49,724 bases of DNA, taken from an uncultured Pelagibacteraceae bacterium. Lineage in GTDB: Bacteria > Pseudomonadota > Alphaproteobacteria > Pelagibacterales > Pelagibacteraceae. Location of the stretch: the NCBI GenBank assembly GCA_902523095.1, contig CABYYE010000006.1, forward strand, positions 1 through 49,724, read 5' to 3'. A program made the translations under genes and the position numbers. Of this stretch, positions 1-49,724 are shown piece after piece. The notes below the pieces were generated by a model, which had not been told where the DNA came from, ran no database searches, and saw only the letters and a list, made by a program, of their open reading frames with translations. Each line of letters opens with the position of its first letter. Position 1 is the first letter of the stretch.

Positions 1-67
1 CGTGAACAGTTTCTCCTTTAGGGGTTTTAAAAATCATATTCAAATTTTGAGATATTAAATTGCTCAT
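1..67 (-). CDS. tauB: Taurine-type ABC transporter ATP-binding protein, N-terminal fragment
   Basis: The first 22 codons of a protein run off the left edge of the window. They read MSNLISQNLNMIFKTPKGET followed by VH, the usual opening of nitrate/taurine-family ABC ATPases just before the Walker A motif. The gene follows tauA on the same strand after an intrinsic-terminator-like hairpin, which is the normal order for a binding protein and its ATPase. In the family this subunit powers import through TauC. No catalytic motif lies inside the window, so the call depends on the N-terminal match and on position. Confidence 0.75.
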   Translation of the reverse strand, partial: MSNLISQNLNMIFKTPKGETVH

Positions 68-93
68 AGAATAATTATATTAGATATTGTTAG

Positions 94-130
94 AAAAAAT
101 AGGCACCAATTTATTCAATTGGCGCCTATT
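94..130 (-). terminator. Intrinsic terminator / attenuator between tauA and tauB
   Basis: On the minus strand a 14-bp stem (arms 130-117 and 111-98) closes a 5-nt loop and runs straight into a six-U tract (99-94). One pair is G.U in the minus-strand RNA but would be an A.C mismatch in the plus-strand RNA, so the structure favours minus-strand transcription. It lies 18 bases after the tauA stop and ahead of the tauB start. It would probably let most transcripts end after the binding-protein gene, giving TauA in excess over the membrane complex. Confidence 0.8.
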
Positions 131-148
131 GATTTTACTCTTAAAAAA

Positions 149-1087
149 CTACGGTAAAAACTTAGTAGTTACCGTTCCTCTTGGAGTGTCAAAACCTTTT
201 AAAAATTTAGCAAGGTTTCCACTCTTCATAGATTTTTTTGTTTCTTTTGGTGTTAAGAATTTGAAGCCACCTAAAGTTTCTTTCATGTCAGCAACTTTCA
301 TTTCTGACTCTTTAGACATAGCTTTCATATCACTTTTACCATTTCTATATCTCTCGTTAGCTTCATGAGTCAACTCAACGAATGATTTTAACATTCCTGG
401 ATTTTCTTTCATGAATTTGTTTGTTACAGAAACGATATCAATACCCATAATTCCACCAGCACGTGCCTCATCTACTGTTAGAAGTCTTGTTCCAACTGAT
501 GTTGCTGACTTAATAGAGTTACCACCAAATAAACATGCCATTACAACGTCACCACTTACTAGTGCAGCTGCACCCTCTTCAGGGTCCATAGCAATAATGT
601 TCATTTTTTTTCTGTCGGCTCCAACCATTTTCATACTTTCAGTGAAAACGTACTCAGCCATAGTTCCTAGTGGAACTGCAACTTTTTTGCCTTCAAGCTC
701 AGATGCGTTAGCCTTTGTAATTCCAGATTTATTAGAAGTAACACAAGTTGTTCCTCCCATACCGTATTCCATAGCTACGTCTACCAATTTTATTGGCGCT
801 TTTGCCTTAACAGCATTTATGTAGGGCATTAATCCTTGTGAATAAGAGATATCAATGTCTCCTGCTAACATAGCGTCTGTCATTGCAACACCATTACTAA
901 AATTTGTCCATTTTACTGGAACGCCTAGTGCTTTCGAATATGCTTTTTTGTTCATGTCCTCAAGATTCGGAGATGGCCACTCCAAAAAGTACGCTACTCT
1001 AACTTCTTTAGCAGCTGCATTAGCTACTGAAGCGTTTAAAGAAAACGCAAATAAAATCCCAAGAACTGTGCTTATTATTTTTTTCAT
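149..1087 (-). CDS. tauA: Taurine ABC transporter periplasmic substrate-binding protein
   Basis: A 312-residue periplasmic binding protein of the TauA/SsuA/NMT1 group. It opens with a Sec signal peptide (MKKIISTVLGILFAFSLNAS, cleavage near residue 24 after VANA). The mature part starts KEVRVAYFLEWPSPN and carries the family strings TDAMLAGDIDISYSQG, VTSNKSGI and GDVVMACLFGGNSIKSA. A GGGAGA ribosome site lies 4-9 bases upstream of the ATG. In the family this protein captures taurine in the periplasm for TauBC. The aminotransferase and alanine dehydrogenase genes that diverge from it support taurine as the substrate. A terminator directly after the gene suggests it is the most abundant product of the operon. 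Confidence 0.9.
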   Translation of the reverse strand: MKKIISTVLGILFAFSLNASVANAAAKEVRVAYFLEWPSPNLEDMNKKAYSKALGVPVKWTNFSNGVAMTDAMLAGDIDISYSQGLMPYINAVKAKAPIKLVDVAMEYGMGGTTCVTSNKSGITKANASELEGKKVAVPLGTMAEYVFTESMKMVGADRKKMNIIAMDPEEGAAALVSGDVVMACLFGGNSIKSATSVGTRLLTVDEARAGGIMGIDIVSVTNKFMKENPGMLKSFVELTHEANERYRNGKSDMKAMSKESEMKVADMKETLGGFKFLTPKETKKSMKSGNLAKFLKGFDTPRGTVTTKFLP

Positions 1088-1106
1088 AGTTCTCCCATAT
1101 GGTTTG

Positions 1107-1232
1107 TTAATTAGTTCGATTTAAAATTAAAATTTTACTTAAGTAAATAGCAAGGTTGCTTTTTTTATGCATACCTATTATTCCACCCCCTACAATCATT
1201 AGATCAGCTGTGTTCTTTTTAGGTTCAATCAA
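1107..1232 (-). pseudogene. Fossil of an FAD-dependent oxidoreductase N-terminus
   Basis: Reading the minus strand between tauA and the aminotransferase gives an open stretch containing TADLMIVGGGIIGMH, the dinucleotide-binding GxGxxG strand-turn-helix that opens FAD oxidoreductases of the DadA / sarcosine-oxidase type. It continues KKSNLAIYLSK and soon meets a stop (TAA at 1109-1107). Functional members have a small residue and the next helix directly after GMH, so KKSNL looks like a small insertion. The stretch has no room for a folded domain. I read it as the remnant of a lost oxidoreductase that now doubles as the tauA promoter region. A chance match is possible but less likely given the full glycine motif. 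Confidence 0.55.
1126..1153 (-). promoter_or_regulatory. Candidate tauA promoter with a palindrome in the spacer
   Basis: On the minus strand TTGCTA (1153-1148) and TTTAAT (1131-1126) are 16 bases apart, an acceptable -35/-10 pair. The spacer holds a perfect 14-bp palindrome, TTTACTTAAGTAAA, at 1134-1147. A dyad between -35 and -10 is a classic repressor position. The regulator is unknown and not encoded in the window. Confidence 0.45.
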
Positions 1233-1257
1233 GAGTTGTATACAATATTTCTTGATT
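1227..1257 (+). promoter_or_regulatory. Nested inverted repeat upstream of the taurine aminotransferase
   Basis: AATCAAGA (1227-1234) and TCTTGATT (1250-1257) form a perfect 8-bp inverted repeat around a 15-base centre. Inside it is a second perfect palindrome, TTGTATACAA (1236-1245). The inner element overlaps TACAAT (1241-1246), a plausible -10 box for the plus-strand gene that starts at 1269. TTGTATACAA resembles operators of GntR-family regulators, so a taurine-responsive repressor site is a reasonable inference. Confidence 0.4.
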
Positions 1258-1268
1258 TAATTTAGCAA

Positions 1269-2633
1269 ATGTCTACTAATTTACTTATGAGCTCATCAAA
1301 TAGAACAAATATTCCAAATTCTCTCAATGAACATTGGATGCCGTTTACTGATAATAAAAATTTTAAAAAAAATCCAAGATTAATTACAGATGCTAAAGGT
1401 GTTTATTTAACCAATCATGAGGGTAAAAAAATGATAGATGCAAGTTCTGGTTTATTCTGTAATCCTTTAGGGCATGGAAGAAAAGAAATTACTGAAGCAG
1501 TATCAAAACAATTGGACAAATTAGATTATTGTCAACCATTTAATCAAGGTTTCGGAGGGTCATTTGAGCTTGCTACTAGAATAGCAAAAAAAACTCCAGA
1601 GGGTATTAATAGAATATTTTATACTATTTGTGGGTCAACAGCTGTTGAGACTGCAATAAAAATTTCAATAGCATACCACAGAGCTAAAGGAGACTCTAAG
1701 AGATTTAGATTTGTAGGTCGGGAGCGAGGTTATCATGGAATGAATATTGGGGCTACTACAGTTGGAGGAATGATTAATAACGTTAAAACATTTGCAAGTG
1801 TATTAATGCCAGGTGTTCAACATATGAGACATACACATTTACCAGAACATAAATTCGTTAAAGGTCAGCCTGAAACTGGAGTGGAGATGGCAGAAGATCT
1901 AGAACGAATAGCAATGAATTTCGGAGGAGAAAATATTGCTGCTTGTATTGTTGAACCTATAGCAGGTTCTACAGGAACATTAATACCACCAAAAGGTTAC
2001 TTAAAACGTTTAAGGGAAATTTGCGACAAGCATGGAATATTATTAATTTTCGATGAAGTAATTACTGGTTGGGGAAGAACGGGTTCAGCATTTGCATCTC
2101 AAGAGTTTGGAGTTAAACCAGATTTAATGACAATGGCAAAAGCTACAACAAATGGAGTTGTTCCTATGGGTGTAGTAGCAGTTAAAGAAGAAATTTATGA
2201 TACAGTTTTAGACTCTTCATCAGGTGCACCAGATGGAACACCCGAGTTATTTCATGGATATACATATTCAGGAATACCAGTAGCAGTAGCGGCAGCTTTA
2301 GCAGTTCAAGATATTTTTGATAAAGAGGATATTTTTAAAAGAGCTAAAGAGATGTCACCTTATTTTCAAGATGGATTACATTCTCTTAAAGATCTTAAAG
2401 AAGTTGTTAGTATAAGAGGCTATGGAATGATGGGTGGTATTGAAATGAAAATGAAAGATAAACCAGGAAAGTCTGGATTCCAGACTTTTAAACATTGCTA
2501 TGACGCAGGTGTAAACTTTAAAAACACCGGAGATACATTAATAATTGCACCGCAATTTATATGTGAAAAAAAACACATAGATGAGATAATAAATAAACTA
2601 AGAACAGGTATAGAAAATTATTCGAAATCTTAA
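1269..2633 (+). CDS. tpa: Class III aminotransferase, probable taurine--pyruvate aminotransferase
   Basis: A 454-residue PLP enzyme of the omega-amino acid:pyruvate aminotransferase group. It opens with the family-typical EHWMPFTDNKNF near residue 21. It shows CGSTAVETA (PLP phosphate), RGYHG, FDEVITGWGRTG with the PLP Asp, and the Schiff-base lysine K291 in MTMAKATTNG. The usual reaction is omega-amine plus pyruvate giving aldehyde plus alanine. The divergent tauA and the alanine dehydrogenase that follows without a gap point to taurine as donor, giving sulfoacetaldehyde. Beta-alanine or another omega-amine remains possible from sequence alone. The sulfoacetaldehyde-cleaving enzyme Xsc is not in the window. 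A second ATG at 1287 is an alternative start; neither has a clear ribosome site. Confidence 0.75.
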   Translation: MSTNLLMSSSNRTNIPNSLNEHWMPFTDNKNFKKNPRLITDAKGVYLTNHEGKKMIDASSGLFCNPLGHGRKEITEAVSKQLDKLDYCQPFNQGFGGSFELATRIAKKTPEGINRIFYTICGSTAVETAIKISIAYHRAKGDSKRFRFVGRERGYHGMNIGATTVGGMINNVKTFASVLMPGVQHMRHTHLPEHKFVKGQPETGVEMAEDLERIAMNFGGENIAACIVEPIAGSTGTLIPPKGYLKRLREICDKHGILLIFDEVITGWGRTGSAFASQEFGVKPDLMTMAKATTNGVVPMGVVAVKEEIYDTVLDSSSGAPDGTPELFHGYTYSGIPVAVAAALAVQDIFDKEDIFKRAKEMSPYFQDGLHSLKDLKEVVSIRGYGMMGGIEMKMKDKPGKSGFQTFKHCYDAGVNFKNTGDTLIIAPQFICEKKHIDEIINKLRTGIENYSKS

Positions 2634-3752
2634 ATGATTATTGGAGTTCCAAAAGAAATTAAACTTCAAGAGCATAGAATTGGTCTTACCCCAAACAGTG
2701 TTAAAACATTATGTGATAAAGGGCATAAAATTCTTGTAGAAAGTAATGGAGGTTTTGAAGCTGGATTTACCAATGAAGATTACCTAAAAGCTGGAGCAGA
2801 AATTCGTAAAACACCTGAAGAAATTTTTAAACAAGCTGAAATAATAGTTAAAGTAAAAGAACCTCTTATGAACGAAGTAAAAATGATAAGAGAGGGCCAA
2901 ATTATATATACTTACTTACATTTAGCAGCTGCAAAAGAGTTAACTGAGGGATTAATTAAAACAAAATCAATTTGTATTGCATATGAAACAGTTACAGATG
3001 ATAGTGGACGTCTCCCTTTGCTAGCACCAATGAGCGCTGTAGCTGGAAGAATGTCTATACAAGCTGGCGCTCATTCATTAGAAAAAAATCAAAAGGGACG
3101 AGGTTTATTGTTAGGTGGAGCTCCTGGTGTAGAACCCGCTAACATTGTGATTTTGGGAGGAGGGGTTGTTGGAGAAAATGCGGCAATAATAGCAACTGGA
3201 ATGCAAGGAAAAGTTTATGTTGTAGATAAGTCAAAAAAAAGATTAGAGGAACTTCATAAACAATTTGGAGATAAAATTATTCCGACCGATAGTGAAAAGA
3301 CAGATTTAAAAAAATTAGTCTCCGAATGTGATTTATTGGTTGGAGGAGTTTTAATTCCAGGAGCTGAAGCTCCAAAATTAGTTACAAAAGAAATGATCAA
3401 ATCTATGAAAAGAGGTTCAGTAGTTGTTGATGTAGCTATTGATCAAGGAGGTTGTGTTGAAACAAGCAAACCAACTACACACGCTGACCCAACTTTTTTA
3501 GTTGATAATGTTGTACATTATTGTGTTGCTAACATGCCAGGTGGTGTGCCCAGAACTTCAACTATGGCTCTTAATGAAGCTACATTACCACTCTTGATAA
3601 AAATTGCTGAAGATGGATATAAAAAAACACTACTTAATGACAAGAATTATTTAGCTGGCCTTAATATACATAAAGGCAAAGTCACCTTTAGAGGTGTTGC
3701 AGAAGCTCTAAATCTTAAATTTACTCCACCTGAAGAAGCTATAAACGATTAA
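2634..3752 (+). CDS. ald: Alanine dehydrogenase
   Basis: A 372-residue NAD-dependent alanine dehydrogenase of full family length. It starts MIIGVPKEIKLQEHRIGLTP with the substrate-binding Arg/Lys region. It has the NAD-binding VILGGGVVGENAA near residue 180 and the conserved DVAIDQGG and NMPGGVPRTST near the C-terminus. The start codon follows the aminotransferase stop directly (TAAATG), so the two are translationally linked. In taurine degradation Ald regenerates the pyruvate acceptor and releases ammonium from the alanine made by Tpa, so the pair acts as a net deaminase. Confidence 0.93.
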   Translation: MIIGVPKEIKLQEHRIGLTPNSVKTLCDKGHKILVESNGGFEAGFTNEDYLKAGAEIRKTPEEIFKQAEIIVKVKEPLMNEVKMIREGQIIYTYLHLAAAKELTEGLIKTKSICIAYETVTDDSGRLPLLAPMSAVAGRMSIQAGAHSLEKNQKGRGLLLGGAPGVEPANIVILGGGVVGENAAIIATGMQGKVYVVDKSKKRLEELHKQFGDKIIPTDSEKTDLKKLVSECDLLVGGVLIPGAEAPKLVTKEMIKSMKRGSVVVDVAIDQGGCVETSKPTTHADPTFLVDNVVHYCVANMPGGVPRTSTMALNEATLPLLIKIAEDGYKKTLLNDKNYLAGLNIHKGKVTFRGVAEALNLKFTPPEEAIND

Positions 3753-3760
3753 AGATTTCA

Positions 3761-3838
3761 TCATTTTGGGCCTTTAATGGATTTGCGACCCATTATGTAC
3801 TCTAAAAACATATCTAAGAAACAATAGATGTGCCAAAA
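3761..3838 (-). other. Short coding-like minus-strand remnant
   Basis: Between ald and the small ORF at 3849 the minus strand has 25 sense codons between two stops. They read FWHIYCFLDMFLEY then IMGRKSIKGPK and stop. The composition (aromatic and hydrophobic run, then a basic tail) looks like the end of a membrane protein, but I do not recognise the family. The same DNA can fold as two small hairpins (3775-3795 and 3809-3832), so selection could act on structure instead. Low confidence. Confidence 0.22.
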
Positions 3839-3848
3839 TTAATTAATT

Positions 3849-4037
3849 ATGAGTTCAGAAGTAAAATTTAAAAATCACGTGGTAACAGAAGATAATAGCA
3901 GCAAATCAAGAGTTAAAATGACCGACCTGCTAGTTAGACTTGCAAAAGAAAAAAAACACGAAAGAAACAGCAATATAGTTCTTTCAATAGCTACAGTATC
4001 AGCAGTTGCAGTTTTAGGTATAATTCTAAGCATTTAA
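3849..4037 (+). CDS. Small single-pass membrane protein of unknown function
   Basis: A 62-residue protein with a polar, Lys/Ser-rich N-terminal half (residues 1-42) and one hydrophobic helix at the C-terminus (about 43-61, IVLSIATVSAVAVLGIILSI). This gives a tail-anchored layout without a signal peptide. I do not recognise a family. It sits alone between ald and the left edge of the polysaccharide island. There is no clear Shine-Dalgarno sequence. Codon use resembles its neighbours, which favours a real gene. Confidence 0.6.
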   Translation: MSSEVKFKNHVVTEDNSSKSRVKMTDLLVRLAKEKKHERNSNIVLSIATVSAVAVLGIILSI

Positions 4038-4040
4038 CTG

Positions 4041-4121
4041 TCACATTAGATCATCAAAACTACAATCTTTAAGGTCTATTGATTGTTGTTTATAATCTCT
4101 AACTAAAGTAATTTTACTATC
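4041..4121 (-). pseudogene. C-terminal remnant of an unidentified gene at the island edge
   Basis: The minus strand holds 26 sense codons that end DLKDCSFDDLM and stop (TGA at 4043-4041), preceded by KITLVRDYKQQSI. An in-frame TAG at 4124-4122 closes the upstream side exactly where the plus-strand glycosyltransferase begins. The stretch reads like a genuine protein C-terminus cut off by the island boundary. The family is not recognised. It may mark the point where the hypervariable region replaced an older gene. Confidence 0.35.
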
Positions 4122-4123
4122 CT

Positions 4124-5215
4124 ATGAATATTGCTTTTTTTGTTGGAGAGATGAATTTTAGAGGTGTAGCAAATTCAACTTACTTATACTCTCATTACAA
4201 CGAAAGAATTTTAAAAAATAAATCTTATATTTTTTATGACGAAACAAACACTAGAAATAATCTAGAGGTTTTGAATAAATTTAAAAAAAGGTTTGATGTC
4301 AGAGGTGTTAAAAGTTTACAAGAAATTGAAACTTTTAAAGCAAAGCTCAAATTAAAATACTTATATATACAAAAAGGTGGAAAAAAAGATCAATGGCATT
4401 TACACAATCTTAAAACATTTATTCATTCAGTTTATCCGCAAAAAATAAAAGAGGTTCATGGTCATAAATATGTGTTCATATCAGAGTGGATGACAAGTAA
4501 AATAAGCAATAATAAAATACCATTTGTTCCTTACATAGTTGAATTAAAAAAAGTAAATAATAGTTTAAAAACAAAACTAAAAATAAGTAAAAATCAAATT
4601 GTATTTGGTTGTCATGGAGGAAACAGTAGTTTCGATTTAAATTTTGTACAAGACACTATTAAAGATATAGTCAAAAAAAAAAAAAATTATGTATTTTTAT
4701 TTTTTAATATTAAAAAATTTTGTAATCATCCAAGAGTCATATTTCTCAAAGGATCTTCTAATGAAATTTTTAAGCGTAAATTCTTAAATACCTGTGATGC
4801 AATGATTTATGGAAGAAGTTTAGGCGAGTCGTTTGGCTTAGCTTGTGCTGAATTCGCTTATCTGAATAAACTTATTATTTCTTACAAATTTAATAGACAC
4901 AGAGCACATTTATATCACCTTAATCAAAAAGATTTTATAGAATATTCCTCTAGGCGCTCACTTTTTGAAATTCTTGACAATTTTAAATTAATGAGACTAG
5001 GAAGGAAACAAACAAATAAATATCACAACTTTAATCCTAAATATGTAATGAGATTATTTAAAAAAGTATTTTTACAAAAGGAAACAAGTGAAAGGTTTTC
5101 AATAATTGATTATATAATTAATTATGTTGCTTTTATTAAGATGAACTATTTTTATTTAAGACACAAAATCTACAATCATTATTATAGGTACATAGAGTCT
5201 AAATTTAACAATTAA
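4124..5215 (+). CDS. GT4-like glycosyltransferase
   Basis: A 363-residue protein with a GT-B-like arrangement. The C-terminal half carries the GT4 retaining-transferase motif with the EX7E pair E235/E243 in GESFGLACAEF. An earlier strand, QIVFGCHGGNSSFD, opens the donor-binding domain near residue 160. It probably transfers a nucleotide-activated sugar onto a growing surface glycan; donor and acceptor cannot be read from the sequence. A run of 14 A bases at 4673-4686 encodes K184-K187 and part of N188, and would be prone to slippage. It is convergent with gmd, with only 4 bases between the stops. Confidence 0.65.
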   Translation: MNIAFFVGEMNFRGVANSTYLYSHYNERILKNKSYIFYDETNTRNNLEVLNKFKKRFDVRGVKSLQEIETFKAKLKLKYLYIQKGGKKDQWHLHNLKTFIHSVYPQKIKEVHGHKYVFISEWMTSKISNNKIPFVPYIVELKKVNNSLKTKLKISKNQIVFGCHGGNSSFDLNFVQDTIKDIVKKKKNYVFLFFNIKKFCNHPRVIFLKGSSNEIFKRKFLNTCDAMIYGRSLGESFGLACAEFAYLNKLIISYKFNRHRAHLYHLNQKDFIEYSSRRSLFEILDNFKLMRLGRKQTNKYHNFNPKYVMRLFKKVFLQKETSERFSIIDYIINYVAFIKMNYFYLRHKIYNHYYRYIESKFNN

Positions 5216-5219
5216 TAGA

Positions 5220-6248
5220 TTAGATATTTTTTAAGTCAGAAACCATCATTTCTTTAACTAAGTTTTTAAAACTTGTTTTTGGTTTCCATTTTAATTCACG
5301 CTTTGCTTTTGAGGCATCACCTCTTAATTCATTTACATCTGTAGGTCTAAAATATACTGGATCAACTTTGACATGAACTTTACCCGTTTTTTTATTATAA
5401 CCAACTTCTTTTAGTCCTTTTCCCCTCCATGAAATATTTATACTGATAAATTTAAAAGCCTCTTCAACGAATTCTTTTACTGTATAACTTTTTCCAGTTG
5501 CAATAACGTAGTCTGATGGTTTTTTTGTTTTTAGCATTAACCACATACTTTCCACATAATCCTTTGCTGAACCCCAGTCTCTTTTCGCATTTAAATTACC
5601 TAAAGTAAAAAATTCTCTTTTTTTTCTGAAAATTTCACTTACAGCTCTCGTTATTTTTCTTGAAACAAAAGTTTCACCTCTTCTAGGACCTTCATGATTG
5701 AATAAAATTCCGTTAACAGCAAATATATTATATGCCTCTCTGTAATTAACAGTTGTCCAATAAGCATAAAGTTTTGAAATAGCGTAGGGACTTCTTGGTC
5801 TAAAAGGTGTGTTTTCATTTTGAGGAATATTTGTATTACCAAAAATTTCTGATGTTGAAGCTTGATAAAACTTAGTTTTTTTTTGTAATTTTAGAACTCT
5901 TATTGCCTCTAATATTCTCAAAGTACCTAAAGCATCGGCGTTTGCGGAATATTCAGGTATTTCAAAACTAGTATGAACATGTGATTGAGCTCCAAGATTA
6001 TAAATTTCATCAGGTTTAGTGGATTGGATTACTCTTAAAATATTGCTTGAGTCAGTTAAATCACCATAATAAGGAATGAAATTTTTTGATTGTTTTAAAT
6101 CATTATATATATGATCTATCCTTTTAGTGTTAAAACTTGAGGATCTTCTTTTTACGCCGATTATCTTATAACCTTTATTAATTAAAAAATCAGTAAGGTA
6201 AGAACCATCTTGCCCTGTCACACCAGTTATAAGCGCAGTTTTTCTCAT
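5220..6248 (-). CDS. gmd: GDP-mannose 4,6-dehydratase
   Basis: A 342-residue short-chain dehydrogenase/reductase of the Gmd type. It has the NADP-binding TGVTGQDGSYL near residues 8-18, KRRSSSFNTKRIDHIY typical of GDP-mannose dehydratases, the STSEIFG strand with catalytic Ser/Thr-Glu, and YAISK with the Tyr/Lys pair. It converts GDP-D-mannose to GDP-4-keto-6-deoxy-D-mannose, the branch point to GDP-fucose, perosamine, colitose and related sugars. The start overlaps the stop of the ColD-like gene (ATGA), so it is the last gene of a four-gene minus-strand operon. GDP-mannose supply genes (manC, manB) are not in the window. Confidence 0.94.
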   Translation of the reverse strand: MRKTALITGVTGQDGSYLTDFLINKGYKIIGVKRRSSSFNTKRIDHIYNDLKQSKNFIPYYGDLTDSSNILRVIQSTKPDEIYNLGAQSHVHTSFEIPEYSANADALGTLRILEAIRVLKLQKKTKFYQASTSEIFGNTNIPQNENTPFRPRSPYAISKLYAYWTTVNYREAYNIFAVNGILFNHEGPRRGETFVSRKITRAVSEIFRKKREFFTLGNLNAKRDWGSAKDYVESMWLMLKTKKPSDYVIATGKSYTVKEFVEEAFKFISINISWRGKGLKEVGYNKKTGKVHVKVDPVYFRPTDVNELRGDASKAKRELKWKPKTSFKNLVKEMMVSDLKNI

Positions 6249-7426
6249 AATTTGTCAATCATCAATAAATTTTTTGTTAAAAGTTTGACTGAGTTTTGGT
6301 CAATTTTATTTGGATGTAAACCAATAAAAAAACCTCTTTTTTCAATTTCATCAGCATTTTTAAATTTTTCTTTGTATTTGTTTAGATTATATAACTTTGA
6401 AACAGGTTGATTTAAAAAATTTCCACTTATAATTGGTCTAGTTTCAATACCTTGATTATTTAAATAATTTAAAAATCTTTGTTTTCTATTCAAAAATTTT
6501 TTATGAATTAATATAGGCAGCCCAAACCAACTTGGGGTAACTTTTTTTGTAGGATCTAAAAATTCAATTTGATTTCTCCAGTTTTTAGAATTTTTAATTG
6601 ATTCAATTATTTTTCTTCTATTGGTTGACCTATTGTTGATCATCTTATTTAACCTTTTAAACTGGTTTAAACCAATTGCAGCTGTAATATCAGTCGGCCT
6701 TAAATTAAAACCTGAATTTATAAAGTTAAAATTATTTTTTTTACTTATATTCAATCCTCTGTCCCAACCATGAGCTCTTAGACTATGAATTATCTTGTAA
6801 TCCTCATAATCATTACAAACAATCATACCTCCTTCACCAGCGGAAATTTGATGAGAAACAAAAAAAGAAAAAGTACCAAATCTTCCAAAGCTTCCTAATT
6901 TCTTGTTAGCGTATTTTGAGCCCAAAGATTCGCAAGTGTCCTCAATTAATACTAGTTTTCTTTTCTTAATTATTTTTTTGAGTTCATTCATGTTGGTTGA
7001 ATTTCCTAAAACGTGTACCGCTAAAATAGCTTTAGTTTTATTCGTTAATTTTTTTTTCAAATCATCAAGATCAATATTAAAAGTTTTTAAATCTACATCT
7101 ACAAATCTAGGTTTGAGTCCAGCCTGAATGATCGGCCATAATGAAGTAGACCAACAAATTGCAGGAATGATACATTCACTATTAGGTTTCAGTCTTTTTT
7201 TAAATTTTGGATTAATCAATGCAAAAAAAGCCAATAAGTTGGCTGAAGATCCTGAATTTACCATTAAAGCATATTTTACACCTAAATATTTAGCAAATTT
7301 TTTTTCAAAATCTTTAGTGATTTTACTCATAGTAATTATTTTTTTTGTGGAAAGTACTTTACGACCTGACAACATATCGCTTTCAGAAAAAGGAAATCCA
7401 ACTAAAGGATATTTCATCATCTTCAT
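6245..7426 (-). CDS. colD: ColD-like GDP-4-keto-6-deoxymannose 3-dehydratase
   Basis: A 393-residue member of the DegT/DnrJ/EryC1/StrS fold with the PLP Asp D163 in IEDTCES. The residue that is Lys in aminotransferases is His here, H192 in FFVSHQISAGEGG. Replacement of Lys by His marks the PLP-dependent 3-dehydratases ColD and RfbH/E1. Length, the KYPL opening, AHGWDRG, SWFG and GIETRPIISGNF all favour ColD over the longer RfbH. The expected reaction removes the C3 hydroxyl of GDP-4-keto-6-deoxymannose using glutamate. The gmd gene, which makes this substrate, overlaps the 3' end. The start shares one base with the methyltransferase stop (TAATG). No dedicated ColC epimerase/reductase is visible. 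Confidence 0.8.
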   Translation of the reverse strand: MKMMKYPLVGFPFSESDMLSGRKVLSTKKIITMSKITKDFEKKFAKYLGVKYALMVNSGSSANLLAFFALINPKFKKRLKPNSECIIPAICWSTSLWPIIQAGLKPRFVDVDLKTFNIDLDDLKKKLTNKTKAILAVHVLGNSTNMNELKKIIKKRKLVLIEDTCESLGSKYANKKLGSFGRFGTFSFFVSHQISAGEGGMIVCNDYEDYKIIHSLRAHGWDRGLNISKKNNFNFINSGFNLRPTDITAAIGLNQFKRLNKMINNRSTNRRKIIESIKNSKNWRNQIEFLDPTKKVTPSWFGLPILIHKKFLNRKQRFLNYLNNQGIETRPIISGNFLNQPVSKLYNLNKYKEKFKNADEIEKRGFFIGLHPNKIDQNSVKLLTKNLLMIDKL

Positions 7427-8721
7427 TATAATTTTTTTTCTCCTTCATTAGTTACAACATGAGGATAAGGCATTACGAACATTAATTTCCCTCCCTTTTG
7501 AATATATTCTTTTTCTCTATTTACAACTTCTGTTTTAAAATTCCAGGGTAAAACAATGAATGCTTCAGGATTAATTTCCCGGGCTTTTTTTTCAGAAATA
7601 AGCTCTATATCAGATCCTAAACACTTTAAACCTACTTTTTCAGAATTTCTCTCACTAATGAAAGGAATTTTTTCCTTAGAGAGACCAAAGTGTTGAAGAA
7701 TAATATTTCCTTTTGTACTAGCACCAAGACCTAAGACTTTTTTATCAGCACTTAATATATTGTTAACAAAATTTACAGTTTTGTTTTTCAGTTCAGAAAT
7801 TGTTTTATCAAAGTCAAAAAAAGTTTGAGGATTAGATAAATCAAATTTTTCCTCTTCTTTTCTTAGTAAATCTAACTTATTCATAAATTTTTCTTGATCG
7901 TATTTTTTAGTTTTATCTTTGCAAACGTAAAGTCTTATACTTCCTCCGTTTACACTATTTGTTTCAGCATAAAAACATTTTAAATTAAATTGTTTAATTA
8001 ATTTTTCAAAAGTTGAAATAGAGTAATAAGATAAATGTTCATGGCAAATATCATAAAAATTATTAAATCTTAACATAGAAACCAGGTAGCTAATTTGACA
8101 ACACCAAATTCCATCATCGTCTAGTATTTTATAAATATCGTTAACAAAATTTTTAGGATTTTCTAGATCATAAAACATTGCACAAGATGTTATAATTTTT
8201 GCTTTTTTGAATTTTGTATTAAAATCTTTAGAATTAAAATAATCATTAATAATATTAATATTTTTACCTTCATCAATATATTTAATATTTTGAGCTGGCT
8301 CATAACCTATAAGGTTATATCCCTTTTGATAAAAATTAAGTAAAGTACAATCGTTAGATCCAATGTCTACAATAGTGTCATTTTTTTTAGGTTTTGCTAT
8401 CTCAATAGCTTGATCAACTAGATTTTTTAAATCTTTTCTCATGGTATCATTTGTTGCGGATCTATAAAAATACTCTTTGTACAACAAATCAGCTTCAGTA
8501 ATTTCTTTTAATTGAAGCAAACCACAATTTTTCGTATTTTTTGTTTGATCGCACAAAACAAGTGTTAAAGGTGATTTAATTTTTGCTAAAACGTTATTTT
8601 CATTAGTTTTGACAAAAGTTGGTGAGAGAAATTGTTCTTCCAAAGTTAGAACCTCTGTTAGATCAGAGCTCTCACAAATTTTACAATTTTTAAGATGTTT
8701 GATTTTTTGTTCGTTGCTCAT
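7426..8721 (-). CDS. Zinc-binding sugar C-methyltransferase (TylCIII/NovU type)
   Basis: A 431-residue SAM-dependent methyltransferase with the three-part build of nucleotide-sugar C-methyltransferases. First comes an N-terminal zinc-binding domain with Cys 13, 16, 57 and 66. A Rossmann SAM domain follows, with VDIGSNDCTLL near residues 118-128 and HEHLSYYS in the middle. A C-terminal domain contains GLGASTKGN. Family members add a methyl group to carbon next to the 4-keto group of an activated deoxysugar. Its place directly upstream of the ColD-like gene and gmd suggests a GDP-linked 4-keto sugar as substrate. Position and product are inference. Confidence 0.8.
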   Translation of the reverse strand: MSNEQKIKHLKNCKICESSDLTEVLTLEEQFLSPTFVKTNENNVLAKIKSPLTLVLCDQTKNTKNCGLLQLKEITEADLLYKEYFYRSATNDTMRKDLKNLVDQAIEIAKPKKNDTIVDIGSNDCTLLNFYQKGYNLIGYEPAQNIKYIDEGKNINIINDYFNSKDFNTKFKKAKIITSCAMFYDLENPKNFVNDIYKILDDDGIWCCQISYLVSMLRFNNFYDICHEHLSYYSISTFEKLIKQFNLKCFYAETNSVNGGSIRLYVCKDKTKKYDQEKFMNKLDLLRKEEEKFDLSNPQTFFDFDKTISELKNKTVNFVNNILSADKKVLGLGASTKGNIILQHFGLSKEKIPFISERNSEKVGLKCLGSDIELISEKKAREINPEAFIVLPWNFKTEVVNREKEYIQKGGKLMFVMPYPHVVTNEGEKKL

Positions 8722-8729
8722 TTAAATTA

Positions 8730-9119
8730 CTATTTTAATTTATGTTGTTTTACTTCTTTAATACTTGAATCTAATAACTGATTAATTTTTGATTTAATCT
8801 TTGCTCTATCATCATTTGCTTTATATTCTTTTCTTGAAATTTCAATAAAAGATTTGTCAAATTTTTTTGTTTTTTCAAAATTCCTCTTGATATTTTCTAT
8901 ATCCCATATTTCTTTATTAACATTTTTTAATTTATTATATAACTCATCAATTTGGTCATTGCTTTGAATGTTATCTTTCTTAATCTTTATCAATATTTCA
9001 TATTCCTTTTTTACTTCTTTAAGCGCCATTGCATTTTCAACTTCTTTTAATTTTATTTCTAAAATTGAAATTTTATCCAATAATTCACCCTCTGAAATTT
9101 CTGTTAGAATTTTTCCCAT
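8730..9119 (-). CDS. DUF6165 family protein
   Basis: A 129-residue, highly charged, mostly helical protein with no signal peptide or membrane segment. The opening ILTEISEGELLDKISILEIK and the overall length match the DUF6165 family as I know it, which is often found among LPS and glycan genes. Most of the chain could form a coiled coil or helical bundle. It is the first gene of the minus-strand GDP-sugar operon, 8 bases ahead of the methyltransferase. The function is unknown; it may be a small adaptor for sugar-nucleotide enzymes or glycosyltransferases (inference). Confidence 0.7.
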   Translation of the reverse strand: MGKILTEISEGELLDKISILEIKLKEVENAMALKEVKKEYEILIKIKKDNIQSNDQIDELYNKLKNVNKEIWDIENIKRNFEKTKKFDKSFIEISRKEYKANDDRAKIKSKINQLLDSSIKEVKQHKLK

Positions 9120-9201
9120 ATCAGACTATTGTTTTAAAATGAATATATTATATACATCATAGAGAACATAAATATAACAATAGAATTTGAAATTAAACAG
9201 T

Positions 9202-10299
9202 ATGATACCATGGGCTAGACCAGATTTTTATGGCTTAGAAGAGAAATATGTTAAACAAGCCCTTAAATCTACTTGGATTTCTGACGGCCAATATATTAAA
9301 GATTTTGAAAAAAAATTTTCTAGATATTTGAATTCTAAACAGTCTGTTGCAGTAAGCAATGGGACATGCGCTATCCATCTTGTTTTTTTATCAATGGGTT
9401 TAAAAAAAGGTGATGAAATTATTGTACCTGGTTTTGGTTATATGGCCGCTGCTAACATCGCATTGCAAATGAATATAAAACCAGTTTTTGCAGATGTAGA
9501 TCCCGATACTTATTGTGTTACAGCTGAAAGTATAAAAAAACAAATAACTAAAAAAACAAAATTAGTTGTTGTTACTCATACTTATGGAAATGTTTGTAAT
9601 TTAACACCTATTGTAAAATTATTAAAAAGAAAAAAAATAATTTTATTAGAGGACACAGCAGAGTCATTTGGTTCTACTTATAAAAAAAAACAATCAGGTA
9701 CATTTGGTGACATCGCTACCTTTAGTTTTCAAGCTACTAAAACAATAACAACTGGTGAAGGCGGTATGATAATTACAAAAATGGGTAATAATTTTATAAA
9801 TAAAATTAGATCTTTGAGAAGTCATGGAGTTATAAAAAAAAGATATTATCACGTATATCCTGGACATAATTTTAGATTAACAAATATACAGGCAGCAATC
9901 GGTTGTGCTCAGCTTAAAAAATTTGCAAAAATTAAAAGAGAAAGGAAAAGAATATATAATTATTATAAAAAACTTTTTAAAGATATCAAAGGTATTAAGA
10001 TTCAGAAATTTGAGAGCAGTATATCACCTGTTGTTTGGACATTTGCGCTTTCTATTAATGAAAAAATCTTCCCGAAAAGAGATAAGATAATCAATCTTTT
10101 AAAAAAGAAAAAAATTGAAACCAGAAATGGATTTTATTCTCCTTGCAGACTACCTATTTACAATAAATATAAAACTTCACATTTAAAAAACTCAAACAAG
10201 TTATCGAGAAAAGTGATTTGCTTACCATTTTATGCCAGTCTTAAAGATATCGAAATCAAACATATCTTTAAAGAATTTATTAAATTAAAAAAAAATTAA
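9202..10299 (+). CDS. DegT/DnrJ family aminotransferase, GDP-perosamine-synthase-like
   Basis: A 365-residue PLP aminotransferase from the ATG at 9202; a TTG at 9187 would add five residues and looks less likely. It has VSNGTCAIHL (PLP phosphate), the PLP Asp D151 in LLEDTAESFGS and the Schiff-base lysine K180 in FSFQATKTITTGEGG. The MIPWARP opening and ISDGQYIKDFE resemble perosamine synthases (Per/RfbE), which aminate C4 of GDP-4-keto-6-deoxymannose. That substrate is made by the Gmd encoded nearby. Other 3- or 4-amino sugar assignments are possible. The gene diverges from DUF6165 and its stop overlaps the stop of the next, minus-strand gene. Confidence 0.75.
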   Translation: MIPWARPDFYGLEEKYVKQALKSTWISDGQYIKDFEKKFSRYLNSKQSVAVSNGTCAIHLVFLSMGLKKGDEIIVPGFGYMAAANIALQMNIKPVFADVDPDTYCVTAESIKKQITKKTKLVVVTHTYGNVCNLTPIVKLLKRKKIILLEDTAESFGSTYKKKQSGTFGDIATFSFQATKTITTGEGGMIITKMGNNFINKIRSLRSHGVIKKRYYHVYPGHNFRLTNIQAAIGCAQLKKFAKIKRERKRIYNYYKKLFKDIKGIKIQKFESSISPVVWTFALSINEKIFPKRDKIINLLKKKKIETRNGFYSPCRLPIYNKYKTSHLKNSNKLSRKVICLPFYASLKDIEIKHIFKEFIKLKKN

Positions 10300-11210
10300 G
10301 ACTTTAAATTATATAATTTTTCGCAAAGCTCTTCAAAATGAGATTGAAAATAGATGTCATAACCATGACCGCCGTTTGGATAAATTACTGGAAAATCTGG
10401 ATATGACTCCATTATTCTTGGAATTTTTAGACCCTCAGCCATTGTAAAACCAAAGGATGAATTTCCTATAAAAAATTTTGATGATTTAATTATTTGAGCA
10501 GCCTCTAAAAAATCTTTACAATCATAATATTCCAAATTCGGTATTTCTTTTTTAAGGTCTTCGTACTCTTCTCTGAGACCCAGAAATAAAATGTTTTTAT
10601 ATTTTGATAAAAATTTATAATTTATAAAAATGTTTTTTCTTCTAGTGCTTCTCATAATAACAATTTTTTCTTTTATTGAATCATGATCATTTACAATTAA
10701 ATATTGTTTTGATAAATCAGTATGAATACCTGTTAAATGAAAATACCATCTCACTTCATCCAAATTAAAATTCATCGGAATTTTTCTGAACAAGTCTAAA
10801 TCTACGTCTATTTTTTGATTATTATAGATTTGCACCTCATTTAAATACTCTTGATGTTTTAGTAAAGGCAATACCATGTCTATCATCTTTTTTGACATAT
10901 AAATTTTATCTCCAGAGTGTTTATAGCCTTCAATATGTTTTTCTAATGACTTATTAACTTGCAAATAAAGATTGCATTTATGCTTTTTTGAAAGTTCCTT
11001 CATCACAGGAAGAGAATTAATAACATCCCCCAAATGCCCTGAATGTAAAAAAGAAATCTCATTTTTTTTTAGATTTTTTTGTATTTCAATTATTTTTGTC
11101 TCCAAACCAGATTTGAGAATTTTAATACGTTCTTTCTTATAAATAGAAATATTTAGTTCATCATACTTTTTTTTATTGGTAAATTTGTAGAATATTTTTT
11201 TTAAATTCAT
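10296..11210 (-). CDS. GT9-like (heptosyltransferase-type) glycosyltransferase
   Basis: A 304-residue protein with two GT9/ADP-heptose-transferase marks: HSGHLGDVINSLPVMKEL near residue 56, the GxxGD start of the N-terminal Rossmann domain, and FIGNSSFGFTMAEGLKIPRI near residue 250, the donor-binding segment. Overall similarity to classic heptosyltransferases is loose, so donor and acceptor are open. It is a single minus-strand gene between two plus-strand neighbours. Its stop overlaps that of the aminotransferase by 4 bases. Confidence 0.6.
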   Translation of the reverse strand: MNLKKIFYKFTNKKKYDELNISIYKKERIKILKSGLETKIIEIQKNLKKNEISFLHSGHLGDVINSLPVMKELSKKHKCNLYLQVNKSLEKHIEGYKHSGDKIYMSKKMIDMVLPLLKHQEYLNEVQIYNNQKIDVDLDLFRKIPMNFNLDEVRWYFHLTGIHTDLSKQYLIVNDHDSIKEKIVIMRSTRRKNIFINYKFLSKYKNILFLGLREEYEDLKKEIPNLEYYDCKDFLEAAQIIKSSKFFIGNSSFGFTMAEGLKIPRIMESYPDFPVIYPNGGHGYDIYFQSHFEELCEKLYNLKS

Positions 11211-11268
11211 TTTTATTTTATTTAAATAGCATTACAAATCTTTATATATTAAGTATTAGGTATTTAAA

Positions 11269-12375
11269 ATGTATAAAAAAAAGAAAAAAATACAAAGCTA
11301 TTTTAAATTCTTATTTTATAAGTTATTCCAAATTTATCATGGCAAGATTAAGGGTAAAATTTTGCCAGAAGATGATAGAGAAATAATTACTGAAAAAATT
11401 ACACTAAATCAACACAACTATAAAATTTATTACTGTGCAAATAGTTCACTTTATACAGACACAATTCATGACACGGCTATAATTAAAGATGATAAGATTA
11501 TTGAAGGACCTTCTTTTCAACTAAGAGATAACAAAAACGTTAATCCAGAATTTAATTCTGTTTTCACGAAAGGAACACCAAGATTAAAAAAAAAACTTAA
11601 TGGTACAGTTTTTTCTCTTCTCACAGGCGGCGGTGGAAATACTAATTACTGGCATTGGTTATTAGATGTATTACCACGTATTCACATAGCTAATAATTCA
11701 AAATATGTTGGTAATGAGATAGATTTTTATTTATTTCCAAGTTTAGATAGTCATTTTCAAAACGAAACGTTAGATTTTTTAAATATTCCAAAGAATAAAA
11801 GACTATCAAGTAAACATTATCGACATCTATTTTCAGACAAAATTATTGTAACTTCACATCCGTATAACTTACTTAATGATCCAGAAAAAGACTCACTAAA
11901 TATACCTTCATGGATTTCAAATTATTTGAGAGGGGTATTTTTAAAAAAAGTTATAAATTTGAAAACTAATAAACTAAGCCCTAAAAAAATTTATATTAAT
12001 CGACTTGATGGTAGGTCTCAAAGACTCATTTCCAATGAGAAAGATGTTGCCGAATGTTTAAAAAAGAAGGGTTTTGAAAGCCTTACTTTGAGCAAACTTA
12101 GTTTTTCAGAGCAGGTAAATTTTTTCCATAATGCAGATTATATTGCAGGTTTACATGGAGCGGGATTCGCAAATACTATTTTTTGTAAACCCAATACTAA
12201 AATTTTGGAGTTTAGATCTATCACAGCTGGTGATGCGATAAAGAATCTTGTGGCTCAAAATAAATTAGTTTACGAAGATATAAGCTCTGAAAATAAAACT
12301 TTAAAATATGAAAACCAATACGGTGATATTGAAGTTAATATTGATTTACTAAATTCAATCTTAAAACTTGAGTAA
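11269..12375 (+). CDS. GT61-family glycosyltransferase
   Basis: A 368-residue protein of the GT61 (DUF563) family. It shows NYWHWLLDVLPRI near residue 127, KIYINRLDGRSQRLISNEKD near residue 242, and the C-terminal HNADYIAGLHGAGFANTIFC with the invariant HGAG. The N-terminus is very Lys-rich without a signal peptide, so it is probably cytoplasmic or peripheral at the inner membrane. Bacterial GT61 proteins usually add sugars to exopolysaccharide or LPS; the donor cannot be told. It is followed after 59 bases by the DUF4956 gene and may share its transcript. Confidence 0.8.
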   Translation: MYKKKKKIQSYFKFLFYKLFQIYHGKIKGKILPEDDREIITEKITLNQHNYKIYYCANSSLYTDTIHDTAIIKDDKIIEGPSFQLRDNKNVNPEFNSVFTKGTPRLKKKLNGTVFSLLTGGGGNTNYWHWLLDVLPRIHIANNSKYVGNEIDFYLFPSLDSHFQNETLDFLNIPKNKRLSSKHYRHLFSDKIIVTSHPYNLLNDPEKDSLNIPSWISNYLRGVFLKKVINLKTNKLSPKKIYINRLDGRSQRLISNEKDVAECLKKKGFESLTLSKLSFSEQVNFFHNADYIAGLHGAGFANTIFCKPNTKILEFRSITAGDAIKNLVAQNKLVYEDISSENKTLKYENQYGDIEVNIDLLNSILKLE

Positions 12376-12434
12376 AATAAAGTTTGGGGTAAATAACATT
12401 TTAATTTTGCTAAAAAAAGTATATAAACATCATC

Positions 12435-13052
12435 ATGGATGAATTAGAACCGATTATCTTATTAGTATTAGGCGGCCTTTTAATAAGATTTGCATTAACA
12501 TTTTCTGGACAAGCTTGGGCTAGATCCCATGCGCAAACTGTTACATTTATGCTTCTTCCTATTATTACTTATGTAATCACAAAGACAATTTCGGGTAATA
12601 TTGCTTTATCGCTTGGTATGATAGGTGCATTATCAATTGTTAGGTTTAGGCATCCTGTTAAGAGTGCTTTAGAATTAGTAATTTATTTTGCATTAATAAC
12701 TATTGGTATTGCTACGAGCGTGAGAACTAAATGGGCAATACAATTGATAATTTGTACAATTTTAATAATTCTTATTGTAAAAGGTGTTCAAGCATTATCC
12801 AAAAGGTTTGGTAAATCCTTTTATAGCATGTCTTTTTCTGAGGGAAATGTGAGCAACACTTTAGAAGTAGTGTCGAAACAAAGGATAGAAATGATTGAAA
12901 AAAGTGAAAATCTCATTAATTATTTTAGCGACATTAATAACAATCAATATAATTATAGATTAAATTTTATCAATAAAGAGTCTTTAGAAAAATTTAGGAA
13001 TAAACTTTCTGAAGAAAAAAATATTGAAAAAATCAATGTAGTCTTAAATTAA
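12435..13052 (+). CDS. DUF4956 integral membrane protein
   Basis: A 205-residue protein whose first 125 residues form about four membrane helices and whose last 80 form a soluble, charged domain. The signature GALSIVRFRHPVKSALELVIYF near residue 65 is diagnostic for DUF4956. The biochemical function of the family is unknown. In other bacteria DUF4956 genes often sit next to VTC-domain and CotH genes, as here, where CotH-like starts 7 bases downstream and VTC follows. The cytoplasmic tail may interact with the VTC protein (inference). Confidence 0.85.
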   Translation: MDELEPIILLVLGGLLIRFALTFSGQAWARSHAQTVTFMLLPIITYVITKTISGNIALSLGMIGALSIVRFRHPVKSALELVIYFALITIGIATSVRTKWAIQLIICTILIILIVKGVQALSKRFGKSFYSMSFSEGNVSNTLEVVSKQRIEMIEKSENLINYFSDINNNQYNYRLNFINKESLEKFRNKLSEEKNIEKINVVLN

Positions 13053-13059
13053 TTTACAT

Positions 13060-15438
13060 ATGATAAGAGTAAAAGTTTTATCTTTTTTTTTAATATTAAT
13101 TCTCTTTACATTTAACTTTTTTAACCTTTCAGCCAACAATGATAACACTAAAGAATCTCTAGGGTGTTCAAATGAATTAACAAAGAGCTATCTTTTAAAT
13201 TATTATGATTTACCAATAAAAAAAATTGAGATCGACACCAATAAGTATAAAAATTGGACAGCAAATAATGTTAGAATACTCACGCACAACGGAAGATTTA
13301 TTCCAAATAATCTTAAGAAGAGGTTTAAAGCTAAGATTAAAGTTATATATTCGGATGACACATTTTGTGTTTTGAGTGGCAGAATAAGACATAGTGGAGA
13401 CGCTAAAGACCATATAGCTTTAAAGGGAAATTCAATTGTCCAAAGTATCGATGTAACTCTTAATCATGGAAATATAAAAGGGATTACAAAATTTAAATTG
13501 TTTAAACCTGATGTCAGAGGTAATTTAAAAGATGTTGTAATTCAAACTAATCTTTTAAGAGAATTAGGATATTTAGCACCAAGATCAAAAAAAGTTTTTG
13601 CTAGAGTAAACGAAACTGAGTCGATTATGTTATTTCAAGAAAAAGCTGCAAAAGAATTACTTGAATTTAACAATAGAAGGGAAGGTCCTATCCTCGAAGG
13701 AGACCAAAAATATTTCTTTGAATTAGTTAAGAACATTCCCGATGATAATAAGAGCAACTGGTCAGCAGGAACACCCTTTTTAAGAAATAAAAGTATGAAA
13801 GTAATGTTGACAAAGTCCACAAATTCAAAAGTTATAGATAAAGGAGAGATACACAAGAAAATTTTTTTGAACACGATAAATAATTTAAATTTAATTTATT
13901 TATATTGGGCTAATAGGTTCCAAGATGAAAAAAATAACTATTTCTTTTTCGATTATGATTTAGATAATGAGTTATTAGGTCTATTTGATAAATCAAATAT
14001 CATTCGACTTGAAAAATATAATCTATTAATGCAGGCGACGAATAGCCAACACGCTTTAGGCCCTGATTCTAGAAAATTTTATTGGAATGCTATAGAAAAT
14101 TTATTTGAGCCAATTAATTATGATGCAAATCCTGAGATAGATAGAGAAACCCCCACTACTACAACAGCCGATTATCGCCTTCCAATTTCAAATTTTTTTG
14201 AAGATTCCTTTTTAAATTTAGAAAATGATCTAAAAAATATTAATTTGAAAACTTTTAAAGAAGGATTAAAAACAAACGGCCTTGATCTAACTGATGCAGA
14301 ATTAGAAAAAAAAATTAAAAAGATAATTAGAAATTTAGAGAAAATTAAAAATAACTATCTTCAAATTGAAAACAAAAGTTTAATTTCTCATAATAAATAC
14401 AAACCAATCGATAATATCTTGTCTAAATTCAATGAAAATATATTAGATATAGATTCAGAAGTGTTTTTAGTAAAATTTAATAAGAATTATCAGTTAGAAA
14501 AATGTAAAATAAATTTTAAAAATTGTGAGAAACTAGAACTAAATGATGAACAACTTTCAGAACTTCTAGAGGGTGAGTTAAAAATTGATAAGAAAAACTT
14601 TCAATTTATGGGGCAAAAATTCGATTTAAACAGTTTAAAAAGTGTCAATAATTATAAAAATAAAATTTCAATTGGAAAAACAAATATTTTTTTTGAAAAT
14701 GGTGTTGAATTGAAGGTTGATGAAAACTCAAAAAATATATTGATTAACCAAACTAAGCTAGGATCTAAAGTCTACTTTATTAATGGTAATTTAGATAACT
14801 ACTCAGTAAGTTACAATGGATTAAAAATTCCAGGTATCGAAAACAATAATAATGCAAAATTCCTCCCACCTAAATTTCCGATCGACACATTAGGTTTAAC
14901 GGGTTGTGTTTCTTTTATTAACTTAAAAATTAAAAATCTAAAAATTCAAGCCAATAACTCTAACTGTGAAGATACAATAAATTTTATTAATTCCGGCGGA
15001 AATGTTGATAGTATAATTATTGATAATTCTTTTAGAGATGCATTAGATGTTGATTTCTCAAATATTAGTTTTAAAGAAATAAAGATTTCTAATGCTATTA
15101 ATGATTGTGTAGATTTTTCATATGGAGATTATATCTTAAAAGACGTAGATTTAATTAATTGTGGAGATAAAGGACTTTCAATAGGTGAAAAATCAAAAGT
15201 TGATTTAAAAAAGATTAAAATTCAAAAAACAAATACTGGAGTAGCAATAAAAGATAGTTCCATATTAAGTTTAAAATATGCTTTTATAAAAGAGTCTAGC
15301 ACCTGTATTTCTGCTTACAATAAAAAGCAGGAATTTATGGGAGGTTATGTTGAAATTGATGAGTTAAATTGTAGAGAGTATGTTACAAAAAAAAACTCTG
15401 ATAACTTTTCGAAGATTTATGTTAAAAACGAATTATAG
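13060..15438 (+). CDS. Secreted CotH-like protein with C-terminal beta-helix
   Basis: A 792-residue protein with a signal peptide (about residues 1-26, IRVKVLSFFLILILFTFNFF), so it is exported. Residues from about 95 to 430 follow the CotH kinase pattern: RIRHSGDAKDHI, KFKLFKPDVRGN, LLRELGYLAPRSKKVFARVN, FQEKAAKELLE and REGPILEGD. Residues from about 600 to 770 are short Asn/Ser/Ile-rich repeats such as DVDFSNISFKEIKISNA, typical of a right-handed parallel beta-helix. CotH proteins in spore formers are atypical protein kinases; here the target is unknown and could be a surface glycan or protein. It lies in a tight run with DUF4956 and VTC. The catalytic residues are not certain by eye. Confidence 0.6.
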   Translation: MIRVKVLSFFLILILFTFNFFNLSANNDNTKESLGCSNELTKSYLLNYYDLPIKKIEIDTNKYKNWTANNVRILTHNGRFIPNNLKKRFKAKIKVIYSDDTFCVLSGRIRHSGDAKDHIALKGNSIVQSIDVTLNHGNIKGITKFKLFKPDVRGNLKDVVIQTNLLRELGYLAPRSKKVFARVNETESIMLFQEKAAKELLEFNNRREGPILEGDQKYFFELVKNIPDDNKSNWSAGTPFLRNKSMKVMLTKSTNSKVIDKGEIHKKIFLNTINNLNLIYLYWANRFQDEKNNYFFFDYDLDNELLGLFDKSNIIRLEKYNLLMQATNSQHALGPDSRKFYWNAIENLFEPINYDANPEIDRETPTTTTADYRLPISNFFEDSFLNLENDLKNINLKTFKEGLKTNGLDLTDAELEKKIKKIIRNLEKIKNNYLQIENKSLISHNKYKPIDNILSKFNENILDIDSEVFLVKFNKNYQLEKCKINFKNCEKLELNDEQLSELLEGELKIDKKNFQFMGQKFDLNSLKSVNNYKNKISIGKTNIFFENGVELKVDENSKNILINQTKLGSKVYFINGNLDNYSVSYNGLKIPGIENNNNAKFLPPKFPIDTLGLTGCVSFINLKIKNLKIQANNSNCEDTINFINSGGNVDSIIIDNSFRDALDVDFSNISFKEIKISNAINDCVDFSYGDYILKDVDLINCGDKGLSIGEKSKVDLKKIKIQKTNTGVAIKDSSILSLKYAFIKESSTCISAYNKKQEFMGGYVEIDELNCREYVTKKNSDNFSKIYVKNEL

Positions 15439-15461
15439 ATTAATAAACATAGGTATCTTTT

Positions 15462-16055
15462 TTGAGTTTTAGAATTGAAGATAAGCTTTATATTAAACAT
15501 GAAAACTTAATTGATTTTAAAGGTTATCTAAATGCTAATCGTTGTGAAGTTCTTCATAAGCCTCGAATAATTGAAAGTTTGTATTTTGATAATCAAAATC
15601 TTCAAACATATAATGACTCAATCGAAGGTATGGTACCAAGGAAAAAAATTAGAATAAGAAATTATCCGTCAAGTGATGATCAAAAATGTTATTATGAAAT
15701 AAAAAATTCATCGGTTGAGGGCAGATATAAAACTAGAAAAATTATAGACAAAAAAGCTTTTGAAGAAATAAAAAATGTTGGGATTTTTGATGAGCAATAC
15801 GGCTTATGTTTTCCAAAAATTTATGTAAAATATTTAAGAGAATATTTCAAAGTTAAGGACGTAAGAGTTTCCATTGATACTAATATACAATATAGAGATT
15901 ACAAAACTAATTTTCAAATTTCTGATGATAGAGTAATTGCTGAATTAAAAACATCAATTAATAAAGATGCAGATGAATTAACAAAAGATTTCCCAATCCA
16001 AAGAATAAGATTTTCAAAATATTGTTTTGGTATGGAAAAATTATACCAACTATAA
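15462..16055 (+). CDS. VTC-domain (triphosphate tunnel fold) protein
   Basis: A 197-residue soluble protein with the VTC polyphosphate-polymerase core. Visible marks are RIEDKLYI at the N-terminus, SLYFDNQNLQTYNDSIEG, the basic strand RKKIRIRNY, YYEIKNSSVEGRYKTRK, and a closing VIAELKTSI strand with Glu and Lys facing the tunnel. The start is TTG at 15462; no ATG lies early in the frame and AGGT sits about 8 bases upstream. Yeast VTC4 makes polyphosphate from ATP, but the activity of bacterial VTC proteins beside DUF4956 and CotH is not settled. The gene is 23 bases after the CotH-like gene and 3 bases before the FkbM gene. Confidence 0.8.
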   Translation: MSFRIEDKLYIKHENLIDFKGYLNANRCEVLHKPRIIESLYFDNQNLQTYNDSIEGMVPRKKIRIRNYPSSDDQKCYYEIKNSSVEGRYKTRKIIDKKAFEEIKNVGIFDEQYGLCFPKIYVKYLREYFKVKDVRVSIDTNIQYRDYKTNFQISDDRVIAELKTSINKDADELTKDFPIQRIRFSKYCFGMEKLYQL

Positions 16056-16058
16056 TTT

Positions 16059-16937
16059 ATGTACGTTACTAAAAGAATTTTTAGAGTTTTTGAGTCGGTG
16101 GTTTATAAGACTTTATCTTTATTTTCAAAAATAAAAAATGAAAAATTTATACAATCAATTAATTCTGCGCAGTATAAAAATCAATTTGACAGACAATATT
16201 TATTATCAAACAATAGTGAAATAAAATATCTGTTGAAATCAGGAGATGATATTGCAAAATATTTGTACATAAATAATTCATGGAATTTTCACGTTTTAAA
16301 GAAAGCTTGTAAATTACTTAAAAAAAAAAGATCAATTTCTAATTTAATTAATATTGGAGCTCATGTAGGCTCAACCTGTATTCCGGCAGTAAAAAGCAAA
16401 CTTTTCAATCAAGCAATTGCGTTTGAACCTTTCCCTATAAATTTCAAACTTTTAACAACGAATATTTTTTTAAATTCTCTTGAGGATAAAATTAGCACTC
16501 ACAATATTGCTTTGAGTGATAAAAAAAAAAAATTATTCATAAAACAATTTGGAGTAAATTCAGGTGATTGTAGAATATTAAATAAAAAAGAGAAAAATGC
16601 GCATGAAATAAGTTGCCATCAACTAGATCAATATACGAAAAGTTATAACAAGGGTAATTCTCTTATTTTTATGTATGCTCAAGGCCACGAACCTGAGATT
16701 TTTTTAGGAGCAAGACAAACAATATTAAAAAAAATTCCTATAATTACAGAATTCATGCCCTCATTATTTAATGCAAAATGGATTAAAAAAATGTCACATT
16801 TAATAAAAAATTATAAATATTTCTACGATTTAAAAAAAAATGAGAGTAAAAAAAACTTTTCTATACAAGAATTAGAAAATTTGAAAGATGAATATATTGT
16901 AAACAATAATTATACAGATATATTAATCTTTAATTAA
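16059..16937 (+). CDS. FkbM-like methyltransferase with altered motif
   Basis: A 292-residue protein with the FkbM layout: NIGAHVGSTCIPAV (SAM glycine loop, residues 98-111), AFEPFPINFKLLTTNI, ALSDKKKKLF, and a C-terminal QGHEPEIFLGA. The family normally has an Asp in the strand before this last motif (IDVQGHE); here the strand reads MYAQGHE, so Tyr206 takes that place. The protein may be inactive or changed in substrate. FkbM relatives O-methylate sugars or fatty acyl chains. A 12-A run (16521-16532) encodes part of the Lys stretch. The stop is 5 bases ahead of the tRNA gene. Confidence 0.7.
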   Translation: MYVTKRIFRVFESVVYKTLSLFSKIKNEKFIQSINSAQYKNQFDRQYLLSNNSEIKYLLKSGDDIAKYLYINNSWNFHVLKKACKLLKKKRSISNLINIGAHVGSTCIPAVKSKLFNQAIAFEPFPINFKLLTTNIFLNSLEDKISTHNIALSDKKKKLFIKQFGVNSGDCRILNKKEKNAHEISCHQLDQYTKSYNKGNSLIFMYAQGHEPEIFLGARQTILKKIPIITEFMPSLFNAKWIKKMSHLIKNYKYFYDLKKNESKKNFSIQELENLKDEYIVNNNYTDILIFN

Positions 16938-16942
16938 TAAAA

Positions 16943-17019
16943 GGCGAGGTAGCTCAGTTGGTTAGAGCACAGGACTCATAAGCCTGGGGTCGGCGGTTCG
17001 AATCCGCCCCTCGCTACCA
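16943..17019 (+). tRNA. tRNA-Met (CAT), elongator type
   Basis: A complete 77-base cloverleaf with encoded CCA. The acceptor is GGCGAGG paired to CCTCGCT with a G1.U72 wobble, followed by a D arm GCTC/GAGC, anticodon loop CTCATAA (CAT), T arm GGCGG/CCGCC with TTCGAAT, then A73 and CCA. An initiator tRNA would have a mismatched C1/A72, so this is the elongator form; the lysidine tRNA-Ile(CAT) is less likely because G1.U72 with CTACCA is known from alphaproteobacterial tRNA-Met. The last pair of the anticodon stem is A31.G39, a mismatch. It sits inside the polysaccharide island, 14 bases before the next ORF. Confidence 0.92.
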
Positions 17020-17032
17020 TGAAAATCAAATT

Positions 17033-17851
17033 ATGAGCAATTTATCAATGTTTTGTTTAACATTAAAACCAGAGCATGAGAGTTTAATAAGATTATTGAA
17101 TTATATTCCTGTAGGATTAGGAAATAATAAATTTTCAAATAATTTTTTAAATGATAAATCAGGTGTGAATATATCTGATAAAAATACTTATTATGGCGAG
17201 TACACTTTTCATTACTGGATTTGGAAAAACTATTTAAATCAAATCAAAACGGAATGGGTAGGTTTTTGCCAATATAGAAAATTTTTTTTTACTGAACTAT
17301 ACGACGAATCAAATATTACTTTTGATAAAATAAAAAAATTTGCAATTAAGGAAGTAAAAAACTCCAAAGAATTTGATTGTATTTTAGGAAACCAGTTTTA
17401 CGTGAATAATTATAAATTAATTAAAATTATAAAAAACCACTTACTAAAATTTGTACAAAATCCAAAAAAAATTTTTAGAAAAAATGAAAGAACTATTAAA
17501 TTTCATTTTGATTTATTTCACGGTAAAGGCAATTTAGATGCTGCAATAGATTTATTAGATGATAAAAATAGAGAAGATTTTAGAAAGTTTGTTTCAACTA
17601 GAGTATCCTTTAACCCACACAACATGTTTATTTGTAAAAAAGAATGTTTAACAGATTACTACGAAACAATTTTTCCTTGGTTTCAAAAATGTGAAAAAAT
17701 ATTTGGGTTTAAAGATTTAAAAGGATATGGTTTACAAAGAATTTATGGATTTTTAGCAGAAAGATTTTTATCCTATTGGTTTTTAAAAAACCATAAGGTA
17801 AAAGAATTACCTATCATTGTAAAAGATTTATCTGATTATAAGCCTTTATGA
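17033..17851 (+). CDS. DUF4422 glycosyltransferase
   Basis: A 272-residue protein matching DUF4422, a family of presumed capsule or O-antigen glycosyltransferases. It contains YGEYTFHYWIWKN, WVGFCQYRKFF near residue 80, HNMFICKKECLTDYYE near residue 198, FPWF, and the C-terminal QRIYGFLAERFLSYWF. No signal or membrane helix is seen, so it is cytoplasmic. The start ATG follows the tRNA by 13 bases, so transcripts through the tRNA could also carry this gene. It overlaps the convergent rmlC by 16 bases. Confidence 0.8.
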   Translation: MSNLSMFCLTLKPEHESLIRLLNYIPVGLGNNKFSNNFLNDKSGVNISDKNTYYGEYTFHYWIWKNYLNQIKTEWVGFCQYRKFFFTELYDESNITFDKIKKFAIKEVKNSKEFDCILGNQFYVNNYKLIKIIKNHLLKFVQNPKKIFRKNERTIKFHFDLFHGKGNLDAAIDLLDDKNREDFRKFVSTRVSFNPHNMFICKKECLTDYYETIFPWFQKCEKIFGFKDLKGYGLQRIYGFLAERFLSYWFLKNHKVKELPIIVKDLSDYKPL

Positions 17852-18372
17852 GTTTTGCAAAAATCTTCAAACGTACTTAACTTTTTATCCTTAGATGATA
17901 TAATTTTTTTCTTTTTTGGCCAATTAACTTTTATATATTTATCGTAAACATTAATACCATCTTCAAATTTAGGTTTATAATAATTTGTTAATTTATAATA
18001 TATAATGTTCATTTTATCGTAACTATAATATGCATGAGCAAAACCCTCGGGTATGTATAAACTTAAACAATTTTTCTCTGATAATATTATCTTAAAAATT
18101 TTACCAAACGTAGGTGATTTTTTTCTCAGATCAATAACACAATCGAGTATTTTACCTCTTAAAACATTTACATATTTTGCCTGTTGAAATTTGTATTGAA
18201 AATGAAAGCCCCTCAATGAATTTTTTTTTGAAACAGTGCAATACTCAAAAACAAATTTATTTTTTTTAAATATCTTTTTATTGAAAGTCTCTCTTAGACT
18301 CCCTCGTTTATCTACATTATTTTTTTGCTTTATTATTAATAAATCTCTAAATTTTGTTTTGTATATTCTCAT
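17836..18372 (-). CDS. rmlC: dTDP-4-dehydrorhamnose 3,5-epimerase
   Basis: A 178-residue cupin of RmlC length. It has DKRGSLRETF, the catalytic His in LRGFHFQ near residue 57, VIDLRKKSPTFGK, IPEGFAHAYYS and the late NWPKKKKIISSKD seen in RmlC proteins. It epimerises C3 and C5 of dTDP-4-keto-6-deoxyglucose. The start overlaps the stop of the reductase gene (ATGA at 18372-18369), making it the last gene of rmlB-A-D-C. Its 3' end overlaps the DUF4422 gene on the other strand. Confidence 0.88.
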   Translation of the reverse strand: MRIYKTKFRDLLIIKQKNNVDKRGSLRETFNKKIFKKNKFVFEYCTVSKKNSLRGFHFQYKFQQAKYVNVLRGKILDCVIDLRKKSPTFGKIFKIILSEKNCLSLYIPEGFAHAYYSYDKMNIIYYKLTNYYKPKFEDGINVYDKYIKVNWPKKKKIISSKDKKLSTFEDFCKTHKGL

Positions 18373-19070
18373 TTTCTTAAAATTCTTCTTAATTTATTCA
18401 AATTCATATCCATTTTTTTTGGAAATTCTCCAGTAGAAATTTTCTTTTTTACATCTTTTTTATATCTTTTAGCAAAATTATAAATTGATTGTGATTTTCC
18501 ACCAACATTTATAACTCCTCTTTTATTAATTATTTTCAAAAATATTTTTGCAATTTCATCATGAAATATAAAATTTGATTTAACATTGTTATAAGCGTGA
18601 CTATGTATGAATGGTTTCTCAGTCATACAAGCTCTTATTATTAAAGAGTTCGAGTACATTTGAACTGCAGACTCAGCACCTAACTTTGACCAACCGTAAT
18701 TATTCCAGGGTAGAACAGGATCTTCTTCCTTATAGCTACCTTTCTTACCTGCGTAAACATAACTTGTAGAAAAAAAAATTAATTTGATATTTTTTTCACT
18801 GCAAGCTTTTACTAAATTGCAAGTACCAATAATATTTAAGTCTATACTCTGATTAATTTTAGTCTCATGATATGCCATTGGTCGTGACATACCTGCTAAA
18901 TGTAAAATCGAGTGAGGTTTAAATTTTTTAATGTTATTTTGAATGGATTTTAATGACAGTATGTTTAGTTGCCTCTTGTTCCTAAAAATGAAATTATAAT
19001 TAGTGTTAATTTTACTTAATTCTCTCGCAAATCTCCCTTTTCCACCAGTAACAACTATTTTTTTTAGCAT
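18369..19070 (-). CDS. rmlD: RmlD-like dTDP-4-dehydrorhamnose reductase
   Basis: A 233-residue SDR protein from the ATG at 19070, which starts MLKKIVVTGGKGRFARELS. A further in-frame ATG at 19115 would extend into rmlA and is unlikely. It shows the NAD(P)-binding GGKGRFA, STSYVYAGKKGSYKEEDP, and YGWSK with the catalytic Tyr/Lys pair. RmlD reduces the 4-keto group to give dTDP-L-rhamnose. It is clearly shorter than usual RmlD (about 290 residues), and the C-terminal substrate lobe is cut down. Position 2 bases after rmlA and before rmlC supports the role, though a related 4-ketoreductase is possible. Confidence 0.72.
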   Translation of the reverse strand: MLKKIVVTGGKGRFARELSKINTNYNFIFRNKRQLNILSLKSIQNNIKKFKPHSILHLAGMSRPMAYHETKINQSIDLNIIGTCNLVKACSEKNIKLIFFSTSYVYAGKKGSYKEEDPVLPWNNYGWSKLGAESAVQMYSNSLIIRACMTEKPFIHSHAYNNVKSNFIFHDEIAKIFLKIINKRGVINVGGKSQSIYNFAKRYKKDVKKKISTGEFPKKMDMNLNKLRRILRK

Positions 19071-19072
19071 TT

Positions 19073-19945
19073 TTATTGTTTTAAAATTTTTTTTAAATAT
19101 TGTGAATACAAACAATTTCCATAAAACTTAATAGCGTTCAATATTTGGTTTTTTTTAATCCATCCATTATTAAAAGCAATTTCTTCTAAGCATGCAATTT
19201 TTAAACCTTGTCTATTTTCTAAAGCTGAAACAAAAGACGATGTGTTGTAAAAATCGCTTATAGAACCTGTATCCAACCACGCACCGCCACGTCCTAAAAA
19301 TTCAGCTTTTAATTTATTCTGGTTTTTATATTTGTTTAGCAAATCAATAATTTCTAACTCATTTCTTTTAGAAGGCTTTAATGATTTACTGTAATTTATC
19401 ACTCTATTGTCAAAAAAATATAAACCTGTGACAGCTAAATTTGATTTTGAACCTTTAGGTTTTTCTTTTAATTTAATTACTTTTCTATTTTTATTTAATA
19501 AAGCAACACCATATAACTCTGGTGAGTTTACAGGATGCAAAAGAACCTTACATCCAGAAGATAATTTTATACAATCCTTTAATTTTTTTGTTAAACTTTG
19601 GGCATAAAAAAAATTATCCCCTAAAATTAATGCTATATTGTCTTTACCTATAAATTTTTCTCCTAAAATAAAAGCATCAGGAAGACCCTTTGGTGTTTTT
19701 TGTTCAATATATTTAATTTTAACACCAAATCTGCTTCCATCTTCTAAAACCTTTTTAAACTGGTAAAGTTGTCCTTTATTTACTATCACTAGGATTTCTT
19801 TTATTCCTGCTAACATTAGAACTGAAAGAGGATAAAAAATTAATGGTTTATCGTAAATTGGTAGCAATTGTTTATTAACAGCTTTAGTTAGAGGACTCAT
19901 TCTAGTTCCATAACCACCAGCAAGTATTATTCCTTTTTTAATCAT
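19073..19945 (-). CDS. rmlA: Glucose-1-phosphate thymidylyltransferase
   Basis: A 290-residue nucleotidyltransferase of standard RmlA length. It has the signature GIILAGGYGTRMSPLTKAVN then KQLLPIYDKPLIFYPL near the N-terminus, LILGDNFFY with the metal Asp near residue 110, and the family-typical FLGRGGAWLDTGS near residue 224. It makes dTDP-glucose from glucose-1-phosphate and dTTP, the first step of dTDP-rhamnose synthesis, and is usually inhibited by dTDP-rhamnose. It is the second gene of the rml operon, 3 bases after rmlB. Confidence 0.95.
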   Translation of the reverse strand: MIKKGIILAGGYGTRMSPLTKAVNKQLLPIYDKPLIFYPLSVLMLAGIKEILVIVNKGQLYQFKKVLEDGSRFGVKIKYIEQKTPKGLPDAFILGEKFIGKDNIALILGDNFFYAQSLTKKLKDCIKLSSGCKVLLHPVNSPELYGVALLNKNRKVIKLKEKPKGSKSNLAVTGLYFFDNRVINYSKSLKPSKRNELEIIDLLNKYKNQNKLKAEFLGRGGAWLDTGSISDFYNTSSFVSALENRQGLKIACLEEIAFNNGWIKKNQILNAIKFYGNCLYSQYLKKILKQ

Positions 19946-19948
19946 ATA

Positions 19949-20962
19949 TTATTTTTTTAATCCAAGTCTTTTAAAAAATAGCTTATTAGAGAATTTTTTA
20001 TAAAATTTTTCATTTTCTAAATACCATTTAAAGGTTTGTTCTAAACCAGTTTTAAAGTTTTTTAATGGTTTCCATTTAAGCTTTCTTCTAATTTTATTGC
20101 TATTCAAAGCATATCGTAAATCATGGCCCGGCCTATCCATTACAAATTTAATCTTAACTTTTTTACCAATTCTAATTTTCCTGATTTTTACAATCTTTAG
20201 TAAAAGTTTGGTCAAATTAAGATTATTGATGTTGTATCCAGTACCAATGTTATAGCTTTCACCTTTTTTTCCTCTGGTTAGAATTTTTAAGAGCCCTAAA
20301 CAGTGATCTTCAACATAAATCCACTCTCGTGAATTAATTCCTTTTCCATATATTGGCAGAGGTTTATTATGTAAAATATTAAAAATTAGTGTTGGTATAA
20401 GTTTTTCAGGATACTGACCGGGTCCATAATTATTACAACAGTTTGATATCGAAGCATCAATTTTAAATGTCCTGATATAAGATCTAATTAAATGATCAGA
20501 GGCTGCTTTGCTCGCAGAGTAGGGAGAGCTCGGATCATATCGACTGTATTCATTTGATCTAGTTTTCCCTTTTAAATCTCCATAAACCTCATCAGTTGAA
20601 ACATGAACTAATTTAATCCTTTTTTTGTATTTTCTAATCGTCTCCAATAAATTAAACACTCCATAAACATTACTATCAATAAATTTTTTAGGAGCATCAA
20701 TTGATCGATCAACATGTGTTTCGGCCGCAAGGTTAAAAATAGCTTGTGGTCGATGTTTTTTTAAAATTTTTAAAATTTTGTTCTTGTTATTAATATCAAG
20801 CTTATGAAAAATATAATTTTTTTTAACATCTCTTAAAATGTACGAATTTTTTGAATAATTGTTATTATCAATGTTAATAACGTAATATTTTTTTTTAAGC
20901 AGTAATTTGATTAAATTACTTCCAATGAAACCGTTTCCACCAGTAACTATTATTTTTTTCAT
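19949..20962 (-). CDS. rmlB: dTDP-glucose 4,6-dehydratase
   Basis: A 337-residue SDR protein with the NAD loop VTGGNGFIGSNL, AAETHVDRSIDAP, the catalytic STDEVYGDL, and YSASKAASDHLI with Tyr/Lys. NNYGPGQYPEKLIP and the later RPGHDLRYA are hallmark RmlB strings. It converts dTDP-glucose to dTDP-4-keto-6-deoxyglucose. It is the first gene of rmlB-A-D-C and diverges from the GT2 gene across an 84-base spacer. Confidence 0.95.
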   Translation of the reverse strand: MKKIIVTGGNGFIGSNLIKLLLKKKYYVINIDNNNYSKNSYILRDVKKNYIFHKLDINNKNKILKILKKHRPQAIFNLAAETHVDRSIDAPKKFIDSNVYGVFNLLETIRKYKKRIKLVHVSTDEVYGDLKGKTRSNEYSRYDPSSPYSASKAASDHLIRSYIRTFKIDASISNCCNNYGPGQYPEKLIPTLIFNILHNKPLPIYGKGINSREWIYVEDHCLGLLKILTRGKKGESYNIGTGYNINNLNLTKLLLKIVKIRKIRIGKKVKIKFVMDRPGHDLRYALNSNKIRRKLKWKPLKNFKTGLEQTFKWYLENEKFYKKFSNKLFFKRLGLKK

Positions 20963-20978
20963 CTAATTTACAAGACTA

Positions 20979-21008
20979 TTGAGACATACTATATATATTA
21001 TTTATAAT
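20979..21008 (+). promoter_or_regulatory. Sigma-70-like promoter for the GT2 gene
   Basis: TTGAGA (20979-20984) and a perfect TATAAT (21003-21008) are 18 bases apart, within the divergent spacer between rmlB and the GT2 gene. Transcription would start near 21015 and leave a leader of about 32 bases, which shows no clear Shine-Dalgarno sequence. Confidence 0.55.
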
Positions 21009-21046
21009 GAATAAAATAAATATTCTCTGAAATCAATAAATTAAAT

Positions 21047-21889
21047 ATGTCAAAGAGCGACCTTACAATTATAATTAATACTTTTAATAGTGATGAACAA
21101 ATTTATTCCTGTTTGGACTCTATTGATAGTGATTTGAATATTTTAGTAATAGAAAATTCAAGTAATCAAGCATTTAAGACCTCTATTGAAAAAAAATATT
21201 TGAATGTCCAATGTGAGCTTACAGGGGAAAATTTGGGTTATGCAAAAGGTAATAATTACGGTCTATCAAAAGTCAAAAGCAAATATGCTTTAATACTTAA
21301 TCCAGATACTGAACTAGATAAGAATTCAATAGATAATTTTTTTAATACCGCAACTGAAATTCATGATTTTGCAATTATAGCTCCTGCTGTGCAAGAAAAA
21401 AAAGATTTAAAATCTTTAAATGATTCAAAAGATATACAAGAGGTAGAAACTGTAAAAGGTTTTGCAATGTTTTTAAATTTAAGCAAATTTAAAGATATCG
21501 GTTTTTTTGATGATAATTTTTTTATATATTTTGAAGAAATCGATTTATGCAAAAGATTAAAAAAAAATGAACAAAAAATTTACTTAGATCCTAAAATAAA
21601 GATTTTTCACAAAGGCGGAAGTTCACATAATCAATCTATAAATTTTGAAATGGAATTATCAAGAAACTGGCACTGGATGTGGTCGTCTTTTTATTTTCAT
21701 AAAAAATATTCAGGTTTTCTTTTTGGATTATTTAAGGTGGGTGGAAAATTTATTTCAGCTTTAATAAAAACTGTAATCTATACAGTAACATTCAACGACA
21801 AAAAAAAGAAAATTTATTCTCATAGACTGTCAGGCTTATATAATTCAATTATAGGAGAGAAGTCTTGGTATAGACCCAAGATATTTTAA
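21047..21889 (+). CDS. GT2-family glycosyltransferase, rhamnosyltransferase-like
   Basis: A 280-residue GT-A enzyme similar to WbbL/RfbN rhamnosyltransferases. It opens LTIIINTFNSDEQI, then has the ENLGYAKGNNYG motif near residue 62, the metal-binding ILNPDTE near residue 83, and FIYFEEIDLCKRL near residue 160. A moderately hydrophobic C-terminal stretch (about residues 225-250) may lie on the membrane. Diverging directly from the rml operon, it is a natural user of dTDP-rhamnose (inference). Confidence 0.82.
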   Translation: MSKSDLTIIINTFNSDEQIYSCLDSIDSDLNILVIENSSNQAFKTSIEKKYLNVQCELTGENLGYAKGNNYGLSKVKSKYALILNPDTELDKNSIDNFFNTATEIHDFAIIAPAVQEKKDLKSLNDSKDIQEVETVKGFAMFLNLSKFKDIGFFDDNFFIYFEEIDLCKRLKKNEQKIYLDPKIKIFHKGGSSHNQSINFEMELSRNWHWMWSSFYFHKKYSGFLFGLFKVGGKFISALIKTVIYTVTFNDKKKKIYSHRLSGLYNSIIGEKSWYRPKIF

Positions 21890-21929
21890 TTAATTGATTT
21901 AATTACAATTTAATTATAAAAAACCTTTA

Positions 21930-22946
21930 ATGAAGTCTAATAAAAAAAAGATTTTAGTCACAGGGGCAGCTGGTTTTCTTGGCTCACATTTATCTGAAAC
22001 TTTAAGTAATTTAGGGCACGAAGTTATTGGTATAGATAATATGATTGGTGGTTACGAAGACAATGTGCCAAAAAATATCAAATTTCACAAAATTGATTGT
22101 TGTGATTTTGAACAAGTTAAAAACATTATGAAACAGGTAAATGTTGTTTATCATTGCGCCGCAACAGCACATGAAGGACTTTCAGTTTTTTCTCCTTTTG
22201 AAATTACTAAAAATAACTATTTAGCATCTGTATCAATTTTTACGGCAGCGGTGAATGAAAAAGTTGATAGAATTATTTTTTGTTCTTCTATGGCGAGGTA
22301 TGGAGATCAAAATACACCGTTCACAGAGAGCATGAAACCAAAGCCAGTCGATCCATATGCAATTTCAAAAGTTGCAGCTGAAGAAGTTTTAAAAAATCTT
22401 TGTAATTTAAATAAAATAGAATGGGTTATTGCAGTCCCTCATAATATTATAGGTCCTCGACAAAAATATGATGATCCTTTTAGAAATGTTGTTTCAATTA
22501 TGATTAATAGAATGATGCAAGGGAAAGCACCAATTATTTATGGTGATGGTAAACAAACAAGATGTTTTTCTTACATTGATGATTGTTTAAGTTGCTTGAT
22601 ACCAATGTTGGATCAAAAAAATCTAAATAAAGAGACTATTAATATTGGACCAGATGAAGAATTTGTTTCAATAAATAAAATTGCTGAAATATGTTCAAAT
22701 ATAACTGGCGTTAATTTAGAGCCAATTCATAAAAAAGATAGACCCAAAGAGGTGAAGCACGCAACATGTTCAGCTGATAAAGCGAGAAATTTATTACAAT
22801 ACAAAACTAGTGTTACCCTTTTAGATGGGATTAAAAAAACTTATGATTATATTAAAAAAAGAGGAACAAGACCTTTTGACTATAATATAAATATTGAAAT
22901 CAATAATGAGCTCACCCCATCTACTTGGAAAAATAAAGAAATCTAG
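21930..22946 (+). CDS. NAD-dependent nucleotide-sugar epimerase/dehydratase
   Basis: A 338-residue extended SDR protein. It has the NAD loop VTGAAGFLGSHL, a CAATAHEG strand, SSMARYG with the active-site Ser, YAISK with Tyr/Lys, and GDGKQTRCFSYIDD typical of UDP-glucose 4-epimerase-like enzymes. The exact reaction (4-epimerase, 4,6-dehydratase or 4-reductase) cannot be fixed by eye. It is the last island gene, and its stop overlaps that of apt on the opposite strand by 4 bases. It could supply a missing epimerase or reductase step for the GDP-sugar branch, but nothing in the sequence proves this. Confidence 0.75.
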   Translation: MKSNKKKILVTGAAGFLGSHLSETLSNLGHEVIGIDNMIGGYEDNVPKNIKFHKIDCCDFEQVKNIMKQVNVVYHCAATAHEGLSVFSPFEITKNNYLASVSIFTAAVNEKVDRIIFCSSMARYGDQNTPFTESMKPKPVDPYAISKVAAEEVLKNLCNLNKIEWVIAVPHNIIGPRQKYDDPFRNVVSIMINRMMQGKAPIIYGDGKQTRCFSYIDDCLSCLIPMLDQKNLNKETINIGPDEEFVSINKIAEICSNITGVNLEPIHKKDRPKEVKHATCSADKARNLLQYKTSVTLLDGIKKTYDYIKKRGTRPFDYNINIEINNELTPSTWKNKEI

Positions 22947-23470
22947 TGTCCAGGAAATTCAATTAAACTCTCAGTACTATAACCCTTTTTTTTTAACAAA
23001 TTGTTTCCTGGCAAATCAAATAGATTTATTACAAATATAAAACCAGCAACATTACCACCTGAAATTTCTATTAATTTAGCAGCGGCTTCCGCTGTACCGC
23101 CTGTAGCTATCAAATCATCAATTACCAAAATTCTCTCTCCTTTATTAATAGAATCTTTATGAACTTCAATTGTAGCCTCCCCATATTCAAGTTTAAAGTC
23201 AACAGAGTGTGTATCAGCAGGAAGTTTATTTTTTTTTCTCAGAAGTATAAATGGTTTACCTAAAGTATAGGATACTGTTGAAGCAAAAACAAAGCCTCTA
23301 GACTCTATAGCTGCAACTTTATCAAAATTTATTTTCTTAGAAATTTCTATAATTTTATCATTGGTGTATTTAAAGGCTTCTGGATTTTTTATTAAAGTAG
23401 TTATATCTCTGAATAGAATACCTTTTTTTGGGTAATCTTTTATTGATCTTATGTGCTTTTTTAAATCCAT
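22943..23470 (-). CDS. apt: Adenine phosphoribosyltransferase
   Basis: A 175-residue type I phosphoribosyltransferase from the ATG at 23470; a TTG at 23482 would add four residues. It begins with the Apt-typical HIRSIKDYPKKGILFRDITT and holds the PRPP-binding loop RILVIDDLIATGGTAEAA near residue 118. It turns adenine plus PRPP into AMP. It diverges from mtnP, whose phosphorolysis of methylthioadenosine yields adenine, so the two form a salvage pair. It marks the right edge of the island. Confidence 0.93.
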   Translation of the reverse strand: MDLKKHIRSIKDYPKKGILFRDITTLIKNPEAFKYTNDKIIEISKKINFDKVAAIESRGFVFASTVSYTLGKPFILLRKKNKLPADTHSVDFKLEYGEATIEVHKDSINKGERILVIDDLIATGGTAEAAAKLIEISGGNVAGFIFVINLFDLPGNNLLKKKGYSTESLIEFPGH

Positions 23471-23513
23471 ATTTAGCTTCAAGTTCTAACAAAAAAGGAA
23501 TAATAATTAAATA

Positions 23514-24383
23514 ATGAAAAAAAGAAAATTAGGGATAATTGGCGGCAGCGGCCTTTACAAAATGGAAGGTTTTGAAAAATTCAAATGGAAAAAAATCGTT
23601 ACACCTTGGGGAACACCATCTGATCAAATTCTAATAGCAAAATTTGATAAAGAGGAAATATGTTTTATACCACGTCACTCAAGAGGCCATAAAATAAATC
23701 CTTCCAACATTAATTTTAGAGCTAATATTGATGCTATGAAGCAAATGGGTGTTACAGATATAGTTTCAGTTTCAGCAGTAGGATCTCTAAAAGAAAAACT
23801 AGAGCCAGGTAAATTTGTAATTGTAGATCAATTTATAGATAGAACTTTTTCAAGAGTGAAAACTTTTTTTGATGAAGAAATTGTAGCTCATGTGTCAATG
23901 GCAAAACCAACAAGTCCAGGTTTATCATCATGTTGTGAAGCGGCTTTAAAACATTTAGCTATTCCCCATCAACTCGGCGGAACTTATTTAGTAATGGAAG
24001 GACCACAATTTTCAACATTATCAGAGTCAAATTTGTACAGATCGTGGGGAGCAGATGTTATAGGTATGACAAATATGCCAGAAGCGAAACTTGCCAGAGA
24101 AGCTGAAATTCGATATTGCGCTGTCGCAATGGTCACAGATTTTGATTGTTGGCATCCAGATCATGACGAAGTAGACGTTTCCTTAGTTATTAAAACTTTA
24201 CAAAAAAATTCATTTAACGCTCAAGAAATGATTAAACGGGTAATTAAAACGTTTAAAAATTATTCAATTGATAAAGATCCAGCAAATAATTGTTTAGATG
24301 TGGCTATTATTACAGATCCCAAATTTAGAACAAAAAAAACAATAAAAAAACTTAAAAATATAGCCGGCAGAGTTTTCAAATAA
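23514..24383 (+). CDS. mtnP: S-methyl-5'-thioadenosine phosphorylase
   Basis: A 289-residue PNP-family phosphorylase. It has IGGSGLYKMEGF at the N-terminus, PRHSRGHKINPSNINFRAN near residue 62, SAVGSLKE, and the substrate pocket MEGPQFSTLSESNLYRSWGA with IGMTNMPEAKLAREAE. The Asp pair in VTDFDCWHPD selects for adenine-type purines. It splits methylthioadenosine into adenine and methylthioribose-1-phosphate. Methylthioadenosine arises from spermidine synthesis, which fits the polyamine-type transporter further downstream. It is followed after 9 bases by the M24 gene. Confidence 0.93.
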   Translation: MKKRKLGIIGGSGLYKMEGFEKFKWKKIVTPWGTPSDQILIAKFDKEEICFIPRHSRGHKINPSNINFRANIDAMKQMGVTDIVSVSAVGSLKEKLEPGKFVIVDQFIDRTFSRVKTFFDEEIVAHVSMAKPTSPGLSSCCEAALKHLAIPHQLGGTYLVMEGPQFSTLSESNLYRSWGADVIGMTNMPEAKLAREAEIRYCAVAMVTDFDCWHPDHDEVDVSLVIKTLQKNSFNAQEMIKRVIKTFKNYSIDKDPANNCLDVAIITDPKFRTKKTIKKLKNIAGRVFK

Positions 24384-24392
24384 TTAACATCA

Positions 24393-25559
24393 ATGCTTTT
24401 TGATAAACAAGAATATAAAGATCGTCTTAAAAAAGTAAAAAACTCAATGAGGATGAAAGGAATAGATTTATTAATATCCCAAGATCCGGCTAATATGAAT
24501 TATTTAACAGGTTACGATGCATGGTCTTTTTATTACGCTCAGTGTATTTTAGTTCATATTAATGAGGAAGAACCCATCTGTTTTGTTAGATCTCAAGATG
24601 TAGGAGGGGCTTATATTAAAACTTATTTACAACATCAAAATATTATTGAGTACGATGAAAAATATATTCATACATGGCCTCTTCATCCTTATCAGCGTTT
24701 AGCAGAAATTATTAAAATGAAAAAATGGGATAATTTGAATATTGGTTTAGAAATGGACAGTCACTATTTTACTGCTTATTGTTATGAAACCATTAAGCAA
24801 GGTTTACCTAATGCAAAGTTTAAAGATGCAGAGCGATTAGTTAATTGGGTAAGATTTGTAAAATCTAATGCAGAAATTAACCTCATGAGAACAGCTGCTC
24901 GCATTGTAGAAAATGGAATGAAAGCAGCTTTTAAAAGTATTAATCCGGGCGTAAGACAATGTGATGCGGTAGCAGATATTCATAAAGCATTGTTTAATGG
25001 CACAAAAGAGTTTGGAGGGGATTACTCAAGTATTGCAACCTTATTACCAACCGGGAAAGGAACATCTGCTTCACATTTAACTGCCTCAGATGAAAAATTT
25101 GTTGTAGGTGAAGCAACAATTATTGAAATAGCTGGCGTGTGTAAACGATATCATTGTCCTATGGCTCGAACAATTCTATTAGGAAAAAAAGATCAAACAA
25201 AAATCGACACTATGAAAGCAACAAATGAAGCTTTAGATGCTGGTATTTCTTTAGTTAAACCTGGAAATACTGTTGATGATATTGCCCAAAAGTTTTGGGG
25301 TATTTTAGATAAATTTAAGATTAAAAAAGAATCGAGGACAGGTTATTCAATAGGTATTGGTTATCCTCCTGACTGGGGAGAACAAACTTTTAATATACTT
25401 AAGGGTGATAAAACAGTTTTGCAACCTAACGTTACTTTTCACATGATTGCAGTAATGCAATTTGGTGATTGGGGTGTTGAAGCTAGCGAAGCAGTAAGAG
25501 TAACAGAAACAGGTTCAGAATTATTCTGCAATTTAACTAGAGAATTACATATTAAATAA
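24393..25559 (+). CDS. M24 family hydrolase, ectoine-hydrolase (DoeA/EutD)-like
   Basis: A 388-residue two-domain creatinase/prolidase-fold protein. The N-terminal domain has QDPANMNYLTGYDAWSFYY and the linker VNWVRFVKSNAEINLMRTAA. The pita-bread domain carries EIAGVCKRYHCPMARTILLG where metal-dependent M24 peptidases have their two Asp ligands, and both Asp are missing. The same pattern is what I recall for ectoine hydrolase DoeA, so this is a better guess than Xaa-Pro peptidase. The real substrate is uncertain. It sits between mtnP and potA and may act on a compound imported by that transporter (inference). Confidence 0.65.
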   Translation: MLFDKQEYKDRLKKVKNSMRMKGIDLLISQDPANMNYLTGYDAWSFYYAQCILVHINEEEPICFVRSQDVGGAYIKTYLQHQNIIEYDEKYIHTWPLHPYQRLAEIIKMKKWDNLNIGLEMDSHYFTAYCYETIKQGLPNAKFKDAERLVNWVRFVKSNAEINLMRTAARIVENGMKAAFKSINPGVRQCDAVADIHKALFNGTKEFGGDYSSIATLLPTGKGTSASHLTASDEKFVVGEATIIEIAGVCKRYHCPMARTILLGKKDQTKIDTMKATNEALDAGISLVKPGNTVDDIAQKFWGILDKFKIKKESRTGYSIGIGYPPDWGEQTFNILKGDKTVLQPNVTFHMIAVMQFGDWGVEASEAVRVTETGSELFCNLTRELHIK

Positions 25560-25606
25560 TAAAAACCTTGAAATAAATTTTCACAAATGCTTTATATATT
25601 CTTAAT

Positions 25607-26701
25607 ATGACGTCTTCAAAAAGTTTTGTAAAATTTGATAAAGTGGATAAAAGTTATGACGGCAAAGTTCTAGTCGTTAAAGACTTAAATTTAGATATCA
25701 ACGAAGGTGAATTTATTACAATGCTAGGACCATCTGGTTCTGGCAAAACAACTTGCTTGATGATGTTGGCTGGATTTGAAACACCAACTAATGGTGAAAT
25801 CTATTTAGACTCAAAACCAATTTCAAGAATTCCTCCACACAAAAGAGGTATAGGAATGGTTTTTCAAAATTACGCTTTGTTTCCTCATTTAACTGTTTAT
25901 GAGAATTTAGCATTTCCATTAAAAGTAAGAAAACTTTCAAAAAATGATATTGATAAAAAAGTGGATAAAGCTTTGTCTATGGTTTCATTGTCTGGGTTTG
26001 AAAAAAGAATGCCAAACCAATTATCAGGAGGACAACAACAAAGAGTGGCTGTAGCCAGATCTTTAGTATTTGATCCGCAATTAGTTTTAATGGATGAACC
26101 TTTAGGTGCTTTGGATAAAAACTTAAGAGAAAGTATGCAATACGAGATTAAACACATCCATGAAAATATAGGAGTAACAGTTGTGTATGTAACTCATGAT
26201 CAAAGCGAAGCTTTAACAATGTCTAGCAGAATAGCTGTCTTTAATGATGGAAAAGTCCAACAGCTTTCTACCCCTGACAAATTATATGAAGAACCAGTCA
26301 ATTCGTTCGTAGCAGAATTTATTGGAGAAAATAATACTTTTGCAGGAGAGGTTACCGATATTTCAGGCGGAAAATGTAAAGTTAAATTAGATACTGGTGG
26401 AGAAATAATTTCAAATCCTATAAGCGTTAAGTCAAAAGGAGAAAAAACAAAAGTTTCTCTTAGACCTGAAAGAGCAATAATAGATCCAGAAGATAAAATG
26501 GACAACAAATATAAGGGAAAGATCGAAGAAATTATTTACCATGGTGATCACGCTAGAGTAAGACTTAATTTACTAGGTAATAAAGAATTTATTTTAAAAA
26601 TTCCAAATAGTTCGGCAAGAATGGATATTAAACGTGGAAATGAGATTAAAGTTGGTTGGAATAGTCACGACGCTAGAGCCTTAGATCCAAAATCAATCTG
26701 A
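25607..26701 (+). CDS. potA: PotA-type ABC transporter ATP-binding protein
   Basis: A 364-residue ABC ATPase with Walker A GPSGSGKTT (41-49), Q-loop FQNYALFPHLTVYEN, signature LSGGQQQRVA, Walker B LVLMDEP and the H-loop VTHDQ. A C-terminal TOBE-like domain follows. Length and motifs fit the polyamine/Fe3+/putrescine importer group. It precedes potD, potB and potC on the same strand. A TTGAAA at 25568-25573 followed 17 bases later by TTTATA is a possible promoter, which would leave almost no leader before the ATG. Confidence 0.9.
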   Translation: MTSSKSFVKFDKVDKSYDGKVLVVKDLNLDINEGEFITMLGPSGSGKTTCLMMLAGFETPTNGEIYLDSKPISRIPPHKRGIGMVFQNYALFPHLTVYENLAFPLKVRKLSKNDIDKKVDKALSMVSLSGFEKRMPNQLSGGQQQRVAVARSLVFDPQLVLMDEPLGALDKNLRESMQYEIKHIHENIGVTVVYVTHDQSEALTMSSRIAVFNDGKVQQLSTPDKLYEEPVNSFVAEFIGENNTFAGEVTDISGGKCKVKLDTGGEIISNPISVKSKGEKTKVSLRPERAIIDPEDKMDNKYKGKIEEIIYHGDHARVRLNLLGNKEFILKIPNSSARMDIKRGNEIKVGWNSHDARALDPKSI

Positions 26702-26756
26702 GATTGATTCACCCAAAAAATATTAATTTTAAAAGGTAATTTTCTAAAATCAGAGG

Positions 26757-26785
26757 TTGACTTAATTTTTGTTACTTGTTGTAAT
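26757..26785 (+). promoter_or_regulatory. Strong sigma-70-like promoter of potD
   Basis: TTGACT (26757-26762) and TGTAAT (26780-26785) are exactly 17 bases apart, each one base off consensus. The predicted start near 26792 leaves a 30-base leader that contains AGGGG at 26811-26815, seven bases before the potD ATG. This is the best promoter plus ribosome-site combination in the window and fits high expression of a binding protein. Confidence 0.72.
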
Positions 26786-26822
26786 CAAGAATTAAAAAAC
26801 GTTTAAACGAAGGGGAATAATA

Positions 26823-27941
26823 ATGAGAAAATTAAGTAAATTATTACTTACACTAGTATTTGCTCTTTCAATTTCTTCAACTTCATATGCTGTAACAGTT
26901 GCATCATGGGGTGGAGCTTACACAGAAAGTCAAAAACTAGGTTACGGAGATCCAACTGCTAAGAAATTAGGTATACCTATTAACTGGGTAGACTACTCAG
27001 GCGGATTATCTGAAATTAAAGCTCAAAAAGCAGCAGGTAAGATTACTTGGGACATCATAGATGTTTTTGCTATGGACACTATCAATGGATGTGATGAAGG
27101 TTTATTTGTTAAATTTGATTTTGACAAAGACTTTCCAGCAGCTCCGGATGGAACTAAAGCTAGTAAAGATTTCTTTACGTCAATGCCAAGTGATTGTGCT
27201 GTAGGAAATATTTTATATTCTTGGACATACGCTTACAATGATAAAACAATTGGAAGCAATAAACCAAAAACAATAAAAGATTTCTTTGACACTAAAAAAT
27301 TTCCTGGAAAAAGAGGTATCTATAAATCAGCTATGCACAATGTAGAAATGGCATTAGCTGCATCAGGTACTAAGCCAGGTAAAGGTGGAAAAAACATCTA
27401 CAAAAAACTTTCAAAAGCTAAAGGTCTAGATGCTGCAATTAAAAAAGTTGAAGCTCTATGTAAAGATCCAAATGGCGGATGTGTATTTTGGTCAGCTGGT
27501 GCAAAACCACCTGAACTACTTATGCAGGGTGAAGTTGTAATGGCAACAGGTTGGAATGGTAGATTCTTTAACGCTGAAGTTGGAGAAGGCGCACCATTAA
27601 AACAAGTATGGGATGCTCAAGGTTTAGATTACCAGTACATGGTAGTTGTTAAGGGTGGACCAAACGAGGCTGATGCTATGAAAGCAATTGCGCAAATGAC
27701 TAGCACAGAAGGTTTAGCTGGTTCTGCGAAGTATATTGCTTATGCACCTTGGAGAAAATCTTCTCTAAAAGTTATTGAAGCGGGTGAGCCATGGTACAAA
27801 GATGGTAAAACAGCCATGATGACGCAAATGCCAACTCATCCTAACAATACAAAAAGCTATATCCTGATTGATCCATTATTCTGGGCTGACAACGGTTCAG
27901 AAATCGGTGAAAAATGGGAAGCTATGAAGTCTGGTCTTTAA
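26823..27941 (+). CDS. potD: PotD/PotF-type periplasmic substrate-binding protein
   Basis: A 372-residue binding protein with a Sec signal peptide (residues 1-23, ending SSTSYA). The mature start VTVASWGGAYTESQ is typical of the spermidine/putrescine-binding group. Later strings include WDIIDVFAMDT, FDTKKFPGKRG, MATGWNGRF and YAPWRKSS. Polyamines are the default guess, but this cluster also binds other cationic or zwitterionic compounds. The gene has its own strong promoter and a terminator right after it, so it is likely made in large excess over PotABC. Confidence 0.85.
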   Translation: MRKLSKLLLTLVFALSISSTSYAVTVASWGGAYTESQKLGYGDPTAKKLGIPINWVDYSGGLSEIKAQKAAGKITWDIIDVFAMDTINGCDEGLFVKFDFDKDFPAAPDGTKASKDFFTSMPSDCAVGNILYSWTYAYNDKTIGSNKPKTIKDFFDTKKFPGKRGIYKSAMHNVEMALAASGTKPGKGGKNIYKKLSKAKGLDAAIKKVEALCKDPNGGCVFWSAGAKPPELLMQGEVVMATGWNGRFFNAEVGEGAPLKQVWDAQGLDYQYMVVVKGGPNEADAMKAIAQMTSTEGLAGSAKYIAYAPWRKSSLKVIEAGEPWYKDGKTAMMTQMPTHPNNTKSYILIDPLFWADNGSEIGEKWEAMKSGL

Positions 27942-27976
27942 TTAATTTTAAAAGACTTTGATGATATATTAAATTT

Positions 27977-28005
27977 AGGGCGGTTATGAATTAACCGCCC
28001 TTTTT
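27977..28005 (+). terminator. Intrinsic terminator / attenuator between potD and potB
   Basis: GGGCGGTTA (27978-27986) and TAACCGCCC (27992-28000) form a perfect GC-rich 9-bp stem, extended by A27977-T28001, with a 5-base loop. It is followed by a five-T run (28001-28005). The stem ends only 10 bases before the potB ATG. It would stop most potD transcripts and allow limited read-through into potBC. Confidence 0.9.
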
Positions 28006-28009
28006 ATTT

Positions 28010-29263
28010 ATGAGTAGTGAAACACAACAAATTTTAACAACTGATGGCATACCTCTAGAGGTAAGTCTTAAAAAAGTCGAAAGAAGAAATAAATTTAAAG
28101 CATTTCTTCTTGTTGCACCCTTATTATTTTTTTTATTAATAGTTTATATTTCTCCTATTATTGGAATGTTATTCAATAGTGTCGATGACCGTATGGTTAC
28201 GAACGCTTTACCCAAAACATTTGTTGCTATGGAAAAATGGGATGGAAAAGAGCTTCCATCAGAGGAAGTATTTGAAGCTTTTTACATTGATTTTCAAAAA
28301 TTAATTGAGGAAGAAAAAGAGGGAAAACTTTCAACTCAATTAAATTATGAAAAAAATGGTTTTAAAAGCATTATTAAAAAATTAAGACGAAAATCAAAAT
28401 CTTTTGAAGAAGGAAATTATAAAGAACAAATTATGGCAGTTCATGAAAGATGGTCAGACGTTGAATACTGGAGAGCAATTAAAAGACGCGCACCTTCTTA
28501 TTCGTATTCAAAATATTTAAAGGGTGTTGATATGTATCAAAATCAAGAAGGAAAGTTTGTTCAAGTTGAAGAGGATCGAAGAATTTATAAAAAATTATGG
28601 GTTAGAACTTTAAAAATAGCTTTTTATGTCACTCTATTTTGTTTTTTAATGGCTTATCCAATTGCACACTTATTAGCTACACTTCCAATGAAATATAGTA
28701 ATTTATTAATGATTTGTGTTCTTCTTCCTTTTTGGACTTCATTATTAGTCAGGACTGCAAGTTGGATGATTTTACTTCAACAACAGGGAGTAGTTAATGA
28801 TTTTTTAGTTTGGATAGGTTTGGTAGCAGATGATGAGAGATTAGTCATGATGTATAATGAAACTGGTACTTATATTGCAATGACCCAAATTCTCTTACCA
28901 TTTATGGTTTTACCGCTTTATAGTGTTATGAAGACAATATCTCCTAGCCTAGTTAGAGCTGGAAAATCTCTTGGTGGAACACCTTTTACAACATTTTGGA
29001 AGGTATACTTTCCGCTAACTATCCCGGGAATAGGGGCAGGATCACTTTTAGTTTTTATTCTTGCGATTGGCTACTACATTACCCCTGAATTAGTAGGAGG
29101 TGCATCAGGAACTCTTATTAGTAATATGATTGCATATCACATGAAGTATACTTTAGATTGGAGTTTTGCCTCTGCTATGGGACTGATGTTGTTAGCAGGA
29201 GTTCTTGCAATTTACTGGGTTTATAACAAATTAGTCGGAATAGATAATATTAAATTAGGATAG
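28010..29263 (+). CDS. potB: PotB-type ABC transporter permease with extended loop
   Basis: A 417-residue inner-membrane permease. The first helix spans about residues 31-53. A long, charged, mostly helical segment of about 145 residues (54-199) follows before the permease core. The core from about 200 to 410 contains the EAA-type loop RAGKSLGGTPFTTFWKVYFPLTIPG, which couples to the ATPase. Ordinary PotB proteins have about 280 residues, so the segment is a large periplasmic insertion. There is no room for a ribosome site between the terminator and the ATG at 28010, so translation may begin without one. Confidence 0.88.
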   Translation: MSSETQQILTTDGIPLEVSLKKVERRNKFKAFLLVAPLLFFLLIVYISPIIGMLFNSVDDRMVTNALPKTFVAMEKWDGKELPSEEVFEAFYIDFQKLIEEEKEGKLSTQLNYEKNGFKSIIKKLRRKSKSFEEGNYKEQIMAVHERWSDVEYWRAIKRRAPSYSYSKYLKGVDMYQNQEGKFVQVEEDRRIYKKLWVRTLKIAFYVTLFCFLMAYPIAHLLATLPMKYSNLLMICVLLPFWTSLLVRTASWMILLQQQGVVNDFLVWIGLVADDERLVMMYNETGTYIAMTQILLPFMVLPLYSVMKTISPSLVRAGKSLGGTPFTTFWKVYFPLTIPGIGAGSLLVFILAIGYYITPELVGGASGTLISNMIAYHMKYTLDWSFASAMGLMLLAGVLAIYWVYNKLVGIDNIKLG

Positions 29264-29265
29264 AT

Positions 29266-30120
29266 ATGGCTTTACCAAAATATACAGAACCACATTATAG
29301 GATATGGCATTATATTTATCTTTTTATTTGCGGTTGTGTTTTTTTCTTTTTAATTGCTCCTTTATTTGTAATTTTTCCACTGTCGTTTAATGCAGAAGAA
29401 TTTTTAGTCATAACTGACGGCATGAAGAGACTAGATCCAGATGCTTTCTCCTTAAGATGGTACAAGGATATGGTTTATGGAACTAAAAATCCTTGGGGAT
29501 TAGCGGCAAAGAATAGTTTTTTTATAGCAATATTTGCAACAATTGGTGCTGTTATTTTAGGAACAGTTGCTGCATTAGGTTTGAGTAGCAGATACATGCC
29601 TTATAAAGGAATAATAATGGCAACCTTAATTTCTCCAATGATTGTTCCATTAATCATTTCTGGGGTTGCAATTTTCTTTTTTATGGCCAAAGCAGGTTTA
29701 GCAGCAACACACACAGGGATAATTATAGCTCATATAATTTTAGGAACACCTTTTGTTGTAATTACTGTCACCGCAACTTTATCTGGTTTTGATCATAGTG
29801 TTACAAGAGCTGCCGCGAGTTTAGGAAGCAACCCTGTAAATACTTTTATGAAAATAACATTACCTTTAATTTTACCAGGTGTTATATCAGGAGCCCTATT
29901 TGCTTTCGTTACTTCTTTTGATGAAGTTGTAATTGTATTATTTTTAGCTGGTTTAGATAATACAACTATTCCAGTTCAAATGTGGACTGGATTAAGAGAA
30001 CAATTAAGTCCAACTATATTATCTGTTGCTACTTGTTTGATATTACTCTCAACATTAGTCCTAGTTGCTGCTGAACTTTTAAGAAGAAGGTCTGAAAGAA
30101 TAAGAGGAATAAATAGATAA
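29266..30120 (+). CDS. potC: PotC-type ABC transporter permease
   Basis: A 284-residue permease with about six membrane helices and the EAA-type loop TRAAASLGSNPVNTFMKITL then PLILPG near residue 190. SFDEVVIVLFLAG matches PotC/PotI. It starts 2 bases after the potB stop and forms the second half of the membrane channel. The gene ends directly at the stop of the convergent cyclophilin gene, with no space for a terminator. Confidence 0.92.
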   Translation: MALPKYTEPHYRIWHYIYLFICGCVFFFLIAPLFVIFPLSFNAEEFLVITDGMKRLDPDAFSLRWYKDMVYGTKNPWGLAAKNSFFIAIFATIGAVILGTVAALGLSSRYMPYKGIIMATLISPMIVPLIISGVAIFFFMAKAGLAATHTGIIIAHIILGTPFVVITVTATLSGFDHSVTRAAASLGSNPVNTFMKITLPLILPGVISGALFAFVTSFDEVVIVLFLAGLDNTTIPVQMWTGLREQLSPTILSVATCLILLSTLVLVAAELLRRRSERIRGINR

Positions 30121-30768
30121 TTAATTTATAAGTAATTTAAAGTTATTAATAAAGTCTGGCCTTAACACATAGTCAGATTTATCATTGTTTTTTATTTTCC
30201 TCAAAACTTCAATACCATAAAGAACTTTTCCAACTGGAGTATATTTGCCGTTAAAATCTGGAGAGTCTCTAAGTAAAATAAAAAACTGACTGTCCTCAGT
30301 ATCTTTTTTATTTAATTTTACCATTGCTACTGTACCTTCCTCGAATTTAAATTTTTTATTAAACTCTGATTTAATCGGGCCAAATCCAGATTTTCCTGAT
30401 CCAATGTAGGTATAGTTTATATTATCTTTCCTCCCAAATTCTAAATCTCCCGCTTGAACTAAGACGTCTTTTATTACTCTGTGAAAAGCAGTATCATCAT
30501 ATTTTCCAGCTTGAATTAACATTTTAAATCTTTTTACCGCAACTGGAGAGATATCTGGGTAAAGTTCTATAATTACATTTCCGCAACTAACGTTTAAAAC
30601 TGAAATGTTCTCAGGTTTTTTAAAATTAATTTTCTTCGGGTCATAATCTTTTACAAATAAACATTTATTAGGCAGAATTACAAAAATATATAGAATTAAT
30701 GTAATTAATATTAGAATTAAGCCTACAAGAAATTTTTCAGATTTACTTTGTTTAATTAATTCAGACAT
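30121..30768 (-). CDS. Membrane-anchored cyclophilin-type peptidyl-prolyl isomerase
   Basis: A 215-residue protein with one N-terminal membrane helix (about 14-33) and a cyclophilin domain in the rest, probably facing the periplasm. Motifs are ELYPDISPVAVKRF, FHRVIKDVLVQAGD with the catalytic Arg, EEGTVAMVK, SQFFILL and GKVLYGIEVL. It would catalyse cis-trans proline isomerisation in exported proteins. It lies 17 bases after argE in the same minus-strand run. The stop touches that of potC. Confidence 0.88.
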   Translation of the reverse strand: MSELIKQSKSEKFLVGLILILITLILYIFVILPNKCLFVKDYDPKKINFKKPENISVLNVSCGNVIIELYPDISPVAVKRFKMLIQAGKYDDTAFHRVIKDVLVQAGDLEFGRKDNINYTYIGSGKSGFGPIKSEFNKKFKFEEGTVAMVKLNKKDTEDSQFFILLRDSPDFNGKYTPVGKVLYGIEVLRKIKNNDKSDYVLRPDFINNFKLLIN

Positions 30769-30785
30769 AAAGATAAAATTAAGTA

Positions 30786-31979
30786 TTATATACTTTCAAT
30801 TCTTTTTTGGAGATTGATCAACATTTTTAAACATTGCTTAAGCTGATCATAGGAAATATATTCATCTACTGTATGTGCTTGATCAATAGATCCTGGTCCG
30901 CAAATTACAGTGCTAATCCCGGAATTTTGAAATAAACCTGCTTCAGTTCCAAATGACATAGTATTTTTTGAATTGTCCCCAATTAAATTACCTAAAAGAT
31001 TTACAGCATCCGAGTCAACTTCTTCGTTAAAGCCTACAACTTCTCCAATAATTTCTTTTTGAATATTTCCATTAGGGTTATTATTTCTAATCTTTGGTAG
31101 CAGGATGTTATTTGAAAACTCATCAATACTCTTCGTCACAAAATCTCCATCACTTTTGTTGATTGGTCTTACTTCCCATTCTAATGAACATTTATCAGCA
31201 ATTACGTTTGCTCCTATTCCGCCAGTAATTTTTCCGATTTGAAGAGTTGAGTAAGGAGGTGAGAATAAATTATTTTCTCTTTTTTTGTTTTTAAGTTCAT
31301 TCTTTAATTGCATAAGTTTATTACTATATTCTATTGCGTATTCAATTGCGCTATTTCCATTTTCTGGATTTGAAGCATGCCCAGATAAACCTATAAAATG
31401 AGTTTTATATTCATTGTAACCTTTATGGGCTGTAATAATTTTCATATTTGTTGGCTCACCAATTATACAAGTTGAAAAATTCAAATTTCTCTTTTTTAAA
31501 TCAGCTAAAACTAAAGGTGCTCCTAAACATCCTGTTTCTTCATCAAAAGTAAAAGAGAAGTGAATTGAGCTTTTTAATTTTTTAGAAGCAAATAGTGGAG
31601 CTGCTGCTAAGACACAAGCAATAAAACCTTTCATATCACAAGTTCCACGTCCATAAATTTTATCATCCTCATCTCTTGCTATATATGGATCTGAAGTCCA
31701 TTCGCTAGCGACTGCGGGAACAACATCAGTATGGCCGGATAATACAATTCCTTCATTTTTTGGACCTATTCCTTCTAGTGTAGCAAATAGATTTGCTTGA
31801 GTTTTTGTATTGTTAAAAGTTTTAAAGGAAACAGCTCCAGAATTTTTTAAAAGATTTTCGCAATAATTTATTAATTCTAGATTAGGTTTTCCAGAAACTG
31901 TTGGAAATTTTATTAAATCTTTTAAAATCTTTAAAGTATTCAGGAATATTTCACCATCTATGGCTTTTTGTGTATTCAT
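30786..31979 (-). CDS. argE: Acetylornithine deacetylase (M20 family)
   Basis: A 397-residue M20 metallohydrolase of ArgE length. It has the metal ligands in LSGHTDVVP and IYGRGTCDMKGF, the catalytic Glu pair in FDEETGCLGAP, GEPTNMKIITAHKG, and a dimerisation lid with GLSGHASNPENGNSAIEYA. It removes the acetyl group from N-acetylornithine in arginine synthesis. Deacylation of a related N-acetyl diamine is possible. The gene starts 6 bases after a small membrane-protein gene. Confidence 0.88.
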   Translation of the reverse strand: MNTQKAIDGEIFLNTLKILKDLIKFPTVSGKPNLELINYCENLLKNSGAVSFKTFNNTKTQANLFATLEGIGPKNEGIVLSGHTDVVPAVASEWTSDPYIARDEDDKIYGRGTCDMKGFIACVLAAAPLFASKKLKSSIHFSFTFDEETGCLGAPLVLADLKKRNLNFSTCIIGEPTNMKIITAHKGYNEYKTHFIGLSGHASNPENGNSAIEYAIEYSNKLMQLKNELKNKKRENNLFSPPYSTLQIGKITGGIGANVIADKCSLEWEVRPINKSDGDFVTKSIDEFSNNILLPKIRNNNPNGNIQKEIIGEVVGFNEEVDSDAVNLLGNLIGDNSKNTMSFGTEAGLFQNSGISTVICGPGSIDQAHTVDEYISYDQLKQCLKMLINLQKRIESI

Positions 31980-31985
31980 CTAATT

Positions 31986-32165
31986 TTAATTTAAGAAATC
32001 GGTTGAAACAAGACCATAAACTATAGCTCCAAATATGAATAACCATAAAATAAATTGAACTCCAATTTTTCTCTTTGAACCTTTGTCTATATTGCCCCAA
32101 GGCATAAAGGTGTAAGTTGTAAACATCGCTAAAATAAGTAACAATAAAAAGTTTGTTATAGTCAT
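31986..32165 (-). CDS. Small two-helix membrane protein, 59 residues
   Basis: The minus strand from 32165 encodes 59 residues starting MTITNFLLLLILAMFTTYTF and ending VSTDFLN. Two hydrophobic helices (about 5-20 and 36-52) flank a short loop with MPWGNIDKGSKRK. The start codon shares one base with the prpC stop (TAATG) and the stop lies 6 bases before argE, so it is tightly embedded in the operon. This spacing and the clean membrane topology argue for a real gene. No family was recognised. Confidence 0.75.
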   Translation of the reverse strand: MTITNFLLLLILAMFTTYTFMPWGNIDKGSKRKIGVQFILWLFIFGAIVYGLVSTDFLN

Positions 32166-33289
32166 TATCTTTGATTTAATAGCATAACTTCTCTCACTTC
32201 TTTGCCTTTATACTTTGAAAGGGGTCTAATTAGTTTATTAGAGTTGTGCTGTTCCATTATATGAGCTGACCAACCTGTAATTCTAGACATCACAAAAATT
32301 GGTGTATAAAAATCAATATCAATACCCATCATGTAGTAGGTTGGTCCACAAGGGAAGTCTACATTAGGGTGAATATTTTTTTTTGCCAGCATTTCTTTTT
32401 CTAAAATTTCATACATTTTCGTATATTTTTCTTTTTTTAAAAGTTTTGCAACTTTGAACATATAATGTTTCATAGTAGGAACTCTAGAGTCACCTGATCT
32501 ATAAACTCTATGTCCAAATCCCATAATAACTTTTTTCTTCTTCAAAGCATTTTCTATCCAAGCTTTTGCTTTTTCTGGTTTTCCTATTTCTTTCATCATA
32601 TGCATCACTGCTTCATTTGCTCCACCATGCAAAGGACCTTTTAAAGAAGCAATTGCACCGGTAATTGCACCATGTAAATCCGATAAACTGCTAGTAATAG
32701 TTCTTGCCGTAAATGTTGACACATTAAAACTATGTTCAGCGTACAAGATTAAAGATATATCAAATGCTCTTACTATTTCTTTATCTGGAATCTTATTGAA
32801 CATCATTTTGAAAAAGTTTTCTGAAAAAGATAATTTTTTACTAGGAGATATTATTTTTTTTCCTTTTCTTGCCCTAAAGTATGCCGCAACCGCTGTAGGA
32901 GTTTGGGAAAATATTTTTAAAGCTTTTCTCATATTAGATTTAGGAGAATTATCTTTCGTATCTTTATCTTCTAAACCCATTAAACTAACACAAGTTCTAA
33001 CCACATCCATAGGATGAGCATTTTTTGGCATTTGTTGAATGTTTTTAATTATAGTTTTTGAAAGTTTTCTATTAGATCTTTCATCTTTAACAAATTTTTT
33101 TAATTGTTTTTTACTTGGCAGTTCACCATGAAGAACTAGATAAGCAACTTCTTCAAAATCACATTTATCACAAAGATCTTGAACTTTATAACCTCTATAA
33201 GTCAGCGCACTTAATTCAGGTACAACGTGAGAAATCGTAGTTTCATCTACAACTATTCCTAAAAGGCCTTTTTTAATTTCTTCACTCAT
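32165..33289 (-). CDS. prpC: 2-methylcitrate synthase / citrate synthase
   Basis: A 374-residue short-type citrate synthase. The catalytic residues lie in GPLHGGANEAV (His), IMGFGHRVYR (His/Arg) and NVDFPCGPTYYMMG (Asp). The opening KKGLLGIVVDETTISHV matches PrpC. It condenses propionyl-CoA and oxaloacetate to 2-methylcitrate, often with side activity on acetyl-CoA. Coupling to prpB by a one-base stop/start overlap supports the methylcitrate role over a TCA role. Confidence 0.88.
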   Translation of the reverse strand: MSEEIKKGLLGIVVDETTISHVVPELSALTYRGYKVQDLCDKCDFEEVAYLVLHGELPSKKQLKKFVKDERSNRKLSKTIIKNIQQMPKNAHPMDVVRTCVSLMGLEDKDTKDNSPKSNMRKALKIFSQTPTAVAAYFRARKGKKIISPSKKLSFSENFFKMMFNKIPDKEIVRAFDISLILYAEHSFNVSTFTARTITSSLSDLHGAITGAIASLKGPLHGGANEAVMHMMKEIGKPEKAKAWIENALKKKKVIMGFGHRVYRSGDSRVPTMKHYMFKVAKLLKKEKYTKMYEILEKEMLAKKNIHPNVDFPCGPTYYMMGIDIDFYTPIFVMSRITGWSAHIMEQHNSNKLIRPLSKYKGKEVREVMLLNQR

Positions 33290-34185
33290 TACTCATGTCC
33301 TTCTGTAGAAAAATCCGTAATTTTTTTATCTGGAGTATTGTATTTCTCATATTCTACTAATTCGTACAACCTTTTTCTAGTCTGCATTTTGTCTATAATA
33401 TTATTTTGATGACCATCATTAAATATAGATTTTAAACCGATTTCTACATTTTGCATTGCAAGTCTTTGTGTTGAAACTGGATATATAACTAAGTTGTATC
33501 CAAGATTTTCTAACTGTGTTTTATTTAATAATTTAGATTTACCAAACTCTGTCATGTTAGCTAATAAATAACCTTTTGAAACTTTTCTTACTTTTTCAAA
33601 TTCACTTTCATCTTTCATCGCTTCTGGAAAAATCATATCTGCACCTGCATTCTCATAAGCTTTTATTCTCTCTAAAGTTGCTTCCAAACCCTCTACAGAA
33701 TTAGCATCTGTTCTAGCGATAATTAAAAAATTTTTATCTTTTCTAGAATCTACGCATTCTTTAATCTTTTTGACCATTTCATTTGTAGAAACGAGCTCTT
33801 TATTATCTAAATGACCACATCTTTTTTCTGCAACTTGATCTTCCAAGTGGCAACCTGCTAAACCTTTCTTCTCAAATTCTTCAATAGTTTTTTTACAGTT
33901 TCCAAAACCTGTATCGATATCAACGATTGTAGGTAGATCAGTAACTCTTGATATTTGGCCACTTCTATAGCTAACTTGTTCTAAAGTTGTAAGGCCAATA
34001 TCAGGTAAACCTAAATCATTAGACATTACACCTCCAGAAACATAAACTCCGTCAAAACCAATTTCAGCTATTAGTTTTGCACACAAGGGATTGTAGGCAC
34101 CAGGAAATCTCAATAATTTTTTTAATTCAAGACTTTTTACAAAGTCGGATCTTTTTTCAGAAACTGTTTTTTTTGTAAAGTGCAT
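33289..34185 (-). CDS. prpB: Methylisocitrate lyase
   Basis: A 298-residue member of the isocitrate lyase / PEP mutase superfamily. It has LLRFPGAYNPLCAKLIAEIG, YVSGGVMSNDLGLPDIG, VDIDTGFGN with metal-binding Asp, LEDQVAEKRCGH with the catalytic Cys, and IARTDANSVEG. It splits 2-methylisocitrate into pyruvate and succinate. It starts the operon prpB-prpC-small protein-argE-cyclophilin. The dehydratase step (PrpD or AcnD) is not encoded in the window. Confidence 0.93.
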   Translation of the reverse strand: MHFTKKTVSEKRSDFVKSLELKKLLRFPGAYNPLCAKLIAEIGFDGVYVSGGVMSNDLGLPDIGLTTLEQVSYRSGQISRVTDLPTIVDIDTGFGNCKKTIEEFEKKGLAGCHLEDQVAEKRCGHLDNKELVSTNEMVKKIKECVDSRKDKNFLIIARTDANSVEGLEATLERIKAYENAGADMIFPEAMKDESEFEKVRKVSKGYLLANMTEFGKSKLLNKTQLENLGYNLVIYPVSTQRLAMQNVEIGLKSIFNDGHQNNIIDKMQTRKRLYELVEYEKYNTPDKKITDFSTEGHE

Positions 34186-34226
34186 TTGACCAGATGTATA
34201 TTAGAGCAAAGAATAAAAATCAAAGA

Positions 34227-34826
34227 TTATTTAAGCAAAATAAATATACCTGTTAAAACTAACAGTATTGCAAGAATATACTCAATTATTTTTTTAGTTT
34301 TGTTATTATTTATAAAAAGTCTTAGGCTATTTCCAAAAATTGCCCAAATACAGATTGAAGGAAAACAAATTAAAGCAGCAGTAAGAGTCAAAAAAATAGT
34401 AGCTATATAAAAGTTTTCTTCGGATGGAAAAAAAGCTGACACGACTGTTATTGCTATTGTCCATGCTTTAGGATTTATGAATTGAAATAAAGCAGCTTCA
34501 TATAATCTTAATGGCCTTCCACTTTTTTTTTTAGCTAGGTTTAAAGAACCTAATATTGTCCAACTCAAATACAATAAATAAAAAAAGCATATAATTTTTA
34601 AATAAAATTGCAATTCTGGATATAGAATAAATAAATTTCCTAGACCTAAACAAACTAAAGATATTTGTATTATATGGCCTGTTGGTATTCCTATCAAATG
34701 AGGAAGTGTTCTTACAAAACCATACTTCATGCCTGAAGCAGTCAACATTGCATTGTTAGGACCGGGTGTAACAAACATTATAAAATAATATGTAGATAAA
34801 GCAGACAATAAAGTAAATGAAATCAT
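34227..34826 (-). CDS. LysE/RhtB family amino-acid exporter
   Basis: A 199-residue protein with about six membrane helices. The LysE signature TPGPNNAMLTASGMKYG lies at residue 20 and FQFINPKAW near residue 114. Family members export amino acids or similar small compounds. The start overlaps the gph stop by 4 bases (ATGA), so the two genes are cotranslated. The substrate cannot be predicted. Confidence 0.85.
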   Translation of the reverse strand: MISFTLLSALSTYYFIMFVTPGPNNAMLTASGMKYGFVRTLPHLIGIPTGHIIQISLVCLGLGNLFILYPELQFYLKIICFFYLLYLSWTILGSLNLAKKKSGRPLRLYEAALFQFINPKAWTIAITVVSAFFPSEENFYIATIFLTLTAALICFPSICIWAIFGNSLRLFINNNKTKKIIEYILAILLVLTGIFILLK

Positions 34827-35485
34827 AGATAATTACTGATTATTTTATCAAAATTTACAAAATCTTTGATTAAGTAATCATGTTTTATTTCTTTAGGGGT
34901 TTTGCCAGTGTAACCTTCCTCTATCAAAATAAAAGGAAGCTTAGCATTAATTGCAGCCATTTCATCAACTTCACTATCTCCTACCATAACTGTTTTTTTT
35001 AAATCACCCTCTAATATTTCAACAACATTTGTTAAGTGTCTAGCGTCTGGTTTATTAAAATCAAAAGTGTCTGATCCTGCTACAAAATCAAAATATTTCA
35101 TTAAGTCAAGTTTAACTAATAGATCATTTGCTAACCTTTCTTGTTTATTAGTACAAATAGCCATAACTATTTTTTTCGACTTTGCCCATTTTAGAAAATC
35201 AACGAGGCCTTTCATCGGCTTACTACTTTTGTCAATATTTTTTGAGTAATAATCAATAAATTCCTTAGTCATATTTTTTTTCAAATTTTTGTCATTTATT
35301 TTTTCTTTAAAAGATCTTTGCATCATTACCCAAGCCCCTTTTCCAGCTAGTGTCTTAATATCTTCCATCTTTTTTTCTTCATATCCAAATTTTCTCATTA
35401 CATGATTATGTGCAGCCATTAAATCTGGAGCGGTGTTAATAATAGTTCCGTCTAAATCGAATAAAATTGTTAAATTTTGAGTCAT
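34823..35485 (-). CDS. gph: HAD hydrolase, phosphoglycolate-phosphatase-like
   Basis: A 220-residue HAD protein with motif I FDLDGTIINTAPDL (Asp9 nucleophile, Asp11), motif II in MAICTNKQ, and motif IV MVGDSEVDEMAAINA. The helical cap after motif I and the length fit Gph, which clears 2-phosphoglycolate from DNA repair or oxygenase reactions. HAD specificity is hard to fix from sequence. It diverges from the GlmU-domain gene. Confidence 0.75.
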   Translation of the reverse strand: MTQNLTILFDLDGTIINTAPDLMAAHNHVMRKFGYEEKKMEDIKTLAGKGAWVMMQRSFKEKINDKNLKKNMTKEFIDYYSKNIDKSSKPMKGLVDFLKWAKSKKIVMAICTNKQERLANDLLVKLDLMKYFDFVAGSDTFDFNKPDARHLTNVVEILEGDLKKTVMVGDSEVDEMAAINAKLPFILIEEGYTGKTPKEIKHDYLIKDFVNFDKIISNYL

Positions 35486-35555
35486 TTTTTAAAGTATTAA
35501 AAAGAAATATTTTGTGACTTATTTCAGTTACATTAATAATGTAAAGAAAAATTCT

Positions 35556-36203
35556 ATGAATACAAATAATAAATTAAATAAGGCTAACTCTTACAGACTT
35601 TCACAAGAGCTTTTAAGAAATAGAGCTCTAACTCAGGGGGTTAATTTGATTGCCCCTGAAACTGTTTTTTTATCAAATGACACCCAATTTGGAAAAAATA
35701 TAACTATAGAACCTTACGTAGTAATTGGTCCAAAAGTAAAAATAGGAAATAACTCTCTTATTAAATCATTTACACATATAGAAGGAACAAGAGTAGATAG
35801 AAATGTTACGATAGGACCATACGCAAGATTAAGAAATGGAACTATTCTAAAATCAAATACTAAAATTGGAAACTTTGTTGAAACAAAAAAAACTAGCATC
35901 AACTCAAAATCAAAAGTAAATCACCTTTCTTATATTGGCGATACTAAAATTGGTAAAAATTCAAATATTGGAGCAGGCACCATTACCTGTAACTACGATG
36001 GTGTTAAAAAAAATAAGACTATAATAGCTGACAATGTATTTGTAGGATCAAACACTTCCTTAGTGGCTCCAGTTAAATTAGAAAAAAATTCTTTAATAGG
36101 AGCTGGTTCAGTAATAACTAGAAATGTAAAAAAAAACTCACTTGCTTTAACTAGAACATCTCAAACTGAAGTTAGAAATTACACAAAGAAAAAGAAAAAA
36201 TAA
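35556..36203 (+). CDS. Stand-alone GlmU acetyltransferase (left-handed beta-helix) domain
   Basis: A 215-residue protein that equals only the C-terminal half of GlmU. It runs from the linker ([17 protein letters not shown]) through the hexapeptide repeats to [13 protein letters not shown]. It keeps the catalytic His H123 in [10 protein letters not shown] and [13 protein letters not shown]. The uridylyltransferase half that normally precedes it is absent; gph occupies the upstream DNA on the other strand. It should acetylate glucosamine-1-phosphate. The chosen ATG is preceded by TTGTGA-17-AATAAT (35512-35540), a promoter that would exclude the upstream GTG at 35514. The stop overlaps the glmS start (TAATG). 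Confidence 0.82.
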
Positions 36204-38020
36204 TGTGCGGAATTATAGGAATAGCTAGCAATAAACCAGTTTCTATAAATATTATTAATTCTTTAAAGAAACTTGAGTACAGAGGTTATGACTCAGCTGG
36301 ATTAGCTACATTAATTAATAACAAAATAGATGAAAAAAAATGCTCTGGAAGAGTAGAAGAGTTAGAAAAGATTTTATTTAAAAATCCTTCAGATGGAAAT
36401 CTCGGAATAGGTCACGTAAGATGGGCAACTCATGGAGTGCCAAACGTATTAAACGCCCATCCACATTCATCAGAAATAGTTTCAGTAGTTCATAATGGAA
36501 TTATAGAAAATTCAGATGAGTTGAAACAAAAATTAGAAATTAAAGGTGCTAAATTTAAGTCTCAAACAGATACAGAGGTTATTACTTTATTAATAACAGA
36601 AGCATTAAAGACAGATAATCCCTTAGAGTCAGTTTTTAAAACTTTAAAACAATTAAGAGGAAGTTTTGCTCTTGGTATAATTTTCAAAAATAATAAAGAT
36701 ATTATTATTGGTGCACGAAGAGGAAGCCCTCTAGCTGTAGGTTATTCGCAGGACGAAAATTATCTTGGCTCAGACTCTTATGCTCTTAAATCAATGACAA
36801 ATAAGATCTCATACTTAGATGATGGTGACTTGTGTGTTCTTACTAAAGATAGTGTAGAATTTTATGATGAAGACAAAAAAAAGATTAATAAAAAAATCTA
36901 TAATTTATCTGATGATAAAAATACTAGTGATAAAGGTGATTACAAAAACTTTATGTCAAAAGAAATCTTTGAGCAGCCTACAACAGCAAAAAATTGTATA
37001 AATGAATATATAGACACATTAAAAAAAGATATAAATATATATAATTTCCCCATTCAACCAAAAGAAATAAACAAGATTGTATTAATTGGTTGTGGAACTG
37101 CGTATCACTCCTGTTTAGTTGCAAAATATTGGTTTGAAGAATTAACAACAATAGATGTAGAAATAGATATTGCTTCAGAGTTTAGATACAGAAAATTAAG
37201 ATTTAATTATCGTAATTTATATATTTTTGTCTCACAATCTGGAGAAACAGCTGATACTGCGGCAGCTTTAGATCTATGTAAAAAAAACAAAGTTAAAACT
37301 TGTTCCATAGTAAATGCAGTTGAAAGCACTATTGCTAGAAACTCAGACTGGGTATTACCTATTCATGCTGGGCCAGAAATAGGTGTCGCTTCAACAAAAG
37401 CTTTTTTGGGGCAAATGATAGTACTTTATATTTTATGTCTTAAGTTAGCCAAAAGTAGAGATGATATAAATAATGCAAGTTACCACGAGCTATTAGATCG
37501 ATTTAAATCTCTTCCTGAGTCAATAAAGAAAACTTTAAAGATTGAAAGCTCAATACAATCTATGGCTAAAGAATTTATTGATGCAAAAGGCTCCATGTTT
37601 CTTGGAAGAGGATACTCGTATCCAATAGCACTTGAAGGTGCTTTAAAATTAAAAGAGTTATCCTATTTGCATGCTGAAGGTTATCCAGCTGGAGAAATGA
37701 AACACGGTCCTTTAGCTTTAATAGAAGAAGGTTTACCCGTAATTGTTATTGCACCTAAAGATAAATATTTTGAAAAAACTCTTTCAAATATGCAGGAGGT
37801 AATTGCTAGAGGAGGAAAAATTTTATTTATAACTGATCATAAAAAAGAACTTATTAATGAAAACATAAGATTTGGTGTTAGAGTACCTTTCGTAGACACT
37901 TTGCTTTCACCTATATTATTCACGATACCAATCCAATTGTTAGCTTATCATGTAGCGTTATTAAAGAATTGTGACATTGATAAACCAAGAAACTTAGCAA
38001 AATCAGTAACAGTAGAGTAA
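36203..38020 (+). CDS. glmS: Glutamine--fructose-6-phosphate aminotransferase
   Basis: A 605-residue enzyme with the N-terminal glutaminase (MCGIIGIAS, Cys2 nucleophile; LEYRGYDSAGLA; HVRWATHG). Two SIS isomerase domains follow, with IGCGTAYHS, FVSQSGETADT, and the late HAEGYPAGEMKHGPLALI. The C-terminus DKPRNLAKSVTVE is typical. It makes glucosamine-6-phosphate, the entry to UDP-GlcNAc for peptidoglycan and lipid A. Coupling to the acetyltransferase domain keeps two steps of the pathway together. Confidence 0.96.
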   Translation: MCGIIGIASNKPVSINIINSLKKLEYRGYDSAGLATLINNKIDEKKCSGRVEELEKILFKNPSDGNLGIGHVRWATHGVPNVLNAHPHSSEIVSVVHNGIIENSDELKQKLEIKGAKFKSQTDTEVITLLITEALKTDNPLESVFKTLKQLRGSFALGIIFKNNKDIIIGARRGSPLAVGYSQDENYLGSDSYALKSMTNKISYLDDGDLCVLTKDSVEFYDEDKKKINKKIYNLSDDKNTSDKGDYKNFMSKEIFEQPTTAKNCINEYIDTLKKDINIYNFPIQPKEINKIVLIGCGTAYHSCLVAKYWFEELTTIDVEIDIASEFRYRKLRFNYRNLYIFVSQSGETADTAAALDLCKKNKVKTCSIVNAVESTIARNSDWVLPIHAGPEIGVASTKAFLGQMIVLYILCLKLAKSRDDINNASYHELLDRFKSLPESIKKTLKIESSIQSMAKEFIDAKGSMFLGRGYSYPIALEGALKLKELSYLHAEGYPAGEMKHGPLALIEEGLPVIVIAPKDKYFEKTLSNMQEVIARGGKILFITDHKKELINENIRFGVRVPFVDTLLSPILFTIPIQLLAYHVALLKNCDIDKPRNLAKSVTVE

Positions 38021-38078
38021 ATTTATTTTAGGTCTTTAAAAAGTCTATTTTATAATCTATATATATTTCAGTTAACAT

Positions 38079-39455
38079 ATGAAAAAATGGAATTTAAATA
38101 GTTGGTCAAAATATCCAGCGAAACACTTGCCTGATTATAAAGACAAGAAGGAGCTTGATTTAGTATTAAGTAAAGTCAAAAAATATCCTCCTCTTGTATT
38201 TGCAGGTGAAACTAGATCATTAAAAAAATCTTTGGCTGATGTTGTTAAGGGAAACGCTTTTTTACTACAGGGCGGAGATTGTGCTGAAAGCTTTGCTGAG
38301 TTTCACCCAGATAATATAAGAGATACTTTTAAAGTAATATTACAAATGTCCTTAGTGATGACGGCTTCTGCCTCAGTACCAGTTGTAAAGATTGGAAGGA
38401 TAGCAGGTCAATTTTCAAAACCTAGAAGTTCGCCACTTGAAAAAAAAGAAGGAAAAGAACTACCTAGTTATTTAGGCGATAATATTAACGGAATGGAATT
38501 TACAGAAAAAGCTAGAGTGCCTGACGCTAAAAGATTATTTAGAGCTTATTCACAATCAGCCTCAACTCTAAATCTTTTAAGAGCATTTTCTCAAGGAGGA
38601 TTTGCAGATTTAAGACAGGTACATTTATGGAATTTAGGATTTATTAAAGATAAAACAAAAGGCAAATACAAAGAGATAGAAGATAAAATTAGTGATGCTC
38701 TTGCATTTATGGAGGCATGTGGAATTAATTCAGATAATAATAGAAGACTTAGAACTGTAAATTTTTATACATCTCATGAAGCACTACTGCTTCCATTTGA
38801 AGAAGCTATGACAAGAGTTGACTCCACTACTGGTGAATATCATGATACTTCAGCTCACTTTGTTTGGATTGGAGATAGAACTAGGCAGCCTGACGGAGCA
38901 CATGTGGAGTTTTGTAGAGGAATAAAAAATCCAATTGGACTAAAATGTGGACCGACTTTAAAACCAGAAGAGTTAATAAACCTGTGTAACATTTTAAATC
39001 CAGAGAATGAGCCGGGAAGACTTACTTTAATTTCTAGATTTGGTTTTGATAATGTTGAGAAATATCTTCCGAAATTAGTTAAGGCAATTAAAAAAGAAGG
39101 ATTAAATGTAATCTGGTCATGTGATCCTATGCATGGAAATACGATTAAAGCTGCAACAGGTTTTAAGACAAGACCTTTTGATAGTGTTTTAAAAGAGGTG
39201 AAAAACTTCTTTGGTGTGCATCAGACTGAAGGTACATATGCAGGAGGACTACATGTTGAAATGACCGGACAAGATGTGACCGAATGTACTGGTGGAGCAC
39301 AAAAAATATCAGAAAAAGACCTATCTAACAGATATAGAACTCATTGCGATCCAAGATTAAATGCTGATCAAGCTCTAGAATTAGCTTTTTTAATCTCTGA
39401 AGAAATAAAGAAAAACTCAAAATATTCAAAAAAAATTATTCAAGCCGCGTCTTAA
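38079..39455 (+). CDS. aroG: Class II DAHP synthase
   Basis: A 458-residue plant-type 3-deoxy-7-phosphoheptulonate synthase. Motifs include [11 protein letters not shown] (metal-binding Cys), [60 protein letters not shown] and [17 protein letters not shown]. It joins PEP and erythrose-4-phosphate at the start of the shikimate pathway. A TATAAT at 38051-38056 with a weak -35 could serve as promoter. The stop codon lies inside a 12-bp inverted repeat. Confidence 0.95.
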
Positions 39456-39476
39456 TAATTATTGTAATTATTAAGA
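39450..39476. repeat. Perfect AT-rich inverted repeat at the aroG stop
   Basis: TCTTAATAATTA (39450-39461) and TAATTATTAAGA (39465-39476) are perfect inverse complements with a 3-base spacer (TTG). The aroG stop codon lies in the left arm. No T run follows on the plus strand, so it is not a standard terminator. It may protect the aroG 3' end, act as a weak terminator or be a protein site. Confidence 0.5.
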
Positions 39477-39507
39477 ACTAACCTTAAAAGAGAGGTAGGT
39501 ATTAATT

Positions 39508-40245
39508 ATGGACGTAAAAAAAAGAGCAAATATTATAACCGAGTGGATCAACAATTATTGCGAATCAGCTTCATATAAGCCAAAATCTTTGATTGTTGGA
39601 ATATCAGGAGGAATTGACTCTTCTGTAGTTAGTACTTTATGTGCAAATACTGGACGTAAAACAATTGTGTTAACGATGCCAATTAAACAAATTAAGGATC
39701 AACATGACCTTAGCTTAATTCACGCAAAGTGGTTAAAGGACAAATATAGTAACGTGGATCATCACTTACTGGAAATAGATAAGATTTTTAACTCTTTTGC
39801 TCAAGTTTTGAATAAATTTGATAATGAACATGGATACGCTAATTCAAGAGCCAGATTGAGGATGGCAACTTTATATCAAGTTGCAGCAGCTAACTCTGGA
39901 ATTGTTGTTGGAACAGGAAATAAAGTTGAGGATTTTGGTGTCGGCTTTTATACAAAATACGGCGATGGTGGGGTAGATATATCTCCCATAGCAGATTGTA
40001 CTAAGTCACAAGTTTGGGAGCTCGGCAGACACTTAGGTGTCTCTGAAAAAATTATTAATACACCGCCTACAGATGGACTCTGGGACGATGGAAGAAATGA
40101 TGTTCAACAACTTGGTATGACTTATGAAGATCTAGAGAAAGCTATGGTAGATAAAAATGACCCCAATTATCAAAAATATTTAAAGATAAGAGAAAAAAAT
40201 TTACACAAAATGAATCCGATACCAGTTTGCAAATTTAATGAATAA
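39508..40245 (+). CDS. nadE: NAD+ synthase
   Basis: A 245-residue ammonia-type NAD synthetase without a glutaminase domain. It has the PP-loop GISGGIDSSVVSTL near residue 32, YANSRARLRMATLYQVA, GTGNKVEDFGVGFYTKYGDG, and PPTDGLWDDGRNDVQQLG. It amidates nicotinic acid adenine dinucleotide. The AGGTAGGT upstream at 39495-39502 gives a good ribosome site for the ATG. Its last 8 bases overlap the cysS start. Confidence 0.93.
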   Translation: MDVKKRANIITEWINNYCESASYKPKSLIVGISGGIDSSVVSTLCANTGRKTIVLTMPIKQIKDQHDLSLIHAKWLKDKYSNVDHHLLEIDKIFNSFAQVLNKFDNEHGYANSRARLRMATLYQVAAANSGIVVGTGNKVEDFGVGFYTKYGDGGVDISPIADCTKSQVWELGRHLGVSEKIINTPPTDGLWDDGRNDVQQLGMTYEDLEKAMVDKNDPNYQKYLKIREKNLHKMNPIPVCKFNE

Positions 40246-41590
40246 TTTACATTTAACTAATTCACTAACAAATAAAAAAGAAGTATTTAATCCGATAAAC
40301 CAAGAAAAGGTCTCTTTATATTCTTGTGGACCAACAGTTTATGATAACCCCCATGTTGGAAACGCACGAGCTTTAGTAGTATTTGATTTATTATATAGAA
40401 TTTTAGTTGAACTTTATGGAGAAAAAAAAGTTATTTATGTAAGAAATATAACTGATATTGATGATAAAATAATTGAAGCATCTATAACAAAAAAAATAGC
40501 TATTTCAGAACTTACAAAAAAAGTTACTAAAAACTTTCATAATGATTGCGAAGATCTATTTTGTTTAAAACCAACAAAAGAACCTAGAGCAACAGAACAT
40601 GTGGATGAAATGATAACAATGGTAGAGAGTTTAATTAAAAAAAATGTAGCATATGAAAGCAATGGCCACATTTACTTTTCAGTCTTATCATTTAAAAATT
40701 ATGGAAAGCTTTCAAATAAAAAACTAGATGATCTCCAAGCTGGTGCTAGAGTAGAAATTTCTAAGAATAAAAAAAATTCTTTAGATTTTGTTCTTTGGAA
40801 ACCTTCAAAAGATAGTGAACCAGGTTGGGATTCTCCTTGGGGTAGAGGTAGGCCAGGTTGGCATCTTGAATGTTCAGTAATGAGTGAGAAGTATCTAGGT
40901 AAAAATTTTGATATACATGGAGGTGGTTTGGATCTAATTTTTCCTCATCATGAAAACGAAATAGCTCAATCATGTGTACATAATAATACAGACAAATTTG
41001 CAAATTATTGGGTTCATAATGGTTTTGTGACAATGAATAAAGAAAAGATGTCAAAGTCTTTAGGCAATATAACTACTATTGAAAGTGCAACCAAAAAATA
41101 TTCTGGTCAAGTTGTTCGACTGTCTCTTTTGAGCGCTCAATACAAACAACCATTAGATTGGAATAATGATTTATTAGCTGAACAATCTAAAATCTTAGAC
41201 AAATGGTATTCTATGTACTCTGATGATTATAGCAAGAATACGCCGGAATGCTTTAGCGATTTGCTTGACGATATGAACACACCACTTTACATATCTAAAT
41301 TACATAAACTATTTCAACAATCACAAGAAGGTAATAAAGATAAAAAAAAAGAGTTCAACAAAGCATGCAGATTAATTGGTTTATTTAACGAGCCTCTTAT
41401 AAGCAGAAGTACATTTAAAAAAAGAAACGTTAAAATTTCAGAACAAATGATTTTAAGTAAAATTAAAGATCGTGAAAAAGCTAAAAAAATTGGAAATTTT
41501 AAATTGGCTGATCATTTAAGAGAGGAACTAAATAAGCAGGGTATTGATATTAAAGATGAAAAGGGTAAAACAACTTGGAAATACAAATGA
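40238..41590 (+). CDS. cysS: Cysteinyl-tRNA synthetase
   Basis: A 450-residue class I synthetase. It has YSCGPTVYDNPHVGNAR (HIGH-equivalent and zinc Cys), YVRNITDIDDKI, PGWHLECSVMS, HHENEIAQS with zinc ligands, and MSKSLGN (KMSKS). A short helical anticodon-binding region follows. It charges tRNA-Cys. The start lies inside nadE, and its stop overlaps the cimA start in an ATGA, giving a tightly packed run. Confidence 0.96.
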   Translation: MNNLHLTNSLTNKKEVFNPINQEKVSLYSCGPTVYDNPHVGNARALVVFDLLYRILVELYGEKKVIYVRNITDIDDKIIEASITKKIAISELTKKVTKNFHNDCEDLFCLKPTKEPRATEHVDEMITMVESLIKKNVAYESNGHIYFSVLSFKNYGKLSNKKLDDLQAGARVEISKNKKNSLDFVLWKPSKDSEPGWDSPWGRGRPGWHLECSVMSEKYLGKNFDIHGGGLDLIFPHHENEIAQSCVHNNTDKFANYWVHNGFVTMNKEKMSKSLGNITTIESATKKYSGQVVRLSLLSAQYKQPLDWNNDLLAEQSKILDKWYSMYSDDYSKNTPECFSDLLDDMNTPLYISKLHKLFQQSQEGNKDKKKEFNKACRLIGLFNEPLISRSTFKKRNVKISEQMILSKIKDREKAKKIGNFKLADHLREELNKQGIDIKDEKGKTTWKYK

Positions 41591-43191
41591 GCAAAGAAAA
41601 GATATACATTTTTGACACAACTTTAAGAGACGGCGCACAAACTGAAGGTGTTGACTTTTCAGTTGAAGATAAAAATAAGATAGCAAAAATATTATCTAAT
41701 ATAGGCGTAGATTATATAGAGGGTGGATGGCCAGGAGCTAATCCAGTTGATAATGAATTTTTCGACAAATCTCCTGAACTAGGTAAATCAAAATTTACTG
41801 CTTTTGGTATGACTAAAAAAAATGGAGTCAGCGCAGACAATGATCCTAATTTGTCACCTCTTGTTAACGCTAATTGTAAAACAGTTTGTGTTGTCGGAAA
41901 ATCTTGGGATTTTCATGTAAAAACAGCTCTAGGAATTAATAATGACGAAAATTTAAAAAATATTAAAGATACAGCAAAACATTTTATTAAAAATAAAAAA
42001 GAATTTTTATTTGATGCTGAACATTTTTTTGACGGTTATAAAAGCAATCCAAGTTATGCTCTTGACTGTTTAAAGCAAGCATACGATGAGGGTGCTAGAT
42101 GGGTAGTTTTATGTGATACTAACGGAGGCACGTTACCCAATGAAGTAGGAGAGATTATTCAAAAAGTTACAAAAGTAATTCCTGGTAAGAACTTAGGTAT
42201 ACATGCTCATAATGATACAGAAAATGCAGTAAGCAATTCTTTAACAGCTATTTTAGCTGGAGCTCGTCAGATACAAGGCACTATTAACGGTTTAGGAGAA
42301 AGATGTGGTAACGCAAACTTAATGTCTATAATACCAACAATTTTTTTAAAAAAAACTTTTAGTGAAAATTATGATTTAAACATAAAAAAAGATAAATTAA
42401 CTTCATTGACGGAGTGCTCAAGGTTTTTGGATGAAGTTTTAAACAAGAAGCCTAATAAAAATATGGCCTATGTTGGAGGTTCAGCCTTTTCACACAAAGG
42501 TGGATTACACGTCTCTGCTGTTAAAAAAGATCCTAAAACTTATGAACATATTGATCCTAAAGAGGTAGGTAATCATAGAAACATAATAGTATCTAATCAA
42601 GCAGGTAGATCAAATATAATTTCAAGACTTGAGAACTATGGAATAAAGATAGATTCAAAAGATCCACAAGTTCAAAAAATATTAAATGAAGTCAAAGAAA
42701 GAGAATTTACTGGTTATTCTTATGATGGCGCAGATGCTTCTTTTGAACTTTTAGCGAATAAACTACTTGGAAAATTACCTGAATACTTAAAAGTTAAAAG
42801 TTACAACGTTAATGTAAAGAAAGATGAGAAATTAAAAACAACAGCTAATGTTACGTTTATAGTTGACGGTAAAGAAATTAATTGTGAAGGTGAGGGAAAT
42901 GGACCAGTTAACGCTTTAGATAATGCTATTAGATCTAATTTCAAAAAAGTAGAGAAGTACTATGATTATTTCTCAGACTTGAAACTTTTAGATTATAAAG
43001 TAAGAATATTAAATACTGGGACAGGAGCAACTACCAGAGTTTTAATAGAAAGCACAGATAAGAGCGGCAAGAGTTGGTTTACAATAGGTGTTTCTCAAAA
43101 CATTATTGAAGCATCGTTTAAAGCACTTATTGATAGTTTAGAATATAAGTTGTTTAAAGAAAAAGCACCTGCAAACATTCATGAAAAATAA
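41587..43191 (+). CDS. cimA: (R)-citramalate synthase
   Basis: A 534-residue member of the alpha-IPM synthase family, from the ATG at 41587 (a TTG at 41575 is less likely). It has FDTTLRDGAQTEGVDFSVED, YIEGGWPGANPVDNEFF, which distinguishes CimA from LeuA, GIHAHNDTENAVSNS with metal-binding His, and INGLGERCGN. A C-terminal regulatory domain with NGPVNALDNAI follows. It condenses pyruvate and acetyl-CoA to citramalate, a threonine-independent start to isoleucine. Feedback by isoleucine is likely through the C-terminal domain. Confidence 0.92.
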   Translation: MSKEKIYIFDTTLRDGAQTEGVDFSVEDKNKIAKILSNIGVDYIEGGWPGANPVDNEFFDKSPELGKSKFTAFGMTKKNGVSADNDPNLSPLVNANCKTVCVVGKSWDFHVKTALGINNDENLKNIKDTAKHFIKNKKEFLFDAEHFFDGYKSNPSYALDCLKQAYDEGARWVVLCDTNGGTLPNEVGEIIQKVTKVIPGKNLGIHAHNDTENAVSNSLTAILAGARQIQGTINGLGERCGNANLMSIIPTIFLKKTFSENYDLNIKKDKLTSLTECSRFLDEVLNKKPNKNMAYVGGSAFSHKGGLHVSAVKKDPKTYEHIDPKEVGNHRNIIVSNQAGRSNIISRLENYGIKIDSKDPQVQKILNEVKEREFTGYSYDGADASFELLANKLLGKLPEYLKVKSYNVNVKKDEKLKTTANVTFIVDGKEINCEGEGNGPVNALDNAIRSNFKKVEKYYDYFSDLKLLDYKVRILNTGTGATTRVLIESTDKSGKSWFTIGVSQNIIEASFKALIDSLEYKLFKEKAPANIHEK

Positions 43192-43906
43192 ATATGGTTT
43201 TATTTTGATAAAACCTCAATTAGGTGAAAATATTGGTGCATCTGCAAGAGCCTTAAAAAATTTTGGATTTAAAAATTTATTGATAACAAATCCTAGGGAT
43301 GGATGGCCAAATATAAGAGCTAAAGCTACTTCAGTTGGTGCTTTCGACATCTTACAAAAAACTAAAATTTTTGAAACAACCGACCAAGTTGTAAAAAAAT
43401 TTGATATTATTTTTTCCTTTAGTGCAAGGAAAAGAGAGATTAATAAAAAACATATTAGTTTAAATAATTTTATAAATATTTTAAAAAAACTAAAATCAAA
43501 AAAAATTGGTTTAATGTTTGGACCTGAAGCTTCAGGTTTATCAAATATAGATCTGTCTTATTCAAATTATATAGTCCAAATTCCTTCATCCCCGAATTTT
43601 AAATCATTAAATCTATCACACTCATTATTATTGATTTGTTATGAGATTTTTAAAATGAACAAATTTAGATTACTTAAACAAACCTCATTTACTAAAAAAA
43701 TAGGAAAGAAAGGAAAAATATCACAAATTCTTGACTTAATTACATTAAGACTAGAAAAAAAAAATTTTTTTCAGCCTCCAGAAAAAAAACTGACAATGAT
43801 TTCAAACATAAATAATTTATTTTATAGAATGGAGCTAAATGATAAAGAATTGAGGATTTTAAGTAGCATAGTAGGCTCTTTAACAAAAAATAAGAAAAAA
43901 GCATAA
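43181..43906 (+). CDS. trmJ: TrmJ-like tRNA 2'-O-methyltransferase (SpoU family)
   Basis: A 241-residue SPOUT protein. Motif 1 is LGENIGASARALKNFGF near residue 14, followed by NPRDGWPN and KATSVGA. The knot region is GLMFGPEASGLSN near residue 110, and SLNLSHSLLLICYEI is close to motif 3. This pattern matches TrmJ, which methylates the ribose at position 32 of several tRNAs. The first 11 bases overlap cimA. A helical C-terminal tail of about 70 residues completes the usual length. Confidence 0.85.
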   Translation: MKNKYGFILIKPQLGENIGASARALKNFGFKNLLITNPRDGWPNIRAKATSVGAFDILQKTKIFETTDQVVKKFDIIFSFSARKREINKKHISLNNFINILKKLKSKKIGLMFGPEASGLSNIDLSYSNYIVQIPSSPNFKSLNLSHSLLLICYEIFKMNKFRLLKQTSFTKKIGKKGKISQILDLITLRLEKKNFFQPPEKKLTMISNINNLFYRMELNDKELRILSSIVGSLTKNKKKA

Positions 43907-43949
43907 TTGACAATAACCCCCTAAACCTTGTAAACCCCTTCTTAAAAAT

Positions 43950-44567
43950 ATGACTAAAAGATTAAAATCAAAGCATAAAGTTGATAGGAGGCTAAAAGCT
44001 AATTTATGGGGCAGACCTAAAAGTCCATTTAACTCTAGGGCATACCCACCCGGTCAACACGGTCAAAATAAAAAAGGCAAACCTACAGATTTCGGAACTC
44101 AGTTACAAGCTAAACAAAAACTTAAGGCGTATTATGGAAATATTAACGAAAGACAATTTAGAAATATATACAGAAAAGCTTTAGCAAAAAAAGGTGACAC
44201 AACTGAAAATTTAATAGCACTGCTAGAAAGTAGACTTGATACTGTTATCTACAGAGCAAAATTTGCAACAACAGTTTTTTCAGCAAGACAAATGATTAAT
44301 CATGGACATGTGAGAGTTAATAAGAAAAGAGTAAACATATCTAGCTTTTTAGTAAAAGAAACTGATCTCATCGAAATAAGAGAAAAATCAAAAAAATTGA
44401 TGGTCATTGATGGAGCTCTTCAGAGCAAAGAAAGAGATGTTCCAGAGTACATTCAGTCAGATAATAAAAATAAAACGGCTAAATTGATAAGAGTTCCTAA
44501 ATTTTCAGAGGTGCCATACCCAGTGATAATGGAACCAAATTTGGTGATCGAATACTATTCAAGATAA
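43950..44567 (+). CDS. rpsD: 30S ribosomal protein S4
   Basis: A 205-residue S4 protein of full length. It has the N-terminal [20 protein letters not shown], the AYPPGQHGQ motif, [22 protein letters not shown], and an S4 RNA-binding fold with [15 protein letters not shown]. It binds 16S rRNA early in assembly and can act as a translational repressor. It stands alone rather than in the alpha operon. TTGACA at 43907-43912 could be its -35 box, but the -10 candidate (near 43930) is poor. Confidence 0.97.
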
Positions 44568-44615
44568 TTTTTTATCTTTTAATTATACAGCAAATCAATA
44601 TTATAAATATATTTA

Positions 44616-46214
44616 ATGATTCAATTTCTAAAGAAAAATATATTATTTTTATTTCTTTTTTTTTATTTCATAATAGGAAGCTTTAACTCCATAAATACTG
44701 GAATATCTTTTGATGAATACCATGAACAAAAAAATTGGAATTTCCATGTTAAATATACAAAAAAATTATCAAGTCATATTTTTTTGGGTGAGAATTTTGA
44801 TGAAAAGCTAAATGAAGAATATATTGTAAATTATTTGGGTTATGGGATAGGTTTTCAGATAATTTCACAGCCAATACAGTCATTATTGAAAGACTCAATA
44901 TCAAAATTAAGTCAGATAAATGATTATGGAGCACATCTTACAGCGAAACATTTTGTAGTTTTTTTATTTTTTTTTCTATCAGGAATATTTCTATATTTAA
45001 TTCTAAAAAAAATAATCAATGATAAATTTTTCTGTTCAACAACTTTAGCTCTATACCTTCTTTATCCTTATTTATTTGGACAATCTATGTTTAGTCCTAA
45101 AGATATCCCTTTTATGTCAGTTTGGTTAATGTGCACTTTTATAAGCTTTTATTTATTTGACCTTATTATAAAGAATAATAAATTAAATTATTTAAGTGTA
45201 TTTTTTTTCTCTTTGTCTACTGCTTATTTATTATCAATTAGAATAGCTGGAATTCTTATTTTATTTCAATATTTAATTACATTCATTATTTATTTAAGTT
45301 CAACAAAAGCTTCTTTAATTTCGTTTTTCAAAAAGTTTTATTTAAAAATTTTATTTTTTTCTTTTACTACGCTGTTATTTACAATGATTTTATATCCCCC
45401 ATTTTTACTAGACCCCTCGTTATTTTTCTTATCTATAGATCGTATGGCAAGTTATTTTAATGATGTTTGCACCAACACTTTAGGAAGTTGTATGCATCCA
45501 AAAAATTTACCTTCGACATATATACCAATCTGGTTAATGGTGAAATTACCTTTTTTTATTATATTTGGAATTTTTCTTTTACCAATAGTAGAAAAAAAAA
45601 TATTTATTGACACTAGAAAAAATATTTTCTTTGGAACAATTGTTGGCTCTTCACTATTTATTCCATTATTATTAATAATAAGAAAAGTTCATCTGTATGA
45701 TGAATTAAGACAAGTTATGTTTATTGTGCCATTATTATTTATTTTAGGTTCGGTTTCGCTTTATTACTTTTCAAAAAGAATATTTTATGTATTAGCAGTT
45801 ATAATGATTTGTATTTTTACAATTGAGAATATAAAGATAAATCCCTATCAGTATGTTTGGTTTAATTTGCCATCAAGATTTATTGATCTTACAAAAAAAT
45901 TTGAACTTGAATATCAAGGTATAAGTGGAAGGGAGATTGCAAAAAAGATTTCATTATCAAATAATGATAACTTATGTATTTTGGTAAATCCTGAACATAC
46001 AGTTAAACCTTACTTAAATCCTACCAGATATAATTGTTTTGCAATATGGCAAGCAATTGATACTAATTATAAAAGGCCTTTTCTAGCTGTACAACATGTA
46101 AGAAATATAAAAAAAGGAAAAAGTTACAAGTGTAAGACTATTTATAAATCCAATTTCACTTTACTATTTCATAAAAAAAGATTTGTGACAGGTAAATTAT
46201 TAAAATGCACTTGA
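44616..46214 (+). CDS. GT-C membrane glycosyltransferase, GT39/ArnT-like
   Basis: A 532-residue integral membrane protein with about ten helices. The first loop contains the acidic motif GISFDEYHE near residue 30, as in GT39 and other GT-C enzymes that use lipid-linked sugars. QSMFSPKDIPFMSVWL near residue 165 is a second family-like segment. The last 130 residues form a soluble periplasmic domain with several Cys. The likely role is transfer of a sugar from an isoprenoid carrier to a lipid, glycan or protein outside the inner membrane. It is an accessory gene placed between rpsD and the grxD block. Confidence 0.65.
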   Translation: MIQFLKKNILFLFLFFYFIIGSFNSINTGISFDEYHEQKNWNFHVKYTKKLSSHIFLGENFDEKLNEEYIVNYLGYGIGFQIISQPIQSLLKDSISKLSQINDYGAHLTAKHFVVFLFFFLSGIFLYLILKKIINDKFFCSTTLALYLLYPYLFGQSMFSPKDIPFMSVWLMCTFISFYLFDLIIKNNKLNYLSVFFFSLSTAYLLSIRIAGILILFQYLITFIIYLSSTKASLISFFKKFYLKILFFSFTTLLFTMILYPPFLLDPSLFFLSIDRMASYFNDVCTNTLGSCMHPKNLPSTYIPIWLMVKLPFFIIFGIFLLPIVEKKIFIDTRKNIFFGTIVGSSLFIPLLLIIRKVHLYDELRQVMFIVPLLFILGSVSLYYFSKRIFYVLAVIMICIFTIENIKINPYQYVWFNLPSRFIDLTKKFELEYQGISGREIAKKISLSNNDNLCILVNPEHTVKPYLNPTRYNCFAIWQAIDTNYKRPFLAVQHVRNIKKGKSYKCKTIYKSNFTLLFHKKRFVTGKLLKCT

Positions 46215-46217
46215 TCA

Positions 46218-46922
46218 TTAACTAGTGAAGTTTTTAATGAATTTATCTAAAAAAATATGGTTAAAAGTAGAGGACCATTTTTTTTCATAGTCTAAATCAT
46301 TTAAAAATTTATACACTTCTGACTCTACAAGGTTTTGATCTATTATCTCTACACAAATTATTTTTGGTCTATAAATCTTAAAATCGAGCGATTTCAACGC
46401 CTCTAAATCAGCCCCCTCCAAATCTACATTTAAAAAATCTATTTTTCTGTTACTATATTTTGTACTGTTTAGTATTGAGGTAAGCTTCTTAGAGTAAATT
46501 TTTTTTTCTTTAATAGCACCTTGCATTCTTTTTTCTGCTTCTTGCTTTTTTATTGTATTAAGTTGGCTAATTTCTTTTTGATGATAAAATATTACCTCTC
46601 CATCATTTTCATCTATTGCAGTATTAATATTTATATCTTCTGGTCTCAAAAAATTAAATAAATCTATAGTGAATTCACTTAAGTCTATATTGATACCTCT
46701 CCAATTTTTTTTATATAATAGGTAGGTGTTATTTAAATGTATTGGATGGTAGCAACCAGCGTCAACAAAAAAACCATTCTTTATATCTTTAGTTAATCTT
46801 AATATTTGTAAATCCTCTCCTTCCATTGAGTAACTTTTTTTGGATAAAAAAGCTTTATTTTTTAAATATATGTTGTGAAAAATTTTAATTTTTTTATATA
46901 CTTTTAAAAGTATATTTTTCAT
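46218..46922 (-). CDS. FkbM family methyltransferase
   Basis: A 234-residue protein with SMEGEDLQILRL, VDAGCYHPIHLNNTYLLYKK (SAM loop), WRGINIDLSEF, and FLNVDLEGADLEALKSLDF with the family Asp D167 intact. These mark the FkbM group that O-methylates sugars or related glycan parts. It overlaps the small membrane-protein gene upstream by 4 bases and is convergent with the GT-C gene at a distance of 3 bases. With that transferase it forms a small glycan-modification patch. Confidence 0.85.
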   Translation of the reverse strand: MKNILLKVYKKIKIFHNIYLKNKAFLSKKSYSMEGEDLQILRLTKDIKNGFFVDAGCYHPIHLNNTYLLYKKNWRGINIDLSEFTIDLFNFLRPEDININTAIDENDGEVIFYHQKEISQLNTIKKQEAEKRMQGAIKEKKIYSKKLTSILNSTKYSNRKIDFLNVDLEGADLEALKSLDFKIYRPKIICVEIIDQNLVESEVYKFLNDLDYEKKWSSTFNHIFLDKFIKNFTS

Positions 46923-47182
46923 TTAGCAGAGTTGAGCTCATTTCTAATTTTAATGATAAACTGATTGATTAGTCTTCTTTCATCTTCATCTAAATAGTTT
47001 TCCTGTTTGATTGCTTTTTCCATTTCTGATTTGATAGAATTGACCATGTCTTTTCTTCCTTCTTTTGTAAACAAAATCTCTGTTTTTTGATTAATCTTAT
47101 TTATAGTTTTTCCAATGGTGAACTCAAATACAATTATTAAAGCAATTACTGCAATCAATGTTTTGTAAATATAATTTCTCAT
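46919..47182 (-). CDS. Small membrane-anchored protein of unknown function
   Basis: An 87-residue protein with one N-terminal hydrophobic helix (about 7-24, YKTLIAVIALIIVFEFTI). A charged, helical C-terminal part is rich in Lys and Glu, with MVNSIKSEMEKAIKQENYLD. The layout suggests an anchored protein with a soluble domain in the periplasm. No family was recognised. The start shares one base with the grxD stop and the stop overlaps the FkbM start, so it is cotranslated with both. Confidence 0.7.
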   Translation of the reverse strand: MRNYIYKTLIAVIALIIVFEFTIGKTINKINQKTEILFTKEGRKDMVNSIKSEMEKAIKQENYLDEDERRLINQFIIKIRNELNSAK

Positions 47183-47499
47183 TAAATTATTTTCTTTTGT
47201 TCTAAAAGCAACTTAAGTTCTCCTTTTTCAAACATTTCTTTAACTATATCGCAACCACCTATAAACTCACCATTAATATATAGTTGAGGTATAGTGGGCC
47301 AATCACTAAAATCTTTTATGCCTTGTCGCAAATTCTCATCTTCTAAAACATTTACACCGTTAAAATTAACTTTTAAATGCTTTAGAACATTTGAAACAGC
47401 CATTGAGAAACCACATTGAGGAGAATCAGGTGTGCCTTTCATAAATAAACAAACTTTATTATCATCAATTAACTTTTTAATTTTTTCATTAATATTCAT
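47182..47499 (-). CDS. grxD: Monothiol glutaredoxin (Grx4 type)
   Basis: A 105-residue monothiol glutaredoxin with the CGFS active site in [17 protein letters not shown]. The [20 protein letters not shown] segment supplies the cis-Pro and glutathione-binding residues. Such proteins carry or sense Fe-S clusters together with BolA proteins, and bolA is the next gene upstream with a one-base overlap. It is cytoplasmic. Confidence 0.95.
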
Positions 47500-47729
47500 T
47501 ATTTTTCCTTTGTTGTAATTGTTAAAGCGTGAAGCTCATTTCCCATTTTAGGTCCTATTGATTTATAAACTAATTTGTGTTGGTTTATTTTACTCAAACC
47601 TTTGAACATTTTTGAAGTTATTATTGCCGCATAGTGATTATTATCTCCCATAAGGTCTTTAATTTCTATTGTAGCATCAGGAATACCCGCCAATATTAAT
47701 TTTTTTATTTCTTCAATTGCTAATGCCAT
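47499..47729 (-). CDS. bolA: BolA family protein
   Basis: A 76-residue BolA protein. It has the class II KH-like fold with [40 protein letters not shown] and the final [19 protein letters not shown], including the conserved His. BolA and monothiol glutaredoxin form Fe-S-bridged pairs in other bacteria. It overlaps purL and grxD by one base on either side. Confidence 0.95.
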
Positions 47730-49724
47730 CAGAAATTATTGTACCATTGATTATGTATTTTATATAGTTCTTTAATATCAATTTTTAACTCATCTTTAAT
47801 TTCAAAATATTTTTTTTGAGTCAAACCCATATTTTCAAAAAAGATGTTATTATTCTTCAATATTTTTTCAACATTATCTAAATTCTTTTTATCTATTTCT
47901 AAGATATATCTTCCTTGATCTTCACCAAAAAAATAACTAATTAGATTTGTTAATTTTTTTGGCTTTTCAATTTTTACACCAATATTTGTCTCAATTGACA
48001 TTTCTGCTAAAGCAACTATCAAGCCACCATTTGAGATGTCATGGACTGATTCCACTAAGTTTGAATTGATTAGTTTTAGCACATTCTCTCCATTATTTTT
48101 CTCATTAGCTAAATTTACTTCTGGTGGCTTACCTGTTTGGATTGAATATATTTCTTCTAAAAAAACACTTTGATCTAAATGTCCAAAAGTTTTACCTACA
48201 ATATATATGTGATTATTTTCTTTTTTAAACCTATGATTTATTGGTTTTGAGATATTGGATAACAAACCTACACCTCCAATCACAGGTGTAGGTGCTATAT
48301 TTTTTTTATTAGTTCCATTGTAAAAAGAAACGTTTCCAGAAACTACTGGAAAATTTAAAAATTCGCATGCTTCTTTAATGCCCAAAACGCATTCAGCGAA
48401 TTGTCCCATGATCTCAGGATTTTCTGGGTTACCAAAATTTAAACAATTTGTGATAGCTAATGGTTTAGCTCCAACAGAAATAAGATTTCTCCAATTTTCA
48501 CAAACTATTTGTTTACCACCTGTAACAGGATGTGCTTCACAATAATTTGCGGATGAGTCCACAGTAACAGCAATAGCTTTATTTTTACCATGAATTTTTA
48601 TTATTGCTGCATCAGATCCAGATTTTTGAATAGTATCACACATGACCATTTGATCGTATTGATCTGTAACCCATTTTTTATTTGAGTGGTTTGCAGAAGA
48701 TAGTATCTTAATAAGCGCTTCTTCTAATTTAATTTTTTTTAAACTTTTTAAATTAATTTTTTCTTTTGAATTTTTAATTTTATTCCATTTTCTATCATAC
48801 TCTGGAGCTTTGGAGGCTAAAGCGCTGATAGGTATTTCTCCTTGAACAATACTATTATATTTTAATACTAATTTGTTAGTATTTGTTGTTTTTCCAATTA
48901 CCACAAAATCTAAATCCCATTTTTCAAATATCTTTTTTGCATAATCTTCTTTTTCATCTTCTAAAATTATTAACATTCTCTCTTGACTTTCAGAAAGCAT
49001 CATTTCATAAGGAGTCATATTATCTTCTCTACAAGGGACTTTATCTAAATTAAGTTCAATACCTAGTTCACCCTTAGAAGCCATTTCAACACTTGAAGAT
49101 GTTAAACCAGCAGCTCCCATATCTTGAATTGAAATAATAGAGTTGTCTTTCATGAGCTCTAAACAGGCTTCCATTAATAATTTTTCTGTAAAAGGATCTC
49201 CAACTTGAACAGTAGGTTTTTTCTCTTCAGAATTTTCATCAAATTCTGCTGATGCCATAGAGGCACCATGTATTCCATCCCTACCAGTCTTAGATCCAAC
49301 ATAAACAACTGATTTGCCTAAGCCTTTAGCTTTCGAATAGAATATTTTATCCTTGTCAGCATGACCAACTGCCATTGCATTAACTAAAATATTTTCGTTG
49401 TAAGTGTTATTAAATTTAGTTTCCCCAGCAACGGTTGGTATACCAATACAATTACCATACCCACCAATACCTGAAACAACTCCATTTAGTAAACTTTTTG
49501 TTTTATGATGATTAGGTGAACCAAAATGTATTGAATTTAATAATGCTATAGGTCTAGCTCCCATTGTAAAAACATCTCTCAATATACCTCCAACACCTGT
49601 AGCAGCTCCTTGGTAAGGTTCAATAAAAGAAGGGTGATTGTGACTTTCAATTTTAAAAATTATAGCATCATTATCTCCTATATCTATCACACCAGCATTT
49701 TCGCCTGGTCCTTGTATAACTTGG
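47729..49724 (-). CDS. purL: Phosphoribosylformylglycinamidine synthase subunit PurL, 5' end outside window
   Basis: A partial gene: the frame stays open through the right edge, where the upstream codons read [17 protein letters not shown]. The visible 664 codons hold [17 protein letters not shown] (catalytic His), [36 protein letters not shown] and [11 protein letters not shown], typical of the second half-repeats of PurL. It catalyses the fourth step of purine synthesis with PurS and PurQ. Its stop overlaps the bolA start by one base. Confidence 0.96.

Follow-up and report, generated by a model that had tools for sequence, protein, structure and literature searches.

A portable DUF4956–CotH-fold–VTC gene cassette in SAR11 and its association with polysaccharide genes

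Three adjacent genes of a small-genome marine SAR11 bacterium, coding for a DUF4956 membrane protein, an exported CotH-fold/beta-helix protein and a VTC protein, travel as a unit and form a portable cassette that has entered SAR11 at least three times. Outside SAR11, the trio is part of exopolysaccharide operons, Pel among them. Its presence in Gram-positive biofilm-polysaccharide operons was already known; new is the SAR11 cassette, with a His-form CotH and a carbohydrate-enzyme-like domain. A secreted enzyme with a kinase fold depends on a source of phosphate. A cytoplasmic polyphosphate polymerase that is combined with a membrane protein and an exported protein of CotH fold points to an answer that can be tested.

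Locus, distribution and inheritance

The window is the whole 49,724-nucleotide stretch that was analysed. As originally noted, the three genes are adjacent on the + strand, with gaps of 7 bases (DUF4956/exported protein) and 23 bases (exported protein/VTC). The features of the locus are:

11269..12375, +, GT61 glycosyltransferase, left neighbour (family scan)
12435..13052, +, DUF4956 membrane protein, 205 aa (Pfam; predicted to cross the membrane four times and to end in an ACT/ferredoxin-like domain)
13060..15438, +, exported two-domain protein, 792 aa (CotH-fold domain and right-handed beta-helix)
13060..13134, +, probable N-terminal signal peptide, residues 1-25 (sequence and hydropathy; cleavage site placed by eye)
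13303..14136, +, CotH-fold core, residues 82-359 (structural alignment with CotH)
14875..15435, +, beta-helix domain, residues 606-792 (14 residues invariant across 22 proteins)
15462..16055, +, VTC domain protein, 197 aa, TTG start (Pfam and Vtc4 comparison)
16059..16937, +, FkbM-type methyltransferase, right neighbour (family scan)
16943..17019, +, tRNA-Met(CAT), right landmark of the island

The scanned flanks contain GT61, FkbM, DUF4422 and DegT aminotransferase genes, and the wider neighbours appear by sequence to be sugar-nucleotide genes. No member of the PelF or PelG families was present among the scanned flanking genes, and the cassette is not contiguous with pelDEADAFG. A promoter and terminator scan gave promoter-like sites little above shuffled sequences and no terminator. 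Close relatives of the window genome carry the same island without the cassette; in these, GT61 adjoins tRNA-Met in one genome and lies elsewhere in the island in others. The FkbM gene at this position is common to one close relative only, and a DUF4422 gene follows tRNA-Met(CAT) in many relatives.

The triplet recurs in SAR11 and in many phyla, Prochlorococcus included. Since 18 of the 21 SAR11 loci fetched by VTC hold the complete trio and the remaining three run into contig ends, the arrangement in the window is not due to chance. DUF4956 was used for the pattern scan, the VTC alignment being too divergent; among 75 DUF4956 loci, 60 have VTC, and in 51 both VTC and CotH lie on the same strand at a distance of at most three genes. 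The cassette genes are also co-inherited (distance correlation 0.918, with 0 of 500 permutations as high). The sole match in viral_contigs, a miaB-like gene and a VTC–DUF4956 pair beside phage-type genes (L134), was rejected as a viral cassette and read as the host flank of a prophage.

The placement of the cassette among glycan genes, claimed for the window, holds for operons across phyla and for about ten SAR11 cassettes in the glycan island, but not for other SAR11 cassettes, which adjoin aprAB, an ABC transporter, mnmA or tRNA genes. Because some SAR11 cassettes lie outside glycan genes, the link to this one polymer does not hold across SAR11. Repeated acquisition, together with the presence in SAR11 and Prochlorococcus, points to a general module rather than a peculiarity of streptococcal Pel.

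Polysaccharide operons and a proposed role

The trio has been described in exopolysaccharide operons of Gram-positive bacteria (PMC7112168, PMC12345266). According to a 2025 paper the trio occurs only next to Pel, which the present loci contradict. In a neighbour census of the best 80 of at least 581 matches, a sample biased to Bacillota, the 115 operon genes included 11 PelF-type, nine DUF2194, seven PelG and seven GT2 genes and several of AlgX, MBOAT or DHHW type; GGDEF, PilZ and EAL genes were also among the neighbours. The joint function had been called unsettled, but the association is not unexplored, as Pel-dependent aggregation of S. intermedius changes on deletion. Aggregation in sputum medium fell by over half when the DUF4956 and CotH homologues were deleted, with the amount of Pel rising in the DUF4956-homologue mutant and falling in the CotH-homologue mutant; for deletion of the VTC homologue, no change in aggregation was reported (PMC12345266).

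We tentatively favour a reading in which the cassette serves as a portable accessory module to a polysaccharide of the envelope or the extracellular space. VTC would polymerise phosphate from ATP at the inner face of the membrane, as the conservation of the compared Vtc4 active site suggests. DUF4956, MgtC-like with an ACT-like cytosolic domain, would anchor or gate VTC and may pass the chain outward. The exported protein would work in the periplasm or at the surface, where its beta-helix may act on or grip the glycan and its His-bearing CotH-type domain may bind nucleotide, polyphosphate or phosphate, or carry out an altered phosphotransfer. The net effect would be an optional modification or regulation of a surface polymer. 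This reading is favoured by the conserved Vtc4 residues, the MgtC likeness and basic residues of DUF4956, the co-inheritance, the operon census, the S. intermedius deletions and the cassette-free islands. It is weakened by the SAR11 cassettes outside glycan genes and by the S. intermedius VTC homologue deletion, and we know of no periplasmic ATP source, which also counts against it. The phosphate-based modification of a surface polymer originally proposed is no more than plausible: the link to polysaccharide operons supports it; the missing kinase Asp, the concentration of invariant residues in the beta-helix and the cassettes outside glycan genes weaken it.

The three proteins and alternative roles

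The DUF4956 ORF passes the Pfam PF16316 cut-off (44.5 bits versus 30.6; E 1.9e-11). The signature GALSIVRFR corresponds to G64-R72 of the window protein. The charged residues that never vary in the family, R70 and R72, are basic, and K76 is kept in >90%; the pore of the yeast VTC complex is likewise basic (PMC9911596). Comparison with MgtC profiles by hhalign gave 95.4% (E 1.8e-8) over 195 columns that cover the TM core and the ACT tail; an MFS control reached 0.1%. The window protein has no MgtC match in Pfam, and its homologues reach 22-23 bits with the curated MgtC model NF007431, whose cut-off is 214. On these profiles DUF4956 is a remote MgtC relative, predicted to have four TM helices and an ACT-like tail. 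A fold search was informative for this tail only; it found no solved match to the TM part, which does not in itself argue for a new fold. The predicted topology, with DUF4956 in the membrane, a signal peptide on the middle protein (hydrophobic residues 1-26) and no TM helices in VTC, agrees with the original prediction.

MgtC proteins regulate partners. The MgtC relationship and the ACT-like domain would therefore suit a regulatory module, in which VTC senses ATP or phosphate or makes a short polyphosphate signal, DUF4956 relays it to tune synthesis or export of the surface polymer, and the exported protein is the output. The GGDEF, PilZ and EAL neighbours and the opposite Pel changes in the S. 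intermedius mutants are consistent with such a role. Several Bacillota loci in which VTC–DUF4956 has histidine kinase or response regulator neighbours, CotH not being detected, fit regulation as well and count against the accessory module. However, the SAR11 cassette lies at varied sites with no adjoining regulator, and the residues that VTC never varies mark a polymerase, not just a binder. We consider a regulatory module somewhat unlikely.

The beta-helix holds the densest set of invariant residues in the exported protein, mostly charged (D638, D660, D663, D665, D682, D685, D703, K704, S707, G709, E710, K731, D732 and K755). It could be an enzyme of the pectate-lyase/GH28 fold class that cleaves or epimerises glycans, with the CotH domain only docking and the phosphate part serving regulation. 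Single members match GH28 and pectate-lyase families, and the best PDB matches, endopolygalacturonases aligned on the NTD/QDD/GHG/RIK motifs, are marginal (E 0.07-0.23). Identity as a GH28 polygalacturonase was rejected, as the match (E 0.07) has the catalytic motifs altered to DALD, NDC, DKG and IKD. Classical hydrolysis is unlikely, since the catalytic residues of GH28 are in part replaced: Asp by Asn, His by Lys, and Arg by Ala or Ser. The glycan-enzyme interpretation as a whole is unlikely.

The VTC ORF matches Pfam PF09359 (E 1.6e-25); together with DUF4956 and the CotH fold, all three family assignments made from the ORFs are borne out. Vtc4 was matched by the VTC profile at 1.6e-10 with SAR11 rows and at 1.1e-18 with 35 diverse rows. 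The expected tunnel residues are present on alignment: window K8, R64, R66, K81, K90, R126, E161 and K186 correspond to Vtc4 K200, R264, R266, K281, K294, R361, E426 and K458 (Vtc4 numbers obtained by an offset of +185). K458 is catalytic in Vtc4 (PMC4641920). Since all eight compared residues are kept, and are invariant across 35 VTC sequences, the window protein is probably a polyphosphate polymerase. In a bolder reading, which we regard as doubtful, DUF4956–VTC would be a bacterial polyphosphate synthase-exporter, corresponding in prokaryotes to the yeast VTC complex, and the His-form CotH/beta-helix protein a new extracytoplasmic enzyme using or handling polyphosphate on surface glycans; such export would make phosphoryl chemistry possible where ATP is absent. 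It is quite improbable that VTC serves phosphate storage, acting as a substitute polyphosphate synthase where the ocean is poor in phosphate, with the partners handling its product. The apparently complete active site would allow this, one SAR11 cassette (L056) follows a metallophosphoesterase gene, and PPK1 was not found in the window's genome. PPK1 occurs in 6 of 18 VTC-positive and 39 of 72 VTC-negative relatives (genus, hand count), but this informally compared difference is small and comes from incomplete genomes, making the case for VTC as a PPK1 replacement weak. Storage also needs neither an exported beta-helix protein nor polysaccharide company.

The 792-aa ORF itself has no Pfam match, and PDB searches with it alone or with its relatives' alignment gave none; among 16 aligned relatives, three match CotH (best 3.1e-12) and two match Beta_helix. 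A structural match to CotH, set as a test beforehand, was found with Foldseek: a model of residues 25-470 aligns with solved CotH at 1e-10 (Z 20.4 over 305 residues), and Fam20 kinases are among the solved folds that rank next, hydra Fam20 with sugar at Z 11.5. The CotH-kinase-like motifs first noted thus stand as a fold but not as the catalytic Asp. E194 and D355 are kept, the latter equivalent to CotH D251, the metal-binding DFG-type Asp, whereas H331 aligns with catalytic D228 and S337 occupies the likely Asn position of the metal site. Across phyla, CotH-fold proteins take two forms. The form without a beta-helix, mainly from Bacillota, keeps the catalytic Asp in 39 of 40, and the form with a beta-helix fused at the C-terminus, mainly from Gram-negative bacteria, has a conserved His instead in 27 of 28. 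By alignment, the SAR11 protein is of the His form. This split divides the three-gene module into two experimentally separable forms. With the catalytic Asp absent, direct kinase action outside is unproven; although the fold, the kept D355 and E194 and a His that is conserved rather than drifting would suit a kinase acting on a glycan or surface protein with exported polyphosphate as donor, the D228Q mutation abolishes CotH activity (PMC7821199) and the metal-site Asn position is Ser, making true phosphorylation very unlikely.

Comparison with known systems

The accessory genes of the S. intermedius Pel operon, SIR_1592 (DUF4956/MgtC-like), SIR_1593 (polyP polymerase) and SIR_1594 (CotH) (PMC7112168, PMC12345266), belong to the same three families, are likewise adjacent and share an exopolysaccharide context. 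In contrast, pel genes were not seen beside the window cassette, and the window protein has a beta-helix where SIR_1594 is reported with FN3. It also has the His form rather than the Asp form presumed for SIR_1594. The SAR11 host is Gram-negative and streamlined, and its cassette also occurs away from glycan genes.

With the yeast VTC complex (Vtc4, 3G3Q, PMC9911596) the cassette shares, by homology, the tunnel domain with the eight compared active-site residues, and a membrane partner with conserved basic residues. It differs in having no SPX domain on VTC and an MgtC-like partner with four TM helices instead of Vtc1. The exported protein resembles the CotH spore-coat kinase (5JD9/5JDA) in fold and in the kept Asp and Glu, but has His for D228, a fused beta-helix and a non-sporulating host. 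Profile comparison likens DUF4956 to the MgtC/SapB family over the TM core and the ACT-like C-terminus, although remotely and under the curated cut-off of the MgtC models. Finally, C. perfringens NELoc-2, like the window, brings together VTC, CotH and a glycosyltransferase, there chitin-synthase-like; its host is Gram-positive, and the neighbouring genes are annotated as tubulin/FtsZ (PMC2879425), which we infer to be DUF4956.

The cassette and its exported protein

Three forward-strand genes, separated by 7 and 23 bases, lie exactly where the original prediction had placed them. The window (contig C6) comes from an assembly of 886 kb, 75% complete; it is taken to be SAR11 on the strength of its closest named matches, single cells of the Pelagibacteraceae.

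12435-13052, + strand, DUF4956 gene (Pfam DUF4956, 1.9e-11)
13060-15438, + strand, gene for the exported 792-residue protein, middle ORF of the trio
15462-16055, + strand, VTC gene (Pfam VTC, 1.6e-25)
16943-17019, tRNA-Met(CAT), bordering the glycan island

The family assignments also proved correct, by Pfam for DUF4956 and VTC and by structure match for the CotH-like protein, which itself gave no match in a Pfam scan. Its residues 25-470 yielded a confident predicted model (pLDDT 84.6, pTM 0.86), and the anticipated structural match was found: the top solved structure was CotH (Z 20.4 over 305 residues, 16% identity), followed by Fam20 kinases (Z 11.5). CotH D228Q is inactive and D251A has been called catalytically inactive (PMC7821199). 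Using a Bacillota homologue aligned to 5JD9, plus spacing, to locate these positions, we found Asp at the D228 position in 39 of 40 proteins lacking a beta-helix and at the D251 position in all 40; two SAR11 proteins without the helix, L030 and L074, are not of this Asp form and were excluded from the 40. Among 28 beta-helix-fused proteins, 27 carry His at the D228 position and 26 Asp at the D251 position. The window protein has H331, D355, E194 and S337. "CotH-kinase-like" thus holds for the fold but not for the catalytic D228 position, occupied by H331. Loops differ in length by about one residue between the Asp and His forms, so the exact superposition of D228 and His is inferred. Since the His is conserved, simple decay is disfavored.

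Judged by relatives, the C-terminal 187 residues form a right-handed beta-helix (Beta_helix 1.9e-15 in the best member). Across 22 proteins from several phyla, 14 of its columns are invariant and nearly all charged (D638, D660, D663, D665, D682, D685, D703, K704, S707, G709, E710, K731, D732, K755). PDB matches were to endopolygalacturonases only (E 0.07-0.23); the alignment covers the active-site motifs of GH28, but the beta-helix differs at several of the catalytic residues. Invariant residues are more numerous here than in the kinase-fold domain, and the beta-helix may be the working part of the protein.

VTC and DUF4956

The VTC profile matched yeast Vtc4 at 1.6e-10 with SAR11 rows and at 1.1e-18 with 35 diverse rows. 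The expected tunnel residues were present: with Vtc4 numbering derived by offset from the aligned chain, all eight residues compared (window K8, R64, R66, K81, K90, R126, E161, K186) are invariant across the 35 rows. Vtc4 K458 has been termed catalytic, and tripolyphosphatases are set apart by an acidic patch replacing basic residues (PMC4641920); at the patch positions, the window's VTC protein has Arg first (R4) and Glu second (E6). Its likeliest function would be that of a polyphosphate polymerase.

The DUF4956 protein has four hydrophobic helices and, in its predicted structure (pLDDT 77.9), an ACT-like tail. Profile comparison with MgtC gave 95.4% (E 1.8e-8), against 0.1% for an MFS control, and two DUF4956 homologues also matched the MgtC model weakly; MgtC kinship of the Streptococcus intermedius homologue SIR_1592 has been reported (PMC12345266). 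The conserved charged residues of DUF4956, R70 and R72 (invariant) and K76 (nearly invariant), are all basic and would suit a polyanion. The pore of yeast VTC is likewise basic (PMC9911596). Polyphosphate conduction through DUF4956 is speculation.

Recurrence, mobility and setting

A search of 150 genomes of relatives found VTC in 19, counting the window's own genome; among 385 genomes of the class, 7 matched at E 0.001, and 6 of those 7 passed the cut-off. The predicted recurrence of the trio was confirmed: 18 of 21 loci fetched around relatives' VTC matches are complete, the other three each reaching a contig end. Gene order is mostly DUF4956-CotH-VTC, with VTC second at two loci, and cassettes at two loci hold an additional unknown gene. 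In one SAR11 cassette lineage, an extra gene for ~340 residues lies between DUF4956 and CotH (L026 10013-11041; L027 4145-5167), without a match in a Pfam scan; in L026 a sulfatase gene follows VTC. A DUF4956 pattern scan over GTDB genomes found at least 581 relatives; in the best 80, 75 loci had DUF4956 called, with a co-directional VTC no more than three genes away in 60 and both VTC and CotH so placed in 51. DUF4956 and VTC distances correlate at 0.918 over 73 pairs (0 of 500 permutations equally high), which shows joint inheritance, not contact, because shared descent contributes to this value.

In a tree of joined DUF4956 and VTC, one clade unites two Prochlorococcus cassettes with the groups of the window and of the aprAB region. 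Since L028/L030 (grouped with a Bacteroidetes sequence), L074 and L026/L027 branch apart from that clade, the tree indicates that SAR11 received the cassette at least three separate times. The Prochlorococcus single cells (L059, L060) carry the beta-helix form nested within the SAR11 clade, which suggests transfer between two dominant ocean lineages. In L060 an FkbM methyltransferase gene lies immediately upstream. Some genomes (G029, G033, G048) carry two cassettes. In the relatives G077, G002, G049 and G070 the cassette is missing from the island, which still has its GT61, 10296-type gene, sugar genes, tRNA-Met and DUF4422; in G077, GT61 directly adjoins tRNA-Met. This tRNA-Met/DUF4422 glycan island therefore takes the cassette as an optional insert. 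The tRNA-Met(CAT) landmark is common to many SAR11 relatives, cassette present or absent. Altogether, the cassette is a real, recurring, mobile accessory module.

The proposed glycan setting stands in part. About ten SAR11 cassettes, the window's among them, lie within the tRNA-Met-bordered island, and a census of 115 operon genes outside SAR11 contained 11 PelF-type glycosyltransferases, 9 DUF2194, 7 PelG and 7 GT2 genes, besides AlgX/MBOAT/DHHW acetylation-type genes, 9 histidine kinases and 9 response regulators. Other SAR11 cassettes, however, adjoin aprAB, a haem-oxygenase-like/TENA gene, an MFS transporter and a Cys/Met PLP enzyme (L038-L044), or ABC transporter, metallophosphoesterase, mnmA or tRNA genes. 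The polysaccharide link is thus strong globally and partial within SAR11.

Further arrangements were observed. L038-L044 (G042, G014, G023, G038, G010, G075), a second lineage of SAR11 cassettes, has these neighbors in place of glycan genes. In the SAR11 cassette L056, a calcineurin-like phosphoesterase gene (6975-7937) lies ~15 bases upstream of DUF4956. Four Bacillota loci (L093, L110, L119, L121) have a VTC-DUF4956 pair, CotH not detected, with upstream genes sized like a response regulator and a histidine kinase. On an IMG/VR 'viral' contig (L134 4613-7447), a miaB-like gene, VTC and DUF4956 adjoin phage-type genes; this stretch is apparently the host flank of a prophage.

Comparison with known systems

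The most likely role of the cassette, tentatively proposed at somewhat less than even confidence, would be to modify or regulate a polymer outside the cytoplasm, as an option, by means of VTC-made polyphosphate. New here are the presence of the cassette in SAR11 and in Prochlorococcus, the split into Asp and His forms linked to the beta-helix, the invariant residue cluster of that helix and the insert-free sites. Earlier work describes the trio as accessory to the Pel operons of Gram-positive bacteria (PMC7112168). S. intermedius mutants that lack SIR_1592 or the CotH homologue SIR_1594 aggregate less than half as much in artificial sputum medium, and their Pel amounts are altered while Pel production continues; aggregation persists in a mutant of the polymerase homologue SIR_1593 (PMC12345266). 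That study reported trio synteny outside Pel as not found, which our non-Pel loci contradict. CotH also occurs together with polysaccharide genes in Clostridium perfringens NELoc-2 (PMC2879425) and in Zetaproteobacteria stalk clusters (PMC8250860).
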